This document shows positions 1 through 64,000 of a DNA stretch of 64,000 bases, in pieces. The DNA lies in assembly GCF_023238445.1 (NCBI RefSeq), contig NZ_CP096658.1, positions 434,001 to 498,000 on the forward strand. The letters run 5' to 3'. Both the position numbers and the translations under genes were made by a program. The notes under the pieces are model-generated. The model did not search any database. It saw only the letters and a list, made by a program, of their open reading frames with translations, and was not told the origin of the DNA. The DNA is from Halorussus gelatinilyticus (lineage in GTDB: Archaea; Halobacteriota; Halobacteria; Halobacteriales; Haladaptataceae). The number at the start of each line of letters is the position of its first letter. The first letter of the stretch is position 1.

Positions 1-1
1 C

Positions 2-496
2 CGACGACGCCGATACGCACTCCATTATCTCAGACGTGCCGAGGGTTCGGTGCAGTTGTCCGAACTCGCCGAGCAGGTGGCCGCGTGGGAGAACGACATC
101 GAAGTCGATGCGATTTCTGCGGCGGAACGCAAGCGCGTGTACACTGCCCTCTACCAGTCGCATCTCCCGAAGCTGGACGACGCGGGCATCGTCGATTACA
201 ACCAGAACCGCGGTATCGTGGAACTCTCGGACGCCGCCGAGCAGCTCGACGTGTATCTGGACCTCGAATCCCAGCCCGACATCCCGTGGTGTAACTGGTA
301 TCTCGGACTCGCAGTCGGGGGACTCGGACTGCTGACGGGCGCATGGCTCGGACTGCCGCCGTTCTCGCTGGTCGCCGACGTACTTCTCGCAACGGCGGTC
401 GTCGCCGCCTACGGCGCAGTCGCCGTCACGCACACGTACTACGCCCGACACGCCAGCGGTGCCGGCGAGACGCCTCCCGAAGTACAGGAGTCCTGA
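2..496 (+). CDS. DUF7344 domain protein with C-terminal membrane segments (5' end outside window)
   Basis: The reading frame is open to the left edge, and the residues before the first in-window GTG (position 50) read RRRRYALHYLRRAEGSVQL. This is the usual first helix of the haloarchaeal DUF7344 winged-helix-like domain, so the gene begins upstream of position 1 and the GTG is internal. The soluble domain (LSELAEQVAAWEN, ERKRVYTAL, HLPKLDDAGIVDY) is followed by two hydrophobic segments at about 298-355 and 361-430, so this copy is membrane-tethered. The stop lies 2 nt before the next gene, which encodes a DUF7504 protein. DUF7344/DUF7504 pairs are common in haloarchaea and are thought to act in signalling or regulation, but no biochemical role is established. 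The family call is from sequence pattern. Confidence 0.85.
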   Translation, partial: RRRRYALHYLRRAEGSVQLSELAEQVAAWENDIEVDAISAAERKRVYTALYQSHLPKLDDAGIVDYNQNRGIVELSDAAEQLDVYLDLESQPDIPWCNWYLGLAVGGLGLLTGAWLGLPPFSLVADVLLATAVVAAYGAVAVTHTYYARHASGAGETPPEVQES

Positions 497-498
497 CC

Positions 499-1062
499 AT
501 GGAGGAGGCGGCACGGTCCAGAGACGGAACGCTCGGACGCGACGACCCGAGGGGCGCGTTCGCCCCCGCCGGGTCTCAGACGCTCGTTCGGACGCCCACC
601 GACGCCGACCCGCTCGCCGCCCTCCCGACACGCGCGACCGACACGCTGCTGGTGGTTTCGGCACGCGACCACCCGAAGCGACTCGAAGCGAAGCTCGAAC
701 GCGCCGGTCACGACCCCGCGAACGCGGGCGTCGTGCCGGTCGTCCCCGCGGCCCGCGACTACGACGGCGACCTCTGGACGACAGACCCCGTGCGTCCGAA
801 CGACTTGACTGGCATCGCCATGCGGTTCTCCGACGCAATTCGCCACGTCGAACCCGGAACGGGGTGGGTCGTCCTCGACGCACTCGGCGTCCTCCTGATG
901 TACGCCGATTCGGACCGCGTCTGCCAGTTCTTCCAGACGATGACCAACCGCGTGCGGGCCCGGGAGGTCCGGGGCGTCTACGGCGCGAACCCCGACGCTA
1001 TCTCCGACGAGACCTTCGAGCGGCTCCGGTCGATGTGCGACCGCGAACACGACCTCGGATAG
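499..1062 (+). CDS. DUF7504 family protein (RecA/KaiC-like fold, no Walker A)
   Basis: This 187-aa protein starts 2 nt after the DUF7344 gene, so the two are almost certainly co-transcribed. The first ~40 residues are acidic and disordered. The rest has the alternating strand-helix pattern of haloarchaeal DUF7504 proteins: TLLVVSARDHPKRLEAKL near residue 50, GIAMRFSDAI near 105, and VVLDALGVLLMY near 123. The last matches the Walker-B-like strand of RecA/KaiC-type ATPases. No Walker A P-loop (GxxxxGKS/T) is visible, as is usual in this family, so ATP hydrolysis is not implied. A regulatory or signalling partner role for the DUF7344 protein is inferred from pairing only. Confidence 0.75.
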   Translation: MEEAARSRDGTLGRDDPRGAFAPAGSQTLVRTPTDADPLAALPTRATDTLLVVSARDHPKRLEAKLERAGHDPANAGVVPVVPAARDYDGDLWTTDPVRPNDLTGIAMRFSDAIRHVEPGTGWVVLDALGVLLMYADSDRVCQFFQTMTNRVRAREVRGVYGANPDAISDETFERLRSMCDREHDLG

Positions 1063-1214
1063 CGGTGGGGTTCCAGGCCCCGGCCTCAAACGGCGGCCTC
1101 AGGCCTCCAGAAGCGGTTTCAGGCGATCCCTGCGCGGGTTTCAGGGCGTCGTTTCCGGCGTGAAATGGTCACTCGTCGGCAGTGTCTATCGCTAGAGACT
1201 CGTTTCACGGGTAG

Positions 1215-1246
1215 ACGAGTCCAGAAGCCACGGCTTCTGGACTCGT
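1215..1246. terminator. Perfect 15-bp hairpin, likely terminator
   Basis: Arms 1215-1229 and 1232-1246 are exact reverse complements (acgagtccagaagcc and its complement), separated by 2 nt. The hairpin lies between the DUF7504 gene and the left repeat of the tRNA-Val element, on the side that would have been just downstream of the tRNA before integration. It could be the original tRNA terminator or the terminator of the DUF7504 transcript. There is no long T-tract. Confidence 0.4.
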
Positions 1247-1265
1247 GAACGAAACGCAAATTTGG

Positions 1266-1285
1266 AGTGGGTTTGGGCAGATTTG
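1266..1285. repeat. Distal attachment-site repeat (copy of tRNA-Val 3' end)
   Basis: Twenty bases (agtgggtttgggcagatttg) are identical to 5731-5750, which spans the 3' end of the tRNA-Val gene (part of the T arm, acceptor strand, discriminator) plus 2 nt downstream. Both copies have the same orientation. A truncated tRNA 3' end at a distance from an intact tRNA is the signature left by site-specific integration into a tRNA gene. The flanking bases differ on both sides. Confidence 0.8.
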
Positions 1286-1305
1286 GACCGGATAGAAGGC
1301 CGTGA

Positions 1306-1395
1306 AATAACCATATCACGCCCAAGATTGGCGATGAGGACATTCGAAACCTCCACGACAAGTTCAGTGACGACTATCTGGAAATGGAGAACTAA
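1306..1395 (+). pseudogene. C-terminal stub of an unknown gene
   Basis: A short open stretch without a start codon reads like a protein tail: PKIGDEDIRNLHDKF followed by SDDYLEMEN and TAA. It begins after an in-frame TGA at 1303-1305, 20 nt inside the left attachment repeat, and ends 36 nt before the IS630 left end. It could be the tail of a lost integrase or of a cargo gene, but I do not recognise the family. Confidence 0.3.
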
Positions 1396-1479
1396 TCCTC
1401 GAGATAGACAGGGTTAGCCGGTTAGATGCCACTATAGTAACCGTTAGAACTTTTTGCTCAGAGACTGTTGTAAGAGATA

Positions 1480-2004
1480 GTGAATCATCTCGACGAGATC
1501 TCCGTCGAGGAATTGCAAGACGCTCTCGACAACGTGGACGGAAAGAAGCCGACACAACGGCTCCTAGCAGCCATCGCGTACAAGAACGGTGTAACGCAGA
1601 CCGAGCTAGCCGAGTGGTACGACGTTCAGCGGCGGACCATCTACAGCTGGCTCAAGCGACTCGACACCAACGAGCCGCTTGAGCAAGCCGTTTCTGACGA
1701 TAAACGAACTGGGAGAAAGCGAAAACTCTCAGAATCACAGCAAGAAGAATTCGAAGAAACCGTTCACGACCCACCTGAAGAGGTCGGGATCGACGCGCCG
1801 GCGTGGACGCCGGCGCTCGTCCAGGAGTATCTCGAAGAAACGTACGGCGTCGAGTATTCAATCCCGAGCTGTCGGCGGTTGCTGAAAGAAGCGGGATTGA
1901 GTTATCAAAAACCGCGCCGTTCAGCCGCCGAATCCGACGAAGACGAGCAAGAAGCGTTCCATGACGAGCTCAAAAAAAGCGGCGGGAAATGGACGCCACC
2001 GTAG
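1480..2004 (+). CDS. IS630 transposase, N-terminal ORF (HTH part)
   Basis: This 174-aa ORF with a GTG start encodes the DNA-binding half of the transposase. A first HTH (TQTELAEWYDVQRRTIYSWL, about residues 46-65) is followed by a basic linker and a second winged-helix-like region ending in RRLLKEAGLSYQKPRR. The zero frame stops at 2004, shortly after the A7 run. A -1 shift there joins it to the downstream ORF and yields a continuous KKKRREMDATVVCIDQT junction, which is what intact IS630 transposases look like. The functional product would therefore span 1480-2480, about 333 aa. Unshifted translation would give a truncated DNA-binding protein that could repress transposition (inference). Confidence 0.85.
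   Translation: MNHLDEISVEELQDALDNVDGKKPTQRLLAAIAYKNGVTQTELAEWYDVQRRTIYSWLKRLDTNEPLEQAVSDDKRTGRKRKLSESQQEEFEETVHDPPEEVGIDAPAWTPALVQEYLEETYGVEYSIPSCRRLLKEAGLSYQKPRRSAAESDEDEQEAFHDELKKSGGKWTPP
1972..1978 (+). promoter_or_regulatory. A7 slippery site for -1 frameshifting
   Basis: Seven consecutive A residues lie in the ORF overlap. In the zero frame they are read AAA AAA followed by AGC. Moving back one base gives AAG CGG CGG GAA ATG, entering the frame of the catalytic ORF. A homopolymer run allows either ribosomal or transcriptional slippage. Such a site is typical of two-ORF IS630 elements. Confidence 0.7.
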
Positions 2005-2480
2005 TCTGTATCGACCAGACCAAGAAATCCGTCCAAGTTGAGCCGCGTGCCGCGTGGTTTCCGCGCGGCACGCGACCCTCGGTCGAACTCTCTGGGCAAC
2101 GCGACTGGACGTGTCTGCTGGGCGCAATCACCGAGGACGGTGATCGATTCTTCTCTCGATTCACCGAGTACGTCACGGCCGAACACGCGAAACATTTCAT
2201 TTTAGCATTATGCAAAGAATTCGAAGAGGACTTGATCGTCGTGTTGGACGGAGCGCCATATTTTCAGGCGTCGGCCGTCACGGATCTGGCGGCCCGTGAC
2301 GACCTCGCCTTTGTGACGTTACCATCGTATTCGCCGGAGCTGAACCCTGTCGAGGAATGCTGGAGACAGCTTCAAGCTGCTCTCAGTAACCGTTTCTTTG
2401 ACTCGCTCGACGAGCTAACAACAGCGATTGACACCGCTCTCGACCAGCTCTCTGTCCCTAATGTGAGTAATTACTTCTAG
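1989..2480 (+). CDS. IS630 transposase, C-terminal ORF (DDE catalytic part)
   Basis: This 163-aa ORF is in the -1 frame relative to the upstream transposase ORF and overlaps it by 16 nt. It holds the three catalytic acids of the IS630/Tc1-like DDE domain: first Asp in VVCIDQTK (residue 8), second Asp in IVVLDGAPYF (about residue 80), and Glu in SPELNPVEECW (about residue 118). The in-frame ATG at 1989 is unlikely to be a natural start, because the -1 frame is open across the A7 run and gives a sensible fused protein. The ORF ends 13 nt before the end of the right inverted repeat. Confidence 0.85.
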   Translation: MDATVVCIDQTKKSVQVEPRAAWFPRGTRPSVELSGQRDWTCLLGAITEDGDRFFSRFTEYVTAEHAKHFILALCKEFEEDLIVVLDGAPYFQASAVTDLAARDDLAFVTLPSYSPELNPVEECWRQLQAALSNRFFDSLDELTTAIDTALDQLSVPNVSNYF

Positions 2481-2566
2481 TGCCTACTATAGTGCGACAC
2501 GGATCGTCCTGTCAATTTGCTGTTCCGCCAGTTCCTTTTTGAAGCCTCTGGGTATAGTATAGCACA

Positions 2567-4978
2567 ATGGGGGACGATTCTTCGAAAGACGTTGCGACGG
2601 GAGAGCAGTCAGGTGAAGGGGGTGTTGAGACGGAACTCTCGCGCGACATGAGCCTGTTCGACATCACCTTCATCGGCGTAGGGGCGATGATCGGAGCCGG
2701 GGTGTTCGCGCTCACCGGGTTCGCCGCTGGCCTCGCCGGGCCCGCGCTGACGCTTGCGTTCCTCCTCAACGGCTTCGTGGCGATGTTCACCGCGGTGTCG
2801 TACGCCGAACTCGGGGCGGCGTTCCCCGAAGCCGGCGGCGGCTACCTCTGGGTCAAGGAGGCGCTGGTCGACCCCAACGGCTTCTATGCGGGATGGATGA
2901 GTTGGTTCGCCCACGCGGTCGCGTGTTCGCTCTACGCAGTCACGTTTGGTGTGTTCCTCGTCGAACTCGTCGTCTATTCGACGGGACTTCCCCACGAGTT
3001 CCACTTGCTCGGGTTTATCACCCCGATCATGGCCGAGAAAGGCCTGTCGGTCCTCATGGTCGCCGCCTTCGCTTACATCAACTACCGAGGAGCAGAGGAG
3101 ACCGGGAAGGCAGGCGTCATCGTGACCGGTATCAAGATCGTCATCCTCGGCGCGTTCATCGCGTTCGGCGCGTACGCGACCGTTACCGCGCCCCAGTGGA
3201 CGGACAAGTTCTTCAACAGCCCGTCGTTCGCGCCGAACGGCCTGTTCGGTATCATCGGCGCGATGGGGTTCACGTACATCGCGTTCGAGGGGTACGAGAT
3301 CATCGTTCAGTCCGGTGAGGAGGTCGTCGACCCCGGTTCGAACATCCCGAAGGCGGTGTTCTACTCGATGGCCATCGTCGTTCCCATCTACATCCTCGTC
3401 GCGTTCGCGTCCATCGGCGGCATCGACGTGACGCAACGTATTATCGGCCTCGCGGAAGTCAGCGGTCAGCAGAACGTCTACACGTGGGAGCTACTGGGCG
3501 AACTCGGCGAACTCGGTATCATCCGGGCCGCCGGACAGTTCATGCCTTACGGCGTCCCGCTGCTGCTGTTTGCAGGGCTGGCGGCGACGATGAGCGCGCT
3601 GAACGCGACGGTGTACTCGTCGAGTCGGGTCTCGTTCGCGATGGGCCGCGACCGCGCGCTTCCGGGTGTCTTCAACAACATCCACCCCGACAAGCGGACG
3701 CCCCACTGGGCGATTTTCATCTCGGCGATCCTGATCGCGGCGATGGCGGTCATCCTCCCGATCGAGGCGGTCGCGGCCTCCGCGGACATCATGTTCATCC
3801 TGCTGTTCGTGCAGGTCAACTGGACCGTCGTCCGGATGCGCGAGACCCACCCCGACCTGCCCCGGACGTACGAGGTGCCGTTCATGCCGTGGCCGCCGCT
3901 CATCGGCATCGTCCTCCAGATAATTCTAACGCCGTTCCTCATCTACACTCTCGGCCTTGAAGCTCTCGGCATCGGTGAGAGTAACCACGGCCTCATTGCG
4001 CTTGTGACGACCGCAGTTTGGATGGGATTGGGACTCCTAATTTACTATGGGTACTCCAAGCAACAGGAAGCCGAACAACTCGAAGAAGAAACTCCGACGC
4101 TCGTGACCGAACATACTCCATCCGAAGCGGAAGGCCAAATCGTCGTTCCCATCGCGAACCCCGAAAACGCCGCGCAACTGATGCGGACAGCGGTCGATAT
4201 CGCTCGGGACAAAGACGCCGAAATTCTGGTAATGAGCGTCGTGACGGTTCCCCAGCAGACTCCGATTTCGGAGGGCCGGGAGTTCGTTACTGACGAACGA
4301 GAGGTCCTCAACGAGGCGATGGACGTCGCAGAGGATGCCGGTGTGCCGGTCAATGGTACGATCCGTATTGGTCACGATGTTGCAGAGGCGATTCTCAACA
4401 CCGTCGAGCAGTACGACTGCGAGATGGTTCTGATGGGTTGGAAGGGCCAGCACAAGAGCCAGCGCCGTGACATCGTTCTCGGGAGTAACGTGGATACGGT
4501 CGCGCAGAAGGCAGATGCAGACGTCCTGGTCGAGCGAATCGGTGGAGCCGGAGACGTCGAGTCTATCTTAGTTCCCACAGCGGGCGGTCCACACGCCGAT
4601 CTCGCCGCCGAGATTGCACGAGCAATCGCACGGACGACGGGGGCTGACGTTGACGTAATGCACGTCGTCGAACCAAATGCGGACGATCAGCGGCGTGAAG
4701 AAGCACAGAATACCGTTGAGTCTACTACGGCTATACTCGAAGGCGTAGATGGTACCAATACGAGTATCGTCGAGGGGGACGACATCGCCACCACAGTAGT
4801 CGAGGAATCGGACGCCTACGACCTGACAGTCGTCGGTGCCACTCGGGAAGGCTTACTCAAACAGTTCGTCTTCGGTGCCGTTCCAGAACAAATTGGGTGG
4901 GAGGCAAAGAGCACCGTGATAATGGCGAAACGCAACATCGACATCACCTCGACATTGTCTCGGTGGCTCGGACCGTAA
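2567..4978 (+). CDS. APC-family amino acid transporter fused to two universal-stress (USP) domains
   Basis: In this 803-aa protein, residues ~20-490 form an APC-superfamily permease with about twelve hydrophobic segments. The first, FDITFIGVGAMIGAGVFALT, contains the GAMIGAGVF substrate-site motif, and AFPEAGGGYLWV follows. After a charged linker come two USP-type nucleotide-binding domains: QIVVPIANPENAAQ from ~525 and SILVPTAGGPHADLA from ~665. The transporter is expected in the cytoplasmic membrane with both USP domains in the cytosol, probably sensing ATP/AMP or energy state. Substrate specificity cannot be read from the sequence. It is the only intact non-IS gene inside the tRNA-Val element and starts 73 nt after the IS630 right end. 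Confidence 0.9.
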   Translation: MGDDSSKDVATGEQSGEGGVETELSRDMSLFDITFIGVGAMIGAGVFALTGFAAGLAGPALTLAFLLNGFVAMFTAVSYAELGAAFPEAGGGYLWVKEALVDPNGFYAGWMSWFAHAVACSLYAVTFGVFLVELVVYSTGLPHEFHLLGFITPIMAEKGLSVLMVAAFAYINYRGAEETGKAGVIVTGIKIVILGAFIAFGAYATVTAPQWTDKFFNSPSFAPNGLFGIIGAMGFTYIAFEGYEIIVQSGEEVVDPGSNIPKAVFYSMAIVVPIYILVAFASIGGIDVTQRIIGLAEVSGQQNVYTWELLGELGELGIIRAAGQFMPYGVPLLLFAGLAATMSALNATVYSSSRVSFAMGRDRALPGVFNNIHPDKRTPHWAIFISAILIAAMAVILPIEAVAASADIMFILLFVQVNWTVVRMRETHPDLPRTYEVPFMPWPPLIGIVLQIILTPFLIYTLGLEALGIGESNHGLIALVTTAVWMGLGLLIYYGYSKQQEAEQLEEETPTLVTEHTPSEAEGQIVVPIANPENAAQLMRTAVDIARDKDAEILVMSVVTVPQQTPISEGREFVTDEREVLNEAMDVAEDAGVPVNGTIRIGHDVAEAILNTVEQYDCEMVLMGWKGQHKSQRRDIVLGSNVDTVAQKADADVLVERIGGAGDVESILVPTAGGPHADLAAEIARAIARTTGADVDVMHVVEPNADDQRREEAQNTVESTTAILEGVDGTNTSIVEGDDIATTVVEESDAYDLTVVGATREGLLKQFVFGAVPEQIGWEAKSTVIMAKRNIDITSTLSRWLGP

Positions 4979-5000
4979 TGTGAGCCGCCGTCGTTTATAG

Positions 5001-5397
5001 ACCGTTCTTGCTCAACATCCGGACAGGCTCTCGACAGATGTCCTCCGAATTGCAACTCTCGGAATATTCGTCTCGTTCGGAGGGTTCGTACTTCGTGTCG
5101 CTACTGGTGTGATTGTCCTTACTGCCGGTGCGGTTCACGTTCCATATCCGTGGCTTGAGGTTGCGATGTGTTCTTCAATCCGTTTTTGCGAATTGGGCAT
5201 GTGATTATTGTGTCCTGATACCGAGTTGACCGTATGAACACCCCCGGCTAATCGCTTATCTCACTCTTTTGGCTATTTTTATATTCCTTATCGGATGGGG
5301 AGACCGCTTTGGCGTAACGAGTGGTTCAGCGATAGTATTCCCACATCTTGTGGGTGTCGGGGGATCTTACTTGCCCTCTTTATTTACCATTTCGTGA
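5001..5397 (+). pseudogene. Decayed membrane-protein remnant
   Basis: Two open stretches in different frames lack start codons but look like pieces of a hydrophobic protein. The first (5001-5204) includes IATLGIFVSFGGFVLRVATG and VIVLTAGAVHVPYPWLEVAM. The second (5230-5397) includes LIAYLTLLAIFIFLIGWGDR and ends FTIS-stop. They are separated by stops and a frame change, so this is probably a frameshifted pseudogene of the element. The parent family is not recognised. From 5398 to 5690 I see no gene; base composition is clearly more AT-rich than in the flanking chromosome. Confidence 0.35.
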
Positions 5398-5692
5398 GGG
5401 GATACCGAGAACCATAGTTGAGAACCGTATTCGCTGGAGCCAAAACCTATCCTCCCAAACCAATTTTCCAAGGGCTAATCTACGCTCTGCATTGAACGTT
5501 GGCTCAGAACCTCCTACACGGCCACTTCACGACTGTGAAGGTCGTCGGTACTAAATATCCCATAGGTTTCCGTTGTTACGCTACACCAGAACGAATCGAG
5601 TCCTAATCACCAGAAGCCGGAAAGGGACAATACAAAAAGTCATGGAATATGACAATACCCACGGCTACCAACGAGGAATAACGTGAAGAAGT

Positions 5693-5726
5693 TCCCTCCG
5701 TCGCGCGGTTCACACGACCGGAGGGA
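5693..5726 (-). terminator. Hairpin just downstream of tRNA-Val
   Basis: The 8-bp arms tccctccg (5693-5700) and cggaggga (5719-5726) form a hairpin starting 7 nt beyond the tRNA-Val 3' end on the minus strand, followed by cttcttcac. It is placed where a tRNA terminator would be, but it lies inside the integrated element, so it would have been supplied by the element. Confidence 0.4.
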
Positions 5727-5730
5727 GTGT

Positions 5731-5750
5731 AGTGGGTTTGGGCAGATTTG
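5731..5750. repeat. Proximal attachment-site repeat overlapping tRNA-Val 3' end
   Basis: This is the second copy of the 20-bp direct repeat also found at 1266-1285. It covers the last 18 nt of the tRNA-Val gene plus 2 nt downstream, so the tRNA remains intact after integration. Confidence 0.8.
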
Positions 5751-5806
5751 AACTGCCGGCCTCCTCCATGTCAAGGAGGTGTCATAACCAACTAGACCAC
5801 AAACCC
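5733..5806 (-). tRNA. tRNA-Val(GAC)
   Basis: Read on the minus strand, the acceptor GGGUUUG pairs with CAAACCC followed by discriminator A. The anticodon stem CCUCC/GGAGG encloses loop UUGACAU, giving anticodon GAC (Val). The T arm GGCAG/CUGCC encloses UUCAAAU. The total is 74 nt with no intron and no encoded CCA. Its 3' end is the integration target of the neighbouring element. Confidence 0.95.
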
Positions 5807-6333
5807 ATTTCGGTGCGGTCTTCGTCGGACGCATTTCCTCCTTTCTCGGGGATACAATTGAACCTTTCGGATTCGGTCGCAGTCTGGCGATTCCCGCGAA
5901 CGGTCGTCACGGGCGGCCCTCGCAACGACAGCATAAGCGGTAGTATGGACAGATAAAAGATTTCCTACCATGCCTGCTCATTTCTTTTCCGCATCTTTAC
6001 CTATTCCCACCGGTTGCTCGACGGTGGTACGCCTGCGATACGACTCGCTGATTTGCCGACGAGAGGCTACTTCGGACCTCACCAGCGTACCGCTCCACAC
6101 AGAGGCCTCTCGCTTACGGGCGCGGCGTTGCGCCGCGCCCGCAGGCATCGATTTGAGATAAGCCGAGTGCGTCCCGGAGAACCAGTTATTGCGTCTCGTG
6201 GACCGAACCACGGCGTCTCGCAGAACGAATCACCACTCCTGTCGGAGATGGCCCGACTCGCTTTCCCCGACACCTTTAAGTCTATGTACGATTGTGTTCA
6301 TTGTAAGACGAAGAAGTACATTGGTGATTCCGA
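5807..6333. other. Intergenic region between tRNA-Val and the trp operon
   Basis: No convincing gene is seen in these 527 nt; the ORF that runs through from 6014 is a frame shadow continuing into trpD. It holds the upstream region of the tRNA (minus strand) and the trp promoter. A 10-bp GC-rich hairpin lies at 6118-6140 (gggcgcggcg, loop ttg, cgccgcgccc). Confidence 0.6.
6273..6321 (+). promoter_or_regulatory. Putative trp operon promoter with an inverted repeat
   Basis: A TATA-like ctttaag (6273-6279) lies about 55 nt before the trpD start, which leaves a short 5' leader. Downstream, ATGTAC (6284-6289) and GTACAT (6316-6321) form a 6-bp inverted repeat, with near matches to TGTACA, the TRP-box recognised by TrpY in Methanothermobacter. 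Whether a TrpY-like regulator exists in this organism is not shown by the window. Confidence 0.35.
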
Positions 6334-7338
6334 ATGCAGGACTACATCGAACGCGTCACCGACGGCGAGAATCTCACGCTCGACGAAGCGCGCGAGGCGG
6401 CGAGTCGCGTCTTCGAGGGCGCGAGCGAGGCACAGATCGGCGCGCTCCTCGCGGCGCTCCGCGCGAAGGGCGAGACCGAGACCGAGATCGCCGGGTTCGC
6501 GCAGGGGATGCGCGACGCGGCGCGGACCATCGACCCCGACCGCTCGCCGCTGGTGGACACCTGCGGGACCGGCGGCGACGACTACGACACCATCAACGTC
6601 TCGACCACGAGCGCCATCGTCGCCAGCGGCGCGGGCGTCCCCGTCGCCAAGCACGGTAACTACTCGGTCTCCTCGTCGTCGGGGAGCGCCGACGTGCTGG
6701 AGGTCGCGGGCGTCGAAATCGACGCCGAACCCCCGGCGGTCGAGTCGGCCATCGAGGACGACGGCATCGGGTTCATGCTCGCGCCCGTCTTCCACCCCGC
6801 GATGAAGGCCGTCATCGGTCCGCGACAGGAACTGGGCATGCGGACGGTCTTCAACGTCCTCGGCCCGCTCACCAACCCCGCGGGAGCCGACGCGCAGGTC
6901 GTGGGCGTCTACGACCCCGACCTCGTGCCCGTCCTCGCGCGCTCGCTCGCCCAGATGCAGGTCGAGCGCGCGCTCGTCGTCCACGGCTCGGGCATGGACG
7001 AAATCGCGATCCACGACGAGACCACGGTCGCGGAGGTCCACGGCGACGACATCGAGGAGTACACGCTCACGCCCGCCGACCTCGGTCTCTCGCGCCACGA
7101 CGTGAGCGCGGTCGCCGGCGGCACCCCCGAGGAGAACGCCGAGGACATGCGCGGTATCGTGGAGGGCGGCGTGACCGGCGCGAAGCGCGACATCATTCTC
7201 GCCAACGCCGGGGCCGCTATCTACGTCGCGGGCGAGGCGGACTCACTCGAAGACGGTGCGCAACTCGCCGCGAAGGCCATCGACGACGGCGGAGCGGCCG
7301 ACAAGTTCGAGGACCTCAGGACCACCGTGACAGCATGA
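6334..7338 (+). CDS. trpD: Anthranilate phosphoribosyltransferase
   Basis: This enzyme transfers phosphoribose from PRPP to anthranilate, the second step of tryptophan synthesis. The 334-aa length is normal for TrpD. The PRPP-binding motif DTCGTGGDDYDTINVST is at about residues 74-90, KHGNYSVSSSSGSADVLE at ~109, and GPRQELGMRTVFNVLGPLTN follows at ~168-187. It is the first gene of trpDFEG, a gene order known from other haloarchaea where trpCBA is elsewhere. The stop overlaps the trpF start (ATGA), indicating translational coupling. Confidence 0.97.
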   Translation: MQDYIERVTDGENLTLDEAREAASRVFEGASEAQIGALLAALRAKGETETEIAGFAQGMRDAARTIDPDRSPLVDTCGTGGDDYDTINVSTTSAIVASGAGVPVAKHGNYSVSSSSGSADVLEVAGVEIDAEPPAVESAIEDDGIGFMLAPVFHPAMKAVIGPRQELGMRTVFNVLGPLTNPAGADAQVVGVYDPDLVPVLARSLAQMQVERALVVHGSGMDEIAIHDETTVAEVHGDDIEEYTLTPADLGLSRHDVSAVAGGTPEENAEDMRGIVEGGVTGAKRDIILANAGAAIYVAGEADSLEDGAQLAAKAIDDGGAADKFEDLRTTVTA

Positions 7339-8026
7339 CGCGCGTGAAAATCTGCGGGCTCACCGCTCCCGAGGACCTCCGGGTCGCCGTCGATGCGGGT
7401 GCCGACGCGGTCGGCCTGCTGGTGGACGTCCCCGTCGATTCTCCCCGAGAAATCGACGTCCAGCGCGCGGTCGAAATCGCCGACGCGGTGCCGCCGTTCG
7501 TCACCAGCGTCCTCGTCACCATGCCCGACTCCCCCGAGCGCACGGTCGAACTCGTCCGAACCGTCGAACCCGACGCCGTGCAGGTCCACGGTGACGCGAG
7601 CGTCGACGACCTCGCGTACCTGACTTCGAGCGTCGAGGCGAAGGTCATCAAGGTCGTGGACGCCGACGACCCCGAGACGGCCCGGCGCTACGACGACGTG
7701 GCCGACGCGCTCCTCGTGGACTCGGTGGACGACGAGGGCGCGGGCGGAACCGGCGAGACCCACGACTGGGACCGGACCGCCGAGGTCGTCTCGACGTTCG
7801 ACTCGCCGGTCGTCCTCGCCGGCGGACTCACCCCGACCAACGTCGCCGACGCCGTGCAGACGGTCGAACCGTTCGCCGTGGACGTGGCGAGCGGCGTGGA
7901 CCGCGACGAGCGAGCGGACGACGAGTCCACCGCCAGCGAGACGCCCGCACCAACCGGTCGGAAAGACCCGGATGCGGTCGCCGACTTCGTGGCGAACGCG
8001 AAACGAACCCAGTCCACGCCGACGCC

Positions 8027-8030
<4 letters not shown>
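7335..8030 (+). CDS. trpF: Phosphoribosylanthranilate isomerase
   Basis: This TIM-barrel enzyme carries out the Amadori rearrangement of phosphoribosylanthranilate to CdRP. The N-terminal KICGLTAPEDLRVAVDAGAD contains the catalytic cysteine of KICGLT. Later strands VQVHGD, VIKVVDADDPE, and the phosphate-binding LAGGLTPTNVADAV are in order, followed by AVDVASGVD with the usual catalytic Asp. The length is 231 aa, slightly long because of an acidic Ser/Thr-rich stretch near residues 193-212 (DDESTASETPAPTG). The start overlaps the trpD stop and the stop overlaps the trpE start, both ATGA. Confidence 0.95.
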
Positions 8031-9684
<1,654 letters not shown>

Positions 9685-9688
<4 letters not shown>

Positions 9689-10311
9689 CCGCGAGCGCGG
9701 ACGGCGACGGGACTCGGCCGGAGGCCACCGACCTGCAGGTCCTCTTCGTGGACAACTTCGACTCGTTCACGTACAACCTCGTGGAGTACACGAGCGAACA
9801 CGCCGACACCGAAGTCGTCCGGAACACGGCGACGATGTCGGAGGTGCGCGAGGCCGACCCCGACGCCATCGTCGTCTCGCCGGGACCGGGCCACCCGGAG
9901 AACGACCGCGACGTGGGCGTCACGCTCGACGTGTTCCGCGAGGTCAGTCCCGAGGTGCCCACGCTCGGGGTCTGTCTCGGTCTTGAAGCCGCGGTCTACG
10001 CCTACGGCGGGTCGGTCGGTCGCGCGCCCGAACCGATTCACGGCAAGGCGTTTCCGGTCTCTCACGACGGGCGCGGCGTGTACGCGGGACTGGAGCAGGG
10101 GTTCCGCGCTGGCCGCTACCACTCACTTGTGGCGACCGAAGTTCCCGACTGCTTCGAGGTCACTGCGACGACCGACCACGACGGGGAACAACTGGTGATG
10201 GGCGTGCGCCACCGGGACCATCCTATCGAATGCGTCCAGTTCCACCCCGAGAGCGTGCTGACGGCCGTCGGCCACGACGTGATTCGGAACTTCCTCGACG
10301 ACATCGCGTAG
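9685..10311 (+). CDS. trpG: Anthranilate synthase component II (glutamine amidotransferase)
   Basis: This class I glutamine amidotransferase supplies ammonia to TrpE. VDNFDSFTYNLVEY is near residue 25, the oxyanion region SPGPGHPEN follows, the catalytic Cys is in GVCLGLEAA at ~95, and the His-Glu pair is in VQFHPESVLT at ~190. The nucleophile elbow reads GVCLGLEA rather than the common GVCLGHQ, a variant I associate with haloarchaeal TrpG. The protein is 208 aa. It is the last gene of trpDFEG; downstream lies a non-coding element rather than another gene. Confidence 0.95.
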
Positions 10312-10346
10312 ACTCGTCGCTGGCGGTTCGTCGGTGACGTGATGTA

Positions 10347-10485
10347 GCTCAGCCTTCTCAGGGTAGTCGGACTGACGGTCACAGGTTCATCGACGCTGGT
10401 GGCTGAGTTACCACCTCCCTCGCTGTAACCGTACGAATCGTCCGAACGGAGTTCGTCTCGGCCTTGGACTTGAACGTTCGTACGC
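10347..10485. repeat. Diverged intergenic element, copy A (possible structured RNA)
   Basis: This segment resembles 36012-36170 at both ends. The first ~38 nt (GCTCAGCC, TCTC, GGGTAGTCGGACTG) differ between copies almost only by transitions, and the last ~60 nt share GAGTTCGTC and neighbouring blocks. CTCAGCC (10348-10354) can pair with GGCTGAG (10401-10407), and CGTACGAA (10430-10437) with TTCGTACG (10477-10484). No sensible ORF is shared by the two copies. It lies between trpG and a convergent small gene. It could be a non-coding RNA, the end of a lost transposon or a MITE; strand is undetermined. Confidence 0.5.
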
Positions 10486-10679
10486 TACAGGAGGACACCT
10501 GCCGTGTAGAGTCCGCCGACGACCACGATGGCGACCAACAGGAGTTTCCACGCGACGCTCAGGAGGACGCGCCCGACCAGTACGATGGCCGCGAGCGCGA
10601 CGAGTCCGACCAGTAGTTGCCCGAGCGGGTCGGCGAGCAGTCCGGAACCGAGCGGGCCAGCCGCGAGTGGGAGGTCCAT
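10485..10679 (-). CDS. Small membrane protein (64 aa)
   Basis: The ATG at 10679 gives MDLPLAAGPLGSGLLADPLG followed by two hydrophobic stretches (QLLVGLVALAAIVLVGRVLL and VAWKLLLVAIVVVGGLYTAG) and a very short C-terminus. The longer upstream start would add 21 charged residues and is less likely. No known domain is recognised. The gene ends at copy A of the dispersed intergenic element. Function is unknown; short two-TM proteins of this type are frequent in haloarchaea. Confidence 0.65.
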   Translation of the reverse strand: MDLPLAAGPLGSGLLADPLGQLLVGLVALAAIVLVGRVLLSVAWKLLLVAIVVVGGLYTAGVLL

Positions 10680-10946
10680 ACTAAAATCAACGTTCCCACC
10701 GGACCGTAAACGTATCGCCCGTTTAACATCCGCTCGTCGCACCGAACCGCTCGACGCCGCGGACGTAGGCCGTGATTACTGAAGTACAATTCCGCTGTCT
10801 GACTACTTCCGCTACGGTCTGCATACTCTTATTAGGGTCCGGACGCTACCATTGAGCGACCACCCGAGAGCCGTGAATCCGTTCCGTCTGTGTCGCCGGG
10901 ACGGACGCTCGCGGCATCGTACAATTTGGAACAGAGGCATCACAGT

Positions 10947-10989
10947 CCAAATAAACTTGAATTAGTGAAAGAAATGCTTATTTGGGAGG
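10947..10989 (+). promoter_or_regulatory. Inverted repeat reaching into the ribosome binding site of the nrdJ leader ORF
   Basis: CCAAATAA (10947-10954) and TTATTTGG (10978-10985) are exact complements, and extending the arms inward by two bases gives 9 of 10 paired. The right arm ends in the first two G of GGGAGG (10984-10989), the Shine-Dalgarno of the 28-codon ORF at 10997. It could be a DNA operator in an AT-rich promoter or an RNA hairpin that partly covers the SD. From 10680 to 10946 I see no gene. Confidence 0.4.
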
Positions 10990-10996
10990 CCTCAGA

Positions 10997-11083
10997 ATGA
11001 AAGCGCCGTCACGAATGATACGAACTACGCCACTCGCAGGAGCGGGAATCGCCGGACAGAAGCCCGAGGTGACCGACGCATGA
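10997..11083 (+). CDS. 28-codon leader ORF upstream of nrdJ
   Basis: The ORF reads MKAPSRMIRTTPLAGAGIAG plus eight more residues. Its TGA overlaps the nrdJ ATG in ATGA, the coupling seen throughout this chromosome. It has its own GGGAGG Shine-Dalgarno 7 nt before the ATG, while nrdJ has GAGGTGA (11066-11072) inside the leader ORF. The N-terminus is basic with a short hydrophobic part, but no known family. It could be a translated leader that tunes nrdJ or a small real protein. No cobalamin riboswitch is seen here. Confidence 0.45.
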   Translation: MKAPSRMIRTTPLAGAGIAGQKPEVTDA

Positions 11084-14000
11084 GCGGTGCGGGCGAACTG
11101 ACGGCCGACGAACTCACGCTCCCCATCAAGCGGACCGAGGGCGAGACCCTCGAAGACCGACTCACCGGAAACGCCTACCACAACATCCTCCCGGCGCGCT
11201 ACCTCCGGAAGAACACCGACGGGAACCTCATCGAGGAACAGGAGGACCTCTTCCCGCGCGTCGCCGAGAACATCGCGCTGGCCGAAGCCGTCTACGAGGC
11301 CGAGAAGCGCGACGCCGAAGTCACGGTCACGCCCGATCAGCTCAAGCCCGACCACCCCCGGCGCGACGAGCTCGCCGCGGAGGTCTTCGGCAAGGGGACC
11401 ACGGCCGACGACGACGTCGAGACGACCCTCTCGGTCTACAACGTCAACAAATTCTCCTACGAGACGGTCGTCCCGGAACTCCCCGACGAGATTCGAGACC
11501 ACGTCGAGGACGTGCGCGAGGAGTTCGAGACGCTGATGGAGGACCTGTCGTTCATGCCGAACTCGCCGACGCTGATGAACGCGGGCGACGAACTCCAGCA
11601 GCTCTCGGCCTGTTTCGTCGACTCCCCGGCCGACGACATCGACGACATCCACCAGACTGCCAAAGAGGCCGCGCAGGTCTTCCAGTCGGGCGGCGGCATG
11701 GGCTACGCGTTCTGGAAGCTCCGGCCCTACGGCGACGCCGTGGGTAGCACGGGCGGCATCGCCTCGGGTCCCATCACGTTCATGCGGACCTACGACCAGA
11801 TGTGCGAGACCATCGCACAGGGCGGTGCGCGGCGCGGTGCCCAGATGGGCGTCATGCGCGTCTCTCACCCCGACGTCATCCAGTTCATCCACGCAAAGAA
11901 CAAGGACGTGAGCCTCGCGGAGACCCTCCGTCTGAACGACCCCGACGACTACACCCACAACTCGTTCGAGGAGGCCCTCGAAGAGGCCCGCGAACTCATC
12001 GACGACGACGGGCGCGTGCCCAAGCACCTCCGGAACGCCGCCGAGGGCCACCTCTCGAACTTCAACATCTCGGTCGGCATCACCGACGACTTCATGGAGG
12101 CAGTGAAGAACGGCGAGGAGTTCACCTTCACGAACCCCCGGACCGAGGAGCCACACATCGCCACCGAGCACACCAAGGAACTCTACGAGATGTTCGGTCT
12201 CGGCGACCACGTCGAGGTCGGCGAGGAGCTGTCGATTCCCGCGGAACTCGTCTGGGACCGCATCGTAGACGGTGCCCACGAGAACGGCGAACCCGGCGTC
12301 ATCTATCTGGAGCGAGTGAACAAGGAACACTCCTTCGATGTGGAGGAACACCCCGACCACCGGATTCTCGCCACCAACCCCTGCGGCGAACAGCCGCTCG
12401 AAGAGTACGAGGCCTGCAACCTCGGCCACATCAACCTCTCGACGCTCGCGGACACCGAGGCCCCCGACTGGCGGGTCTGGTACGACGAACACGGCGACGA
12501 GTACGACGACTTCGAGGAGGCGGTAGACGCGTTCCTCGCCGACGCGATGGCGTGGGAGGAGTTCGACCACCGCATCGAGTACGGCACTCGATTCCTCGAA
12601 AACGTCGTCACGATGTCGGACTTCCCGGTCGAGAAGATAGAGCAGAAGGTCCGGGAGATGCGGAAAATCGGTCTCGGCGTCATGGGGCTGGCCCAACTCT
12701 ACATCCAACTGGGCGTCGAGTACGGTAGCGACGCCGGCAACGAAATCGCCCGCCAACTGATGCGGTACATCAACCACGAGAGCAAGTGGACCTCCCACGA
12801 ACTCGCCGAGGAGCGCGGCTCCTTCGAGGAGTGGGACAACAGCAAGTACGCGAACCCCACCGAGTACCGCGAGTGGTTCGAGAAGCAGACCGGCCTGAGC
12901 GCCGACGACTGGGAGGACGGCTTCGCGGTCCGGAACCACAACACGACGACCATCGCGCCGACCGGCACCACCTCGATGGTCGGCAACACCACGGGCGGCT
13001 GTGAACCCATCTACAACGTCGCCTACTACAAGAACGTCTCCGACGACGTGCAGGGCGACGAGATGCTCGTGGAGTTCGACGACTACTTCCTCCGCGTGCT
13101 GGAGGACAACGACATCGACGTCGAGGAGGTCAAGCGCGAGGCCCAAGAGCAGATGGCCAGCAACGAGTTCGACGGCGTCGACGGATTGACTACCGTCCCG
13201 GACGCCATCGGCGAACTGTTCGTCGTCACGTCCGACCTCTCCGGGAAGGACCACGCGGCGGTCCAGTGCGCTTGTCAGGAGGGCGTGGACTCGGCCATCT
13301 CGAAGACCTGCAACTTCCCGAACGACGCGAGCAAGGACGACATGCGGGAGGTCTACGAGTACATCTACGACAACGGCGGGAAGGGCGTGACCGTCTACCG
13401 CGACGGCACCCGTTCCAAGCAGGTCCTCACCACTCGCGCGGACAACAAGGAGTTCGCCGACGAGAGCGAGGCCGCCGAGCAACTGGTCGAACAGATTCGG
13501 GAGGTCTTCGGCGGTATCGAGGGCTTCGTCGAGAGCGACGAGGTTCAGGCTCACCTCGACGAGCAGATCGAGTCCATCCTCGAAGTCGCCGACGGCGAGG
13601 ACGGCGAGGGGTCCTACGCCAGCAAGCGGCCGCGGCCCGACGTCCTCCACGGCATCACCCAGCGCATCGACACCGGGTACGGCAAGCTCTACGTCAACAT
13701 CAACGAGGACGAGCAGGGCCGACCCTTCGAGCTGTTCGCCAACATCGGCAACTCCGGCGGCTTCACCGCCTCCTTCACCGAGGCGCTAGCCAAGACCATC
13801 TCGACCGCGCTCCGTTCGGGCGTGGACCCCGAGGAGATCACCGACGAGCTACAGGGCATCCGGAGTCCGAAGGTCGCGTGGGACAAGGGCGAGCAGATAA
13901 ACTCCATCCCGGACGCCATCGGCACCGCGATGCGCCGGTATCTCGACGGCGACGTCGAGAAGGCCTACCCCCAGCAGAAGAACCTCACCGAGGTCGAGGA

Positions 14001-14223
14001 CGAAGTCGGGTCCGACGAGACCGCCACTCGAACCGACGCCGGTCCGGAAGCCGACGTGGGCCGCGAGACTGACGGCGGCGCGGTCGCCTCCGGCAAGGAG
14101 GCCGACCAGCAGGACATCATCGACTCGGGCGAGAGTCCGGAGTGTCCGAGCTGCGGGTCGCTGTCGCTGTACTACTCGGAAGGCTGCAAGACCTGCGAGT
14201 CCTGTGGCTGGAGCGAGTGCTGA
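11080..14223 (+). CDS. nrdJ: Adenosylcobalamin-dependent ribonucleotide reductase (class II)
   Basis: This enzyme reduces ribonucleotides to deoxyribonucleotides using B12. The 1047-aa protein has the N-terminal RNR region (NAYHNILPARYLRKN near residue 28), the first redox cysteine region LQQLSACFVDSPADDIDD (~170), GGGMGYAFWKLRPYG (~204), and the catalytic loop NPCGEQPLEEYEACNLGHIN at ~433-452, carrying the radical Cys and Glu. TSMVGNTTGGCEPIYNVAY follows at ~630. The C-terminal tail has paired cysteines (CPSCG ... CKTCESCGWSEC) for zinc binding or redox relay, typical of NrdJ. No intein interrupts it. The start is set by GAGGTGA 7 nt upstream and overlap with the leader ORF. Confidence 0.96.
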   Translation: MSGAGELTADELTLPIKRTEGETLEDRLTGNAYHNILPARYLRKNTDGNLIEEQEDLFPRVAENIALAEAVYEAEKRDAEVTVTPDQLKPDHPRRDELAAEVFGKGTTADDDVETTLSVYNVNKFSYETVVPELPDEIRDHVEDVREEFETLMEDLSFMPNSPTLMNAGDELQQLSACFVDSPADDIDDIHQTAKEAAQVFQSGGGMGYAFWKLRPYGDAVGSTGGIASGPITFMRTYDQMCETIAQGGARRGAQMGVMRVSHPDVIQFIHAKNKDVSLAETLRLNDPDDYTHNSFEEALEEARELIDDDGRVPKHLRNAAEGHLSNFNISVGITDDFMEAVKNGEEFTFTNPRTEEPHIATEHTKELYEMFGLGDHVEVGEELSIPAELVWDRIVDGAHENGEPGVIYLERVNKEHSFDVEEHPDHRILATNPCGEQPLEEYEACNLGHINLSTLADTEAPDWRVWYDEHGDEYDDFEEAVDAFLADAMAWEEFDHRIEYGTRFLENVVTMSDFPVEKIEQKVREMRKIGLGVMGLAQLYIQLGVEYGSDAGNEIARQLMRYINHESKWTSHELAEERGSFEEWDNSKYANPTEYREWFEKQTGLSADDWEDGFAVRNHNTTTIAPTGTTSMVGNTTGGCEPIYNVAYYKNVSDDVQGDEMLVEFDDYFLRVLEDNDIDVEEVKREAQEQMASNEFDGVDGLTTVPDAIGELFVVTSDLSGKDHAAVQCACQEGVDSAISKTCNFPNDASKDDMREVYEYIYDNGGKGVTVYRDGTRSKQVLTTRADNKEFADESEAAEQLVEQIREVFGGIEGFVESDEVQAHLDEQIESILEVADGEDGEGSYASKRPRPDVLHGITQRIDTGYGKLYVNINEDEQGRPFELFANIGNSGGFTASFTEALAKTISTALRSGVDPEEITDELQGIRSPKVAWDKGEQINSIPDAIGTAMRRYLDGDVEKAYPQQKNLTEVEDEVGSDETATRTDAGPEADVGRETDGGAVASGKEADQQDIIDSGESPECPSCGSLSLYYSEGCKTCESCGWSEC

Positions 14224-14423
14224 CGACGTGAATCGGCGCTGACGCCGAACCGAGACCTGCCGACTCCTTTTTTGCGGCCGAGAGCCAGAGCGATTAGGTA
14301 GGTCGGTAGCATACCCCTTCCGACCATGGATTCGATTCGAGGGGTCGAAACGCCGGAGCCGAGAGTCCGGAAGCGAGCGAGCGAACCGAATCGGACGACC
14401 CGACCCGGCCGGGAGACGCGTCG

Positions 14424-15701
14424 ATGCGAGACGTGACGACTACGACCGCTCGCGGCCTCGCGGTCGTTCTCGCGGGACTGGCCCTCCTCGTCGTCGCGTT
14501 CACCGCGAGTTGGGCGCTCGCTCCCGACACCGAGACGGTCTCCGAGCGGGTCGAACCGAGCGACACGCTGCTGGTCGGCGTGCAGGGACCGGGGCCGAAC
14601 GGCAACGTAACCGCGCTCGACGGCCGCGGCGACGTGAAGTGGTCGCTCGGCGATATCATCAGCTACCAGAACGTCCAGCGTCTCGACAACGGGTCGGTGC
14701 TGGCGACGTTCGCCGCGGGCGACTACGAGGAGTGTGGACCGTACGACCCGCCCTGCAAGCGGACGGGCGTCCGCATCATCGACCCGAACGCCAGTTCCGC
14801 GGGCGTCTCGGAACCGACCCCCGAAGTCGTCTGGGAGTGGAGCTATCCGGTCCGGACGCGCGAGGACAGCGAGGTCCACGACGCCGAGATGCTCCCTTCG
14901 GGGAACTTGCTCGTCGCCGACATGGAGTACGAGAGCATCTTCCTGTTGAATCCGAAGACGCGAGAGCGCGTCTGGACGTGGAACGCCAGCCAGCACTACG
15001 ACGGCCCGGCGGACCCGACGACGACCGACTGGCTCCACCTCAACGACGTGGACCGCATCGGCGACGGCCGGTATCTCGTCTCGATTCGCAACCGGAACCA
15101 ACTCCTCGTCGTCGAACGCGGGCACGGCGTCGTAGAGGTAATCAACGAGAACGGCGACCCCGACGTGCTGAACCGACAGCACAACCCCCACTGGCTCGGG
15201 GACGGCGCGGTCCTCGTCGCCGACTCGGAGAACCACCGCGCGGTCGAACTCCACGAGAACGAGACGACCGGCGAGTGGGAGGTGGCGTGGTCGGTATCGA
15301 CGGTCGGCGGAATCGGTCTCGACTGGCCGCGGGACGCCGACCGGTTACCGAACGGCAACACGCTACTCACCGACAGTCGGAACAACCGCGTGGTCGAAAT
15401 CGAGGAGAACGGGAGCGTGGTGGCGAGCTACGCCGTCCCGTCGCTTCCCTACGAGGCAGACCGCCTGCCGTACGGCGAGGCCCCGGCGGAGGCCGTGGCG
15501 ACCTACGGCCCGAGGCGCGGCGAGGTCGGCGTCCTCGACCGCGAGGTACCGGTCCTCTCGACGCTCCTCGCGGGCGCACGCCATGTCGTCGCCCTCCCGT
15601 ACTGGGTGTCGGAGGGCCACCTGCTAGTTGTCGTCGTCGCACTCGCGCTCTGGGTTCGGGGTGGCTACCTGTTGGTTCGCGGTCGGCGGTCCGACGAGTG
15701 A
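14424..15701 (+). CDS. Membrane-anchored arylsulfotransferase-like beta-propeller protein
   Basis: The 425-aa protein has an N-terminal hydrophobic segment (~10-32, GLAVVLAGLALLVVAFTASW), a large extracytoplasmic domain and a C-terminal membrane segment (~393-418). The domain carries propeller-type repeats such as GRGDVKWSLGDI, DAEMLPSGNLLVADM, LNDVDRIGDGRYLVSIRN, HNPHWLGDGAVLVADSENHR and DADRLPNGNTLLTDSRNNR, matching the arylsulfotransferase (ASST) type domain seen in many haloarchaea. Whether it transfers sulfate is unknown; the family call rests on the repeat pattern. It is transcribed separately from nrdJ. Confidence 0.75.
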   Translation: MRDVTTTTARGLAVVLAGLALLVVAFTASWALAPDTETVSERVEPSDTLLVGVQGPGPNGNVTALDGRGDVKWSLGDIISYQNVQRLDNGSVLATFAAGDYEECGPYDPPCKRTGVRIIDPNASSAGVSEPTPEVVWEWSYPVRTREDSEVHDAEMLPSGNLLVADMEYESIFLLNPKTRERVWTWNASQHYDGPADPTTTDWLHLNDVDRIGDGRYLVSIRNRNQLLVVERGHGVVEVINENGDPDVLNRQHNPHWLGDGAVLVADSENHRAVELHENETTGEWEVAWSVSTVGGIGLDWPRDADRLPNGNTLLTDSRNNRVVEIEENGSVVASYAVPSLPYEADRLPYGEAPAEAVATYGPRRGEVGVLDREVPVLSTLLAGARHVVALPYWVSEGHLLVVVVALALWVRGGYLLVRGRRSDE

Positions 15702-15745
15702 CCGGGAGGAAAACAGTCTTGGCGCTCGCTCCCCGTCGTTCCGAC

Positions 15746-15904
15746 ATGAGCGACTCGGCGGAGGCCGGAGACGGCGGCGACGGCGAAGACGAGCGGGGCG
15801 GCCGCCCGTGTCCCATCTGCGAGACGCCGATGTACTCGCGGCACTGCAAGTACGTTTGCCCGCAACACGGCGTCATCATGGACTGCGCGGACACCTTCTA
15901 CTGA
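15746..15904 (+). CDS. Small zinc-finger protein (HVO_2142-like)
   Basis: A 52-aa protein has an acidic Gly-rich N-terminus followed by a zinc-binding core: CPICETPMYSRHCKYVCPQH, then GVIMDCADTFY. Four cysteines and two histidines (CxxC, HCxxxCxxH, C) are conserved as in haloarchaeal HVO_2142-type micro-proteins. A longer frame runs upstream, but the ATG at 15746 gives the family's usual size. Such proteins probably bind nucleic acid or act as small adaptors; the role is not known here. Confidence 0.75.
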   Translation: MSDSAEAGDGGDGEDERGGRPCPICETPMYSRHCKYVCPQHGVIMDCADTFY

Positions 15905-15935
15905 CAGAATCTCCGCCGTCTTCGGCGGCCGGCGT

Positions 15936-16223
15936 CTACTTCATCGTGACCCACGTCAGGAACGCGATGGCGACCAGTTGCAGGCCGCGAAGCACCAGCA
16001 CGGCTTGCTGGACGGTCGGGTCGCCCGAGTAGAGCATCTTCATGCTGAAGAAGAAGTAGATGGCGACGACGTTCTCCGCGAGCATGACGCTCCCGAACGC
16101 GACCAGTCCGAGCAGCAGCGAGGTGCGGAACTTCCGATAGTTGCGGACCCAGACGGTCGTGAGTAGACCGAGCAGGAGGATGTTCACGACCGCGATTCCG
16201 CTGGCGAGCTGTATCGTACTCAT
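15936..16223 (-). CDS. Small membrane protein downstream of an ArsR-type regulator
   Basis: The 95-aa protein has about three hydrophobic segments (ASGIAVVNILLLGLLTTVWV, SLLLGLVAFGSVMLAENVV, VLVLRGLQLVAIAFLTWV). The ATG at 16223 follows the HTH gene stop by 34 nt on the same strand. HTH plus small multi-TM protein pairs are frequent in haloarchaea (for example DUF7521-type partners), and this looks like one; the exact family is uncertain. A membrane sensor or effector role is inferred only from pairing. Confidence 0.7.
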   Translation of the reverse strand: MSTIQLASGIAVVNILLLGLLTTVWVRNYRKFRTSLLLGLVAFGSVMLAENVVAIYFFFSMKMLYSGDPTVQQAVLVLRGLQLVAIAFLTWVTMK

Positions 16224-16257
16224 GCTGTGGTCTCCGTCTCGGTCGGTCTGTTCCGTG

Positions 16258-16533
16258 TCATTCGATGTGTTCCATGATTTCCTCGAACGCTTCGCGGTGC
16301 TGTTCGAACTGGTCGGTGAGGAAGTAGAGCTTCCCGTACTCGTTGTCGCCCGGTTCGACGACGCCGTGGTCTTCGAGCATGTCGAGATGGTGGCGCACCG
16401 TCTTGTACCGCACGTCGAGCGCGTCGGCGAGTTGGTTCGCGTTACGGGGGCGCTCGGAGAGTTCGCGGATGAGCCGGGCGCGGTTCTCGCCGCCGCGCGT
16501 CGCCGTGAGAAGGTACCAGAGCGCCTTGTCCAT
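16258..16533 (-). CDS. ArsR-type winged-helix transcriptional regulator
   Basis: The 91-aa protein is essentially one winged helix-turn-helix. ENRARLIRELSERPRNANQL is followed by recognition-helix region ALDVRYKTVRHHLDMLEDHG and the wing VVEPGDNEYGKLYFLTDQ. No metal-binding cysteines are present. It lies 37 nt after the stop of the molybdopterin oxidoreductase gene and upstream of the small membrane protein, all on the minus strand. A TATA-like ttataag on the minus strand around 16563-16570 could give it its own promoter. It probably regulates this local cluster. Confidence 0.8.
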   Translation of the reverse strand: MDKALWYLLTATRGGENRARLIRELSERPRNANQLADALDVRYKTVRHHLDMLEDHGVVEPGDNEYGKLYFLTDQFEQHREAFEEIMEHIE

Positions 16534-16570
16534 CGCGCTGTGCCTCGGTTGTCAGCCACGACTCTTATAA

Positions 16571-18184
16571 TTACGGCTCTACCCACTTCGAGACCCAGCC
16601 CGTCGCGCCGCTCGGGAACGGCTTGCTGTCCTCCTTCGGTTGGAGGTTCCCCTCGCCGTCGGTCGCGCGGACGACGACGTCGTGGGCGTCGGTCGCCTCG
16701 TAAGTGTGCTCCCACTGCCGCCACGCGTCCTCGGCGGCCGACTGCTCGCCGTTCTCCGACCCGCCCTCGCCGGGATTTCCGGGGAGCGGCTCCGAGAGCG
16801 TCGCTTCGTTCCACGAACTGCCGCCGTCGGTCGAGACCTCCACTTTCCGGATTCCTCGCGTGCCCGCGTAGGCGTGGCCCGCGACCTGCATCTTCGTCGC
16901 GCCGCCCGACGCCGCATCGGTCGCGTCGCCCAGTCGATTCACGGCGTGGAGTTTGGCGACGGTGTTGACCGGCCCGGTGCCGTGCCACCCGCGCTTCTCC
17001 CAGTAGCCCTTCGCTTCCTCCTCCAACACCTCGATCTTGGTGAGCCACTTGACGTTTATCTCGCCCCAGTGGCCCGGAATCAGGGCGCGAACCGGGTAGC
17101 CGTGCCCGCGCGGGAGCGGTTCGCCGTTCATCTCGAACGCGAGGAAGCCGTCTCGGAGGGCCGACAGCGGGAACTCCTCGAAGTAGTCGTCGGCCGCGCG
17201 GAGCATGACACAGCAGTTCTCGCCCAACTCGACGCCCGCCGAATCGAGCAGCTCCGTCACGGGCACGCCGGTCCAGAGCGCGGTGTCCATCTTCTTGCCG
17301 TTCAGCCCCTCGCCGACGCACCGCAACGTGACGAACCGGTGTTCGACCGACTCGGAGAGACCGGTCAGGTCCTCGTAGTCGAACTCGGTCTCCTCCTCGA
17401 CCGCGCCCGTGACGCTCAGCGTCCAGTCCTCGCGCTTCGGCGTCGGGTCCACGTTGTTGACGTCTACCTGGTAGAACTGCTCGCTGACGAGCGGTTCGAT
17501 GCCCTCGACGTCGAGGGACTTCTCGGCGGCCTCGTCCAGCAGCGACTGGACGCCGGCCGAGACCTCGCCGTCGGTCTCGGGCACGTCGCCGCCCTTGCCG
17601 GAACCGAGGACCGCGCCGACGCCGCCGACCGCGAACGCGCCGGCGACGGCCTGGAGGACGCGCCGCCGGGCTGACGCGTGAGCGGCGTCGGCCGCGGCGT
17701 CCGTGGTGGCCTCGTCCGCGTCGCTCGCGCCGACCGACGCGAGCGCGACCACGAGACCCGCGCCCGCACCGGCCGCGAGCGTGGAGGCGGCCGACCCCGT
17801 GAGCGCCAGCGCGACGGCGACGCAGGCCACGGGCGCGACGGCGAGTGCCGGGACCGCGAAGCGGTCGGCGAGGCGGGCGGCGACCGCGGTGGCCAGCGCG
17901 AACAGGCCGACCGTGAGCGCGAGTGCCAGCAGGAACCCGAGTTGGCTCCCGAGGCTCCCGAGAGTCTGGATGGACCACGTGACGACCGCGTCGGGCGTCG
18001 AGGCGATCACGACCTCGCTGACGGGTGCGGCGACGAACGCCGGCGTCCGACCGACCGCGGCGTACGACCCCGCGACCGCTGCGGTCCCCGCCGCGCCCGC
18101 GACGAGGGCCGACGCCAGCAGGCCCCTCGCTTCGGAACGGATACCGCCTGGGCCGATGCCGTCCGGGTCGGTTCGTGTGGTCAC
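16571..18184 (-). CDS. Membrane-bound sulfite oxidase-like molybdopterin oxidoreductase
   Basis: The 537-aa protein has a GTG start overlapping the upstream stop (GTGA). The N-terminal ~150 residues contain about four hydrophobic segments, then a sulfite-oxidase-type molybdopterin domain from ~215. The predicted Mo-ligating cysteine is in FVTLRCVGEGLNGKKMD (~289). Family-typical stretches follow: TGVPVTELLDSAGVELGE, PLPRGHGYPVRALIPGHWGE and KWLTKIEVL. A C-terminal immunoglobulin-like dimerisation domain (VEVSTDGGSSWNEA) ends the protein. Electron acceptor and substrate are unknown; the catalytic domain is probably extracytoplasmic. It is translationally coupled to a Met-rich PGF-CTERM protein. 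Confidence 0.88.
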   Translation of the reverse strand: MTTRTDPDGIGPGGIRSEARGLLASALVAGAAGTAAVAGSYAAVGRTPAFVAAPVSEVVIASTPDAVVTWSIQTLGSLGSQLGFLLALALTVGLFALATAVAARLADRFAVPALAVAPVACVAVALALTGSAASTLAAGAGAGLVVALASVGASDADEATTDAAADAAHASARRRVLQAVAGAFAVGGVGAVLGSGKGGDVPETDGEVSAGVQSLLDEAAEKSLDVEGIEPLVSEQFYQVDVNNVDPTPKREDWTLSVTGAVEEETEFDYEDLTGLSESVEHRFVTLRCVGEGLNGKKMDTALWTGVPVTELLDSAGVELGENCCVMLRAADDYFEEFPLSALRDGFLAFEMNGEPLPRGHGYPVRALIPGHWGEINVKWLTKIEVLEEEAKGYWEKRGWHGTGPVNTVAKLHAVNRLGDATDAASGGATKMQVAGHAYAGTRGIRKVEVSTDGGSSWNEATLSEPLPGNPGEGGSENGEQSAAEDAWRQWEHTYEATDAHDVVVRATDGEGNLQPKEDSKPFPSGATGWVSKWVEP

Positions 18185-18711
18185 GGTCTCCTCCGGGCGA
18201 CGTAGAGCGCCGCGACCAGCGCCACGAGCGCCGCGCCGACGCCGAATCCGGGCGTGAACGCGCTCGACCCGCTCTCGGCCGCGTCGGTGGTGTCGCTCAT
18301 CGAGTCGTCACTCATCGAATCGGTGGTCTCCGACGTCGAATCGCCGGACATCGAGTCGGTAGTTTCGCCCATCGAGTCGTCGTTCATCGAATCGCCCGCG
18401 CAGGTCGTCGTCTCCGAGGCCATCGAGTCGGTGGTCTCGTTCGCCATACCGCCCATCGACTCGGTGGTCCCGTTCATCGACTCGTTGCCCATCATCGCGG
18501 TCGTCTCGCTCATCGACTCGTTTGTCATCCCCGTTTCGTCGGCCATTGCAGTCGTCTCGCTCATCATCGCGGTCGTCTCGTTCATCGACTCGTTGCCCAT
18601 CATCTCGCTACTCGTCGGACCACACTCGGTCGTCGTCTCCTGCGCCGTAATCGGCGCGACGCAGACTGTCAGGACGACCACTGCCACGGTAATCGACGTT
18701 GCGAAACGCAT
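18181..18711 (-). CDS. Met/Ser/Thr-rich secreted protein with PGF-CTERM anchor
   Basis: The ATG at 18711 opens a Sec-type signal peptide (MRFATSITVAVVVLTVCVA ... TAQ). The body of ~120 residues is low complexity, built of units such as NESMNETTAMM, SETTAMADETGM and TTDSMSDDSM, with many methionines and acidic and hydroxy residues. The C-terminus (PGFGVGAALVALVAALYV then RRR) is a PGF-CTERM signal, recognised by archaeosortase A, so the protein is probably lipid-anchored at the cell surface and glycosylated. It is coupled by GTGA to the molybdopterin oxidoreductase. Met-rich repeats could bind copper; this is inference. Confidence 0.82.
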   Translation of the reverse strand: MRFATSITVAVVVLTVCVAPITAQETTTECGPTSSEMMGNESMNETTAMMSETTAMADETGMTNESMSETTAMMGNESMNGTTESMGGMANETTDSMASETTTCAGDSMNDDSMGETTDSMSGDSTSETTDSMSDDSMSDTTDAAESGSSAFTPGFGVGAALVALVAALYVARRRP

Positions 18712-18847
18712 GGCTCTATCGGCGAGAGCCGTCCTAAAAGGGATTTTTCGAACTCCGACCCCACTCCGGTCCCGGTTCGCTCCGACTCCGTTCCAAATCC
18801 GTTCCAATTCCGGTTGCGGGTCGCGGTCGTGCCGCCGCGAGACGGAC

Positions 18848-19519
18848 CTACCGCCGGGCGCTCACGGCGCGGTAGGCCGGTCCGGCGAGGAGCGCGACCG
18901 CCACCGCACCCCCCGCGGCGAGGAGTTCCCAGTTTATCGCGGTCAGTCCCGCGGTCGAGAGGTGGTCGAGGGAACTCCCCGCGAGGACGGCCGCGGCGGT
19001 CCACGGCACTTCGCCGAGCGCGGTTCCGGCGACGAACGCGCCCGGAGAGACTCCGGACAGGCCCGCCGCGGCCGAGACTGGGTCGGAGGGCGCGGGCGCG
19101 AGTCGGGAGGCGACCATCCCGCGCAGGTCGCCGGTAGCGTCGAAGAAGCGCTCGCCCGAGTCGCCGAGGCGCGAGACGAGCCCCGACCCCCGTCCGGTTC
19201 GCGTTCCCGACCCCGCGCCGACGTAGCGCGCCGCGAGAAACGGCAGGAGCGCACTCGCAGTCGTCCCCGCGAGCGCGACCGGGAATCCCCAGACCGGGCC
19301 GTAGGCGTACCCCGCGAGAATCGCGACGAGCGTCGTCGGCCACGCGAACAGCGGACGGACGAGGTAGACGCCGACCAGCAGCGCGCCGAAGACGACCGGC
19401 CGGTCGGCGAGGTTCCGCGCGACCGCGAAGAGGTGGTCCGGTCCCGCGAGCAGGCTTCCGGCTACGACGACCGCGAGAACGGCGAGTCCGACGGCTTGGC
19501 GGCGCGCGAAGTCGGCCAT
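18848..19519 (-). CDS. TVP38/TMEM64 family membrane protein
   Basis: The 223-aa protein starts at the ATG giving MADFARRQAVGLAVLAV. It has about five to six hydrophobic segments. LVRPLFAWPTTLVAILAGYA then YGPVWGFPVALAGTTASALL (about residues 52-100) matches the conserved core of the VTT (TVP38/TMEM64, DedA-like) domain. These proteins are thought to act in lipid or metabolite transport or scrambling; a specific substrate is not known. A basic cytosolic loop lies at ~108-135. Longer upstream starts add an unlikely charged N-terminus. Confidence 0.8.
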   Translation of the reverse strand: MADFARRQAVGLAVLAVVVAGSLLAGPDHLFAVARNLADRPVVFGALLVGVYLVRPLFAWPTTLVAILAGYAYGPVWGFPVALAGTTASALLPFLAARYVGAGSGTRTGRGSGLVSRLGDSGERFFDATGDLRGMVASRLAPAPSDPVSAAAGLSGVSPGAFVAGTALGEVPWTAAAVLAGSSLDHLSTAGLTAINWELLAAGGAVAVALLAGPAYRAVSARR

Positions 19520-19660
19520 CGCTCCGTGGGTTTCCGTTCGGTCGGTATCCTCTTTTTGGGTTGGACTCGGGTGGCTCCGAGCCGGGGAGAGAAAAGTGAA
19601 ATCGCCGCCGAGCGACGCCTCGCGCAAGGTTTAATCCGCCTCGCGGGTGAATCGGAAGTG

Positions 19661-20074
19661 ATGGCCGACGACGAGGCATCGGAGCGAGCGGACGCCGCGG
19701 ACGGGAACGCGGCGAGCGACGACGCCGACCCCGTGGCGGTCGGCGTCGAACTCCTCTCGAAACTCGAAGACCCCGAACTCTCGGTTGCGGAGGCGGTAGA
19801 CCGCATCGAGACCGTCACCACCCACCCCGCGACGACGCGGAAGATTCTGGACGAAGCCGAGAAGCGCGGAGTCATCGAGCGCGAGAACGGCATCGTCACG
19901 ACTACGGGTGGCGGCTACGTCAGTTTCCAGAGCGAAATCGTCACGAAGGAGGGGGAGTTCTCCTGTCGACGCTGCGGCGCGAGCATCTCGACCGGCTACT
20001 TCATCGACCTCGACGCGGGAGAACACGGCGCGTTCGGCCCGGAGTGCATCCGAAAGGTCACCGGCCGAGACTGA
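19661..20074 (+). CDS. DUF5830 family protein
   Basis: The 137-aa protein starts at the ATG giving MADDEASERADAADG. After an acidic tail, a winged-helix-like part (VELLSKLEDPELSVAEAVDR ... ATTRKILDEAEKRGVIEREN) is followed by a small metal-binding-looking module (EFSCRRCGASISTGYFIDL, then FGPECIRKVTGRD) with three cysteines. This layout matches the haloarchaeal DUF5830 family as I know it. A DNA- or RNA-binding role is plausible from the HTH plus zinc-ribbon arrangement but untested. A TATA-like ggtttaat lies about 30 nt upstream. Confidence 0.7.
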   Translation: MADDEASERADAADGNAASDDADPVAVGVELLSKLEDPELSVAEAVDRIETVTTHPATTRKILDEAEKRGVIERENGIVTTTGGGYVSFQSEIVTKEGEFSCRRCGASISTGYFIDLDAGEHGAFGPECIRKVTGRD

Positions 20075-20108
20075 GAATTTCGTCGAAATCGGTCGGCGAG
20101 AAGCCGAC

Positions 20109-21416
20109 TTACCGACCGCGACTCAGCTCTTCGATGAGCTGCTGGAGCGTGCGCTGTTGCTCGGCGAGTAGTTCGTTCTGGCGCTCGACGGCCTCCGTCA
20201 GTGCCGCCAATTGCTCCTCGGTCGTGTCCCGCTCCAGTTCCGAACTCGCCGGCTCGAAGCCCGAGTCGGCGAACCCGCTCGATTCGGCGCTCTCGGCGGT
20301 CGCGTCCGCGGGTTCGCCGTCCGTCACCGTGGCCGCCGCGCTGGCGTCGGCGGTGTCGGCGGCTTCGTCGGTCTCCGCGAGGGTAGCGCCGGTCGGCTGG
20401 TCGGCGGCGTCCGTCTCGCCGCCGGCGTCGGCGTCGGCGGGTCCGTCCGGTTGCTCTGCGCCAGCGCCCGCTTCTACGCCCGCGCTCGGTTCCGCGTCCG
20501 CGCTCGTCTCTGCGCCCGCACCTGCCTCCGTCCCCGCGCTCGCCTCCGCGGCGCGCGCGGCGGCCTCGCTCGCTTCGGCCGCGGTGACGTCCTCGTCGGG
20601 CCGGTCGGCGGTCGTCACGCTCGCGTCGTCTTCGATGATAGCGCCGTCGTCGTCCAGTTCCGGCGGGTTGGCGTCGATGGGGTCCACGCCGCCGCCTGCC
20701 AGCGGGTCGGCCTCGCTCTCGGCCGCGTCGTCGCCGTCGTCCGCGGCGGCTTTCTCGGTCTCGGCCTGCTTCTCGGGGTCGGCGTGCTCGCGGGCGAACT
20801 CGTCGTAGGAACTCATCCCGTGGTAGTCCAGCAGCGCGCGCTCGATGCGCTCGCGGACCTCGCGGGTCTGGTCGCTCGGCGTCTTGATGCGCTGCGGTCG
20901 GCCCTCGCTCTCGATGATAATCTGGGAGGAGACGTTCCCCTCCTCCACGTCGAGGGCGGTCACGTCGTCGAAGTAGAACTCCTCGTAGTCCTCGTCCCAG
21001 ACCGCCGCGCCGACGTGCTTGACCACGCGCTCGCTGGTGATGACCAAGGTAAGTTCGCTGAACTGGTAGGTCTGCTTGACCGTCTCGTCGGGACCGGTCA
21101 CGTCAGCGGCGTTCAGCACGCCCGCCAGCACGGGGTGGAGCGCCTCGTAGAGGCGGTTACTCGGGATTTTGAACTTCTCCTCGCCGTCGATACCGTAGTC
21201 GAGACTGATGGACGACTTGCGCCGCCCTTCGGAGATTTCGATACGTTCGGCTTCGTGGGGGTACTCCTCGACGGACTCGTCGCTCAGGAGTCCGTCCGCG
21301 CGGTAGATGAGGGTCCGCGTTCGAGTCACGTAGAGACCGTCCTCACCGCCGAGAGCGACCTGCGCCGCGACCTGTTCGCCGTCGAGCCGGGACTGTACGA
21401 TTCCGGGAACGCTCAT
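20109..21416 (-). CDS. DUF7115 domain protein with long acidic Ala-rich linker and coiled-coil tail
   Basis: The 435-aa protein's residues 1-205 form the conserved domain (MSVPGIVQSRLDGEQVAAQV, TRTRTLIYRADGLLSDESVE, HPVLAGVLNAADVT, VKHVGAAVWDEDYEEFYFDD), which resembles PH-like or YokE-type domains and matches haloarchaeal DUF7115. Residues ~215-390 are an acidic Ala/Glu/Thr-rich disordered linker. The last ~35 residues (LAALTEAVERQNELLAEQQR) form a coiled coil that could oligomerise. It has no signal peptide or TM segment, so it is cytoplasmic. Function is unknown. Confidence 0.72.
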   Translation of the reverse strand: MSVPGIVQSRLDGEQVAAQVALGGEDGLYVTRTRTLIYRADGLLSDESVEEYPHEAERIEISEGRRKSSISLDYGIDGEEKFKIPSNRLYEALHPVLAGVLNAADVTGPDETVKQTYQFSELTLVITSERVVKHVGAAVWDEDYEEFYFDDVTALDVEEGNVSSQIIIESEGRPQRIKTPSDQTREVRERIERALLDYHGMSSYDEFAREHADPEKQAETEKAAADDGDDAAESEADPLAGGGVDPIDANPPELDDDGAIIEDDASVTTADRPDEDVTAAEASEAAARAAEASAGTEAGAGAETSADAEPSAGVEAGAGAEQPDGPADADAGGETDAADQPTGATLAETDEAADTADASAAATVTDGEPADATAESAESSGFADSGFEPASSELERDTTEEQLAALTEAVERQNELLAEQQRTLQQLIEELSRGR

Positions 21417-21620
21417 GAACAGGTATGATTAGCCCCCCGGCTTAAATCCGCCGGGTAAGTGCCGCGGTATTTTTCATCCGAAAGGATGACGGGAAGGAAC
21501 CTCCGAGAGTCTTCGAGCGACGATGTCCCCCTGTTCGGTTCCAAAACCACCGTGCCTCGCCGTCCCGAACCCGAGTGAGATGAGAACTTTAAAGAGTAAC
21601 ACCCCCCTACGCAGAACTGA

Positions 21621-21770
21621 GCCCGGGTGGCTTAGCTGGACATAGCGCCGCACTCATAGGGTTACTGAGATTCGGTGCTCAGGCCTTGGAAGCCTCCCAT
21701 GCCCGAGAGGCCCGCCGAGCCTCGTACCTGGGTCATGCGGAGATCGAGGGTTCGGAGCCCTCCCCGGGCA
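21621..21770 (+). tRNA. Elongator tRNA-Met(CAU) with 76-nt intron
   Basis: Acceptor strands GCCCGGG (21621-21627) and CCCGGGC (21763-21769) with discriminator A frame the gene. The anticodon stem CCGCA/TGCGG and loop CTCATA-A give anticodon CAU, split after position 37. Exon 1 is 21621-21658 and exon 2 is 21735-21770. The T arm GAGGG-TTCGGAG-CCCTC is intact. Haloarchaeal elongator tRNA-Met genes are known to carry an intron of about 75 nt at this place, which separates it from initiator tRNA-Met. Confidence 0.95.
21659..21734 (+). other. tRNA-Met intron (76 nt)
   Basis: The intron lies between tRNA positions 37 and 38, the canonical archaeal site, and would be removed by the bulge-helix-bulge splicing endonuclease. 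The boundaries are inferred from the anticodon stem pairing of the exons. No ORF is present. Confidence 0.85.
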
Positions 21771-21950
21771 CTTCTGAGATTCTGTAATTCCTTCGTTCAC
21801 TCGCCGATTTTCCGCAACGCTTTCTACCGGTTGGTCAGCATTCGGTTCTCTCGTCGTTCGCTGTGACATGTCGCTGCTATGGTCATCACTCTGTAGCAGT
21901 CGGGAGTATCAGCAAAAGCGTATCCCGAACCGCTCGCTCTCCTCGTTTAC

Positions 21951-22712
21951 TCAGCGGACGTAATCGACGCCGTAGACGTTCAGCTTCCCCTTTCCGCCGG
22001 AGAGTTGCAGGCTTCGAGGGAGGTCGTCCAGCAGTACGACGCCGCTTTCGAGGACCGTCGCGGACGGACGACTGGTCACCGTGACGGTCGCGGTCGTCTT
22101 GAAGAACGTCCCCTTTTCCCTCGCTTGCTTCGGACCGTGAACCAACAGGGTTCCGGACCCGACGCCCTGGAACACGGACCAGTTGCTCCCCGTTTCCTTC
22201 TTCATACCCGTCGGGTGATCGGTCTGTCGAGACAGGAACTCCGCCATCGCTCCGCTCTGCTTCGTCACGTAGTCGTATCGCTGGTTGTTACCTACGTTAT
22301 TGACGCTGCAATTTAGCCCGCCATCCACGCTGAAATTCACCTCGTAGGCGTCGAACTTCGGAAGTTTCCCCGAATCGTAGTCGATGTCGTTCCCCGAGAC
22401 GGTGTCGAGGAGTTTCCGCCGCGTGCTACCCGAGTCGGTCGTCTGCCCGAACTCGCCGGTCGTCACCGAGTCGAAAGAGGGCGACTTCCCGGACGTGGCG
22501 AGTTTCTTCCACTCGGACCCGTCGCCGAGGTACTCGGCTTCCGTGTCCGTGGCGAGGAACTTCGCGCCCGCTTTCGGGGTGTACTTCGAGCGGTTGGCCT
22601 CCTCGTCGCGGATTTCGACGTCGCCGTCTATCTTCTCGAAATTCTCGTTGAGCGGTACGTGCCAGTCCGTCGCGCCTTCCTCGGGCGTGTTGTAGTCGTG
22701 ATAGTCCGTCAT
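21951..22712 (-). CDS. Hypothetical protein with appendage/tail-fibre-like N-terminus
   Basis: The 253-aa protein has no signal peptide or TM segment. The N-terminus (TPEEGATDWHVPLNENFEKI, then GAKFLATDTEAEYLGDGSEW) resembles the leading region of phage tail-fibre-like and beta-helix proteins found in haloarchaeal genomes, where it precedes a pectate-lyase-type repeat region; here that region is absent. The C-terminal half is strand-rich and Ser/Thr-rich (ETGSNWSVFQGVGSGTLLVH). It starts 2 nt after the stop of a small Tat lipoprotein, so the two are co-transcribed. Function is unknown. Confidence 0.6.
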   Translation of the reverse strand: MTDYHDYNTPEEGATDWHVPLNENFEKIDGDVEIRDEEANRSKYTPKAGAKFLATDTEAEYLGDGSEWKKLATSGKSPSFDSVTTGEFGQTTDSGSTRRKLLDTVSGNDIDYDSGKLPKFDAYEVNFSVDGGLNCSVNNVGNNQRYDYVTKQSGAMAEFLSRQTDHPTGMKKETGSNWSVFQGVGSGTLLVHGPKQAREKGTFFKTTATVTVTSRPSATVLESGVVLLDDLPRSLQLSGGKGKLNVYGVDYVR

Positions 22713-22714
22713 GG

Positions 22715-22975
22715 TTAGCCTCCGTAGCCGAGCGCTCCGTATCGCTGTTCGCCGTACTCGTCCACCTGTTCGGTCGTCTCGTCCGGCGACTCGCTCGTCG
22801 TCGCCGTCCCGGCCGTTGTTACCGTGCCGACCGTCGCCGCCGTCGTCGCCACGGTCATCCCGCCGTACCCGTGCGTCGTCTCGGTCGTCTGGGAAGTCGC
22901 TCCGTCTCCCTCCCGACTGTTACAACCCGCTAGAAATCCGACGCAGGCGGTCGTCAGGAACGCTCGTCGTCGCAT
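22715..22975 (-). CDS. Small Tat lipoprotein, Thr/Gly-rich
   Basis: The 86-aa protein begins MRRRAFLTTACVGFLAGC, a twin-arginine signal directly followed by a lipobox (FLAGC), so the mature protein starts at Cys18 and is membrane-anchored outside the cell. The remaining ~68 residues are Thr/Ser/Gly/Glu-rich (TTAATVGTVTTAGTATTSE) and end in YGALGYGG, looking like an unstructured linker with no catalytic domain. It is immediately upstream of the appendage-like gene. Together they may form a small surface-exposed unit (inference). Confidence 0.65.
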   Translation of the reverse strand: MRRRAFLTTACVGFLAGCNSREGDGATSQTTETTHGYGGMTVATTAATVGTVTTAGTATTSESPDETTEQVDEYGEQRYGALGYGG

Positions 22976-23044
22976 GCGACGTACCTCTCGGCAGTCCGTG
23001 AAAAGTATTTTGAATGACCTATCTGGAGGCGGGGAAGTCTACGT

Positions 23045-23299
23045 TCAGTTCGCGTCGAGTTCCGAGGCTTCTACGTCTCCGTCGAGGTACCGCTCACCGA
23101 GCGAACTGATGGTATAGATGTCGCTTCCGAGGTGTTCGACCAGTCCGTAGGCGGCCAGCGTCCGACAGCGGTCGGCGACCTGCTCGCGGGTGAGCGGCAA
23201 CTGCGCGGCGACGGCACTGAACGTGTCCTTGCGCTCGGCTCGGAGCAGGGCGAGCAGGTGTTCGTCCTCCGGACGCATCCAGTCCGCTCGCTCGCTCAT
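23045..23299 (-). CDS. Winged-helix transcriptional regulator (PhiH1-repressor-like)
   Basis: The 84-aa protein starts at the ATG giving MSERADWMRPEDEHLLALLR. It is a single winged helix: LLALLRAERKDTFSAVAAQL, PLTREQVADRCRTLAAYGLV as recognition region, and EHLGSDIYTISSLGERYLDG as wing. This length and ending are typical of the small haloarchaeal repressors related to the PhiH1 phage repressor. A 20-bp inverted repeat about 100 bp upstream (23397-23416) is a candidate operator. The regulon is unknown. Confidence 0.75.
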   Translation of the reverse strand: MSERADWMRPEDEHLLALLRAERKDTFSAVAAQLPLTREQVADRCRTLAAYGLVEHLGSDIYTISSLGERYLDGDVEASELDAN

Positions 23300-23706
23300 A
23301 CTCGTTAGTTGCCCGCGCTCGCCCTTCACCTTTTATCGCCGTCGCGGATTCGGGACCGACCGGCGAGCGACCGGTAGGTGGTCGAACGCCAACGCTTACC
23401 AGTAGCCTAACTGGTAGTGAACCGACGCCCAATCTCGGCCCGAGTGGACCGTCGGCACCGTCTGTTCGACCGCAGGCAACGCCTGATTACCCTCCGTCGG
23501 TCGCCGGTATGCCCACATTTCTAAATGGAAGTTATCGGGGAGAAAATCGTTTAGATTCGGTTTTAAATTTTATAGAGCTTTCAGAGGCTGTTTTGAAAGG
23601 TACCCTTCGAGCGCGTTTTTCGATGAACTATTCTGAAATCGCACTAACGCTCGTCGCGTTATATGACCCTCCCAGTGTAAGGAGTTGTTGAGGTCGAGAC
23701 GTCCCC
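23300..23706. other. Intergenic region with AT-rich stretch
   Basis: I see no supported gene in this 407-nt region. The ORF at 23509-23691 has no ribosome binding site or recognisable protein pattern. The part from ~23510 to 23640 is markedly AT-rich compared with its surroundings. A TATA-like gttatatga (around 23659-23667) fits a promoter for the membrane-protein gene at 23707. Confidence 0.5.
23397..23416. promoter_or_regulatory. Inverted repeat, candidate operator
   Basis: TACCAGT (23397-23403) and ACTGGTA (23410-23416) are perfect 7-bp arms with a 6-bp spacer. The site is upstream of the winged-helix gene, which is read leftwards from 23299, so it could be an autoregulatory operator. The assignment is inference from position and symmetry. 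Confidence 0.35.
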
Positions 23707-24003
23707 ATGACCGAATCCACCCTCCAGAACGAAAGCAACTCGACTATCGGCTCCCCTGCGGAGGCCGGTGAAGGAACCGCCGGGCGCACCAGACTCGCGG
23801 GCCTATACGACCGGTATCAGGAGCACACGCTCACCACGCCGTTCGAGGTCGTCGGCTTCTGGTCTGCCATCGCCCTGCCGTTCCTCTACGTGCCCCTCCT
23901 GTTCAACGGCATCTCATCGCAGGGCGAACTGCTCACCTTCGTCGGCCTGCTGGCGCTGAACTTCGCGGCCCTCCTCGCGGGACACAGCCACAAGCAGGAC
24001 TAA
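23707..24003 (+). CDS. Small membrane protein (98 aa)
   Basis: The N-terminal ~45 residues are hydrophilic (MTESTLQNESNSTIGSPAEA ...), followed by two hydrophobic segments, VVGFWSAIALPFLYVPLLF (~50-68) and LLTFVGLLALNFAALLAG (~76-93), and a short basic end GHSHKQD. A start at the ATG 5 nt after a GTCCCC run fits a leaderless or short-leader transcript from the TATA-like site near 23660. I do not recognise the family. Confidence 0.65.
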   Translation: MTESTLQNESNSTIGSPAEAGEGTAGRTRLAGLYDRYQEHTLTTPFEVVGFWSAIALPFLYVPLLFNGISSQGELLTFVGLLALNFAALLAGHSHKQD

Positions 24004-24144
24004 CTTCGGCCCTCCATAGTTTCGTCTCGCTCCGGCTCGTCTCCCGTCGATTCGTCTCCCGCCGCCTCGCCCTCCACTGTTTCACTCCTACTCCGCTTCG
24101 ACCGAAAGAACGAGTTTAACCGCTCGCTCGGAAAACATCGGAAC

Positions 24145-25113
24145 ATGGAACTCGATACGGTGTCGCTCGGTCCGACTGGTACGACGGTTAGCGAAATCGC
24201 GTTCGGGACGTGGCGCTTCGGCCGAGAGAACGACGACGGCGAGGTCGAAATCGGCGAGCGGCGCGCTCACCGACTCCTCGACGCCTACGCCGACGCCGGC
24301 GGGAACTTCATCGACACCGCCGACATGTACGGCGACGGCCGGAGCGAGGAGTACATTGGCGACTGGCTGGCCGACCGCGAGCGCGAGGACTACGTAATCG
24401 CCTCGAAGATCTACTGGCCGACCCGCGACGGCCCGAACGGACAGGGACTCTCGCGTAAGCACCTCCGGAACAACATCGACGAGATTCTGGAACGGCTCGG
24501 GACCGACTACGTGGACCTGCTGTACATCCACCGGTGGGACGACGAGACGCCCGCCGAGGAGTTCGTGCGCACGCTGGACGAGTTCGTCCGCGACGGAAAG
24601 GTCAACTACCTCGGAGCCTCGACGCTCGAACCCAACGCGTGGAAGGTCGCCAAGGCCAACGAACTGGCGGACAAGCGCGGCTACGAACCGTTCAAACTCG
24701 CCCAGCCCCGATACAACCTCGCCAACCGGGAGATAGAGGGCAACTACCTCGAAATGTGCGCCGACTACGACATCAGCGTCGTACCGTGGAGTCCGCTCGC
24801 CGGCGGGTTCCTGACCGGCAAGTACACTCGCGGCGAGGAACCGCCGGCGGGAACCCGCGGTGCGACCGACCAGCAGTTCCGCGACTCGTATCTCACCGAC
24901 GAGAACTTCGACGCGCTGGAGGCGGTCGAAGCCATCGCCGAGGAGGTCGGCGCGAGTCCGGCGCAGGTCAGCCTCGCGTGGTTGACCGACCACGAGCAGG
25001 TCACGGCACCCATCGTCGGCGCGCGCACGGTCGAACAACTAGAAGAGAACCTCGCGGCCGCGGAGATCAACCTCTCGGCCGAGCAGTTCCAGCGACTCGC
25101 CGAGGCGAAGTAG
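24145..25113 (+). CDS. Aldo/keto reductase
   Basis: The 322-aa protein is a (beta/alpha)8 AKR, NADP(H)-dependent and cytoplasmic. The catalytic residues are in order: Asp and Tyr in FIDTADMYGDGRSEEYIGDW (~52-71), Lys in VIASKIYWP (~90), and His in DLLYIHRWDDE (~127). Cofactor-binding elements are VVPWSPLAGGFLTGKY (~213) and TAPIVGARTVEQLEEN (~289). It belongs to the YajO/Tas-like group by this pattern. The physiological substrate cannot be inferred; the gene stands alone, with the next gene convergent. Confidence 0.92.
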   Translation: MELDTVSLGPTGTTVSEIAFGTWRFGRENDDGEVEIGERRAHRLLDAYADAGGNFIDTADMYGDGRSEEYIGDWLADREREDYVIASKIYWPTRDGPNGQGLSRKHLRNNIDEILERLGTDYVDLLYIHRWDDETPAEEFVRTLDEFVRDGKVNYLGASTLEPNAWKVAKANELADKRGYEPFKLAQPRYNLANREIEGNYLEMCADYDISVVPWSPLAGGFLTGKYTRGEEPPAGTRGATDQQFRDSYLTDENFDALEAVEAIAEEVGASPAQVSLAWLTDHEQVTAPIVGARTVEQLEENLAAAEINLSAEQFQRLAEAK

Positions 25114-25131
25114 ACCACTCTCCTCGCGTAC

Positions 25132-25362
25132 TCAGCGTCTTCGGAGGTAGAGTGGCACCAACAGCGCGAGTCCGAGGACCGAGACCGCCGGATGTGAAAG
25201 CAACTCCACGTCGAAGAAGTAGAGTGCGCTGTTCGCGGCCACGACGATCAGTCCGACGGCGAACAGCACTCTCGCGGCCCGTGACCGGAGTCGCTCCGAC
25301 CGGTCTCCGGTCTCGGATCGCTCGGGCGCGAACCCGGTGAACTCGTTGCCCCGTTCGGTCAT
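25132..25362 (-). CDS. Small membrane protein (76 aa)
   Basis: The ~30-residue charged N-terminus (MTERGNEFTGFAPERSETGD ...) is followed by two hydrophobic segments (AARVLFAVGLIVVAANSALYF, one residue shorter at either end, and HPAVSVLGLALLVPLYL) and an RRR end. No known domain is seen. It is convergent with the aldo/keto reductase and lies 70 nt downstream of the EamA gene on the same strand, so it may be in its transcript. Confidence 0.6.
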   Translation of the reverse strand: MTERGNEFTGFAPERSETGDRSERLRSRAARVLFAVGLIVVAANSALYFFDVELLSHPAVSVLGLALLVPLYLRRR

Positions 25363-25432
25363 CTGTCGGTGGTGTTCGGCGGGCCCTCAAAGTCCTTCTG
25401 GTCGGGCGGCAGTGGACGACGCCTCCCGAGCG

Positions 25433-26359
25433 TCAGCGCCGGGTCACGACGCCCCGGAGTTTCGGGAGTTCGCGGGCCAGCGCCTCGCGCTTCACCAGAC
25501 AGAACCCCGCGAAGATGACGAGGAAGCCCGCGACGGTCGTGAGGTCGATGACCTCGTCGAGGAACCACCAGCCGGAGAGCGCCGCGAAGACGGGTGCGAC
25601 GTACGAGACGAGGTTGATTTCGATGGGACCGAGCCGCTCCAGCAGGTCGAAGTAGACCAGAAATCCGAGCGCGCTCGCCGCGATGGAGAGGTACGCCATC
25701 GCCCAGATCGCTTCGGGCGTCCACTGCACCGCGGCGAGCGACTCGCTCGGGCGGGCGACGCTGACGGCGTGCATCAGGAGTGCGCCCAGCACCATCGACC
25801 ACGCTTCCATCGTCTCGATGGGGAGTTCGGCGTCGATGCGGCGGGTCAGGACGCTCCCCAAAGCGAACGACGCGGCCGCGGCCAGCACCAACGCTTGTCC
25901 GACGACGCCCGAGGTCACGAGGTTGTTCGGGTTCGGGTCGCTCAGGACGACGACGCCGACGAGTCCCAGCAGGAGGCCCGCGATACCCGCGGGGGTCAGG
26001 CGCTCGCTCGGGAGAAAGAGGCGCGCACAGCCGGTCGTCAGGACGGGGTTCAGGCTGATGATGACCGCGGCGACGGCGCTGGTCGTGTACTGCTCGCCGA
26101 CGAACAGGAACGCGTGGTAGCCCGCTATCATCAGGGTCGCGCCGACCGCGACCAACTGCCACTCGCCGCGGGTTCTGGGCCGCCAGCGGTCGGTCGCGTA
26201 GACCGCGTAGGCCAGCATCAGCACGCCCGCGATGTCGTAGCGAATCGCGGCGAAGAGGACGGGCGGAAAGTAGTCGAGGCCGGCCTTGATGGCCATGAAC
26301 GCCGACCCCCAGACCGCGGCCAGCGCGACGAACAACGCGACGTTCCGGTATCTGCTCAC
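25433..26359 (-). CDS. EamA-family (DMT) transporter
   Basis: The 308-aa protein has a GTG start and ten predicted hydrophobic segments in two EamA repeats (about residues 5-140 and 150-290). Family features are the first helix VALFVALAAVWGSAFMAIKA, YHAFLFVGEQYTTSAVAAVI in repeat one and PIEINLVSYVAPVFAALSGW with WFLDEV in repeat two. These transporters export metabolites or amino acids; the substrate is unknown. A short basic tail faces the cytosol. Confidence 0.9.
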   Translation of the reverse strand: MSRYRNVALFVALAAVWGSAFMAIKAGLDYFPPVLFAAIRYDIAGVLMLAYAVYATDRWRPRTRGEWQLVAVGATLMIAGYHAFLFVGEQYTTSAVAAVIISLNPVLTTGCARLFLPSERLTPAGIAGLLLGLVGVVVLSDPNPNNLVTSGVVGQALVLAAAASFALGSVLTRRIDAELPIETMEAWSMVLGALLMHAVSVARPSESLAAVQWTPEAIWAMAYLSIAASALGFLVYFDLLERLGPIEINLVSYVAPVFAALSGWWFLDEVIDLTTVAGFLVIFAGFCLVKREALARELPKLRGVVTRR

Positions 26360-26416
26360 GGTGGAACTGGCGTCCCCCGGAGCCTGAACGTTTCGATGGG
26401 TGTCGGGGCTTGCCGG

Positions 26417-26929
26417 TTACAGTCCCGACTCTGCTTTCGCGCGCCGCTCGTCGCGGACCGCTCGAAGCACGTCTTGGCGGGCCACGATGCCGAGGAGCTT
26501 GCCGTCCTCGTCCACGACCGGCAGGCGGTTGATGTCCCGCTCGTCGTCGGCCAGCAGGTCGAGGATGCGGTCGAAGTCGGCGTCCGGCCCGACGGTCACC
26601 ACGTCCTCGGTCATGACCGTCCGAACGGGCTTACCCGCGTGCTTCAACAGGTCGAGTTCCGTGTCGAGGTCGTCCCACGAGAGGTCGATGGCGTACTCCA
26701 GCGTCTCCAGAAACGGCGGGAAGCCGACCGGAATCCAGAGCGTCCGGTCGCTCGGCTGGAAGATGTGGACGAGGTCGTGTTGCGTGACGATGCCGACCAC
26801 GCGGTCGTCGTCGTCCACGACGGGGAAGCCGTTGAAGTCCGCCCGTGCGAGGCGCGTCAGCACGTCACTGATATCGTCGTCTTCGTGGACAGTCTCGACC
26901 TCGTCGGTCATCAGGTCGCTGGCGTTCAT
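26417..26929 (-). CDS. Tandem CBS-domain protein
   Basis: The 170-aa protein consists of two CBS motifs and nothing else. The first begins MNASDLMTDEVETVHEDDDI and ends with FPVVDDDDRVVGIVTQHDLV; the second includes VRTVMTEDVVTVGPDADFD and LPVVDEDGKLLGIVARQDVL. Stand-alone CBS pairs (Bateman modules) bind adenosine nucleotides and regulate partner proteins. The partner is not evident from the neighbourhood. Confidence 0.9.
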   Translation of the reverse strand: MNASDLMTDEVETVHEDDDISDVLTRLARADFNGFPVVDDDDRVVGIVTQHDLVHIFQPSDRTLWIPVGFPPFLETLEYAIDLSWDDLDTELDLLKHAGKPVRTVMTEDVVTVGPDADFDRILDLLADDERDINRLPVVDEDGKLLGIVARQDVLRAVRDERRAKAESGL

Positions 26930-27413
26930 GCGGGAAACTGCGTCGCGGCGGGCCGTATCGTTTCCGGTTGCGCGACAGGTCCGGCATTCCGACCGCCGGA
27001 CGGTGACGCGAACGGTGACGGATGGAGATAGATGTAGGCCAGTCTACCGGCTAAATAGATACTTTTAGGAACGATATATTCATGTTACTTCGGAGCGGCC
27101 GACTCGCCTTCATCCGCGAGGGTGGTGTGGAAAGGCGTACCGAATCGGACGAACGTTGAAATACGACGGCGGGACCAACTCGGCGCGTGCCCCGCTTCCG
27201 CCGCCGCCCCAGCTCCCGTTACTGTCGCATCGACCGCCGCCCCCACTTCCGTCGCCGACTCGCCCGCGCCGTCCTCGGTCCGCTCGCTCGTCTACTCCCC
27301 TCTCGCCCGTATCGTACTGACCGGCCGACGCGTTCGCTCGGCTCGACTCTCGTCGTACTAGTCTTTCGATGCTTCGAGCAACGCTTACCCCGCTTCCGGC
27401 CCTCTTCGAAGGC
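26930..27413. other. Intergenic region without a supported gene
   Basis: Over these 484 nt, an AT-rich stretch at 27052-27080 (ctaaatagatac ... gatatattc) looks like a promoter core. It precedes a 25-codon ORF starting ATG at 27082 (MLLRSGRLAFIREGGVERRT ...) that has no supporting evidence. The remainder (~27160-27360) is a Cys/Pro-rich-looking GC repeat in every frame and reads as decayed or non-coding. Confidence 0.45.
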
Positions 27414-27515
27414 ATGGACGAGCAGAAGCGATACGTCTGCGAGGCGTGCGGAGAGTCGTTCGACTCTCAAGAGGAACTCCGCAGGCACGTCTACGCCGTC
27501 GGACTGGTCGAGTAG
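27414..27515 (+). CDS. 33-aa single zinc-finger-like micro-protein
   Basis: Read as MDEQKRYVCEACGESFDSQE then ELRRHVYAVGLVE, this is a C2H2-type finger core: CxxC, the hydrophobic spacing FDSQEEL, and one His. The usual second His three to five residues after the first is absent, and the chain ends in GLVE, a common ending of haloarchaeal short zinc proteins. It is too short for a normal ORF cut-off. A 16-bp hairpin starts 9 nt after the stop, supporting a monocistronic gene. Function is unknown. Confidence 0.6.
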   Translation: MDEQKRYVCEACGESFDSQEELRRHVYAVGLVE

Positions 27516-27523
27516 GCCGTCCC

Positions 27524-27562
27524 GCGAGGACCGTCCGGCGAGTCGGGCCGGACGGTCCTCGC
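27524..27562. terminator. Perfect 16-bp GC-rich hairpin
   Basis: Arms gcgaggaccgtccggc (27524-27539) and gccggacggtcctcgc (27547-27562) enclose a 7-nt loop, right after the zinc micro-protein stop. It could terminate that transcript or the convergent rnhA transcript. Just downstream, ggatagcgactgct occurs twice, around 27640 and 27680. Confidence 0.5.
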
Positions 27563-27732
27563 TCCACGCTCGGGGGAAACCACCGCCGAGCGGGGAGTCG
27601 TCTCCTCGGTCGTCGGCGAACGCCGAGAGCCACCGGTCGGGATAGCGACTGCTCCGAGCGGACGGTGACCGCTTCGGCCGGATAGCGACTGCTTCGGTCA
27701 GCCGGTCCCTGTTCCGACCAGCGACCCCGCCG

Positions 27733-28383
27733 TCAGTCGCTGGCCCGCGAGTCGGTCGCCTTCCGGTCGGCCCGCGACGGCGGCGGAATCTGGGCCTCGC
27801 TGGAGGTCGGACGGTCCGGGAGGAGACACCGGTCGGGTTCGCGGTTGACGTGGGCGAACTCCTCGGGGGCGTTCGCCAGCGCGTGCGCCGGATTCCGGCC
27901 GCTTTCGAGGACCGCGGCCCGGAGTTCGCCGAACCGGCAGACGCGCGCCCGAATTCCGCGCCAGTGGTGTTTGCCCGCAGGCGGAACGGAGAGTTCCCGC
28001 GGTGGCGTGTGGTCGGTCCGACGAGTCGCCAGCGCCGCGCTGTTGACGTTCGCCGCGAGGTCGTCGTGGTCCACGAGGACGCCGACCCGTGCGCCGACCG
28101 GCGCGCGGGCCGCCAGCACGTCGAGTCCGAGGTGGAGCGCCCGATACTCGGCCACGTTGTTGTCCGTGACCGACTCGTCGGGGACCGCGAGGCGAGCGAC
28201 CCGCTCGCCGTCTCGCGTCTCGATGATAGCGCCCAGCCCGCCGTCGTCGCTCTGGAGGCTGTAGGAACCGTCCGTAGCGACGTAGAAATCGCGGTGATGC
28301 GTCCGCGGCGGATGCGCGATGTGCGGCGTGGGCGATTCGTCGAACAATGCCCGGAGTGGGGAGGAACGGCCGTGAACGGCCAT
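27733..28383 (-). CDS. rnhA: Ribonuclease HI family protein
   Basis: The 216-aa protein starts at the ATG giving MAVHGRSSPLRALFDESPTP. The RNase H fold begins at YVATDGSYSL (first catalytic Asp ~38), then GLGAIIETRDGERVARL, the catalytic Glu in NNVAEYRALHLGLDVL (~79) and Asp in VGVLVDHDDLAANVNS (~105). The C-terminal ~100 residues (WRGIRARVCRFGELRAAVLE ...) are as in haloarchaeal RNase HI. It cleaves RNA in RNA-DNA hybrids. It is divergent from the peptide ABC importer, with 131 bp between. Confidence 0.82.
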   Translation of the reverse strand: MAVHGRSSPLRALFDESPTPHIAHPPRTHHRDFYVATDGSYSLQSDDGGLGAIIETRDGERVARLAVPDESVTDNNVAEYRALHLGLDVLAARAPVGARVGVLVDHDDLAANVNSAALATRRTDHTPPRELSVPPAGKHHWRGIRARVCRFGELRAAVLESGRNPAHALANAPEEFAHVNREPDRCLLPDRPTSSEAQIPPPSRADRKATDSRASD

Positions 28384-28514
28384 ATCACAACTATCGTTCG
28401 GGTGTAACTTAAACTTACGGCCGCAGACCACCGGACGGCAGAGTGAACCCCGAGAGCGGCGAATGGTGTGTGTCACCACAGCATATTTATGCGGCAGAAA
28501 CTCTTGTAGTGGAT

Positions 28515-30170
28515 ATGGCGCACGACGAAGGTACGTCTCGACGTAAGTTTCTGACAGCCGCCGGTGCCGCAGCCGCGACCGCCTCGGTGGCGGGGTGTAC
28601 GGGCGGCGGTGGGAGTCAAGAGACGACGACTACGACCACGGCGACGGACACGACGACGACCGAAGCCGACACGCAGACCGGAGCGGACACCAGCGAGGAG
28701 GGCGACCTGCCCGACGAGTTCCCGGTCACCATCACGCAGGGGCAGATGCCGACGACGCTCGACCCCCAGAACCACCGTTCGACGCCGACGGACAACGTCG
28801 TCCTGCACGCCTACGAGGGCCTGCTCGGGCGCGACCAGAAAGGGAAGGTCGTCCAGAAGCTGGCGACGAACTACGAGCGACAGGAGCCGGGCCGGGTTCG
28901 GTTCCAGATTCGGGAAGGCGTCACGTTCCACAACGGCGACCAACTCACGCCGGAGGACGTGGCGTTCAGCATCAACCGCATCGTCAAAAAGAACGTGAGC
29001 ATCGCCAGCCCGCAGGCCGACCAACTCGCCGGCGTGACCGGCGCGAAGGTCGTAGACGGCCAGCGCGCGGTGGACGTGATGTCCGAGGGCATCAACCCCA
29101 TCGTGTTCTCGTTGTTCGCCACGTACTGCGACATCATGCAGAAGTCGTGGGTGCAGGAGCGCTCGAAGTCCGAAATCGCCCAGCAGATGAACGGGACCGG
29201 CCCGTTCAAACTCGAGCAGTACCAGTCGGGCGTCCAGGTCGAGTTCTCGCGGTACGAGGACTACTGGCGGCGACCGCCCGCCATCACGACACTGACCTTC
29301 CGGGCGGCCAAGGAGTCCAGCACGCGGGTCAACCAACTGCTGGAGGGCGAGACCGACATCATCGTCAACGTTCCGCCCCAGTCCATCTCGCGGGTCCGGA
29401 ACGCCGGGGCAGCTCGCATCAGCGCGGTGCCGAGTACCCGCATCATCTACAACGCGATGAAGTACAACGTCGAGCCGTTCTCTAGCCCGAAGTTCCGGCG
29501 CGCGATGAACTACGCCGTGGACCTCCAGAGCATCATCCAGAACGTCCTCTCCGGGTTCGCCGACCCGACCAGCCAGCCGACCCTCGAAGGGTTCTTCGGC
29601 TACAACCCGCAGGTCTCGGTGTACCCGCACAACAAGTCGAAAGCCGAGCAGTTGGTCGAGGAGAGCGGACACGCCGGAGCCTCCATCACGCTCCACACGC
29701 CGGTCGGTCGCTACCTGAAGGACGTGGAGATCGCCCAAGCGGTCGCCAACCAGATCGACCAGCTCTCGAACGTCTCGTGTTCGGTCAAACAGCGCGAGTT
29801 CGCCACGCTGGCGGGCGAACTCACCGACGGAAATATCGATACGGGCCCGGCCTTCTACCTCATCGGTTGGGGTAACGCGACGTTCGACGCGAGCCAGACA
29901 ATCATCCCGCTGTTGACCAGCGACGGCGCGCTCACCTCCTACAGCAACGAGAAGGTGGACAACCTCATCGACCAAGCCCAGAGTACGGGCGACTCCCAGA
30001 AGCGTGACAACCTGCTCAGGCAGGCCAACCAGATACTCCACGACCAAGCGCCGTGGATATACCTGAACCGCCAGTACAGCGTCTACGGCGTCCGGAACCG
30101 GGTCGAGTGGCAGGCCCGGCGCGACGAGCGCATCGACGCCTACGCCATGGAGCCGGCAGAAGGCCAATAA
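28515..30170 (+). CDS. ABC transporter substrate-binding lipoprotein (peptide/nickel type)
   Basis: The 551-aa protein has a Tat signal and lipobox: SRRKFLTAAGAAAATASVAG followed by C. A Thr/Glu-rich linker leads to a family 5 solute-binding domain: ITQGQMPTTLDPQNHRSTPT, YEGLLGRDQKGKVVQKLATN, EGVTFHNGDQLTPEDVAFSI and, later, FRRAMNYAVDLQSIIQNVLS. It captures oligopeptides or similar ligands outside the membrane for the permease encoded downstream. The start is set by the RR signal; longer upstream frames would bury it. A TATA-like catatttatg lies about 30 nt upstream. It is the first gene of a five-gene operon. Confidence 0.92.
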   Translation: MAHDEGTSRRKFLTAAGAAAATASVAGCTGGGGSQETTTTTTATDTTTTEADTQTGADTSEEGDLPDEFPVTITQGQMPTTLDPQNHRSTPTDNVVLHAYEGLLGRDQKGKVVQKLATNYERQEPGRVRFQIREGVTFHNGDQLTPEDVAFSINRIVKKNVSIASPQADQLAGVTGAKVVDGQRAVDVMSEGINPIVFSLFATYCDIMQKSWVQERSKSEIAQQMNGTGPFKLEQYQSGVQVEFSRYEDYWRRPPAITTLTFRAAKESSTRVNQLLEGETDIIVNVPPQSISRVRNAGAARISAVPSTRIIYNAMKYNVEPFSSPKFRRAMNYAVDLQSIIQNVLSGFADPTSQPTLEGFFGYNPQVSVYPHNKSKAEQLVEESGHAGASITLHTPVGRYLKDVEIAQAVANQIDQLSNVSCSVKQREFATLAGELTDGNIDTGPAFYLIGWGNATFDASQTIIPLLTSDGALTSYSNEKVDNLIDQAQSTGDSQKRDNLLRQANQILHDQAPWIYLNRQYSVYGVRNRVEWQARRDERIDAYAMEPAEGQ

Positions 30171-30210
30171 CACATCGACCAATGTTTTCGTCTCGATGGA
30201 GTGATGCTTG

Positions 30211-31239
30211 ATGTCGATGGGGAGATTCCTGCTCAAGCGTAGCGTTCAGGGCGTGTTCGTGGTCTGGGGCGTCGTGACGGCGGTGTTCGCGTTGCGGTAC
30301 GTCACGCCGGGCAACCCCATCACGTTCGTCGCGCCGCTGGACGCCAGCCAGCAGTTACGCGAGCAGATAGCCCAGGAGTTGGGGTTGAACAGACCGTTCT
30401 ACGTCCAGTACTTCGACTACATCTTCAGTCTGGTGCAGGGCGACATGGGCTACTCGTACATCCAAGGCGTGGAAGCGAGTCAGCTCATCTTCGCTCGCCT
30501 CCCGGCCACCCTCGAACTGGCGGTCGCCGCGAGTATCGTCGCCGTGGTCATCTCGATTCCGCTCGGGGTCATCTCGGCCACCAGACGGCACGAACCGGCC
30601 GACTACGCCGCGACGAGTTTCTCGCTCGTCGGCATCTCGACGCCGAACTTCTGGCTCGGCATCATGCTCGTGCTGATTCTGTCGGTCCAGTTCGGCCTCT
30701 TTCCGACGAGTCGTCGGGCCGTCGGATTCTTGGAGAGCTTCGGAAACCTCGTCGTCCTCTCGTTCGACCCGCTCCGATTCGCGCTTCCGTTGAACGTCAC
30801 CGAGTTCTTCCACGATATCGTGACGTGGCTCGCTCACATCACGCTCCCGGCGATTACCCTCGGAACCTACTTCACCGCGCTCATCACGCGGCTGACTCGG
30901 AGCGGAATGTTGGACGAACTTGGCAAGCCGTACGTTCGGTCGTCGCGCGCGAAGGGCCTGCCCGAGACGCTGGTCCGGTACAAGCACGCGCTCCGGAACA
31001 CGTTGATTCCGGTCATCACCGTACTGGGCCTCCAACTCGGTACCCTCATCGGCGGCGCGGTCATCACCGAGGCCGTCTTCGCGTGGCCAGGACTCGGCAC
31101 CCTGCTCATCAACGCCATCAACTCCCGCGACTGGCCGCTGATTCAGGGGTCGCTCATCGTCATCGGCACCGGATTCGTCGTCATCAACATCTTCGTGGAC
31201 GCGCTGTACGCCTACATCAACCCGCAGGTGGTTCACTAA
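30211..31239 (+). CDS. Peptide/nickel ABC transporter permease (DppB type)
   Basis: The 342-aa integral membrane protein has about six hydrophobic segments. It starts RFLLKRSVQGVFVVWGVVTA with the DppB N-terminus and YVTPGNPITF, and ends with the EAA-type cytoplasmic loop YVRSSRAKGLPETLVRYKHA before RNTLIPVITVLGLQLGTLIG. The ATG at 30211 is preferred over a TTG at 30208; a further ATG at 30217 is possible. Its stop and the next start overlap in TAATG. Confidence 0.92.
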   Translation: MSMGRFLLKRSVQGVFVVWGVVTAVFALRYVTPGNPITFVAPLDASQQLREQIAQELGLNRPFYVQYFDYIFSLVQGDMGYSYIQGVEASQLIFARLPATLELAVAASIVAVVISIPLGVISATRRHEPADYAATSFSLVGISTPNFWLGIMLVLILSVQFGLFPTSRRAVGFLESFGNLVVLSFDPLRFALPLNVTEFFHDIVTWLAHITLPAITLGTYFTALITRLTRSGMLDELGKPYVRSSRAKGLPETLVRYKHALRNTLIPVITVLGLQLGTLIGGAVITEAVFAWPGLGTLLINAINSRDWPLIQGSLIVIGTGFVVINIFVDALYAYINPQVVH

Positions 31240-32309
31240 TGGTCGGACCTATCGAGAGACTCGCGGACCTGTTCTGGAACGGACTGAAGCGGGGCGTCTC
31301 GCCCCGGACAGTCCGGAACCTCCGGAAGGAACTCCGCCAGAGCGCACTGGCGAAGATAGGCATCGTCGTCGTCGTCGCAATCGTGCTGGTCGCGGTGTTC
31401 GCGCCGCTCATCGCGCCGCACAACCCGACGAACCAGCACTTGGACAAGTCGCAACTCCCGCCGCTCGGGTTCAGCAAGACGACGACGCAGACGACCTCCC
31501 AGATGGTCAACGGTTCCATCGAGGTCGTCAACCAGACCGTCACGGTGTCGGCGACGCCGAAGTACCCGCTCGGCACCGACGCGCTCGGCAGGGGGATGCT
31601 CTCGCGGGTCATCTACGGCGCGCGGACCTCCCTGCTGGTCGGTCTCTTCGGAACGTTCATCGCCGCGACGGTCGGCGTCACCGTGGGACTGGTCGCGGGC
31701 TACTACGGCGGGAAGGTGGACGACGCGCTGATGCGGAGCGCCGACATCATGCTCGCGTTCCCGTCGCTGGTGTTGGCCGTCGCGCTGGTCGGCCTGTTCG
31801 GTCGGGCGGTGGTCAGAGTGCCCGACCCGCTCGTGAAGGCCGGTATCGCGCCGAACATGCCCGAGACGTTCGCGCTGCCGGGGACGGTCATCGTCGTCGT
31901 CGGACTCGTCAACTGGGTGTGGTTCGCGCGGGTCGCCCGTGGCGAGGCGCTCTCCATCGAAGGGCAGGAGTACGTCAAGGCCGCCCGCTCGGTGGGCGCG
32001 AACGACGGATTCATCCTTCGCAAGCACATCCTGCCCAACAGCGTGACACCGATTCTCGTGCTGGCGACCATCCAAATAGCGGCCATCATCCTGCTCGAAT
32101 CCGCGCTGTCGTTCCTCGGCTTCTCGGGGACCAGCCTCTCGTGGGGCTTCGACATCGCGCAGGGGCGTGACTACCTCGCGTCGTCGTGGTGGATTTCGAC
32201 GGTCCCCGGCGTCGCCATCGTGATGACGGTCATCGGCATCAATCTCGTCGGTGACTGGCTCCGCGACGCCTTGGACCCCGGTATCGAGGGCGAAGGAGGT
32301 GGCGTCTGA
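31239..32309 (+). CDS. Peptide/nickel ABC transporter permease (DppC type)
   Basis: The 356-aa protein has the DppC N-terminal cytoplasmic stretch, first TM (IGIVVVVAIVLVAVFAPLIA), the extracellular PLGTDALGRGMLSRVIYGAR segment typical of the family, and the EAA loop EYVKAARSVGANDGFILRKH followed by ILPNSVTPILVLATIQIAAI. An insertion between residues ~70-105 (GFSKTTTQTTSQMVNGSIEV) is Thr/Ser-rich and probably extracellular. It pairs with the DppB-type permease. The ATG overlaps the previous TAA, and its own TGA overlaps the next ATG. Confidence 0.93.
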   Translation: MVGPIERLADLFWNGLKRGVSPRTVRNLRKELRQSALAKIGIVVVVAIVLVAVFAPLIAPHNPTNQHLDKSQLPPLGFSKTTTQTTSQMVNGSIEVVNQTVTVSATPKYPLGTDALGRGMLSRVIYGARTSLLVGLFGTFIAATVGVTVGLVAGYYGGKVDDALMRSADIMLAFPSLVLAVALVGLFGRAVVRVPDPLVKAGIAPNMPETFALPGTVIVVVGLVNWVWFARVARGEALSIEGQEYVKAARSVGANDGFILRKHILPNSVTPILVLATIQIAAIILLESALSFLGFSGTSLSWGFDIAQGRDYLASSWWISTVPGVAIVMTVIGINLVGDWLRDALDPGIEGEGGGV

Positions 32310-33575
32310 TGGCCGAAGACCTCCTGCGCGTCCGGGACCTCTCGACCAGATTCTTCACCGAGGACGGACAGGTCAACGCGGTCGAGTCGGTGGACTTCGA
32401 CGTGCGCGACGGCGAGGTCTTCGGCATCGTCGGCGAGTCGGGGTCGGGCAAGAGCGTGACCGCGCTCTCGGTCATCGACCTCGTGGAGTCGCCGGGCCGC
32501 ATCACCAGCGGCGAGGTCTGGTATCGGAACGCGGACCTCGCCGAGGAAGTCCGAGACGACACGCCCGAGGCCGTGGACGGCGAGTTCGTGGACGTGCGCC
32601 GGGTGCCCGAGAACGTCCGGCGGTCGCTCCGCGGCCCGTCGTTCAGCACCATCTTCCAGGACCCGATGAGCAGTCTGAACCCCTCGCTGACCGTCGGCGA
32701 GCAGATAGCCGAGGCGGTCGAGGTCCAGCGCCGCGCGCGCTCGAACCCGCGTTCGACCCGCTCGCGCACGCAGGGATACGGCCTGACCGACCTGCTCAGT
32801 AGCGCGGTCCTGCCGTCGAAGAGCTACGTCAGCGACGAGAGCCGCGCCGAGGCCATCGACCTGCTCGAACAGGTCGGCATCCCCGACCCGGCCGAGCGCG
32901 CCGACGAGTACCCCCACGAGTTCTCGGGCGGAATGCTCCAGCGCGCGATGATAGCCCAAGCCCTCGCGGGCGAACCCGACGTGCTCATCGCCGACGAGCC
33001 GACCACCGCGCTCGACGTGACGATTCAGGCCCAGATTCTCGACCTCCTGCGCGACTTGCAGGACGAGACGGGGATGAGCATCATGATGATCACCCACAAC
33101 CTCGGGGTCATCGCCCGGATGTGCGACCGCGTCGGCGTGATGTACGCCGGAGAGATCGTCGAGCGCGGCACGCTCGAAGACGTGTTCGACGACCCGGTTC
33201 ATCCCTATACGCGAGGTCTACTCGGGTCGATTCCCGACCTGGACGACCCCGCACCCCGGCTCCAGCCCATCGAGGGCAACGTGCCGGACCTCTACGACGA
33301 GGAGATGGAAGACCGATGTTACTTCGCCGACCGCTGTCCGAAAGCCATGGAGGAGTGTCTGAACCACCCGCCGGAGTTCGAGGTTGGCGCGACTCCGGAG
33401 GAGTCACCAGAAGGAGGCGGTGGAACCGCCGACTCCGGTGAGCGGACCGGCGAACACACCGCGCGGTGCGTGCTCGCCCAGCACGAGTACGACCCGTCGC
33501 AGGCGCTCCCGAACGATTACTTCGAGAGCGGCGCGCGACGGAAATCGGAGTCAGAACCCGAAGAGGTGAGCGCGG

Positions 33576-33583
<8 letters not shown>
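32309..33583 (+). CDS. Peptide ABC transporter ATP-binding protein (DppD type)
   Basis: The 424-aa protein carries Walker A GESGSGKS (~46), an extended insertion of ~60 residues between Q-loop and signature ([20 protein letters not shown]), signature [18 protein letters not shown], Walker [14 protein letters not shown] and the H-loop [10 protein letters not shown]. The C-terminal oligopeptide/dipeptide transporter domain includes the cysteine pattern [20 protein letters not shown] ... HTARCVL, which coordinates a 4Fe-4S cluster in related proteins. It forms the nucleotide-binding dimer with the DppF-type subunit, whose gene overlaps by 8 nt. Confidence 0.93.
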
Positions 33584-34631
<1,048 letters not shown>

Positions 34632-34738
34632 CGGCCGCTCCCCGTCGTTTTCGACGGTTCGACTGACCGGCCATGAATAGTCGGGCAGGGCGCTTATCTC
34701 TACGAGTGTAGTTGTCACGCTACGGAACGACGATTCGC

Positions 34739-34780
34739 GTCGCTCTCCGACACGGATTGCAACGACGGTCGGAGAGCGAC
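34739..34780. promoter_or_regulatory. 13-bp inverted repeat upstream of a DUF7344 gene
   Basis: GTCGCTCTCCGAC (34739-34751) and GTCGGAGAGCGAC (34768-34780) are perfect complements with a 16-nt spacer. It lies 39 nt before the ATG of the DUF7344 gene, downstream of a TATA-like cttatctc near 34691. It could be an operator, or a leader hairpin if the transcript starts upstream; both readings are inference. Confidence 0.4.
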
Positions 34781-34818
34781 GTCGAGCGGCGACGCGCCGC
34801 GCACGTTCCGACGTAGAC

Positions 34819-35220
34819 ATGAGTCAGGACCAAAACAGGGGGTCGGTTTCCCCACCGAACGTCTCCGAGAAGGACGTACTACCGATAGACAGCGAGAGCG
34901 AATCCCTCGACGCGATTCTCCGGGCACTCTCGGACCACCGACGGCGATGCATCTGTCACTACCTCGCCCAGAGCGACGAGGCGATGACGGTGGACGAACT
35001 CGCGGAGTTGCTGGCCGCCTCGATGACCGCGAAGACGCGCGCGGTCCTCACGTCGGCCGAGATAGAGAAGACCCGCGCCGAACTCCTCCAGATGCATCTC
35101 CCGAAACTGACCGAGGTCGGCATCGTCGCCCACGACGCGGACGAGGGCGTCGTGCGACTGGCCGACTCGCCCGGCGTCGAGGAGTGCCTGCGGGCGGCCA
35201 CGAGCGTCGATTTACAGTAG
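34819..35220 (+). CDS. DUF7344 domain protein (soluble)
   Basis: The 133-aa protein has an N-terminal tail of ~35 polar residues followed by the DUF7344 domain: DAILRALSDHRRRCICHYLA, MTVDELAELLAASMT, EIEKTRAELLQMHLPKLTEV and GIVAHDADEGVVRLAD. Unlike the copy at the left edge, it has no membrane segment and no DUF7504 partner next to it. The domain resembles a winged helix and is likely regulatory. The inverted repeat just upstream suggests controlled expression. Confidence 0.8.
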   Translation: MSQDQNRGSVSPPNVSEKDVLPIDSESESLDAILRALSDHRRRCICHYLAQSDEAMTVDELAELLAASMTAKTRAVLTSAEIEKTRAELLQMHLPKLTEVGIVAHDADEGVVRLADSPGVEECLRAATSVDLQ

Positions 35221-35329
35221 CTGGGACTTTCTGCGTAGAGCCACTGGTCGGCGCGGCGCAGTCGCTACGCGCGGCGCAGTTCGGTTCGCGTTCGGCACCG
35301 TTATCCGTCCAGCGTTCCTTCTCGGAAGC

Positions 35330-35878
35330 ATGGCAGACGACCTGACCGCGACCCTGCACACGACGCACGGCGACATCGAAGTCCGGCTGTTCGACGAGCG
35401 CGCCCCGCGGACCGTCGAGAACTTCGTCAAGCTGGCGGAACACGACCCGGCCGCGAACGACGACCCCGCGCCGGACACGACGACGTGGGAGGACCCCCAG
35501 TCCGGAGAGGTCCGGGGCGACTCGCTGTACAGCGACGTGCCCTTCCACCGAATCATCGGGGACTTCATGATTCAGGGCGGCGACCCGACCGGCACCGGCC
35601 GCGGCGGCCCCGGCTACGAGTTCGAAGACGAGTTCCACGACGAACTCCGCCACGACGACGCGGGTAAGCTCTCGATGGCCAACAGCGGTCCCGACACCAA
35701 CGGCTCGCAGTTCTTCATCACCCTCGACGCCCAGCCGCATCTGGACGACCGCCACGCGGTCTTCGGCGAGGTCGTAGACGGCATGGACGTGGTCGAGGAG
35801 ATCGGCTCGGTCCCGACCGACCACAACGACAGCCCGAACGAGGACGTGACGCTCGAACGCGTCGAGATTCACGACTAA
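35330..35878 (+). CDS. Cyclophilin-type peptidyl-prolyl cis-trans isomerase
   Basis: The 182-aa cytoplasmic protein has the single-domain cyclophilin fold. The early motif LHTTHGDIEVRLFDERAPRT is followed by the active-site region VPFHRIIGDFMIQGGDPTGT (with the catalytic Arg equivalent after F-H-R), LSMANSGPDTNGSQFFITLD and LDDRHAVFGEVVDGMDVV. An acidic insertion (DPAANDDPAPDTTTWEDP, ~38-55) is common in haloarchaeal members. It accelerates proline isomerisation during folding. Confidence 0.95.
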   Translation: MADDLTATLHTTHGDIEVRLFDERAPRTVENFVKLAEHDPAANDDPAPDTTTWEDPQSGEVRGDSLYSDVPFHRIIGDFMIQGGDPTGTGRGGPGYEFEDEFHDELRHDDAGKLSMANSGPDTNGSQFFITLDAQPHLDDRHAVFGEVVDGMDVVEEIGSVPTDHNDSPNEDVTLERVEIHD

Positions 35879-36011
35879 CCGCCTTTTCCGCCCCGGCTAT
35901 CCTCGCGCACCCGGCGCTCCGGGTGGCGCTCGGCGCAAAAATGCGGCTGGAAAAGAGGACGCTCGCTTCGCTCGCGTCCCCTCCCGTGTACTCGCCGTCG
36001 ATTGTTGGTTG

Positions 36012-36170
36012 GCTCAGCCCTCTCGGGGTAGTCGGACTGGCAGTTACGAGGTGAGAGGTCGGCGAACGCGACTCCGACGACGCTGCTGACTGACTCGCCA
36101 GTTATCTGCCCGTAACTGCGCGAAACGTCCGGGCCGAGTTCGTCCCGGCTTCGGACGTAAACCTTCGGCG
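36012..36170. repeat. Diverged intergenic element, copy B (possible structured RNA)
   Basis: This is the partner of 10347-10485. GCTCAGCC-C-TCTC-G-GGGTAGTCGGACTG at 36012-36039 matches copy A apart from transitions. A ~20-nt insertion follows in the middle, then CGTAACTGCGCGAAACGTCC and GAGTTCGTCCCGGCTTCGGA match copy A's distal part. ACGTCCG (36125-36131) pairs with CGGACGT (36152-36158), a hairpin at the same place as the weaker GTCC/GGAC pair in copy A. It lies in the 429-nt gap between cyclophilin and tRNA-Leu, where I see no other gene. Confidence 0.5.
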
Positions 36171-36307
36171 ACGAGATGCGTTCTGCGGTCTTCAGGCTAA
36201 CCACCGCCCGCGACGCCGCCCGAATTTTCTCTCGCGAGCGAAAAATCACCCACCACGGACTTCCGTACCGAAACCCACTTCGGTCCGAACGGTCAATTCT
36301 CTCCTGC

Positions 36308-36390
36308 GCGAGGGTTGCCGAGCGGCCAAAGGCGGCGGGCTTAAGACCCGCTCTCGTAGGAGTCCATGGGTTCGAATCCCATCCCTCGCA
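36308..36390 (+). tRNA. tRNA-Leu(UAA)
   Basis: Acceptor GCGAGGG (36308-36314) pairs with CCCTCGC (36383-36389), with discriminator A. Anticodon stem GCGGG/CCCGC encloses CTTAAGA, anticodon TAA. A long variable arm (type II) and T arm ATGGG-TTCGAAT-CCCAT follow, as expected for Leu. It is 83 nt with no intron and no encoded CCA. Confidence 0.95.
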
Positions 36391-36730
36391 TACGACCTTT
36401 TTATTGCGAGCACAGCCGTCGTCGGCGACTACGCTCGATAAAAAGCTCGACCAAAAAGCACTGCGCTCCTCCCGTTGGTCGTCGCTTGGCCCGCTCGCTC
36501 ACTCCCTACGCTCGCGGCTTCGCCGCTCGCAATTCGCGGCGCTTCGCGCCGCGCTATCGGTCGTTCGCTCGCGGTGAACTGCTAGTACGCAAACAGATGT
36601 TCGGTTGGCGCGTGAGGAGGTAGAGCAATACAGAGGTTTCTATGGAAGGTAAAAGTACACCTCTTATAACGACAAACCTGTCTCTAGAGAGTCGAAACCC
36701 CCATTTTCCCGAATCCACTACTCAAAGCTA
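36391..36730. other. Intergenic region after tRNA-Leu
   Basis: This 340-nt region has no supported gene. A T-rich run (cctttttatt, 36395-36404) just after the tRNA is a likely terminator. GC-palindromic pieces (gcggcttcgccgc and gcggcgcttcgcgccgc around 36512-36556) are followed by an AT-rich stretch up to the DUF5813 start. No copy of the tRNA-Leu 3' end was noticed elsewhere in the window. Confidence 0.5.
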
Positions 36731-37315
36731 ATGACCGACGAGTCCGTCGAACGCGCGTTCCGAGAGCATCCCGACTTCGAACAGACCGACGACGGCGAGT
36801 TCGAGACGCCACAGAAACCGTTTCCGGGGGTCGTCACCGTGGCCGACGTGCCGGGAGACGGCGCGACGGCCGGCGACGACGAGCGCGAGTATCGTCTCGA
36901 AGTCCGAACGCCGACGCTCGACGCCGCGGTCGAGGGCGAGGAGGTCGCCGAAGTCGTAGAGGACGGCTGGTTCGAGACGCTGGAACTCCGACTGGACGAC
37001 GCCCACACCGTCGCCAACGCCGAGGCTTCGCCGCCAGACGTCGAGCGCGAGGGCGAAGAGGTCGTCGTGACCACCGCGTTGGCGTCGGCCGACCCCGAGC
37101 GGGCCGCCGAGGACGCGCTGGCGATAGTCGAGTACGTCGAGGGAACGTGGGTCCAAGGCATCATCCCCGGCTACGACTACCGAGAGCCGGCCGCGAGCCT
37201 GCGCGAGAGCGCGAGACAGAATTACGACGAAGGTGGCGGGCCGGGCGGTGCGGGCGGGCCGAGCGATGCCGGCGGTTCGGGGAGTGCCGGCGGACCGGGC
37301 GGGCGGCCGCGCTGA
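36731..37315 (+). CDS. DUF5813 family protein
   Basis: The 194-aa cytoplasmic protein is acidic. Conserved-looking parts are VERAFREHPDFEQTDDGEFE, FPGVVTVADVPG, YRLEVRTPTLDAAVEGEEVA and EYVEGTWVQGIIPGYDYREP; the latter is the family signature as I know it. The C-terminal ~30 residues are a Gly/Pro/Ser-rich tail (GGGPGGAGGPSDAGG) likely disordered. Function is unknown; the family appears restricted to haloarchaea. Confidence 0.8.
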   Translation: MTDESVERAFREHPDFEQTDDGEFETPQKPFPGVVTVADVPGDGATAGDDEREYRLEVRTPTLDAAVEGEEVAEVVEDGWFETLELRLDDAHTVANAEASPPDVEREGEEVVVTTALASADPERAAEDALAIVEYVEGTWVQGIIPGYDYREPAASLRESARQNYDEGGGPGGAGGPSDAGGSGSAGGPGGRPR

Positions 37316-37321
37316 GGTCGG

Positions 37322-37552
37322 TCAGTCCATCGCGATGTACGTCTGGGTGTCCTCGACGCCGTTGACGCCCTGAATCCCGTCGGCCGCGATCTCCTTGACG
37401 TTCGCAGTCGAGTCCACGTCGAGTTTCGCGATGATGTCCACGTCGCCCGCGACGATGTGGGCGTCTACCACGCCGTCGAGGTCTAAGATAGCGCTCTTGA
37501 GTCGGTCCGCCTCGCCCGTGTTCGCCTTGACCATGACGTACGCTGTAACCAT
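37322..37552 (-). CDS. Stand-alone Lrp/AsnC ligand-binding (RAM) domain protein
   Basis: The 76-aa protein is a single RAM/AsnC ligand-binding domain: VTAYVMVKANTGEADRLKSA, VDAHIVAGDVDIIAKLDVDS and GVNGVEDTQTYIAMD. It lacks the HTH of full Lrp regulators. The ATG is 1 nt after the trkA stop on the same strand, so it is co-translated with TrkA. Such proteins bind amino acids or other small ligands and oligomerise; here it may tune potassium uptake (inference). Confidence 0.88.
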   Translation of the reverse strand: MVTAYVMVKANTGEADRLKSAILDLDGVVDAHIVAGDVDIIAKLDVDSTANVKEIAADGIQGVNGVEDTQTYIAMD

Positions 37553-37553
37553 G

Positions 37554-38249
37554 TCAGTTCCCTCCGGTCATTGCTTGCGCGCTCGCTCTGCTGGCGTCGC
37601 CGACCAGAATCTGTCGCACGTCCTCCAACACGTCGAAGTCCGCGAGGACGGCGAGTCGGTCCCCGGCCTCCATCGAGTCGTCGGCGAGCGGGATGTCCAT
37701 CGGTTCGTCGGCCTTCCCGAACGCCAGGATGCGGGAGTCGGCCGGGAGCGAGAGTTCGCTGATGGAGTAGCCTTTCACCGGCGATTCGTCGGTGATGGTG
37801 AGTTCGACCACCTGTAGGCTCTGGGCGATGTCGGCGATTGCGCGGATGTTGCCACCCAGCAGGGCGTTCTTCGCGCCGATAGCGCCCAGTCGCTCGGGGT
37901 AGACCACCTCGTCCACGTCGCTGGCGAACTTCCGGTAGATGTCCTCGCGGTAGTCCTCGTCGATGCGCAGGACCGTCCGACAGCCGTAGTGCTTACCGAC
38001 CATGCACGCCGCGAAGTTGACGTTGAGGTCGCCCGTCAGCGCGCCGAGCGCGTCGGCGGATTCGAGGTCGGCCTCCTCCAAAATTTCCTCGCGGCCGCCG
38101 TCGCCGTCGACGACCTCGAAACCGTCGTTGCGGGCGCGCTCGACCTTGTTGGCGTCGCGCTCGACCAGCGTGACCTCGTGGCCCTCCTCCCGCAGGACGC
38201 GGGCCGTCCGGAGACCTACCCGACCCGAGCCTATGATAACGAATCGCAT
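37554..38249 (-). CDS. trkA: TrkA-type K+ uptake regulatory subunit
   Basis: The 231-aa protein has an N-terminal RCK_N Rossmann domain starting MRFVIIGSGRVGLRTARVLR with the dinucleotide motif GSGRVG, VTLVERDANKVERA and GDGGREEILEEADLESADAL. The C-terminal RCK_C domain runs from ~135 (LQVVELTITDESPVKGYSIS). It gates a TrkH-type potassium channel in response to NAD(H) or ATP; no trkH gene is in the window. Haloarchaea need high cytosolic K+. The start at 38249 gives the family N-terminus; longer versions do not. Confidence 0.93.
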   Translation of the reverse strand: MRFVIIGSGRVGLRTARVLREEGHEVTLVERDANKVERARNDGFEVVDGDGGREEILEEADLESADALGALTGDLNVNFAACMVGKHYGCRTVLRIDEDYREDIYRKFASDVDEVVYPERLGAIGAKNALLGGNIRAIADIAQSLQVVELTITDESPVKGYSISELSLPADSRILAFGKADEPMDIPLADDSMEAGDRLAVLADFDVLEDVRQILVGDASRASAQAMTGGN

Positions 38250-38329
38250 GGTACTCCGTACGCGACACTGCTTGAATAACTTTTCTCCCCCAAACGCTTT
38301 TCTTCTGTGGTACTGAATCACACAGCACG

Positions 38330-38560
38330 ATGGTTCACGCCTTTGTCATGGTGAAAACCGCCGCCGGGCGCTCAGAGGACGTGCTGGCGGCGGTCCGCGA
38401 ACTGGACCGCATCTCCGAGGCCCACGTCGTCGCAGGCGAGTTCGACGTCATCGCGGAGGCCGAGGCCGACGAGGTGTACGACGTACTCCAGACCGCCTCG
38501 TCCGACATCTCGGGGATGGACGGCGTCGCGGACACGAAGACGTACATGGCGCTCGACTGA
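38330..38560 (+). CDS. Stand-alone Lrp/AsnC ligand-binding (RAM) domain protein
   Basis: The 76-aa protein is a second RAM-only protein, divergent from trkA, with 80 bp between. Its pattern (VHAFVMVKTAAGRSEDVLAA, SEAHVVAGEFDVIAEAEADE, GMDGVADTKTYMALD) parallels the one at 37322-37552 and has the same length, but the sequences are clearly diverged. Together they bracket trkA. A shared regulatory role is likely; ligands are unknown. Confidence 0.88.
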   Translation: MVHAFVMVKTAAGRSEDVLAAVRELDRISEAHVVAGEFDVIAEAEADEVYDVLQTASSDISGMDGVADTKTYMALD

Positions 38561-38603
38561 CCCGGTCGGTCTCAGCTTCTCGGCAGTCGGCGGTGAACTC
38601 CCG

Positions 38604-39719
38604 TCAGTGGTCCAGTTCCTGCACGTCGTTCTCGGCGAGGAACGAGTCGAGCCACGCCTTCTGCTCGCGGAGGTTCGGGGGTAGGTTCTCGTACACCCGG
38701 TCGAACACGTCGTGGGGGTCGCCGGGTTCGACCGACTCGGCGCGCTCGACCGCCTCGTCGAGTTGTTCGTCGGCCTCCGCTCGGACCTCCTCGACGAACT
38801 CGTCGTCCAGCACGCCCTGCTCGCGCAGGTACTCCTCGTAGCGGTCGAGCGGGTCGGCGGTCCGCCAGTCGGGCAACTCCTCGGCAGCGTCCTCGTACTG
38901 GCTCGGGTCGTCGCTGGTCGTGTGTGCGCCCTGCCGGTAGGTCAGACTCTCGACGAGGACCGGCTCGCCTTCCCGCGCGGAGTTCAGCGACTCGGCGACA
39001 GTCTCCCGGACCGCGAGCGGGTCGTTGCCGTCCACCTGCACGCCCTCGAAGCCGTACGCTCCGGCCTTCTGCGCGATGGTGTCGCTGGCGGTCTGGCGGT
39101 GTCGCGGCAGGCTAATCGCCCACTCGTTGTTCTCGCAGAAGAAGACGGTCGGCGCGTCGAAGACGCCCGCGAAGTTGAGTCCCTCGTGGAAGTCGCCCTC
39201 GCTGGTCGCGCCGTCGCCGAAGTAACAGAGGACGGCCGGGTTCCGAGCGTCGCCGCCGTCGGCCGCCGCGCCCTCGGCCTCGGCTTGCTCGGCTCCGGTC
39301 TCGCCCTTCACGGCTCGCTCGTAGTTCATCGCCATCCCGACGCCCGCGGCGTGGGGAATCTGGGTGGCGATGGGGACCGCCTGCGGGAAGTTCGGCACGT
39401 CGTGGCCCGAGTCGTACTCGGGCATCCCGCGCCGGAAGAGGAGAATGTCGCTCATCGGCACGTCGCGGGCTATCTGCATCGCGTTCGACCGGTAGGTCGG
39501 GAAGAGCCAGTCGTCGTCGGCCATCGCCATCGCGGCCCCGACCTGCGACCCCTCCTGCCCGCGGTAGGGCGGCCAACTGCTCATCCAGCCTCTGCGCTGG
39601 AGCGCCAGCGCTCGCTCGTCGAACGCCCGCGCCCGGACCAGCTCTCGGTAGGTCTCCCGCGCCTGTTCGGGCGAGAACGGCGTCTCCGAGAGGTCTCGCT
39701 CGCCGATGATGCGGTTCAT
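38604..39719 (-). CDS. Thiamine-pyrophosphate-dependent dehydrogenase E1 component, alpha subunit
   Basis: The 371-aa protein starts at the ATG giving MNRIIGERDLSETPFS. E1-alpha features are ERALALQRRGWMSSWPPYRG, QVGAAMAMADDDWLFPTYRS, IPHAAGVGMAMNYERAVKGE and the TPP/Mg motif GDGATSEGDFHEGLNFAGVF followed by FFCENNEWAIS. The second substrate loop is SLTYRQGAHTTSDDPSQYED. It should decarboxylate a 2-oxoacid with an E1-beta partner, but no E1-beta, E2 or E3 gene is adjacent, so the partner is elsewhere. An acidic insert (TGAEQAEAEGAAADGG) near residue 148 is unusual. Pyruvate versus branched-chain specificity is unresolved. Confidence 0.88.
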   Translation of the reverse strand: MNRIIGERDLSETPFSPEQARETYRELVRARAFDERALALQRRGWMSSWPPYRGQEGSQVGAAMAMADDDWLFPTYRSNAMQIARDVPMSDILLFRRGMPEYDSGHDVPNFPQAVPIATQIPHAAGVGMAMNYERAVKGETGAEQAEAEGAAADGGDARNPAVLCYFGDGATSEGDFHEGLNFAGVFDAPTVFFCENNEWAISLPRHRQTASDTIAQKAGAYGFEGVQVDGNDPLAVRETVAESLNSAREGEPVLVESLTYRQGAHTTSDDPSQYEDAAEELPDWRTADPLDRYEEYLREQGVLDDEFVEEVRAEADEQLDEAVERAESVEPGDPHDVFDRVYENLPPNLREQKAWLDSFLAENDVQELDH

Positions 39720-39857
39720 GCGCCGCGGTTCGTGCGCCCCTCGCATAGTGGTTCCGGAACCGGGCGACCCACTCCCGGAACCGAACGACCCGCTCCCCGA
39801 CGGGGTTCGAAATTCATCCCAAACGACCTTACCGGGGGCTGGTGAAACCCGTACGAA

Positions 39858-40505
39858 ATGAGCGTCATCGCGGAGCTATCCATCCCGGTCGAGGACTTTC
39901 CGCTCGGTCGCGCACTCGCCGTCACGCCGAACATGCAGATCGAACTGGAGCGCATCGTCCCGACAGATACCGGTGCGCTCCCCTTCTTCTGGGTCCGGGG
40001 CGACGACGTGGACGCGTTCGTCGCCGAGCTACGGGAGGAGACCGACGTGGACGCGATCTCGATTCTGGACCGGTTCGAGGACGGCGCGCTCATCCGGGCG
40101 ACGTGGACCGCGACGCCCGGATTCGTGGAGGGCATCCTCCGGTCGGAAGCCACACTACTGGAGGTGACTCGCTACGACGACGTGTGGCGGTTCCGACTCC
40201 GGTCGCCCGACCGCGAGGCGGTCGCGGCCCTGCAACGCTACTGCGCCGAGAACGACATCGACCTCCGTCTCGACCGCATCAGCAGCCTCGGCGAGGTCGA
40301 GTCCGGCCAGCAGTACGGCCTGACCGACGACCAGCGCCGGACCATCGTGACGGCGTTCGAGGCGGGCTACTTCGACGACCCGCGGGGGACGACCCTCGAA
40401 GAACTCGGGACCGAGTTCGACATCTCTCCGCGGGCGGTCTCGAAGCGACTCCGGCGCGGACTTCGGAACCTCGTGGACGCGACGCTGATAACCGACGACG
40501 TATAA
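39858..40505 (+). CDS. Bacterio-opsin-activator-type HTH regulator
   Basis: The 215-aa protein has an N-terminal ~150-residue BAT-type sensory domain (MSVIAELSIPVEDFPLGRAL, IVPTDTGALPFFWVRGDD, RATWTATPGFVEGILRSEAT), followed by the C-terminal HTH_10 domain: YGLTDDQRRTIVTAFEAGYF, TTLEELGTEFDISPRAVSKR, LRRGLRNLVDATL. These regulators are abundant in haloarchaea and act as transcription factors, often with redox, light or other sensory input. There is no PAS or GAF domain here. Targets are unknown; the next gene encodes a HalOD1 protein. Confidence 0.88.
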   Translation: MSVIAELSIPVEDFPLGRALAVTPNMQIELERIVPTDTGALPFFWVRGDDVDAFVAELREETDVDAISILDRFEDGALIRATWTATPGFVEGILRSEATLLEVTRYDDVWRFRLRSPDREAVAALQRYCAENDIDLRLDRISSLGEVESGQQYGLTDDQRRTIVTAFEAGYFDDPRGTTLEELGTEFDISPRAVSKRLRRGLRNLVDATLITDDV

Positions 40506-40602
40506 ACCCGTTCAGCATCGAACCGGACCGAGTAGGCCGTCGGAGCGCGAACTGAGAACACGTACTCCGAAGAGACGCGTACTCCGCGAGTCCGACGTAT
40601 CC

Positions 40603-40893
40603 ATGAGCGAGAAGCAACAACCACCACGTTCCAAATCGTTACTGACCCACGAACTCGAAGCCGACCAGACTCCCAGCGAAGGCGTCGTCGCCGCCGTCTC
40701 GGCGGCGTCGGAGTCCGACCCGGCCGACATCGAACCGCTCGCGGAGGCCATCGACCCGGACGCCGTAGACGCGCTGTTCGCCGACCACTACGACGGGACG
40801 CCACGCGGAACCGGATACGTCCAGTTCGCGTACGCTGGCTACGACGTCGTCGTGAGCGGCGACGGCCTCGTCTCGCTCCTCGGTGACGGATAG
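40603..40893 (+). CDS. HalOD1 output-domain protein
   Basis: The 96-aa protein is a single haloarchaeal output domain 1: SEGVVAAVSAASESDPADIE, PLAEAIDPDAVDALFADHYD, and the strand-rich end GYVQFAYAGYDVVVSGDGLV. HalOD1 occurs alone or behind response-regulator receivers and is presumed to pass on signals. There is no receiver domain here. It follows the BAT-type regulator by 97 nt on the same strand, so the two could be functionally linked. Confidence 0.85.
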   Translation: MSEKQQPPRSKSLLTHELEADQTPSEGVVAAVSAASESDPADIEPLAEAIDPDAVDALFADHYDGTPRGTGYVQFAYAGYDVVVSGDGLVSLLGDG

Positions 40894-41004
40894 CTTCGCT
40901 CGGTCGTCTCGCGGTCAGTCACGTCTCCATTCTCCACCGGCCGGTCCCCCCGTCGTCGCTCCGGTTCCCCAACGGTTATCGCCTCTCCGACGCACGTCAC
41001 TGCC

Positions 41005-42573
41005 ATGACAGCGGCGGCAGACTGCATCTTCACGAACGCGGAGGTACGCACGCTGGACGACGAAGACACCACCGCGGAGGCGGTCGCGGTGCGCGACGGC
41101 GAAATCGTCCGGGTCGGCGAGGCCTACGAACTCGACTTTCTGAACGGCGTCGAGACCGAGGAGGTTGACCTCGGCGGGCGCGTCCTGCTCCCCGGTTTCA
41201 TCGACGCCCACACCCACCTCTCGCACGTCGGGCGCTCGCTGGTCTACGCCGACCTCGCGGCGGCCGACTCGCCCGACGACAGCGTGGCCCTGCTCGCCGA
41301 CTCCGCGGACGACGGTGACGCGAGCGACGCCGAGGGAGACGACGCCGACGACTGGATTCTCGGCTTCGGCTACGACGAGAGCACGTGGGAGGAATCGCGC
41401 TACCTGACTCGCGAGGACTTGGACCGCGTCTCGACCGAGCGCCCGGTCGCGGCGTTCCGCGAGGACATGCACATCGCGGCGGTCAACTCGGTCGCGCTCG
41501 ACCGCTACGCCGCCGCGATGCCCGACGACGACGTGCAGACGGAGGGCGGCGACCCGACCGGCGTCGTCGTGGAGGAGGCGGTGGACGTCATCTACGAGGC
41601 CATCGAACCGGACGCCGACGAGATGCGGACGCTGCTCGACGCGGCACAGCGCGAGGCCCACCGGAAGGGCGTCACGGGCGTCCACGACATGGTCCGCCAG
41701 TCGCGCGCCCCGGCGGTCTACCGGCAGATGGAACTCGACGGCGACCTCGCGCTCCGGGTGCGAATCAACTACTGGTCGGACCACCTCGACGCCGTCGTGG
41801 AGACCGGTCTCCGGACCAACCACGGGAGCGAGTTCGTCCGGACCGGCGCGATAAAGACGTTCACCGACGGGAGTCTCGGCGGTCGGACCGCGAAGCTCTC
41901 GGAACCGTACGCGGACGCTGACGAATCGGAAACCGGCCAGTGGGTCGTCGCGCCCGACGAGTTACGCGACCTCGTCGGCGAGGCCGACGACGCCGACCTC
42001 CAGTTGACCGCCCACGCCATCGGCGACGAGGCGGTCGAGGAGGTCCTGTCGGCCTACGAGGAGACCGGCGACCCCGCCGCCTCGCGCCATCGCGTCGAAC
42101 ACGCCGAGTTGGTCGGCGACGAGAGCCTCGACCGATTCGCCGACAGCGGGGTCGTCGCGTCGGTTCAGCCGAACTTCCTCAAGTGGGCCCAAGAGGGCGG
42201 CCTCTACGACGACCGCCTCGGGTCCGAGCGCCGCGAGCGGTCGAACCGCTACGCCGACCTGCTGGACGCCGGCGCGCACCTCGCGTTCGGGAGCGACTGC
42301 ATGCCGATGGACCCGCTGTTCGGCGTCCACCAGACCGTCAACGCGCCCGAGGAGCGCCAGCGACTCTCGGTGACCGAGGCGCTCCGGGCGTACACGCGGG
42401 GCGCGGCCTACGCCGGGTTCGACGAGGACCGACTCGGCACCGTCGAGGCGGGCAAGAAGGCCGACTTCACCGTGCTGGAGCGCTCGCCGTGGGACCACCC
42501 CGAGGACATCGAGAGCATCGACGTGGCGATGACGGTCGTGGACGGCGACGCGGTGTACGACACTCGGAACTGA
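41005..42573 (+). CDS. Amidohydrolase (YtcJ-like)
   Basis: The 522-aa protein is a metal-dependent hydrolase. It begins CIFTNAEVRTLDDEDTTAEA, then the metal-binding GFIDAHTHLSHVGRSLVYAD with HxH, the family-specific FTDGSLGGRTAKLSEPYADA, TAHAIGDEAVEEVLSAYEET, RHRVEHAELVGDESLDRFAD, and GSDCMPMDPLFGVHQTVN. The C-terminal beta-sandwich GKKADFTVLERSPWDHPEDI closes the composite domain. This is the YtcJ/exoenzyme-regulatory amidohydrolase type. Substrate unknown; the gene is monocistronic. Confidence 0.9.
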   Translation: MTAAADCIFTNAEVRTLDDEDTTAEAVAVRDGEIVRVGEAYELDFLNGVETEEVDLGGRVLLPGFIDAHTHLSHVGRSLVYADLAAADSPDDSVALLADSADDGDASDAEGDDADDWILGFGYDESTWEESRYLTREDLDRVSTERPVAAFREDMHIAAVNSVALDRYAAAMPDDDVQTEGGDPTGVVVEEAVDVIYEAIEPDADEMRTLLDAAQREAHRKGVTGVHDMVRQSRAPAVYRQMELDGDLALRVRINYWSDHLDAVVETGLRTNHGSEFVRTGAIKTFTDGSLGGRTAKLSEPYADADESETGQWVVAPDELRDLVGEADDADLQLTAHAIGDEAVEEVLSAYEETGDPAASRHRVEHAELVGDESLDRFADSGVVASVQPNFLKWAQEGGLYDDRLGSERRERSNRYADLLDAGAHLAFGSDCMPMDPLFGVHQTVNAPEERQRLSVTEALRAYTRGAAYAGFDEDRLGTVEAGKKADFTVLERSPWDHPEDIESIDVAMTVVDGDAVYDTRN

Positions 42574-42804
42574 GGCGAGGGCGCTCTTAACCTTCGAATC
42601 TGGGATTTCGCACCCTACTTTTCCGCATTTCCACCCCACTACCCGGTAGTAAACGTCTATTATTTAGGTTCGGTGCCGGGGTTCGTCGGTTACTATTCAC
42701 TCACAACCTACTGAAAACGCAAAGCGAGTCCACCGGCGGGCTATGAAGAGAAAATACTTTCAATACCGGCGACCGAAGTTTGTCACAATCGTAGGTGGCT
42801 GACT

Positions 42805-43938
42805 GTGCCAAAAATGGAAACGGCGGACATCGAAACCGACCTGAGCCTCTTCAAGTACGACAACCTCGAACAGTTGCCCGACGCCTATCGGGAACTGGAC
42901 GAAGACGAGAGAACCGACCGCATCGAGGCCGCGAAGCGGGAGTTGGGCGACGACCTCGTGATACTGGGCCACAACTACCAGCGAAGGGAGATAGTCGAAC
43001 ACGCCGACTTCGTCGGCGACTCCTACCAGTTGAGCGTCGAGGCCGCGAACGCGGACGCGGAGTACGTGGTCTTCGGCGGCGTGACGTTCATGGCCGAGTC
43101 GGCGGACATCATCACCGACGACGACCAGACCGTGATTCTTCCCTCGATGGAGGCCTCCTGTCCCATGGCCGGGATGGCCGAGGCCCTACAGGTGGACGCC
43201 GCTTGGGCCGAGATAACGAACGCGGCCCCCGACGCCGAGATTATCCCCATCACGTACATGAACTCCTACGCCGACCTGAAGGCGTTCTGCGCCGAGCAGG
43301 GCGGGGCGGTCTGCACCTCCTCGAACGCCCACGAGGTGTTCGAGTGGGCCTTCGACCGGGGCGACAAGGTACTGTTCCTGCCCGACAAGCACCTCGGGGA
43401 GAACACCGCCCACCGCCTCGGGATGGGAGACGACATCGCCGAGTGGGACCCGTGGGACCCCGAGGGCAAGTCGGCCGAGGAAGTGGCCGACAGCGACATC
43501 GTGCTATGGGACGGCTACTGTCAAGTCCACGAGCGATTCCGCGTGGACCACGTCGAGCGGATTCGCGACGAGCATCCCGACGCCAAGGTCGTCGTCCACC
43601 CCGAGTGCAGGCGCGAGGTCGTCGAGGCCGCGGACGAGGCCGGTTCGACCGCGACCATCACGCGGACCGTCGAGGACGCCGACCCCGGCGAGACGTGGGC
43701 CATCGGCACCGAGATTCACCTCACGAACCACCTCCAGCGGTGGCACCCCGAGGTGAACGTCCTGCCGCTCTGCGGGGAGGCGTGTATGGACTGCAACGCG
43801 ATGCGCCAGATAGACCCCAACTACCTGACGTGGGTGCTGGAGGAGTTGGTCGCGGGCCGCGAGCGCAACGTCATCGAGGTCGCGCCCCGCGAGGCCGAAC
43901 TGGCGAACGTGGCGATGGAGCGCATGCTGGAGATATGA
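42805..43938 (+). CDS. nadA: Quinolinate synthase
   Basis: NadA condenses iminoaspartate with DHAP to quinolinate, using a 4Fe-4S cluster. The 377-aa length (GTG start; an ATG at 42814 is an alternative) is normal. Seen are LGHNYQRREIVEHADFVGDS (~54-73), Cys119 in MEASCPMAGMAE, Cys239 in LWDGYCQVHERF, VHPECRREVV, and CGEACMDCNAM at ~323-333. It is the first gene of nadABC, and its stop overlaps the nadB start (ATGA). A TATA-like aaaatacttt lies about 50 nt upstream. Confidence 0.96.
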   Translation: MPKMETADIETDLSLFKYDNLEQLPDAYRELDEDERTDRIEAAKRELGDDLVILGHNYQRREIVEHADFVGDSYQLSVEAANADAEYVVFGGVTFMAESADIITDDDQTVILPSMEASCPMAGMAEALQVDAAWAEITNAAPDAEIIPITYMNSYADLKAFCAEQGGAVCTSSNAHEVFEWAFDRGDKVLFLPDKHLGENTAHRLGMGDDIAEWDPWDPEGKSAEEVADSDIVLWDGYCQVHERFRVDHVERIRDEHPDAKVVVHPECRREVVEAADEAGSTATITRTVEDADPGETWAIGTEIHLTNHLQRWHPEVNVLPLCGEACMDCNAMRQIDPNYLTWVLEELVAGRERNVIEVAPREAELANVAMERMLEI

Positions 43939-45551
43939 CCATGACGGGCGAGACAGACGCGACTCCGGAAGCCGCCGAAACGGACGTTCTCGTGGTCGGG
44001 AGCGGCGTCGCCGGCTGTGCGACTGCGCTCTCGGCCGCGCGCGAGGGTGCCGACGTGCTGGTCGTCACGAAGGCGACCCGGCCCGAGGAGACGACCTCCC
44101 ACTGGGCGCAGGGCGGGGTCGCCACGACGCGCTCGGACCCCGAGACGTTCGAGCGCGACATCCTCGCGGCCAGCGCCGACACCGCCGACCCCGAGGCGGT
44201 CGAGGTGCTGGTCGAAGAATCGCGCGACGCCGTCGAGGACGTGCTGGTCGAGACGCTGGACGTGCCCTTCGACCGCGCGACGGGGGAGGACGCGGACCGA
44301 GCGGGCGCGGACGCCGACTTCGACTACGGCCGAGAGGCCGCCCACTCGGAACCTCGCATCCTCCACGTCGATGCCAGCACGGGCAAGCACGTCCTCGGGC
44401 CGTTCCTCTCGCACCTCGACGACCACGAGCGCGTGACCGTGCGGGAGGACACCGCCGCGCTCGACCTCATAACCCGCGAGGGCCGGGTTCACGGCGCGGT
44501 CGTGGACGGTGGCCGAGACGACGCGACCGAACCCGAACCGGTCTTCGCCGGCGCGACGGTCCTCGCCACGGGCGGCATCGGTGCGCTGTACGAGAACTCC
44601 ACGAATCCCGAGACTGCGACCGGCGACGGGATAGCGATGGCGGCGCTCGCGGGGGCCGATGTCGAGGACATGGCCTACGTGCAGTTCCACCCCACCGCGT
44701 ATGCAGGCAGCGAGGCGCGGAGCGCCTCGAAGCGGAGCGGTGAAGCCGCGAAGCGGGACGACCCCTTCCTCGTCAGCGAGGCGGTCCGCGGGGAGGGCGC
44801 GCTCCTCCGGAACGCCGACGGCGAGCGGTTCATGCCCGACTACCACGACGACGCCGAGTTAGCGCCTCGGGACGTGGTGGCCCGCGCCGTCGCGGACGAA
44901 CGCGAGGCGACCGGCGAGGTCCGACTGGACGTGAGTCCCCTCGACTTCGAGTCGGAGTTCCCGGACCTCGCCGCGAAGTGCGAGGCCCGCGGCGTGGACT
45001 GGTCCGAGGGCATCCCGGTCGAACCGAGCGAACACTTCCTCTGCGGCGGCATCGCGGTGGACGACCGCGGGCGGACGAATCTGGACCGCCTGTTCGCGGT
45101 CGGCGAGTGCGCCCGGACCGGCGTCCACGGCGCGAACCGCCTCGCGTCCACGAGTCTGCTGGAGGGGTTGGTCTGGGGCCTGCGCGCCGGGGAGTCGGCC
45201 GCCGGTCACGCCCCCGAGCGCGTCGAAGCGCCCGACCTCCGCGACAGCGACCCCGACCTGCCCTCGGGGTTCGCCCGCGAGAAGTTCGTCCGCTTGCGCC
45301 GGGTGATGGACGAGCGAGTGGGCATCCGTCGGACGCCCGACGGACTCCGGCGCGCGACCGCGGTCCTCCGGCGACTCAAGGGCGAAGTGGACGCCTACAC
45401 CCGGACACGCACGTCGCGGAGCCTCTACGAACTCCGGAACGCCAGCGTGGTCGCGCTGCTGGTCGCCCGCGACGCGCTGGACGCCGAACCGGTCGGCTGT
45501 CACGCGCTCGCGGAGGAATCAACGGAGGTCTCAGCGAATGCGAGTGACTGA
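43935..45551 (+). CDS. nadB: L-aspartate oxidase
   Basis: NadB oxidises L-aspartate to iminoaspartate with FAD. The 538-aa protein has the FAD-binding VLVVGSGVAGCATALSAARE (~18-37), TTSHWAQGGVATTRSDPETF, substrate-site region ILHVDASTGKHVLGPFLSHL, VLATGGIGALYENSTNPETA, HPTAYAGSEA, and the late GECARTGVHGANRLASTSLL. A helical C-terminal domain ends it. ATG at 43935 overlaps nadA; a second ATG six bases on is possible. The ORF continues upstream through nadA in another frame, which is a GC-rich shadow, not a fusion. Confidence 0.95.
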   Translation: MTMTGETDATPEAAETDVLVVGSGVAGCATALSAAREGADVLVVTKATRPEETTSHWAQGGVATTRSDPETFERDILAASADTADPEAVEVLVEESRDAVEDVLVETLDVPFDRATGEDADRAGADADFDYGREAAHSEPRILHVDASTGKHVLGPFLSHLDDHERVTVREDTAALDLITREGRVHGAVVDGGRDDATEPEPVFAGATVLATGGIGALYENSTNPETATGDGIAMAALAGADVEDMAYVQFHPTAYAGSEARSASKRSGEAAKRDDPFLVSEAVRGEGALLRNADGERFMPDYHDDAELAPRDVVARAVADEREATGEVRLDVSPLDFESEFPDLAAKCEARGVDWSEGIPVEPSEHFLCGGIAVDDRGRTNLDRLFAVGECARTGVHGANRLASTSLLEGLVWGLRAGESAAGHAPERVEAPDLRDSDPDLPSGFAREKFVRLRRVMDERVGIRRTPDGLRRATAVLRRLKGEVDAYTRTRTSRSLYELRNASVVALLVARDALDAEPVGCHALAEESTEVSANASD

Positions 45552-46347
45552 CCGCAAAGTCGAGGACTGGCTCCGCGAGGACGTGGGTCACCGCGACGTG
45601 ACCAACCACGTCCCCGGCGAGACGACGGGGAGACTCGTCGCCAAGCAGTCGGGCGTCGCGGCCGGACTCGACGCCGCGACGGCGGTCTTCGACTACCTCG
45701 GCGCGGACTGCGAGGCGACCGTCGAGGCGGGCGACCACATCGAGACCGGTGATGCGCTACTGGAGGTCGCTGGCGACGCGGCGTCGGTCCTGCGAGGCGA
45801 GCGCGTCGCGGTCAACGTCGCGGGCCACGCCTCGGGCGTCGCCACCGCGACCCGGCGGGCCGTGGACCTCGCGGACGAGGTCGGCGAGGTAGCCATCGCG
45901 GGCACCCGCAAGACCACGCCCGGACTGCGCGGCGTCGAGAAGCGCGCCATCGCGGCGGGCGGCGGCGACACCCACCGACTCACCCTCTCGGGGATGGTGA
46001 TGGTCAAGGACAACCACGTCGCCGAGATGGGACTGGAGAACGCGGTCCGGCACTTCCGCGAGCAGAAGTCGTTCGCCACCAAAATCGAGGTCGAGGTCGA
46101 GCGCCCGGACGACGCGCGGCGGGCCGCCGACGCCGGAGCCGACATCGTGCTGTTGGACAACATGACGCCCGACGAAGTGCGAGAGGGCGTGGCGGCGTTA
46201 CCCGACGAGGTGCTGGCGGAGGCCAGCGGCGGTATCCGCTTCGAGGACGTGCCCGACTACGCCGCGACTGGCGTGGACGTGATTTCGATGGGGGCGCTGA
46301 CGCACTCGGCGGACTCGCTGGACCTGTCGTTCAGGACCGGGGAGTAG
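45538..46347 (+). CDS. nadC: Nicotinate-nucleotide pyrophosphorylase (carboxylating)
   Basis: NadC turns quinolinate and PRPP into nicotinate mononucleotide, completing the de novo route started by NadA and NadB. The 269-aa protein has the N-terminal open-face domain (WLREDVGHRDVTNHVPGETT) and the barrel with AGTRKTTPGLRGVEKRA, GGGDTHRLTLSGMVMVKDNH, IEVEVERPDDARRAADAGAD, IVLLDNMTPDEV and EASGGIRFEDVPDYAATGVD. It overlaps the end of nadB by 14 nt, so translation is coupled. It is the last gene of the operon. Confidence 0.96.
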   Translation: MRVTDRKVEDWLREDVGHRDVTNHVPGETTGRLVAKQSGVAAGLDAATAVFDYLGADCEATVEAGDHIETGDALLEVAGDAASVLRGERVAVNVAGHASGVATATRRAVDLADEVGEVAIAGTRKTTPGLRGVEKRAIAAGGGDTHRLTLSGMVMVKDNHVAEMGLENAVRHFREQKSFATKIEVEVERPDDARRAADAGADIVLLDNMTPDEVREGVAALPDEVLAEASGGIRFEDVPDYAATGVDVISMGALTHSADSLDLSFRTGE

Positions 46348-46520
46348 CTGAAGACAATTGTATATCCGTTCGAGCAATTATTTCGTTTCTTTCCGGTGGG
46401 TGTAGATTGGTTACGGTGGTCGGGAGTGGCGGACGGGCGCGCCGCGTTCGCGCCGCGCCCACCGCACGCGCCGGACCGGAAATTCGGTTTTGCAGAACCG
46501 GTTTCCGAATTCTCGAACCG

Positions 46521-48089
<1,569 letters not shown>

Positions 48090-48475
48090 GCGCGAAGGCA
48101 GGGCGTCGCGTCCTAACTACTCTTCGGCTTCGAAAACGCATGTCGCCCGGCGAGCGCGTCTGCGGAGAGGCGAGCACCTCTCACAGAATTGGGAATCGTG
48201 AACCGAAGCATTTCATAGACGTTCCCGTAAGAAAATTAATATATCTTCATAGCAAAATCCTCGGCGGAGGTGAGAGAGAATGCTCAAGCTTCTGAGCGTG
48301 GGCGTGTTCGGTAGCTGCGGAACCGCCCTGTGTGACAGATACGACGACTAACGTTACCCGTTTCCGATTTTTGACCGAAGTCGAACTCCGACCCGCCAGA
48401 ACGTGCTCGATTCGAGCGCATCCCGGAGCGCTTCGACCGCGACCTTTTTCGGTTCCGGGTCGCATGGCGAGATGT
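48090..48475. other. Intergenic region between gpmI and nurA
   Basis: Apart from the 23-codon ORF described at 48280-48351, I see no gene in these 386 nt. A TATA-like ttaatatat at 48236-48244 lies about 44 nt before that ORF. The upstream ORF extension of nurA (from 48332) is not supported. Confidence 0.5.
48280..48351 (+). CDS. 23-codon micro-ORF with full Shine-Dalgarno
   Basis: The ORF reads MLKLLSVGVFGSCGTALCDR plus YDD, stop TAA. GGAGGTGA (48266-48273) is an 8-of-8 match to the archaeal anti-SD and sits 6 nt before the ATG; most genes in this window have weaker sites or none. A TATA-like box lies at 48236-48244. The peptide is hydrophobic with two cysteines and an acidic tail. It may be a regulatory peptide, a leader for nurA (start 125 nt downstream), or an unannotated small protein; nothing known is recognised. 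Confidence 0.45.
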   Translation: MLKLLSVGVFGSCGTALCDRYDD

Positions 48476-49735
48476 ATGACTCTCGACCCGGTGCATTTCG
48501 ACGGCATCGCGGGGTTGGCCGACCGCATCGACTACGACGCCGAGGACGAAGACCACCGGGACGCCGCCGAAGACGTGTGGGACCACTACCTCGACCCGCT
48601 GTACGGCGACGCCACCGAGCCGATTCTCGAACCGCTCGGCGACCAGTCGCGCCGTAGAGCCAACTGCGAGGACATCGCGCTCGAAGAGCCGCCCTTTCCG
48701 ACGACGCACGGGCTCGACTCCGGGACGCTGAACCCCCGGCCGTTCAAGAACGGACTCGTCCTCGACGTGGCTCACGCCGCGATGAGCGCCACGCCGTCGG
48801 AGTTGGACCTCCACGACTGCCGGACCGTCGTCAAGGCGCTTCACTCGAACGACACCTCGAAGAAGTTCGGCACGGAGTGGGAGGAGTACGGCGAGGGAAG
48901 CAAACGCCGCATCGTCCACACGCATCTGCCCCAAAATCAGTACGAGGAGGACGTGGTCCACGCGCTCGCGCTCTACCTCGCCGAGAGCAGTCACGCGCTC
49001 GAACACGCCGACCGCGTGAGCGAATTCCTGCTCCTCGACGGTCCCATCTACCCGAAGGGCGTCCTGCGGTGGTATTCGCGGAGTTCGGTCCTGACCGACC
49101 TGTTCGAGGACTCCGAACACGTCGCTCGAATCCTCGAAAACTACGTCGAACTGGTCGAGACGTTCGCCGAGCGCGAGGTCCCGCTCGCCGGGTTCGTCAA
49201 GAACGTCTCCGCGAAGTCCATCGTCCGGACGCTCAAGCGCGAGACCGACTTCGGCCCGGTGCCGTGGGCCCACGACGCGGGGCTGTTCGCCCAGATTCTC
49301 GAACGCAGGGAACTCGTGGACGGCGAGTTCGAGCGCCTGACCGACGACCTGACGCTCACGAACTGGTTCGAGTCGCGCACGGGCCTCGACGGGTTCTTCG
49401 ACGACCCCGACAACGACCACGTCGACCGGAAACTCGACCCCGACGAGTACGCGGTGACGTTCTGCGTGGTGTACGACCCGCGCCGCGACCTCGTGTTCAA
49501 AATCGAGGCTCCGAAGGTCTTCACCCGAGACGAGGCGACCCGCGAGCGAATCGAGCGCCAGATTCTCCAGGAGGTCGCGCTCCAGCGAGGACCGCCGCGG
49601 GCGATTGCGAAGGCCGACGACCTCGCGGCCATCGACCGCGGAAGTGCCGACTCGCTGGTGGAGTCGTTCGAGCGGTCGCTGAACACCGAACTGGACGAGA
49701 ACTACGACGCGGTGCGGTGGGGTCGGGACTACTGA
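48476..49735 (+). CDS. nurA: DNA double-strand break repair nuclease NurA
   Basis: The 419-aa protein belongs to the archaeal NurA 5'-3' nuclease family, which works with the HerA translocase and Mre11-Rad50 to resect DNA ends. Family-like segments are MTLDPVHFDGIAGLADRIDY at the N-terminus, the likely metal-binding Asp in GLDSGTLNPRPFKNGLVLDV (~80-99), LLLDGPIYPKGVLRW with a second acidic site (~183), the mid-region FVKNVSAKSIVRTLKRETDF, and the end QRGPPRAIAKADDLAAIDRG. The ATG at 48476 is chosen; 48464 would add four residues. herA is nearby at 50286. Confidence 0.88.
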   Translation: MTLDPVHFDGIAGLADRIDYDAEDEDHRDAAEDVWDHYLDPLYGDATEPILEPLGDQSRRRANCEDIALEEPPFPTTHGLDSGTLNPRPFKNGLVLDVAHAAMSATPSELDLHDCRTVVKALHSNDTSKKFGTEWEEYGEGSKRRIVHTHLPQNQYEEDVVHALALYLAESSHALEHADRVSEFLLLDGPIYPKGVLRWYSRSSVLTDLFEDSEHVARILENYVELVETFAEREVPLAGFVKNVSAKSIVRTLKRETDFGPVPWAHDAGLFAQILERRELVDGEFERLTDDLTLTNWFESRTGLDGFFDDPDNDHVDRKLDPDEYAVTFCVVYDPRRDLVFKIEAPKVFTRDEATRERIERQILQEVALQRGPPRAIAKADDLAAIDRGSADSLVESFERSLNTELDENYDAVRWGRDY

Positions 49736-49796
49736 GTGCCGACCGCCACGCCGAAAACCGAGTCGGAAAACCGAGTCGGAAAATCGATGCCGAAAC

Positions 49797-50147
49797 TTAT
49801 CGCGGTTCGGCGGTCTCTACGTCCTGCTTTTCGACGGTGATCTCCACGTCGTCGGCCTCGATGCCGATGCGCGCGAACTGCGTCCGGATGTGGTCCTCGG
49901 CCGCCTCGGTCGCCTGCTCGCGGGTGTCGAACCCGCGGGGCATCGGCGACTCGAACGCGACGTTGACCTTCTCGCCATCGACCTCTTGGACCGTGCCGCC
50001 GCTCTCGACCTGATAGAACTCGTCGCAGACCCACACGTAGGGGGCGTCCTCGTCGGGCGCGCCCTTGAACCGCGGCGCGCGCTCCCCTCGCTCGTACAGC
50101 GTGCCGGTGAGGGTGGTACCCCCCGCTTCGCCACGGATGAGTAGCAT
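49797..50147 (-). CDS. DUF7113 family protein
   Basis: The 116-aa protein starts at the ATG giving MLLIRGEAGGTTLTGTLYER. It is strand-rich: AYVWVCDEFYQVESGGTVQE-like core (here DAPYVWVCDEFYQVESGGTV), VNVAFESPMPRGFDTREQAT and HIRTQFARIGIEADDVEITV. It matches the haloarchaeal DUF7113 family as I know it. It sits between nurA and herA on the opposite strand. A link to DNA end processing is only suggested by position. Confidence 0.72.
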   Translation of the reverse strand: MLLIRGEAGGTTLTGTLYERGERAPRFKGAPDEDAPYVWVCDEFYQVESGGTVQEVDGEKVNVAFESPMPRGFDTREQATEAAEDHIRTQFARIGIEADDVEITVEKQDVETAEPR

Positions 50148-50285
50148 AGACCGGACGTACGTCGCGGGGAGGTAAAAGCGACCCGTTCGAGGGAACGCTT
50201 CGCACGCGCGGCGGTCCGGCGGTCGGACGCCGGACCCGCGCCGGAGGGAAACCTGTTTGTCCCATGCGCTCATTGCCGGGGAACG

Positions 50286-52223
50286 ATGACCGACCTCGGC
50301 GACTTCAGCAGGTCCGGCGGGGACGACGACTCGGACACCTCCGAGTCGAGTCCGGCAGCGACCGACGAGTTCGACGCGGACGACTCCGATAGCGCTCCCG
50401 TCGCCTCCGACTCCGACGCGACGGACCGCGACGGGGCGGGCGACGACCTCGACGACGTGGGTGACTTCGAGACCACGAGTTCCGCCGCGCGCGACGACGA
50501 CCGGTTCGACACCGTGCCGACAGACCCGCGAGGGACCGACACGGGCATCGGCACGCTCTCGGCGGCCGAGGGACTCCGCATCGGCGAGGACGAGGACGAG
50601 ACCCACGTGCAGGCGTACGTCACCGCCGACAACCGCGAGGACGTGCGGGTCGGCAAGTACCTGCTCGTGCCCTACCCGGACGGCGAGAAGTTGTTCGCGC
50701 GGGTCGCCGCGCTCGAATACCGACAGGAGTACCGCGTGGACGACGCGACCGAGATTCACTCCAAGCGCGCGATGCGCCGCGACGACATCGAGGAGACCGA
50801 CTACAAACTGATGGCGGACCTCGAACCCGTCGCGGTCCTCTACGAGGACGGCGAGGGGCCAGACGTAGAGCTAAAACGCCGGATGACCGACCGCGTGCCC
50901 AAACCGAAGTCGGTCGTCCGCGAGGCCAGCGACAAGCCCGAGATAAAGACCGGGCTGAAGATGCCCGAGGACGGCGTGTTCCTCGGCCACCTCTCGGTCG
51001 GCGGGGAGAAGGTCCGGACCGCGGCCGAACCCCCGACAATCGACTACCGGCTCAAGGACGACTACGCCGACGGCGACCCGCTCGTCTTCCGACACACGCT
51101 GGTCGCCGGGGGCACGGGGTCGGGGAAGACCCACGGCGCGAAGAACGTCCTCCGGCAGTTCCTCGCCGACGAGCGACGCTACGAGATGGAGGACGGCGCG
51201 GAGCGACGCGCCGCGGTCGTCCAGTTCGACCCGCAGGACGAGTACGCCCAGATGCACGACGACAACCCCGACGTGACCCGCGAGGACGAGCGCAAGTGGG
51301 AGGCCGAGAACGTCGCCCACGGCGGCCACGACGACACCGTGGCGTTCGTCCCGAAGGTCGGGAACAGCTCCTACGCCGCCGACCACCACCGCGCCGAGCA
51401 GGTCGAGTTCACGATTCCGTTCTCGATGGTCCGGGACCGGCCGTGGCTGGTCGCGGGCGCGAGCCTCAACGACAACCAGTACAACGCGCTGACGCTCCTG
51501 ATTCGGCGGTTCTTCGACCAGTTCGGGGACGCGGGGACCTATCGGGAGTTCGTGGACTACATCGACGACCCGGCGTTGCGCGAGGAGTTGGACGAGTCGG
51601 GTCGGGTCCACGAGGCGACCTACGACGCGGTCAAGCGCCGGGTCATCGGGTCGGCGTTCGCCGACGTGTTCGACCAAGACGCCCGGCCCATCACCGACCA
51701 GATTCGGTCGTTCGTCAAGCCCGGCCAGTTGACCGTAGTGCCGACCTACCACGTCAACGACTCGCGGGCGACCGAGGTCGTCGTGCTGGCGCTCGCCAGT
51801 TTGCTCGTGGACGAGAAGCTGTCGAACGCGCCGCGCTACGACCGCGTGAAGGAGACGCCGCTCGTCGTCGGGATGGACGAGGCCCACAACTTCCTGACCG
51901 ACGCCGACAGCGTGCAGGCCCGGAAGGTCATCGGGAAGTTCACCGAGGCCGCCAAGCAGGGCCGCAAGGAGCGACTCGGCCTGTTCCTCATCACGCAGGA
52001 CCCCCAAGACATCCACGAGGCGGTCTTCAAGCAGATAAACACGACCGTCGTCCTGAATCTCGGCGACGAGGACGCCATCAAGAGCGTCAACATCCCCTCG
52101 AAACTGGAGGGGAAGGTGCCCTACATGGAGAAGGGTCAGATGGTCGTCTACTCGCCCGACAACTCCGAACCGGTCGAGATAATCGGTCTCTCGAAGTGCG
52201 TGACCAAGCACGGCCGGGAGTAG
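50286..52223 (+). CDS. herA: HerA-type DNA translocase ATPase
   Basis: The 645-aa protein's first ~80 residues are acidic and disordered. A HAS-barrel-like part follows (DNREDVRVGKYLLVPYPDGE), then the hexameric ATPase core with Walker A GGTGSGKTHGAKNVLR (~276) and Walker B region PLVVGMDEAHNFLT (~530), LGLFLITQDPQDIHEAVFKQ and the arginine-finger region. It is a DUF87/HerA-family ATPase. HerA pumps DNA for NurA during end resection. The gene neighbourhood nurA-DUF7113-herA supports this assignment. Confidence 0.9.
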   Translation: MTDLGDFSRSGGDDDSDTSESSPAATDEFDADDSDSAPVASDSDATDRDGAGDDLDDVGDFETTSSAARDDDRFDTVPTDPRGTDTGIGTLSAAEGLRIGEDEDETHVQAYVTADNREDVRVGKYLLVPYPDGEKLFARVAALEYRQEYRVDDATEIHSKRAMRRDDIEETDYKLMADLEPVAVLYEDGEGPDVELKRRMTDRVPKPKSVVREASDKPEIKTGLKMPEDGVFLGHLSVGGEKVRTAAEPPTIDYRLKDDYADGDPLVFRHTLVAGGTGSGKTHGAKNVLRQFLADERRYEMEDGAERRAAVVQFDPQDEYAQMHDDNPDVTREDERKWEAENVAHGGHDDTVAFVPKVGNSSYAADHHRAEQVEFTIPFSMVRDRPWLVAGASLNDNQYNALTLLIRRFFDQFGDAGTYREFVDYIDDPALREELDESGRVHEATYDAVKRRVIGSAFADVFDQDARPITDQIRSFVKPGQLTVVPTYHVNDSRATEVVVLALASLLVDEKLSNAPRYDRVKETPLVVGMDEAHNFLTDADSVQARKVIGKFTEAAKQGRKERLGLFLITQDPQDIHEAVFKQINTTVVLNLGDEDAIKSVNIPSKLEGKVPYMEKGQMVVYSPDNSEPVEIIGLSKCVTKHGRE

Positions 52224-52313
52224 GGAGTAGTCCGGGTCGCCAGCGCGGCGGGAAGTTCTCAGGTTTCAGGAATTGCCTGAACGGTTAAACGTCTGCTCGC
52301 CGTACGTTTTCAC

Positions 52314-52742
52314 ATGACCAAGAAGGTTCTCGTCCCCATCGACGGGTCGCCCCAGTCGAACGACGCGCTCGACTACGCACTCGAAGAGTTCGCCGAGGAC
52401 GACATCACCCTGCTTCACGTCATCGACCCCATCGACGCGGGGTACACCGCGCCGGTCGGTCTCCCCGGCGGGTCCGAAGAGTGGTACGAAAATGAGAAGG
52501 AGAGCGCCGAGACGATCTTCGAGGAGGCCCGGACCGTCGCCGACGAGTACGGCGTGACCCTCGACTCGGCCACCGAGATGGGTCGGCCCGCCCAGACCAT
52601 CGTGGAGTTCGCCGACGACGAGGAGTTCGACCAAATCGTGATGGGGAGCCACGGACGCTCTGGCGTCTCGCGCATCCTGCTCGGGAGCGTGGCCGAGACG
52701 GTCGTCCGGCGCGCCTCGATGCCGGTGACGGTGGTGCGCTGA
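52314..52742 (+). CDS. Universal stress protein
   Basis: The 142-aa single USP domain begins KKVLVPIDGSPQSNDALDYA, then HVIDPIDAGYTA, GVTLDSATEMGRPAQTIVEF, and the ATP-binding motif DQIVMGSHGRSGVSRILLGS followed by VAETVVRRASMPVTVVR. The G-2x-G-9x-G-S pattern is present, so it probably binds ATP. A precise role is not inferable. A T-rich hairpin region lies ~70-95 nt downstream. Confidence 0.93.
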   Translation: MTKKVLVPIDGSPQSNDALDYALEEFAEDDITLLHVIDPIDAGYTAPVGLPGGSEEWYENEKESAETIFEEARTVADEYGVTLDSATEMGRPAQTIVEFADDEEFDQIVMGSHGRSGVSRILLGSVAETVVRRASMPVTVVR

Positions 52743-52810
52743 GTCGGCGAACAGTCGAGCGAGCGCGGGCTCGTCGTTCCACGTTGAGTTTCAACAGTCG
52801 TACTGCGAGC

Positions 52811-52837
52811 GAACGCAGTGAGCGAGCGGCCTTTTTT
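52811..52837. terminator. T-run between convergent genes
   Basis: Short inverted pieces around gaacgcagtgagcgagcggc are followed by six T (52832-52837) and, 10 nt on, five more T. It sits between the convergent USP and RAD55-like genes. It fits an archaeal oligo-T terminator for the USP transcript. Confidence 0.5.
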
Positions 52838-52917
52838 GGTGCAGATTTTTCGAGGAGCGGTGCCCACAGCGAGCGACCGGAGGGAGCGAGCGAGGACACC
52901 CGACGAAGAAAAAGGTG

Positions 52918-54348
52918 CTAGAATATGTTCGCCTGCCGGTAGACGCTGATGCCCTCGTTCGTGATGGAGTAGGGCTTGATTTCCCGCGAGTGGTTCGCGT
53001 CCCGAATCTTCTGAATCTCGACGGCGAGTCGGGTCTCGCGGAAGTCGTCGGAACTCCGGATGTAGCGCAGGACGAACACCGCGTCCACGAGGTACTCGAT
53101 GATGCCGTGCCGGGAGGCGTAGGGCGTGTCCTCGCTGGCCTCGCTGGTGAGCATCGTCGTCACGCCGGCCTCTTTCAGGCTCTTGGTGAAGTCGTAGATT
53201 TCGTTGCGGCGGGTGGCCTGCTCGTCGTACATCATCTCCAGCAGGGACACCGAGTCCAGCACGAGGCGAGTCGCGCCGAAGTCCTCGACCAGTCGCGGCA
53301 GGTCGTTGCGGATGGATGTCAGGCTGTTGGCCATCTCGATGGGGTCCAAGTCGATGACAGCGAGACTGCCCTCCTCCTCGTACGCTTCGAAGTCCCAGCC
53401 CTTCTCGGTCGCGGTGTTGACGATGCGGTCGTGGCTCTCTTCGAGCGTGATGAAAACCGCGTTCTCGCCCTGTTCGAGCGCCTCGTGGAGGAACTGGAGA
53501 CCGAACGTCGTCTTGCCGGTCCCGGCCGACCCGATGGTCGTGACGAGCGAACGCTCGGGGACGCCGCCCTGAATCATGCTGTCCAGACCGTCGATGCCGA
53601 GGTCGATGCGCGGAATCGACGACTCGAACTCCTCGTCGTCGAACGCCTCGTCCTCGAAGGGTTCGCCGCCGCCGAACCCGCCGTCACCGCCGCCCATGCC
53701 GAACTCGCCGCCACCGCCGCCGAAGCCCCCCGACTCGCTCTGCGTCGCGCCGCCGAACCCGCCGCCGGCGGCACCCCCGCCACCGCCGGCACCGCCGCCC
53801 GCGCCGCCGTCGGGACCAGCGCCGCCGGGACTCGGCCCGTCGCCGGGCGCGTTCTCGAACGCGCTGGCGAAGTCCTCCTCGAAGAGACCTTCGTCCTCCG
53901 CGTCGTCCTCGTAGGGGTCGGCGTCCGCGAATCCGCGGCCGCCGGATTCGCTCGCCGAGGTCGGCGAGTCGGGGGACTCGCCTTCGTCGTCCGTGCTTCC
54001 CGTTCCGAACTCCCCGTCCGAGTCGGCGTCCGCGTCGAACGCCGGCGCGTCCGCGAACTCGCCGGTTTGGTCGGTTGGTTCGGCCGCCTCGTCTGGTGCG
54101 TCGTCGCCCGCGTTCTCGGCGGTGGTAGCTTCGGGCGTGTCGGGGTCGTGGGCGTCGGTTTCGGGCGTGTCGGGGTCGTGGGCGTCGGTTTCGGGCGTGT
54201 CGGGGTCGTGGGTGTCGGTTTCGGGCGTCTCGGTTCCGGGAGCGTCGGCGTCGGGGGCGTCCTCGCGGGCGTCGCTCTCCGCGGACTCGTCCGCGTCGGC
54301 GTCGTCCTCCCGGAGTGCGCGCTCGAACCAGTCGTCCTCGTCGGTCAC
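52918..54348 (-). CDS. KaiC/RAD55-type ATPase with long acidic and Gly-rich N-terminal region
   Basis: The GTG at 54348 is chosen because GGAGGTG lies 7 nt upstream on the minus strand; an ATG at 54408 would add 20 residues. The protein is then 476 aa. Residues 1-165 are acidic with three ~10-residue repeats (ETDAHDPDTP), and residues 165-240 are almost all Gly/Ala/Phe/Asp (GGAGGGAGGGGGAAGGGFGG). The ATPase domain follows: IPRIDLGIDGLDSMIQGGVP, Walker A GSAGTGKTTFGLQF, Walker B region LVLDSVSLLEMM. It has a single RecA-like KaiC domain. Such proteins bind ATP and often act in signalling or recombination; the partner is unknown. Confidence 0.82.
   Translation of the reverse strand: MTDEDDWFERALREDDADADESAESDAREDAPDADAPGTETPETDTHDPDTPETDAHDPDTPETDAHDPDTPEATTAENAGDDAPDEAAEPTDQTGEFADAPAFDADADSDGEFGTGSTDDEGESPDSPTSASESGGRGFADADPYEDDAEDEGLFEEDFASAFENAPGDGPSPGGAGPDGGAGGGAGGGGGAAGGGFGGATQSESGGFGGGGGEFGMGGGDGGFGGGEPFEDEAFDDEEFESSIPRIDLGIDGLDSMIQGGVPERSLVTTIGSAGTGKTTFGLQFLHEALEQGENAVFITLEESHDRIVNTATEKGWDFEAYEEEGSLAVIDLDPIEMANSLTSIRNDLPRLVEDFGATRLVLDSVSLLEMMYDEQATRRNEIYDFTKSLKEAGVTTMLTSEASEDTPYASRHGIIEYLVDAVFVLRYIRSSDDFRETRLAVEIQKIRDANHSREIKPYSITNEGISVYRQANIF
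54131..54220. repeat. Three tandem 30-bp repeats inside the RAD55-like gene
   Basis: The unit begins tcgggcgtgtcggggtcgtg and repeats at 54131, 54161 and 54191, with one base change in the last copy and a partial fourth unit after it. It encodes the ETDAHDPDTP repeats in the acidic N-terminal region. In-frame 10-codon units expand or contract without frameshift, so copy number may vary between strains. Confidence 0.85.
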
Positions 54349-54468
54349 GGGGGCCACCTCCTCGCGGGTCGAGCGCGTCGCATGCCCGAGTCCTCGGACC
54401 GACCGCATTTCAATGTTTCTCGGCGTCGCGTCGGCGGACTTTTCACGGCCGGGGCAGAACTGCCACTG

Positions 54469-55290
54469 ATGAGAGTCGGCATCGTCGCCCAGAAGGGCAA
54501 CTCTCGGGCCGCCCTGCTGGCCGAGCAGATACGCGACACGCTACCGGACGAGGTGTCGATTCGACTGGACGACGCGACCGCCGAGCGGTTGGACCGCGAC
54601 GGCTCGCCGGTCGAGGAGATGGACGAGTGCGACCTCGTGGTCTCCATCGGCGGCGACGGCACGTTCCTCTTCGCGGCCCGCGGCGCGGGACCGACGCCGA
54701 TTCTGGGCGTGAACCTCGGCGAGGTTGGCTTCCTGAACGGCGTCGCGCCCGACGACGCGGTCGAGACGGTCGAGGCGGTCGTCGCCGGCTACCGCGAGAC
54801 CGACACGATTCCCTCGCGGGACGTGCCCCGACTTCGGGCCGAGGGCGACGGCGACTGGTCGGTCCACCCCGCGCTGAACGAAATCGTCGTGCAGGGTCCC
54901 CAGCGGGGCCACGGCGAGGGGCTGGACTACGAGGTCCGGGTCGACGACCGGGAGTTCACCGCCGGGCACGGCGACGGCGTGCTGGTCTCGACGCCGACCG
55001 GCAGTACGGCGTACAACCTGAGCGAGGGCGGCCCGCTGGTCCACCCCGACACCGACGCGCTGGTCGTCACGGAGATGTGCGCCGCCGAGTCGATGCCGCC
55101 GCTTGTCGTGCCCAGCGACAGCGCGGTCGAGATTCGGGCGACCGGCGCGGCGGTCGGCTACGTCAGCGCCGACAGCACGCGCGAGCAGTTCGATATGCCC
55201 GAGACGGTGCGCGTGCGTGCGGACCCGGAACCGACCCGCATCGCCGAACCGTCCAGCGACTTCTTCGAGGCGCTCGGGAAGCTCGACTGA
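54469..55290 (+). CDS. nadK: NAD kinase
   Basis: The enzyme phosphorylates NAD to NADP. The 273-aa protein starts MRVGIVAQKGNSRAALLAEQ, has the catalytic-loop motif VVSIGGDGTFLFAARGAG (~60-77), PILGVNLGEVGFLNGVAPDD, NEIVVQGPQRG, and GDGVLVSTPTGSTAYNLSEG followed by GPLVHPDTD. It is cytoplasmic. Divergent from the RAD55-like gene. The long ORF open upstream to 52915 is an antisense shadow of that gene. It supplies NADP downstream of the nadABC pathway in the same window. Confidence 0.96.
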   Translation: MRVGIVAQKGNSRAALLAEQIRDTLPDEVSIRLDDATAERLDRDGSPVEEMDECDLVVSIGGDGTFLFAARGAGPTPILGVNLGEVGFLNGVAPDDAVETVEAVVAGYRETDTIPSRDVPRLRAEGDGDWSVHPALNEIVVQGPQRGHGEGLDYEVRVDDREFTAGHGDGVLVSTPTGSTAYNLSEGGPLVHPDTDALVVTEMCAAESMPPLVVPSDSAVEIRATGAAVGYVSADSTREQFDMPETVRVRADPEPTRIAEPSSDFFEALGKLD

Positions 55291-55369
55291 GAGAAGCGTT
55301 CCTGCGACGGCCTGACTAGCCTTTCCGGAAGGGAAAGCCCTAATCCGTCGGATTCGCTACGATGCGATA

Positions 55370-56296
55370 ATGGACGAACAACTGCCGGACGTGCAGGCCT
55401 CGGAACCCGACGTGACCGTGGGGCTGAACCGCGTCGGCGTGACGGGCGTCAAGAAACTCGTCGAACTCGCCCGACCGGACAAGCGACCCATCGTGCTGAC
55501 CGCCGAGTTCGAGGTGCTGGTGGACCTGCCGAGTTGGCGGAAGGGCGCGGACATGAGCCGCAACATGGAGGTCGTGGACGAGATTCTGGAGGACGCGGTG
55601 AGCGAACCCACCTACCGCGTCGAGGACGTCTGCGGCGAGGCCGCCGAGCGACTGCTCGACAAGCACGACTACACCTCGAAGGCCGAGGTCAAGATGGAAG
55701 CCGAGTACATGATAAAGGACCGGACGCCCGAGAGCGACCGGCCGACGCAGGCCACGGCGGACATCATCGCCAGCGCGACCGCGACCGAGGAGGGCACCCG
55801 CGAGGAGATCGGCGCGCGCGTCACCGGCATGACGGTCTGTCCCTGTTCGCAGGGCATGATGGGCCAGACCGCCCGCGAGAAGTTGCAGGAGTTGGGCGTC
55901 GGCGAGGAGGAGGTCCGGGAGTTCCTCCGGGAGGTCCCGCAGGCGGGCCACTCCCAGCGCGGCCACGCGACCCTGACCGTCGAGCGCGAGGGCGCACCCG
56001 AGGCCGACCTCACGGACATCATCGAGGTCGCCCGCGACTCGATGAGCGCGCGCATCTACAACCTCGCCAAGCGTCCCGACGAGGACCACATGACCTTCGA
56101 GGCCCACGCGAACGCGAAGTTCGTCGAGGACTGCGTGCGCGACATGGCGGAGGGCGTCGTCAGCGAGTTCCCGGACCTGCCCGACGACGCCGTGGTGACG
56201 ATGAAACAGAGCAACGACGAGTCCATCCACCAGCACAACGCCCACGCCGAACGCGTCGCCGAAGTGGGGCAACTCCGCGAGGAACTGTCGGACTGA
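55370..56296 (+). CDS. mptA: GTP cyclohydrolase IV (MptA)
   Basis: MptA is the archaeal Fe(II)-dependent GTP cyclohydrolase that opens pterin synthesis; in haloarchaea it serves tetrahydrofolate and archaeosine/7-deazaguanine precursor formation. The 308-aa protein shows [80 protein letters not shown], and [15 protein letters not shown], which carries metal-binding His and other residues. EVDFLKK-type QueF features are absent, so it is not a QueF. It is monocistronic, with an ATG 80 nt after nadK. Confidence 0.93.
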
Positions 56297-56466
56297 CGCG
56301 GTCTTCTCGTTCTTCCTGTTCGGCCCCCCAAGTTTCTGCGACCGGAGGAAACGCTCCCCTCTTTTCTTATTCCGTCGAATACCCGGGCGTTAGGCCTTCT
56401 CTGGAGTCAAGTCGGAGACGAGAAACTATCGACGCCGCGAAAAGGTCGCCAGACTTATCAGTCCGG

Positions 56467-56502
56467 GTGTAAAATGGACTTTACGTAAGGTGTCCTTTAC
56501 AC
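56467..56502. promoter_or_regulatory. 36-bp imperfect palindrome, candidate operator
   Basis: Outer arms GTGTAAA (56467-56473) and TTTACAC (56496-56502) and the central palindrome TTACGTAA (56481-56488) share one centre between 56484 and 56485. Arms are perfect at 7 and 8 bp; the sequence between is only partly symmetric. It lies 27 nt upstream of the next ATG and downstream of a TATA-like cttatcag (~56453), so a bound protein would cover the start site. No regulator gene is adjacent. Confidence 0.6.
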
Positions 56503-56529
56503 TCGCGGCACCAACCTACGTGACCACTC

Positions 56530-56781
56530 ATGACATCGAAATCGTTCCCGCGGCTTCGACGGCTTTGCAACACCCTCCCGAAGACGAGCTACGACCGGGA
56601 TTTCGAATCGCTGTCGGCCCTCCAGCAACTCCTGACGGTCGTCGCGACGGCCGTCGTCGTTCTCACGATTCCACCCCTGCTCGTCGAATCGCCGGAGGCG
56701 GAGAGCACGGTAGGCGTCTCGCTCGCGGTCGGGGTCCTCTACAGCCTCGCGAACCTGCTCGCTCGGTACAACCGAAGATAA
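56530..56781 (+). CDS. Small membrane protein (83 aa) behind a palindromic operator
   Basis: The N-terminus is basic with MTSKSFPRLRRLCNTLPKTS, then two hydrophobic segments: LLTVVATAVVVLTIPPLLV (~33-51) and VGVSLAVGVLYSLANLLA (~61-78), with a RYNRR end. I do not recognise the family. The 36-bp palindrome just upstream implies tight control by an unlinked DNA-binding protein. The gene is monocistronic. Confidence 0.65.
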   Translation: MTSKSFPRLRRLCNTLPKTSYDRDFESLSALQQLLTVVATAVVVLTIPPLLVESPEAESTVGVSLAVGVLYSLANLLARYNRR

Positions 56782-56916
56782 CGCGACCGGCCAAAACGAC
56801 GACCGGTGTCGGAATCGACCGCACTCTCGGTATCGGTTCCCCCGCGGGACCGACCGTGCCGGAGGCTCCCACACACTCATACGCCTCGACACCCTATCGG
56901 AACGAGTGAGAATCCC

Positions 56917-57123
56917 ATGAGTGTCACTGGCCTCTGTCAAATCTGCGAGCAGAACGAAGCCGAACACTCGTGTCCCAACTGCGGGACGCTCGCCTGCGAG
57001 GACCACTGGGACGAGGCGCGGGGCCTCTGCGCGCAGTGCGCCGCGACCGTCGAACGGGGCGGGCCCGACGAGGGCGCGGTCAGCCCCGACGACCTCGACG
57101 ACGACGAAGTGATGCGGTTCTGA
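56917..57123 (+). CDS. Small double zinc-finger protein (HIT/ribbon-like)
   Basis: The 68-aa protein starts at the ATG giving MSVTGLCQICEQNEAEHSCP. Its cysteine/histidine pattern is C-x2-C ... C-x2-C ... C-x3-H ... C-x2-C (CQICEQNEAEHSCPNCGTLA, then CEDHWDEARGLCAQC), which is the cross-brace arrangement of HIT-type or treble-clef zinc fingers. An acidic tail SPDDLDDDEVMRF ends it. It probably mediates protein or nucleic-acid binding. Convergent with pyrF, 12 nt apart. Confidence 0.75.
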   Translation: MSVTGLCQICEQNEAEHSCPNCGTLACEDHWDEARGLCAQCAATVERGGPDEGAVSPDDLDDDEVMRF

Positions 57124-57135
57124 GCGAGCGTTCCG

Positions 57136-58086
57136 CTATCGCTCGCGGTTCAGTTGCCCCGCGAGTCGCCGCGCCGCCTGCCCCGCCGCCGCAGCGTAGT
57201 CGTCCTGCCCGCGATTCCGTCCGCGTCCCGCGGTCTCGCCGGCGTAGAGGACTTCGCGGGTGGCCTCGACCAGTCCGACGCCCGCGTGCGGACCGCCCTC
57301 GGGCGTGACGCTGGCCGCGATTTCGGGGTCGTTTTTCGCGCCGCCGACCGCGAGGAACGGCAGGTCCGGCGCGCGCTCGCGGAGGTGGTCGAGGTCGTCG
57401 CTCGACCCGCCGACGAGCAGTCCCACGTCGGCGGACACGGCATCGGCGGGCGAGGCATCCGCGGCCCACGACGCCGCGAGGTCGGCCACGTAGTCCGCGA
57501 CGGTAGGAGCGTGGTCCGCCTCGGCTTCGTCGCTACCTTCCGTTTCGTCGTCGTTCCCGCCGGCGTCGCCCCTGTCGGCGTCGCCCCCGCCGCGGTTCTC
57601 GTCGCGGACTTCCGCCTCGTCTCCGTCGGTCGCAATGGCTCGGTCCTGAAGGTCGGCCGCGCCCGGATTGGGCGTCCGGCAGACCACGAAGACGCCGCAG
57701 TCGGCGTCGAGCGCGGACCGGAGGGCCGCGCGACCGCAGTACGGCGAGACCGTCACGGCGTCCGCGCGGCCGAGGAGGTCGGCGTCCGGGTTCGGCAGGT
57801 CGGCGTACTTGCCGTCGAGGACGACCGGGACGCCCCGGCCCCGCGCGTAGGCGACGGTCTCGGCCAGCGCGGTCCAGCCGTCGGCGTCGGCGTAGTACGC
57901 CGGATTCACCGCGTAGGCCGCGGCGTAGTCGTGCGTCGCGTCCACGATGCGGCGCGCGAACGCTCGCCGCGGGTAGTCGTACTCCCGGCAGTCGTCGGGG
58001 AGCCGCGAGCGGTCGGGGTTCAGGCCCACCGCGAGCAGGCTCTCGGTCCGCCGGATTCGCTCGCGGAGACGGTCGAAGACGGTCAT
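57136..58086 (-). CDS. pyrF: Orotidine 5'-phosphate decarboxylase
   Basis: PyrF catalyses the last step of UMP synthesis. The 316-aa length fits the longer OMPDC subfamily. It starts MTVFDRLRERIRRTESLLAV, then GLNPDRSRLP, and the catalytic D-x-K-x-x-D in VVLDGKYADLPNPDADLLG (Lys93). TVSPYCGRAALRSALDADCG and GLLVGGSSDDLDHLRERAPD with the phosphate-gripper region follow. Between ~152 and ~192 lies an insertion of acidic and Gly residues (GGGDADRGDAGGNDDETEG) not needed for the barrel. The ATG at 58086 is preferred over upstream frames. Confidence 0.9.
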   Translation of the reverse strand: MTVFDRLRERIRRTESLLAVGLNPDRSRLPDDCREYDYPRRAFARRIVDATHDYAAAYAVNPAYYADADGWTALAETVAYARGRGVPVVLDGKYADLPNPDADLLGRADAVTVSPYCGRAALRSALDADCGVFVVCRTPNPGAADLQDRAIATDGDEAEVRDENRGGGDADRGDAGGNDDETEGSDEAEADHAPTVADYVADLAASWAADASPADAVSADVGLLVGGSSDDLDHLRERAPDLPFLAVGGAKNDPEIAASVTPEGGPHAGVGLVEATREVLYAGETAGRGRNRGQDDYAAAAGQAARRLAGQLNRER

Positions 58087-58250
58087 ACCGGGGGTTGCGG
58101 TGGGTCCGACATGGCTCTTGCCTTCGCGGGTGGGACGTCGGCTCGTACTACTGTCGATAGCCGTCAACTCGTCCGAGAAACTATCTCACCCCGACGTCGA
58201 GGCGAGTCACCGAACTCACACGTCTCGGTCGCTCCCGTAGCGCTCAAGGG

Positions 58251-58280
58251 AGTGTCACGAGTAGAGCGTCCCGTGACACT
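58251..58280. promoter_or_regulatory. 9-bp inverted repeat overlapping the HAD gene start
   Basis: AGTGTCACG (58251-58259) and CGTGACACT (58272-58280) are perfect complements with a 12-nt spacer. The proposed GTG start at 58273 lies in the right arm and an alternative GTG at 58252 in the left arm. It may be an operator or an mRNA hairpin that hides the start. Confidence 0.4.
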
Positions 58281-58929
58281 CTCCGCCGTCGTCTTCGATT
58301 TCGACTATACGCTGACGGTTCCCGACCGCCCCCGACAGGCCGTCTTGGACGAGGCCACCGCGGCGGTCGGCGCTCCCGACCTCTCGCGCGAGGCGTACCT
58401 CGACGCCCACTCGCGCCACCTCGACAGCGAGAGCCGAGAACCCATCTTCGCCGACCTCCTCCCCGAGGACGGCGACACCGGCCCCGCGGCGCTGACCGAG
58501 GCCTACCGCGAGAAGGTCGCCGACTCGCTCGTCGCTGTCGAGGGCGTCTCCGGCCTTCTCGCGGACCTCAGCGAGGAGTACGCGCTCGGCCTGCTGACCA
58601 ACGGTCCGACCGCGGCCCAGCGGAGCAAACTCGACCGCTTCGACTGGGTGGACTACTTCGACGCGGTCGTCGTCACGGGCGACCTCGACGCCGGCAAGCC
58701 CGACGAGCGCGCCTTCGAGGCCGTCCTCGCAGAGTTGGGCGTCGAACCGGACGAAGCGGTCTACGTCGGCGACGACGTCGAAGCCGACGTGGAGGGCGCA
58801 CGAAACGCCGGTCTCCACGCGATTCAAGTGGTCTTCGAGGACGGCCCGGACCACCATCCCGACGCCGACGCGCACGTCGAGCGAGACGCGCTGGCCGCCG
58901 AGCTACCCGAAATCCTGAAAAAACTATAG
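58273..58929 (+). CDS. HAD-superfamily hydrolase (phosphatase)
   Basis: The 218-aa protein has a GTG start giving MTLSAVVFDFDYTLTVPDRP. HAD motif I is FDFDYT, motif II LGLLTNGPT with the conserved Thr/Asn (~110), motif III Lys in DLDAGKPDERAFEAVL (~141) and motif IV VYVGDDVEADVEGARNAG (~165). A helical cap domain lies at ~20-90. It dephosphorylates a small phosphometabolite; the substrate cannot be read. The stop overlaps the convergent gene by 6 nt. GTG 58252 would add seven residues. Confidence 0.9.
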   Translation: MTLSAVVFDFDYTLTVPDRPRQAVLDEATAAVGAPDLSREAYLDAHSRHLDSESREPIFADLLPEDGDTGPAALTEAYREKVADSLVAVEGVSGLLADLSEEYALGLLTNGPTAAQRSKLDRFDWVDYFDAVVVTGDLDAGKPDERAFEAVLAELGVEPDEAVYVGDDVEADVEGARNAGLHAIQVVFEDGPDHHPDADAHVERDALAAELPEILKKL

Positions 58930-59328
58930 TACCGCGACGAACACGTCCGTCGCGCGCTTGACCTCCGCGCCGTCTTCCACGAACACGAGCGTCCGGGGCG
59001 GCCGAACTGCCTTGGGTCGCACGCGCAGGCCGACCTCCTCGGCGGCGTCGGCCGCGGCGTCCACTCGCTCGCGGAACTCGACGCGGACGCGCTCGTCGTG
59101 GACGTAGACCTCCGCGAGAACCGCGTCGCCGTCGTCTCCGTCGGTGGTCTCGTCACCGTCTTCCCGGAACGCGATTTCGTACGCGAGTTCGCCGTCGGCC
59201 GACGGCTCCACGTCGGCGTCGGCGTTCACGACTTCGAGACCGTCGAGTCCTGAGTCCTCGCGGCTCGACACCTCCGAGGAGAGCAGTTGCGCGATGCGCT
59301 TACCGTCGGTGGTTCGGTCCTCGACCAT
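58924..59328 (-). CDS. Conserved-looking haloarchaeal hypothetical protein
   Basis: The 134-aa acidic protein starts at the ATG giving MVEDRTTDGKRIAQLLSSEV. It has an N-terminal helix, an alpha/beta segment (GELAYEIAFREDGDET, AVLAEVYVHDERVRVEFRER) and ends PPRTLVFVEDGAEVKRATDV. There is no signal peptide, TM segment or recognisable motif. It lies 26 nt downstream of the DUF2240 gene on the same strand, so the two are likely co-transcribed. I do not recognise the family. Confidence 0.7.
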   Translation of the reverse strand: MVEDRTTDGKRIAQLLSSEVSSREDSGLDGLEVVNADADVEPSADGELAYEIAFREDGDETTDGDDGDAVLAEVYVHDERVRVEFRERVDAAADAAEEVGLRVRPKAVRPPRTLVFVEDGAEVKRATDVFVAVL

Positions 59329-59354
59329 GCCCGACACCTCGCACCCCGAGCGAA

Positions 59355-59807
59355 TCAGCCTTGGCTTTTCAACTCCTCGCGCGCTTCGGCGGCCTCCGCG
59401 CCAGCGTCCACGCCGCGCCGCCGGGCGTAGACCACCGCGGCGGCCTCGATGGTCACGCCGAGCCGTCCCTGCAAGTCGTTGATTTCGGCCACGGCGGTCT
59501 GCTTGTCGGTCCCGGCCGAGACCACCTTGTCGAGCAACTTCTCGAAGGTGGACTGCTCCTGCAGAATCGACTCGTCGGGCACGAACTCCTCGGGTATCTC
59601 GACCTCGCTCGGGTCGAACGCCGCGACGACCTCGCCGTCCTCGCGGTCGAGCAGGCCCTGTCCGGTCGCCACGTCGATGAGCCGTTCGGCTTGGTCGGGC
59701 GAGAACCAGTCGCGGTCCAGCGACAGCGCGACGACGAACTCGCTCTCGGGCATCGACTCGCGGCCCTTCTGCTGGAACGGTGCGGCGACGGCACTTCGGA
59801 GACTCAT
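59355..59807 (-). CDS. DUF2240 family protein
   Basis: The 150-aa protein starts at the ATG giving MSLRSAVAAPFQQKGRESMP, the usual start of archaeal DUF2240 proteins. The family core follows: SEFVVALSLDRDWFSPDQAE, LIDVATGQGLLDREDGEVVA, IPEEFVPDESILQEQSTFEK and LGVTIEAAAVVYARRRGVDA. It is helical and HTH-like. The start at 59753 is a shorter alternative. The function of DUF2240 is not established; it is widespread in euryarchaea. Confidence 0.87.
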   Translation of the reverse strand: MSLRSAVAAPFQQKGRESMPESEFVVALSLDRDWFSPDQAERLIDVATGQGLLDREDGEVVAAFDPSEVEIPEEFVPDESILQEQSTFEKLLDKVVSAGTDKQTAVAEINDLQGRLGVTIEAAAVVYARRRGVDAGAEAAEAREELKSQG

Positions 59808-59940
59808 TCGGATTTGAGTGGTGTGGGAGTAGCGCGTAAAGGTGGCGGTTCTTCGACGGTGGATGCAAGGGAGTCCGAACCTCGCACGCACTTCTCAGAA
59901 AGTTGGTAAACTCTAAGTGACCGTCGTCGGAGCGTCAGGT

Positions 59941-60993
59941 ATGGACGAACGTAGGTCTACGAGGAGGCTGTTTCTGCAGACGAGCGGTGTCGCGGCGGCC
60001 GTCGGCCTCGCGGGGTGCAGCGGCATGCTCGGCGAGGACGACGACATCCAGGACACGGACGGCGACGGGGTCATCGACAGCGAAGATTACGCGCCGAGGG
60101 ACTCCAGCGTCCAGCGGAAAGAACAGGTCGGAGGTGGCGACTCGACCGAGACCACGGCGGAGACCACGACGGAGGAGACGACCGAAGCGACGACAGAAGA
60201 GACCACGACCGAAGCGACGACGGAGGAGACCACGACGGAAGAGACGACCACGGAGGAGCAGACCACGGCCGAACCGACCGAGGGGATGGTCGCACGGGAC
60301 CGACTCGTGAGTCGGTGGCCCTTCGAGGTCGAACTGCGGGACGCCGTCGGCGACAACGACGCGCACGCCGAGCGAGGAGAACCGCGGTTCGGAACCTTCG
60401 ACAGTCGCAGGGGCGTCCGACTCGACGGGAACGTCGGCATGATGATAGAGGAAGGGAAGAACGCCGAGTTGAGTATCATGTCCCGGAAGAGCGGGGCGTC
60501 TAGCATCGGTGGCTGGGTCTACTTCGATCGGAGTCGGGGCGCCCGAGACGCGAACGGCGACGGTGCGAAACACCACATCTTCCGGAAGGACGCCGAGTAC
60601 GCCATCTCCGCAGTCCCGGCGAGCGCCGACACCGTCGAGATACGGCTCAACATCATGGACCAAGTGGCCGGCGAGTCGTACCACACCCACAAACACGCCG
60701 ACGACGAGCTACTGGTCTCGACGAACGGTTGGCATCACGTGTTCTTCGTCGTCGAACCGGGGCGTTCGCTGGCGTTCTACCTCGACGGCGAACGACGGTT
60801 CTACGAGGGCAACATGCCGGGGTACAGTCCCACCGCCACTCAGTACTGGTCCCACGAGACCATCGGCAGTTGGTACGGGACCCGGAGTCCGGCGTGGTAC
60901 GACCTGATGGTCGGCAAGCTGTCGGACTTGCGCGTCTACGACGCCGGTCTGTCGGGCAGGCAGGTGGCCCGAATCTACGCGAACACGCGGTGA
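59941..60993 (+). CDS. Tat lipoprotein with LamG/ConA-like domain
   Basis: The 350-aa protein starts at the ATG giving MDERRSTRRLFLQTSGVAAA, a twin-arginine signal (RR-LFLQ) with lipobox GLAGC. After the Cys comes a thrombospondin type 3-like calcium motif DTDGDGVIDSEDYAPRDSS, a Thr/Glu-rich linker of ~50 residues (TTEETTEATTEETTTEATTE), and a jelly-roll domain of ~220 residues (RWPFEVELRDAVGDNDAHAE, GWHHVFFVVEPGRSLAFYLD, KLSDLRVYDAGLSGRQVARI) typical of laminin-G-like/concanavalin lectin folds. It is extracellular and membrane-anchored, probably binding carbohydrate or surface structures. Confidence 0.85.
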   Translation: MDERRSTRRLFLQTSGVAAAVGLAGCSGMLGEDDDIQDTDGDGVIDSEDYAPRDSSVQRKEQVGGGDSTETTAETTTEETTEATTEETTTEATTEETTTEETTTEEQTTAEPTEGMVARDRLVSRWPFEVELRDAVGDNDAHAERGEPRFGTFDSRRGVRLDGNVGMMIEEGKNAELSIMSRKSGASSIGGWVYFDRSRGARDANGDGAKHHIFRKDAEYAISAVPASADTVEIRLNIMDQVAGESYHTHKHADDELLVSTNGWHHVFFVVEPGRSLAFYLDGERRFYEGNMPGYSPTATQYWSHETIGSWYGTRSPAWYDLMVGKLSDLRVYDAGLSGRQVARIYANTR

Positions 60994-61068
60994 GCGTCGG
61001 GCGTTCTCGCGGTCGAGCCGCGGCCGGGAGACTGATGTTTTTTATAAGCACCTCCCCACCGTCTACGT

Positions 61069-61956
61069 ATGCAAACCCACATCGTCCCGGTCGGCTTCGA
61101 CTACGACCGGCTCATCGCGCCGCTCGTGCGCGACCAGTTGGACGTGGACCGCGTCATCCTGCTGGAGGGCGCGGTCGGGAGCGAGGCCAACGTCGAATAC
61201 TCGCAGAACCTCTCCCAGAAACTCGAACAGGACTTCCGGAACCTGTTGGGCGCGACCACCGAGCGCGTCGTGGTCGCCGACGTGTACGACTACGACGCCG
61301 CCTTCGAGCAGGCCTACGACCTCATCAACGCCGAGTTGGACGAAGGTCGGGAGGTCTGGGTCAACATCTCCTCGATGCCTCGGACCGTCAGCTTCGCCTT
61401 TGCGACGGCGGCCCACTCCGTGATGGTCGAGCGCGAGCAGGACCGCGAGAAGATTCACACCTACTACACCGCCCCGGAGAAGTACCTCGAAACCGAACTC
61501 GCCGAGGAGCTACGCAGACAGATGGACCTGCTGGAGGACCTCGAAGAGGGTGTCGAAGACGAGCGCGTCACCGACCGCCTCGACAGCGCGCGGGACCTGC
61601 TCTCGGAGTTCGACGAGCGAGGCACCACCATCGGCGCGAAGGAGATTCGCGGCGGCCACATCGTGGAACTCCCGGTGGCGTCCTTCTCGAACGTCAAACC
61701 CTTCGAGGAGGTCATCCTGTTCAAACTCGGCGAAGAGGGCGAGTTCGAGTCGGTGTCGGAACTCGCCGACGCCCTCGCGAGCGAACTCAACGAGGAGTAC
61801 ACCGACAGCTTCCGGTCGAAGGTCATCTACAACGTCGATAGGTTGGGACCGGGCGGGAAAGGCTACATCGAGCAGGAGGAACACGGGAAGTCGTATCGGA
61901 CGCGGCTTTCGCGGATTGGGGAGTTGTGGGTTCGAGCGCACGCGAATGGAAACTAG
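61069..61956 (+). CDS. HFX_2341-family (DUF6293) transcriptional regulator
   Basis: The 295-aa protein has an N-terminal alpha/beta domain (MQTHIVPVGFDYDRLIAPLV, VVADVYDYDAAFEQAYDLIN, VWVNISSMPRTVSFAFATAA), resembling the CARF-like sensor region of this family. A middle helical linker with LRRQMDLLEDLEEGVEDERV leads to a C-terminal winged helix (FEEVILFKLGEEGEFESVSE, YNVDRLGPGGKGYIEQEEHG). A TATA-like tttttataagc lies about 25-35 nt before the ATG. The stop overlaps the stop of the convergent gene in CTAG. It is a likely sensor-regulator; its ligand is unknown. Confidence 0.87.
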   Translation: MQTHIVPVGFDYDRLIAPLVRDQLDVDRVILLEGAVGSEANVEYSQNLSQKLEQDFRNLLGATTERVVVADVYDYDAAFEQAYDLINAELDEGREVWVNISSMPRTVSFAFATAAHSVMVEREQDREKIHTYYTAPEKYLETELAEELRRQMDLLEDLEEGVEDERVTDRLDSARDLLSEFDERGTTIGAKEIRGGHIVELPVASFSNVKPFEEVILFKLGEEGEFESVSELADALASELNEEYTDSFRSKVIYNVDRLGPGGKGYIEQEEHGKSYRTRLSRIGELWVRAHANGN

Positions 61957-62486
61957 CCTTCGTCGGAGGGGACTTTTCTAGTAACGTCGTCGTACTTTTT
62001 CCCGACGTTACTACGATATTCCATTTCGACCGTTTTTGGTCTTGCATCTGTTTTTAGAGGGAGGAAACCATCGACACAGAGAACCTCTCCCTCTAATTCT
62101 ACATCCTCTTTCTCGGTCGTAGCATCAACTGAGAGTTCGTGAGCAGGCCCATTTCCGAGGTTCAAAATACCGTACTTTCCATCGGAATCTATCCCCACGA
62201 AAAGGGTTGGTGCGACGTCTACCTCGCGATTACGTTTGCTCTCGCGGACTGAGAGGAGAGTAAAAAATGCTGCTATAAAAGTTACAGCGACACGTAGCTC
62301 TATCTTAAATATGTATATAAATAGAAGCATTGCTGCTACGAGAATTACGGCAGACAAAAGAGAGATTCTGTCAAAAGAATATCTGTCTGTAATTTTGGTA
62401 AGCATACTTTCATTTCGTTGAGTTACCTGTTTCACAGTCTTATAACTCGCTTCACCAGACTGTTTTTCGTTTTGTCCTAAAGACAT
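61953..62486 (-). CDS. AT-rich gene for a two-TM membrane protein (unknown)
   Basis: The 177-aa protein has an N-terminal ~38-residue hydrophilic part, two adjacent TM segments (ISLLSAVILVAAMLLFIYIF and VAVTFIAAFFTLLSV, about 42-80), and a C-terminal beta-rich domain of ~90 residues (APTLFVGIDSDGKYGILNLG, AHELSVDATTEKEDVELEGE). Codon use and base composition are visibly more AT-rich than any neighbour, with many AT-ending codons (agaattacgg, aaaagaatat on the plus strand). This suggests recent acquisition. The family is not recognised. Its end overlaps the regulator gene. Confidence 0.75.
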   Translation of the reverse strand: MSLGQNEKQSGEASYKTVKQVTQRNESMLTKITDRYSFDRISLLSAVILVAAMLLFIYIFKIELRVAVTFIAAFFTLLSVRESKRNREVDVAPTLFVGIDSDGKYGILNLGNGPAHELSVDATTEKEDVELEGEVLCVDGFLPLKTDARPKTVEMEYRSNVGKKYDDVTRKVPSDEG

Positions 62487-62569
62487 ACCGCGAACCTATC
62501 TCCGATGCTACTTGTAATCTCTGTCAGTGATAGTGCCACAATCTCCAATTCGAGCGCAAAAGATGAGAA

Positions 62570-63286
62570 CTACCGCGCTAGCTTTCCTTCCAACTTCTTC
62601 ACCCGCGTCGCCAACGCCAAGAACGTCGCCGCGATAGTAATCACGACCGCCCCGGCCGCAGCGATTTCGTGAGTCGGCGACGAGTGGGACATGAACCCCG
62701 TCTCTAACAGTTCCTGCGCCGGAAGAGTCGTGTGGTGGGGCGTGCCGACGATGGGGAGGAAGTAGTCCACCACGTCGTTGAAGCCGTACCAGACCACCGC
62801 GACGAGGACCGCACCGACCGGGAAGTCGCTGTAGCGGTGAATCAGGAACGCCTCGGCGACCATCCCGAGGTGGCTCCAGAACAGGAAGTTGTACATCAGC
62901 ACCGAGTTGTACGAGAAGCCCTCCATGAACGCCAACAGGGTGAACGGCGTCCAGAGGCCGAGTTTGAGACAGCCGAAGAAGGCCAAGGCGTTCACCACCT
63001 CCGAATTCCGGTCGAGCTTCCAGAGCGCGAGGCTGGCCGCGATGAAGAACGTCGCCACCGGACTGTCGGGGACGAAGGGCCACATGACGGGCGGTTCGGC
63101 CGCGAACTGCCACGTTATCAGCGGGTCGCCGAGCGGGAACGGGTGGAAGCCGTAGTACCAGAAGCCGAAGGCGGTCCCGGCGAGGTTGACCGCGACGATG
63201 ACCCACGCGTACCGCAGGGCGAAGTCCTCCAGTGACTCCGGCAGGGGCGCGAGATAGCGCGGCAGGACCGCACGGTCGGGGAGCAT
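62570..63286 (-). CDS. DUF1405 family membrane protein
   Basis: The 238-aa protein starts at the ATG giving MLPDRAVLPRYLAPLPESLE. It has about six hydrophobic segments, including YAWVIVAVNLAGTAFGFWYY, VATFFIAASLALWKLDRNSE, LAFFGCLKLGLWTPFTLLAF and VGAVLVAVVWYGFNDVVDYF. The pattern WYGFNDVVDYFLPIVGTPHH and GFWYYGFHPFPLGDPL matches the archaeal/Bacillus YpjA-like DUF1405 family. Function is unknown. A longer upstream ORF is spurious. Confidence 0.85.
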   Translation of the reverse strand: MLPDRAVLPRYLAPLPESLEDFALRYAWVIVAVNLAGTAFGFWYYGFHPFPLGDPLITWQFAAEPPVMWPFVPDSPVATFFIAASLALWKLDRNSEVVNALAFFGCLKLGLWTPFTLLAFMEGFSYNSVLMYNFLFWSHLGMVAEAFLIHRYSDFPVGAVLVAVVWYGFNDVVDYFLPIVGTPHHTTLPAQELLETGFMSHSSPTHEIAAAGAVVITIAATFLALATRVKKLEGKLAR

Positions 63287-63712
63287 ACCCGACCTCTCTC
63301 GCGTCCGGCGCAAAGATTTGGCGGTCTTAGATGAGTATGGTTTAGGGATACAACTGAAGACTAATCGACGGATTCGGGATCTCGAAAGCCCTCGCGCGGT
63401 TCGCGGCCGCTCACCGGGATATTCTCGCGTCTCACTTCGTTCGACGCTCGAATAGTGGCCCGCTGAGACGACCAAGTGGAACGCGAACTGCGCTCGCCCT
63501 TTCAGTCCGCCGAGGAAATCGGTTGCGTCACAGGCCTCCCGAAATTCGGATGAGTCAACGGTCCTACAAAATACGGTTGAATCACTGGGCAACGTGGATG
63601 GTGGTCTCGTTCGTTCGAATCATCTCTCGCCGACTCGACGCGCTCGCCCTCTCCCGGCAGGTCGGACCGGCAACCGGTACTCATTAGCCCGTCGCGTCCT
63701 CAGTTCCCAGAC
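63287..63712. other. Intergenic region before pdxS
   Basis: I see no supported gene in these 426 nt; ORFs here are shadows. AT-richer pieces at ~63335-63370 (tatggtttaggg) and ~63555-63590 may hold promoters for the divergent genes. The stretch ~63375-63520 contains text such as gaaagccctcgcgcggttcg that I associate with decayed repeats near haloarchaeal genes. Confidence 0.45.
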
Positions 63713-64000
63713 ATGGCCGAAGAGACAGATATCGAGGAACTCAAGCGAGGGAGCGAACTCGTCAAGCGCGGGTTCGCGCGGATGCAGAAGGGCGGCGTCA
63801 TCATGGACGTGGTGAACCGCGAGCAGGCACGCATCGCCGAGGACGCGGGCGCTGTCGCGGTGATGGCGCTCGAAGCCGTCCCGGCCGACATCCGCAAGCG
63901 CGGCGGCGTCGCCCGGATGGCCGACCCCGCCGACGTCGAGGAGATAATCGACGAGGTGTCGATTCCGGTGATGGGCAAGTCCCGTATCGGCCACGCGAAG
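63713..64000 (+). CDS. pdxS: Pyridoxal 5'-phosphate synthase, lyase subunit PdxS (3' end outside window)
   Basis: The first 96 codons of PdxS are present, ending at the window edge. [20 protein letters not shown] is followed by [20 protein letters not shown] (with the substrate-site Asp of IMDV), [20 protein letters not shown] and [15 protein letters not shown], where the Lys in MGKSRIGH is the PLP-synthase active-site lysine (Lys81 in Bacillus numbering). PdxS makes PLP from ribose 5-phosphate, glyceraldehyde 3-phosphate and ammonia from PdxT. The gene is cut only by the window end. Confidence 0.96.

Follow-up and report, generated by a model that had tools for sequence, protein, structure and literature searches.

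Background

The closest described counterparts of the locus analyzed here are the elements of the IntSNJ2 type and the pleolipovirus-like proviruses. In the part of the source available to us, an IntSNJ2 family member is defined by an integrase with at least 30% identity over 60% of the protein and by the combination of a Phage_int_SAM domain (PF02899 or PF13495) with the Phage_integrase domain PF00589 (PMC8371274). The accessible text of a second report describes SNJ2 as using tRNA-Met as its target and a pleolipovirus-like provirus as adjoining a tRNA gene (PMC5867852). In the literature searched, no paper evidently dealt with a Halorussus element at tRNA-Val.

The DNA studied in this work, called the window throughout, is a stretch of 64,000 nucleotides from Halorussus gelatinilyticus. 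A first-pass annotation made from the letters alone had described the interval 1266-5750 as an islet that integrated next to a tRNA gene, moved a stress-linked amino acid transporter and then lost its recombinase. We have compared the interval with the corresponding loci of relatives and with elements in other families, and conclude that it is very probably what remains of a small integrative element, inserted into the 3′ end of tRNA-Val(GAC) through recombination by a tyrosine integrase. A short end sequence can thus reveal a dead element once the integrase is gone, and here it ties the Halorussus islet to complete elements of 2.5-3 kb from other families. The approach may help to uncover further silent remnants of integration and to study how stress-linked transporter genes become established in archaeal chromosomes.

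Results and discussion

The sequence AGTGGGTTTGGGCAGATTTG at positions 1266-1285 is an exact 20-bp direct repeat of positions 5731-5750, both read on the plus strand, with the copies 4,465 bp apart; a longer register of 26 bp (1263-1288 and 5728-5753) retains 92% identity. An intact tRNA-Val(GAC), the presumed integration target, is called by ARAGORN at 5732-5806 on the minus strand. The second repeat copy is its 3′ end, so that the interval lies downstream of the tRNA, in the orientation that the first-pass annotation had considered right for integration. The tRNA 3′ end is therefore repeated at both borders, as is typical of tRNA-integrated elements, and the distal copy would represent the former chromosomal 3′ end of the tRNA. 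With up to 3 mismatches allowed, the 20-mer has just two sites in the 3.67-Mb genome, both of them these borders (the reversed pattern, used as a control, gave 0 matches). Wide scattering of the 20-mer, named beforehand as an argument against integration, was thus not found, and a chance origin of the repeat is ruled out by the absence of a third genome copy. The G+C content of the interval is 56.9%, compared with 68.2% in the left flank.

The left flank (window positions 1-1262, encoding DUF7344 and DUF7504 proteins) was matched beside tRNA-Val in 15 of the 16 Halorussus relatives fetched, with partial matches also in three further genomes of the same family (G018, G019 and G021). Its DUF7504 gene (499-1062, plus strand; PF24336, E 8.6e-18) is a conserved chromosomal neighbour and marks the left border. 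Three of these 15 relatives, G010, G005 and G006, have a flank match that stops 72, 96 and 136 bp from the tRNA, respectively, and we read these loci as empty sites, another trait of tRNA-integrated elements. In the other 12 the matched flank ends 0.5-4.8 kb from the tRNA. The count of empty sites leaves out G011, which gave no tRNA match, and G003, which gave no flank match. Between DUF7504 and tRNA-Val, six of the 12 relatives with larger gaps have DNA in common that carries a weakly Rieske-like gene (L032, L033, L035, L037, L039 and L040; E 0.052, under the cut-off, for the one copy tested), and hence some of the larger gaps do not represent independent insertions. This DNA has no match in the inserts of the window and of the close Halorussus relative G008.

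The insertion sequence, transporter gene and right tail of the window (described below) gave no blastn match in the loci of 19 relatives. The finding that the first-pass annotation had singled out as contrary to its proposal, namely the conservation of 1286-5730 at this place without the repeat, was accordingly not made. A conserved native region is ruled out, the interior being unmatched in the loci of the 19 relatives and the right tail in 58 other genomes. The hairpin noted earlier at 1215-1246, which lies in the chromosome just outside the left repeat, is real: its self-complementary match forms a 14-bp stem resembling a terminator. The empty site had been predicted to read from the tRNA 3′ end directly into this hairpin; three empty sites were indeed found, but none reads into a comparable hairpin, as no stem of at least 7 bp was found in their spacers. 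The flank of the left repeat shows only a weak likeness to the tRNA flank of the relatives, at best 9 of 14 bases (G013).

The link to other elements is found at the tRNA-proximal end of the interval. Comparison with elements of two genomes, G160 and G213, which belong to two other haloarchaeal families than the window's genome, delimited a conserved element end at 5683-5730 (minus strand) with a palindrome at 5693-5726. Starting with the final 6 bases of the repeat, the end segment of the interval is 90.7% identical to the G160 element along 54 nt and 90.4% identical to that of G213 along 52 nt; when the 20 preceding bases are included, identity reaches 86% in G376 and 84% in G331 over 81 nt, and 92% over 51 nt in G008. 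A search with the G160 end gave matches at E ≤ 0.01 in 13 of 392 genomes, themselves a sample from a larger order; the window's genome matched with E 5.8e-15. The best six (E ≤ 2.3e-5) were G160 itself, G376, G331, G213, the window's genome and G008, and tRNA-Val(GAC) is present in the locus of five of them, G331 being without it; in the loci of the remaining seven (E 0.0013-0.0098) no tRNA is present. A sequence pattern for the end segment matched 11 of the 392 genomes; the locus contains tRNA-Val(GAC) in five and no tRNA at all in six (G116, G341, G309, G171, G140 and G331). Since the pattern was derived from G000, G008 and G160, G213 is its only independent exact match.

When folded as RNA the window palindrome has a z-score of -4.3, and the ends of G160 and G376, each with a second hairpin, have z-scores of -2.8 and -4.3; the second hairpin is not recognisable in the window copy. 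Between G160 and G213 the end is better conserved than the integrase half (80% over 100 nt versus 71% over 1,072 nt). Beyond the end segment, no blastn similarity was found between the window interval and either element. The pattern TGGGTTTGGGCAGATTTGRAC, searched as a free attP, had 0 matches in viral contigs, and a 15-mer of the end segment had 39, one of which passed a filter for att-like context. A 46-base match in a Natrinema thermotolerans plasmid, 30 bases of it att, was set aside. In G376 and G331 (L210 and L211) an ORF of 168 amino acids adjoins the shared end, and that of G376 encodes a bacterial PH domain (PF14470, E 3.3e-5); no integrase was seen among the ORFs listed there, which were read by eye.

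The elements of G160 and G213 are complete. In G160, tRNA-Val(GAC) is followed by a unit of 2,479 bp bounded by a perfect 30-bp repeat, which comprises an integrase frame of 360 amino acids starting at the distal repeat and a SHOCT-domain protein of 152 amino acids. The G213 unit, also beside tRNA-Val(GAC), is 2,958 bp long with perfect 32-bp repeats, and its integrase shares 70% identity with the G160 enzyme. Both thus have an integrase between the repeats, and in G008 this trait is truncated: the same end is present, and only the C-terminus of an integrase is left at the far border. The G008 remnant shares 51% identity with the G213 integrase (E 1.2e-42) and matches PF00589 with E 7e-4 at 19.8 bits, below the 27.1-bit cut-off. 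The G008 insert (L154/L031) is 2.1 kb long with 50% G+C and has two further ORFs, of 230 and 119 amino acids, for which Pfam gave nothing above the cut-off.

Among the matches listed for the G160 integrase in the 392 genomes, only G213 is close (70%) and the others reach at most 48%. Thirty integrase loci were retained, 23 of them without a tRNA call, four with tRNA-Val and three with another tRNA (Gln, Ile and Phe), where L236 is counted under tRNA-Gln, the tRNA-Val of G213 lying outside it. The anticodon of the tRNA-Val loci is GAC in L235 and L244 and CAC in L239 and L247. In L244 (G297) an integrase of 48% identity lies between tRNA-Val(GAC) and an 18-bp repeat of the tRNA 3′ end about 2.2 kb away; the end segment is absent. 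Five viral stretches matched patterns of the G160 integrase and none of them encodes a relative.

No integrase between the repeats was found in the window, neither among the ORFs of the interval nor as a trace, in agreement with what the first-pass annotation had stated. A loose tblastn search of the window with the proteins of G160, G213 and G376 gave no outstanding E-value among the matches listed. Among the PF00589 matches listed, which do not include the G008 remnant, none is closer than about 40 kb (G001) to a Halorussus tRNA-Val; for the window's genome the list has 11 of 12 matches, with the nearest at a distance of about 108 kb.

The shared end, the complete relatives in G160 and G213 and the truncated one in G008 together indicate that the window holds a decayed tRNA-Val-specific element without its integrase. 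We propose that a small element integrated into tRNA-Val(GAC) at its 3′ end through the action of a tyrosine integrase. Judging from the anatomy of the locus, the attP core would have been a copy of the tRNA 3′ end, by virtue of which the tRNA would have stayed whole and the displaced chromosomal end would have become the distal repeat. The integrase half would have been lost in the window copy, and the interior is now filled by an IS630-family insertion sequence and an open transporter gene. Having no integrase of its own, the element is probably fixed in place.

The insertion sequence (1432-2492, plus strand) carries HTH_33 and DDE_3 domains, and its best haloarchaeal plasmid copies, 91-92% identical, end within a few bases of these borders; blastn finds a single copy in this genome. 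Its transposase consists of two overlapping open frames (1480-2004 and 1989-2480). This corrects the earlier listing of insertion sequence and transporter as the only intact genes of the interval; the transporter frame is open over 803 amino acids. This transporter gene (2567-4978, plus strand) begins about 75 bp from the IS end and joins an amino acid permease domain (PF00324, E 8.1e-43) to universal stress domains (Usp, E 2.6e-32 in 2 stretches), hence APC-USP. The tails are AT-richer and decayed, as described before. The left remnant (1286-1431) contains no recognisable gene, and it is at this end that the relatives in G160 and G213 start their integrase frame. As a query (1260-1432) it had no match in plasmids, nor had its 24-aa frame, and in the loci of the 19 relatives only the repeat and the flank before it were matched. 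The right remnant (4979-5682) has windows of 48-53% G+C and, in a six-frame reading, frames broken by stops; apart from the short end segment, the query 4979-5731 was unmatched in the 58 other genomes and in plasmids.

The closest homologues of the APC-USP gene include a gene on a plasmid of Halorussus limi (NZ_CP096661.1), in the vicinity of TrkA and TrkH genes, with 88% identity over the whole length, from which the same domain order is expected in the H. limi protein. The comparison of the two gave dN 0.07 and dS 0.75, which indicates purifying selection between them, and from these mostly silent changes the gene is probably kept by selection in the lineage of the window as well. The window gene differs from the plasmid transporters in being chromosomal, with homology that ends at the gene borders; this was the outcome among the 38 homologous loci compared. 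A further homologue, in the Halorussus genome G012, shares 84% identity with the window gene and belongs to a tandem pair of APC-USP genes (L075, G012:C1:259005-264683), the other member of which has 73%.

These data bear on the claim that the element had moved the transporter. The ORFs of the G160 and G213 elements include no transporter, and the nearest homologues lie elsewhere without shared flanks, so this part of the proposed history was not upheld, in contrast to the integration at tRNA-Val and the loss of the recombinase. The gene may have come after integration, by plasmid recombination or together with the IS630, a view that competes with element cargo only on the origin of the gene and to which we give even chances. 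Besides the absence of transporters from the complete relatives, it draws on the plasmid genes among the nearest homologues, on the plasmid location of close IS630 copies and on the short distance between gene and IS; it has to contend with the position of the gene between the two repeats, like cargo, and with the lack of any footprint of a separate gene insertion.

A broader scheme would recognise a family of tRNA-Val(GAC)-specific mini-elements defined by a structured end of about 100 nt, with the window copy as a trans-mobilisable satellite whose integrase was swapped for cargo; we regard it as unlikely. That the interval is a non-autonomous satellite mobilisable in trans by the integrase of a co-resident element we find somewhat less likely still. 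The conserved tRNA-proximal end and att beside an unrelated interior would suit a satellite, as would two full-length relatives of the G160 integrase elsewhere on this chromosome (best E 5.0e-82). These relatives are distant, however: the genome's closest matches to the G008 fragment have 36-37% identity, compared with 51% for the G213 integrase. Moreover, the second hairpin of the end is unrecognisable in the window, and a search of 58 other genomes did not recover the right tail.

The decayed tRNA-Val element resembles those of the IntSNJ2 type in its tRNA 3′-end target, its tRNA-derived direct repeats and the tyrosine integrase of its relatives in G160 and G213. Over residues 2-360, the integrase of G160 shares 35.1% identity with its counterpart in Saline Natrinema sp. 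J7-1 virus 2, a virus that we take to be SNJ2. Against this one member it thereby exceeds the family's identity threshold, as given in the available part of PMC8371274. Both integrases match PF00589 above the cut-off (E 3.6e-10 for G160, 2.2e-13 for G213), and for the SAM domain only related models match, PF13102 scoring 22.0 (G160) and 18.8 (G213) against a 22.3-bit cut-off. The differences concern the target, tRNA-Val(GAC) rather than the tRNA-Met reported for SNJ2 in the accessible text of PMC5867852, and the size of the complete relatives, only 2.5-3.0 kb; the window copy furthermore has no integrase of this family and holds the IS630 and the transporter instead. Its putative tie to IntSNJ2-type elements is the shared end segment only. 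The pleolipovirus-like proviruses (HHPV4, HRPV9 and SNJ2) likewise have a related integrase, with 39-40% identity between the HRPV9 and HHPV4 enzymes and that of G160 (40% for HHPV4), but no virion gene was recognised in the window interval or in the ORFs of the two complete elements (G160 and G213), which were read by eye, five of them being scanned with Pfam as well.

The least probable alternative, to which we attach very little weight, is that the left repeat goes back to an old displacement of a tRNA 3′-end copy, with transporter and IS arriving by other routes: such copies do sit 110-167 bp from tRNA-Val in other genomes, but 1286-1480 contains no second hairpin arm (at best 9 of 18 bases mismatched, as against 0 in G017), and the element-type end segment beside the tRNA would be left unexplained. 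A second copy of the tRNA-Val 3′ end at that distance downstream of tRNA-Val(GAC) was observed in nine of the 15 genomes examined (G017, G018, G019, G020, G023, G040, G191, G285 and G376; loci L046, L047, L049, L086-L090 and L216), seven being counted by an exact 18-mer and nine by a looser pattern; G021, G022, G042 and G043 have none. The copy forms one arm of a hairpin, the other arm being its inverted copy, and four such hairpins had folding z-scores of -4.4 to -8.1. In G376 and G331 the element end abuts the displaced copy instead of the tRNA.

Follow-up and report, generated by a model that had tools for sequence, protein, structure and literature searches.

A tandem-dyad site upstream of a small membrane protein in Halorussus gelatinilyticus is a probable operator of a CylR2-like regulator encoded in trans

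We analysed a palindromic element located upstream of an 83-aa open reading frame (ORF) in a 64,000-nucleotide stretch of the Halorussus gelatinilyticus genome (hereafter the window). Judging from its sequence and that of its relatives, the element is very probably a real control site. We consider it likely that a CylR2-like HTH_3 repressor, whose gene lies in trans ~134 kb away, uses it as an operator and has the 83-aa protein among its targets. The features on which this reading is built are the following (window positions, unless a contig is given):

56451..56460, + strand: weak TATA-like box AGACTTATCA, a tentative counterpart of AGA-N-TTAAGT by comparison with 40 promoters, outside the profile match
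56467..56502, no strand assigned: whole 36-bp array, outer ends GTG...CAC
56469..56484, + strand: operator dyad 1 GTAAAATGGACTTTAC (putative), GTAAA-N6-TTTAC, 11 of 12 fixed consensus positions
56485..56500, + strand: operator dyad 2 GTAAGGTGTCCTTTAC (putative), abutting dyad 1 at a 16-bp step, 11 of 12 fixed consensus positions
56530..56781, + strand: 83-aa ORF, two predicted transmembrane (TM) helices, hydrophobic at about residues 27-53 and 59-79
G000:C1:624796-624996: HTH_3 regulator gene (70 aa), ~134 kb from the window site and just downstream of a DUF2178-like membrane gene

A tandem pair of dyads in the window

The first-pass annotation had described the element as a nested 36-bp palindrome overlapping the expected transcription start of an 83-aa two-TM protein. 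The arms are all there and share one centre (GTGTAAA at 56467-56473, TTACGTAA at 56481-56488 and TTTACAC at 56496-56502), and the ORF at 56530-56781 on the + strand does carry two hydrophobic segments. As a plain palindrome, however, the site is unexceptional, with 26 of 36 positions matching, a value that is equalled or exceeded elsewhere in the window and is reached by shuffled sequence. A better reading of the site is a pair of directly adjoining 16-bp dyads with the unit consensus GTAAAG-N4-CTTTAC, and it is as a tandem pair that it becomes significant, since only ~7e-7 such pairs are expected by chance per genome (first-order Markov, 3.67 Mb). Could the palindrome be a chance feature of a low-GC promoter, with no regulator involved? 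Several other palindromes in the window do match just as well, but the low expectation for the tandem dyads and the conservation of the motif throughout the order, against a control near zero (see below), make this explanation highly improbable; the pairing of arrays with a regulator gene and the profile matches in the genome, both described below, already contradict it.

The surroundings of the dyads follow a recurrent plan. Aligned array promoters share a common layout, in which AGA-N-TTAAGT is followed by a short spacer and by GTAAAG-N4-CTTTAC-T-GTAAAG-N4-CTTTAC; in almost every promoter the dyads begin ~10 bp past the TATA-like box, and the first GTAAA mostly lies 34-72 nt from the start codon. 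In the window the first GTAAA is at 56469 and the ATG at +61, which is the usual distance, and the profile score favours the + strand, which leads to the 83-aa ORF, over the - strand. The TATA-like box is poorer and lies ~2 bp further upstream than usual, and the dyads are set at a 16-bp step instead of the usual 17 bp. Archaeal transcription normally begins ~25 nt downstream of the TATA box. The predicted start would therefore fall inside the array (in the window, near 56478-56485), and a protein bound to the array should block initiation.

Other copies in the genome and a candidate regulator

Scanning the genome with GTAAR-N6-YTTAC returned exact tandem pairs at three places only, namely C1:490469-490500 (the window), C1:625450-625482 and C1:3430157-3430189, the latter two each with a third, imperfect unit. 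One-mismatch single dyads are as frequent in this genome as those of the reversed control (52 vs 54), so that only tandem arrays are informative. A 54-position profile, made from 39 array promoters with the window and the 3.43-Mb site left out, recovered these three loci and no others in the genome, with 21 bits for the window and 46.8 and 51.5 bits for the other two; within the window, profile R1 (built without the window) also placed the pair at 21 bits, with an E-value of 1.4e-5. Further copies in the genome, for which the first-pass annotation had suggested a search, are thus present as two additional tandem arrays, found by pattern and profile scans alike, which answers the first half of its refuting condition. 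Of the three copies, that of the window scores lowest; it also has two units instead of three, a 16-bp step and a poorer TATA-like box, and all of this weighs against the operator reading.

The 3.43-Mb array lies in front of a gene for a DUF3887-alpha/beta-hydrolase lipoprotein, while the 625-kb array is found just upstream of an operon encoding a 139-aa four-helix DUF2178-like membrane protein and a 70-aa HTH_3 protein. The latter matches PF01381 (5.7e-18), and its closest solved relatives are the PbsX-family regulator 9k3w and the CylR2 structures 2xiu and 1utx (3e-14 and 9e-13, respectively, with the single sequence; 1e-20 and 8e-19 with a profile). It is a short single-domain HTH_3 protein (~66 aa is typical of the family) that aligns over its full length with CylR2, and in this sense we call it CylR2-like. 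Its recognition region, VTRQTINAIERERYDPS, shows almost no variation. The designation of the membrane protein is looser: the 139-aa protein scores 17.3 with the DUF2178 model (PF09946), below the Pfam gathering cut-off of 22.8, which is exceeded by the array-linked membrane proteins of loci L019 (31.7) and L074 (26.9).

The first-pass annotation had pointed out that no regulator gene is adjacent to the site, and in the window there is indeed none of the type described here. A different HTH protein might bind the window site, its resemblance to the arrays being convergent or secondary. The missing third unit and the departure from the 17-bp step would be in keeping with this, and the genome contains 37 first-look HTH candidates, of which 15 were scored. 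Nonetheless, only one HTH of the DUF2178-linked subfamily was found in the genome, the profile finds three sites there only, and a two-unit array with a 16-bp step also precedes a DUF2178/HTH operon in another genome (G123, which has no 17-bp-step array). We therefore judge a different binding protein improbable and retain the 70-aa HTH protein as the candidate regulator.

Co-occurrence of array and regulator

The tandem array was searched for throughout the order with a 17-bp-step pattern; of 392 genomes, 173 carry it and one matches the reversed control pattern. The HTH, detected with a profile built from the HTH genes beside arrays, is present in 223 of the 392, including all 173 that carry arrays. 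Fifty genomes thus have the HTH only, 169 have neither and none has the array alone (Fisher p ~1e-65, although the genomes are related and the counts are therefore not independent). At the level of the genus, the three genomes that lack the HTH are the same three that lack arrays. To check this independently, we retrieved 80 named loci with the HTH protein as the sole criterion, making no use of the DNA motif; tandem dyads were present within the retrieved DNA in 57 of them. In the order-wide search, the co-occurrence of arrays with the HTH, read directly from the sequences, is complete.

Genomes that possess the HTH but no 17-bp-step array may represent operator variants or losses. The 16-bp-step array of G123 is one such case, and at the Haladaptatus loci L223 and L224 the HTH is present and no tandem dyad was found. 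Among the HTH-selected loci, several from Methanolobus and Methanohalophilus have a single dyad at a matching distance. These single dyads suggest that the operator either predates the haloarchaea or was transferred. At L231, L234, L235 and L241 (Methanolobus, Methanohalophilus and a Euryarchaeota MAG), HTH relatives of ~60% identity are accompanied by one GTAAA-N6-TTTAC dyad ~430 bp upstream of the HTH gene. Four contigs of the IMG/VR viral collection (L127-L130) also contain an exact match to the tandem array pattern.

Genes behind the arrays

Membrane proteins are the main targets. A DUF2178-like gene stands behind the array in 37 of 52 loci and is then nearly always followed by the HTH gene; 36 of the 52 have both genes, the membrane gene being immediately followed by that for the HTH. 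These membrane proteins mostly have four helices and 130-150 aa, unlike the 83-aa type. The DUF3887-alpha/beta-hydrolase lipoprotein is array-led at nine places (our genome included), an ABC ATPase at four, and other array-led genes encode a CPBP/Rce1-like protease, a beta-lactamase-like protein and a 78-aa hydrophobic protein. In Halobacterium salinarum DSM 3754 a single cluster holds, in this order, the DUF2178-like gene, the HTH gene, an array, an ABC ATPase and a permease, and in genome G010 the DUF2178/HTH pair adjoins ABC genes. The window site shares what defines this regulon, that is, tandem GTAAAG-N4-CTTTAC dyads in a promoter region of a genome that has the HTH. The earlier proposal of a trans-acting regulon of small membrane proteins is thus strongly supported as far as a trans-encoded regulator with other sites is concerned, but was too narrow regarding the targets, which include ABC transporters, a lipoprotein hydrolase, a CPBP/Rce1-like protease and a beta-lactamase-like protein.

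The 83-aa ORF

No homologue of the 83-aa protein was detected in 28 genomes of the family, in a species-genome scan or in the 392 genomes of the order; the best per-genome E-value among the 392 (0.0016) is noise, and none of the nine matches that were fetched had tandem dyads nearby. The ORF lies between mptA (GTP cyclohydrolase) and a gene for a small zinc-finger protein, in an interval (56297-56916 in the window) that ranges from 83 to 677 bp among the measurable Halorussus congeners (loci L026-L043). The congeners gave no sign of a conserved cassette at this position, and their mptA/zinc-finger interval contains no tandem dyad. Given the lack of matches elsewhere and the variable length of the interval, the ORF looks like a lineage-specific insertion. 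The interval is a small insertion hot spot, with unrelated inserts such as an ORF for another hydrophobic protein at L029.

Is the ORF a gene at all? The operator might be real and the ORF not, in which case the segment would be a decayed duplicate of a DUF2178/HTH operon promoter whose array now drives nothing useful, or a non-coding RNA. The coding signal of the ORF is weak (0.16 bit/codon vs 0.55-0.77 for reference genes), its GC3 is lower and it lacks homologues, and the off-consensus 16-bp step and weak TATA-like box of the site would also fit decay, as would a hint of DUF2178 ancestry: the best match of the DUF2178 HMM in the segment reads in the same frame as the ORF and covers the last two helices, at a non-significant E of 0.06 for six sequences. 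On the other hand, of the six frames this one alone scores positively for coding, and it encodes two clear TM segments; the start codon is at the usual +61 from the array (most others +34 to +72), and both dyads keep 11 of 12 consensus positions, so the site itself is not decayed. Moreover, profile-profile comparison (hhalign) shows no relation between the 83-aa protein and DUF2178, and the ORF has no match to PF09946; descent of the protein from DUF2178 is accordingly not upheld. On balance we find a decayed duplicate rather unlikely, albeit a serious alternative, and take the ORF to be a probable, though unproven, gene. A single-sequence AlphaFold model depicts a helical hairpin at low confidence (pLDDT 62), too weak for a fold search.

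Discussion

In the mechanism that we propose, dimers of the repressor would occupy the GTAAAG-N4-CTTTAC dyads, which closely follow the TATA-like box and cover the expected start, and would block transcription instead of activating it. The array before the repressor's own operon would provide autoregulation. The membrane partner might relay an envelope or extracellular signal that relieves repression, an idea borrowed from CylR1/CylR2, and distal targets would respond jointly once repression is lifted. In H. gelatinilyticus, one such distal target would be the 83-aa two-TM protein, if expressed.

In Enterococcus faecalis, CylR2 acts as a repressor that binds the promoter it controls; induction by an extracellular peptide requires CylR1, a suspected membrane protein, through a route still unknown (PMC3709268). 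The haloarchaeal 65-74-aa HTH_3 proteins resemble CylR2 over its length and are likewise encoded together with a multi-TM membrane protein, and the array sites lie in the promoter, as does the site of CylR2. The system described here differs in that it is archaeal, its membrane partner is a four-helix DUF2178-like protein, and its sites are tandem 16-bp dyads with 17- or 16-bp steps; its targets comprise the pair itself, ABC exporters, a lipoprotein hydrolase, a CPBP protease and small membrane proteins. No cytolysin or lantibiotic operon was recognised in the array-linked contexts that we read, so the module may be said to work like CylR1/CylR2, not to be it. By analogy, the haloarchaeal pair could be a sensor/repressor module, with the window ORF as a distal target.

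Food for speculation comes from the array-controlled genes. CPBP/Rce1-like and ABC-exporter modules are often linked to bacteriocin immunity, and genes of both kinds stand behind arrays; no bacteriocin or peptide gene was identified in our loci, so immunity is an analogy only. It is conceivable, and we advance it tentatively as a doubtful generalisation, that haloarchaea at large use this module to sense antimicrobials or the state of the envelope. A DUF2178-like membrane sensor would control a CylR2-like repressor, and the tandem operator that they have in common would place exporters, a membrane protease, a lipoprotein hydrolase and a group of fast-evolving small membrane proteins under its command; the 83-aa protein would then be a species-specific protective addition.

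The searchable literature contained no mention of DUF2178 and no description of the operator or of haloarchaeal CylR2-like regulators; subscription journals are mostly outside it, and earlier work may exist. The operator, its likely regulator and the regulon are now defined, and they recur in ~44% of the sampled genomes of the order. Halobacterium salinarum and several Haloferax species are among the carriers, and single dyads extend the range to methanogens. For a family of membrane proteins so far uncharacterised, this provides a testable sensor/repressor hypothesis, and the window offers a case in which an orphan small protein may join a regulon by acquiring its operator. The cluster of Halobacterium salinarum DSM 3754 (L169) would be a convenient laboratory version of the system.
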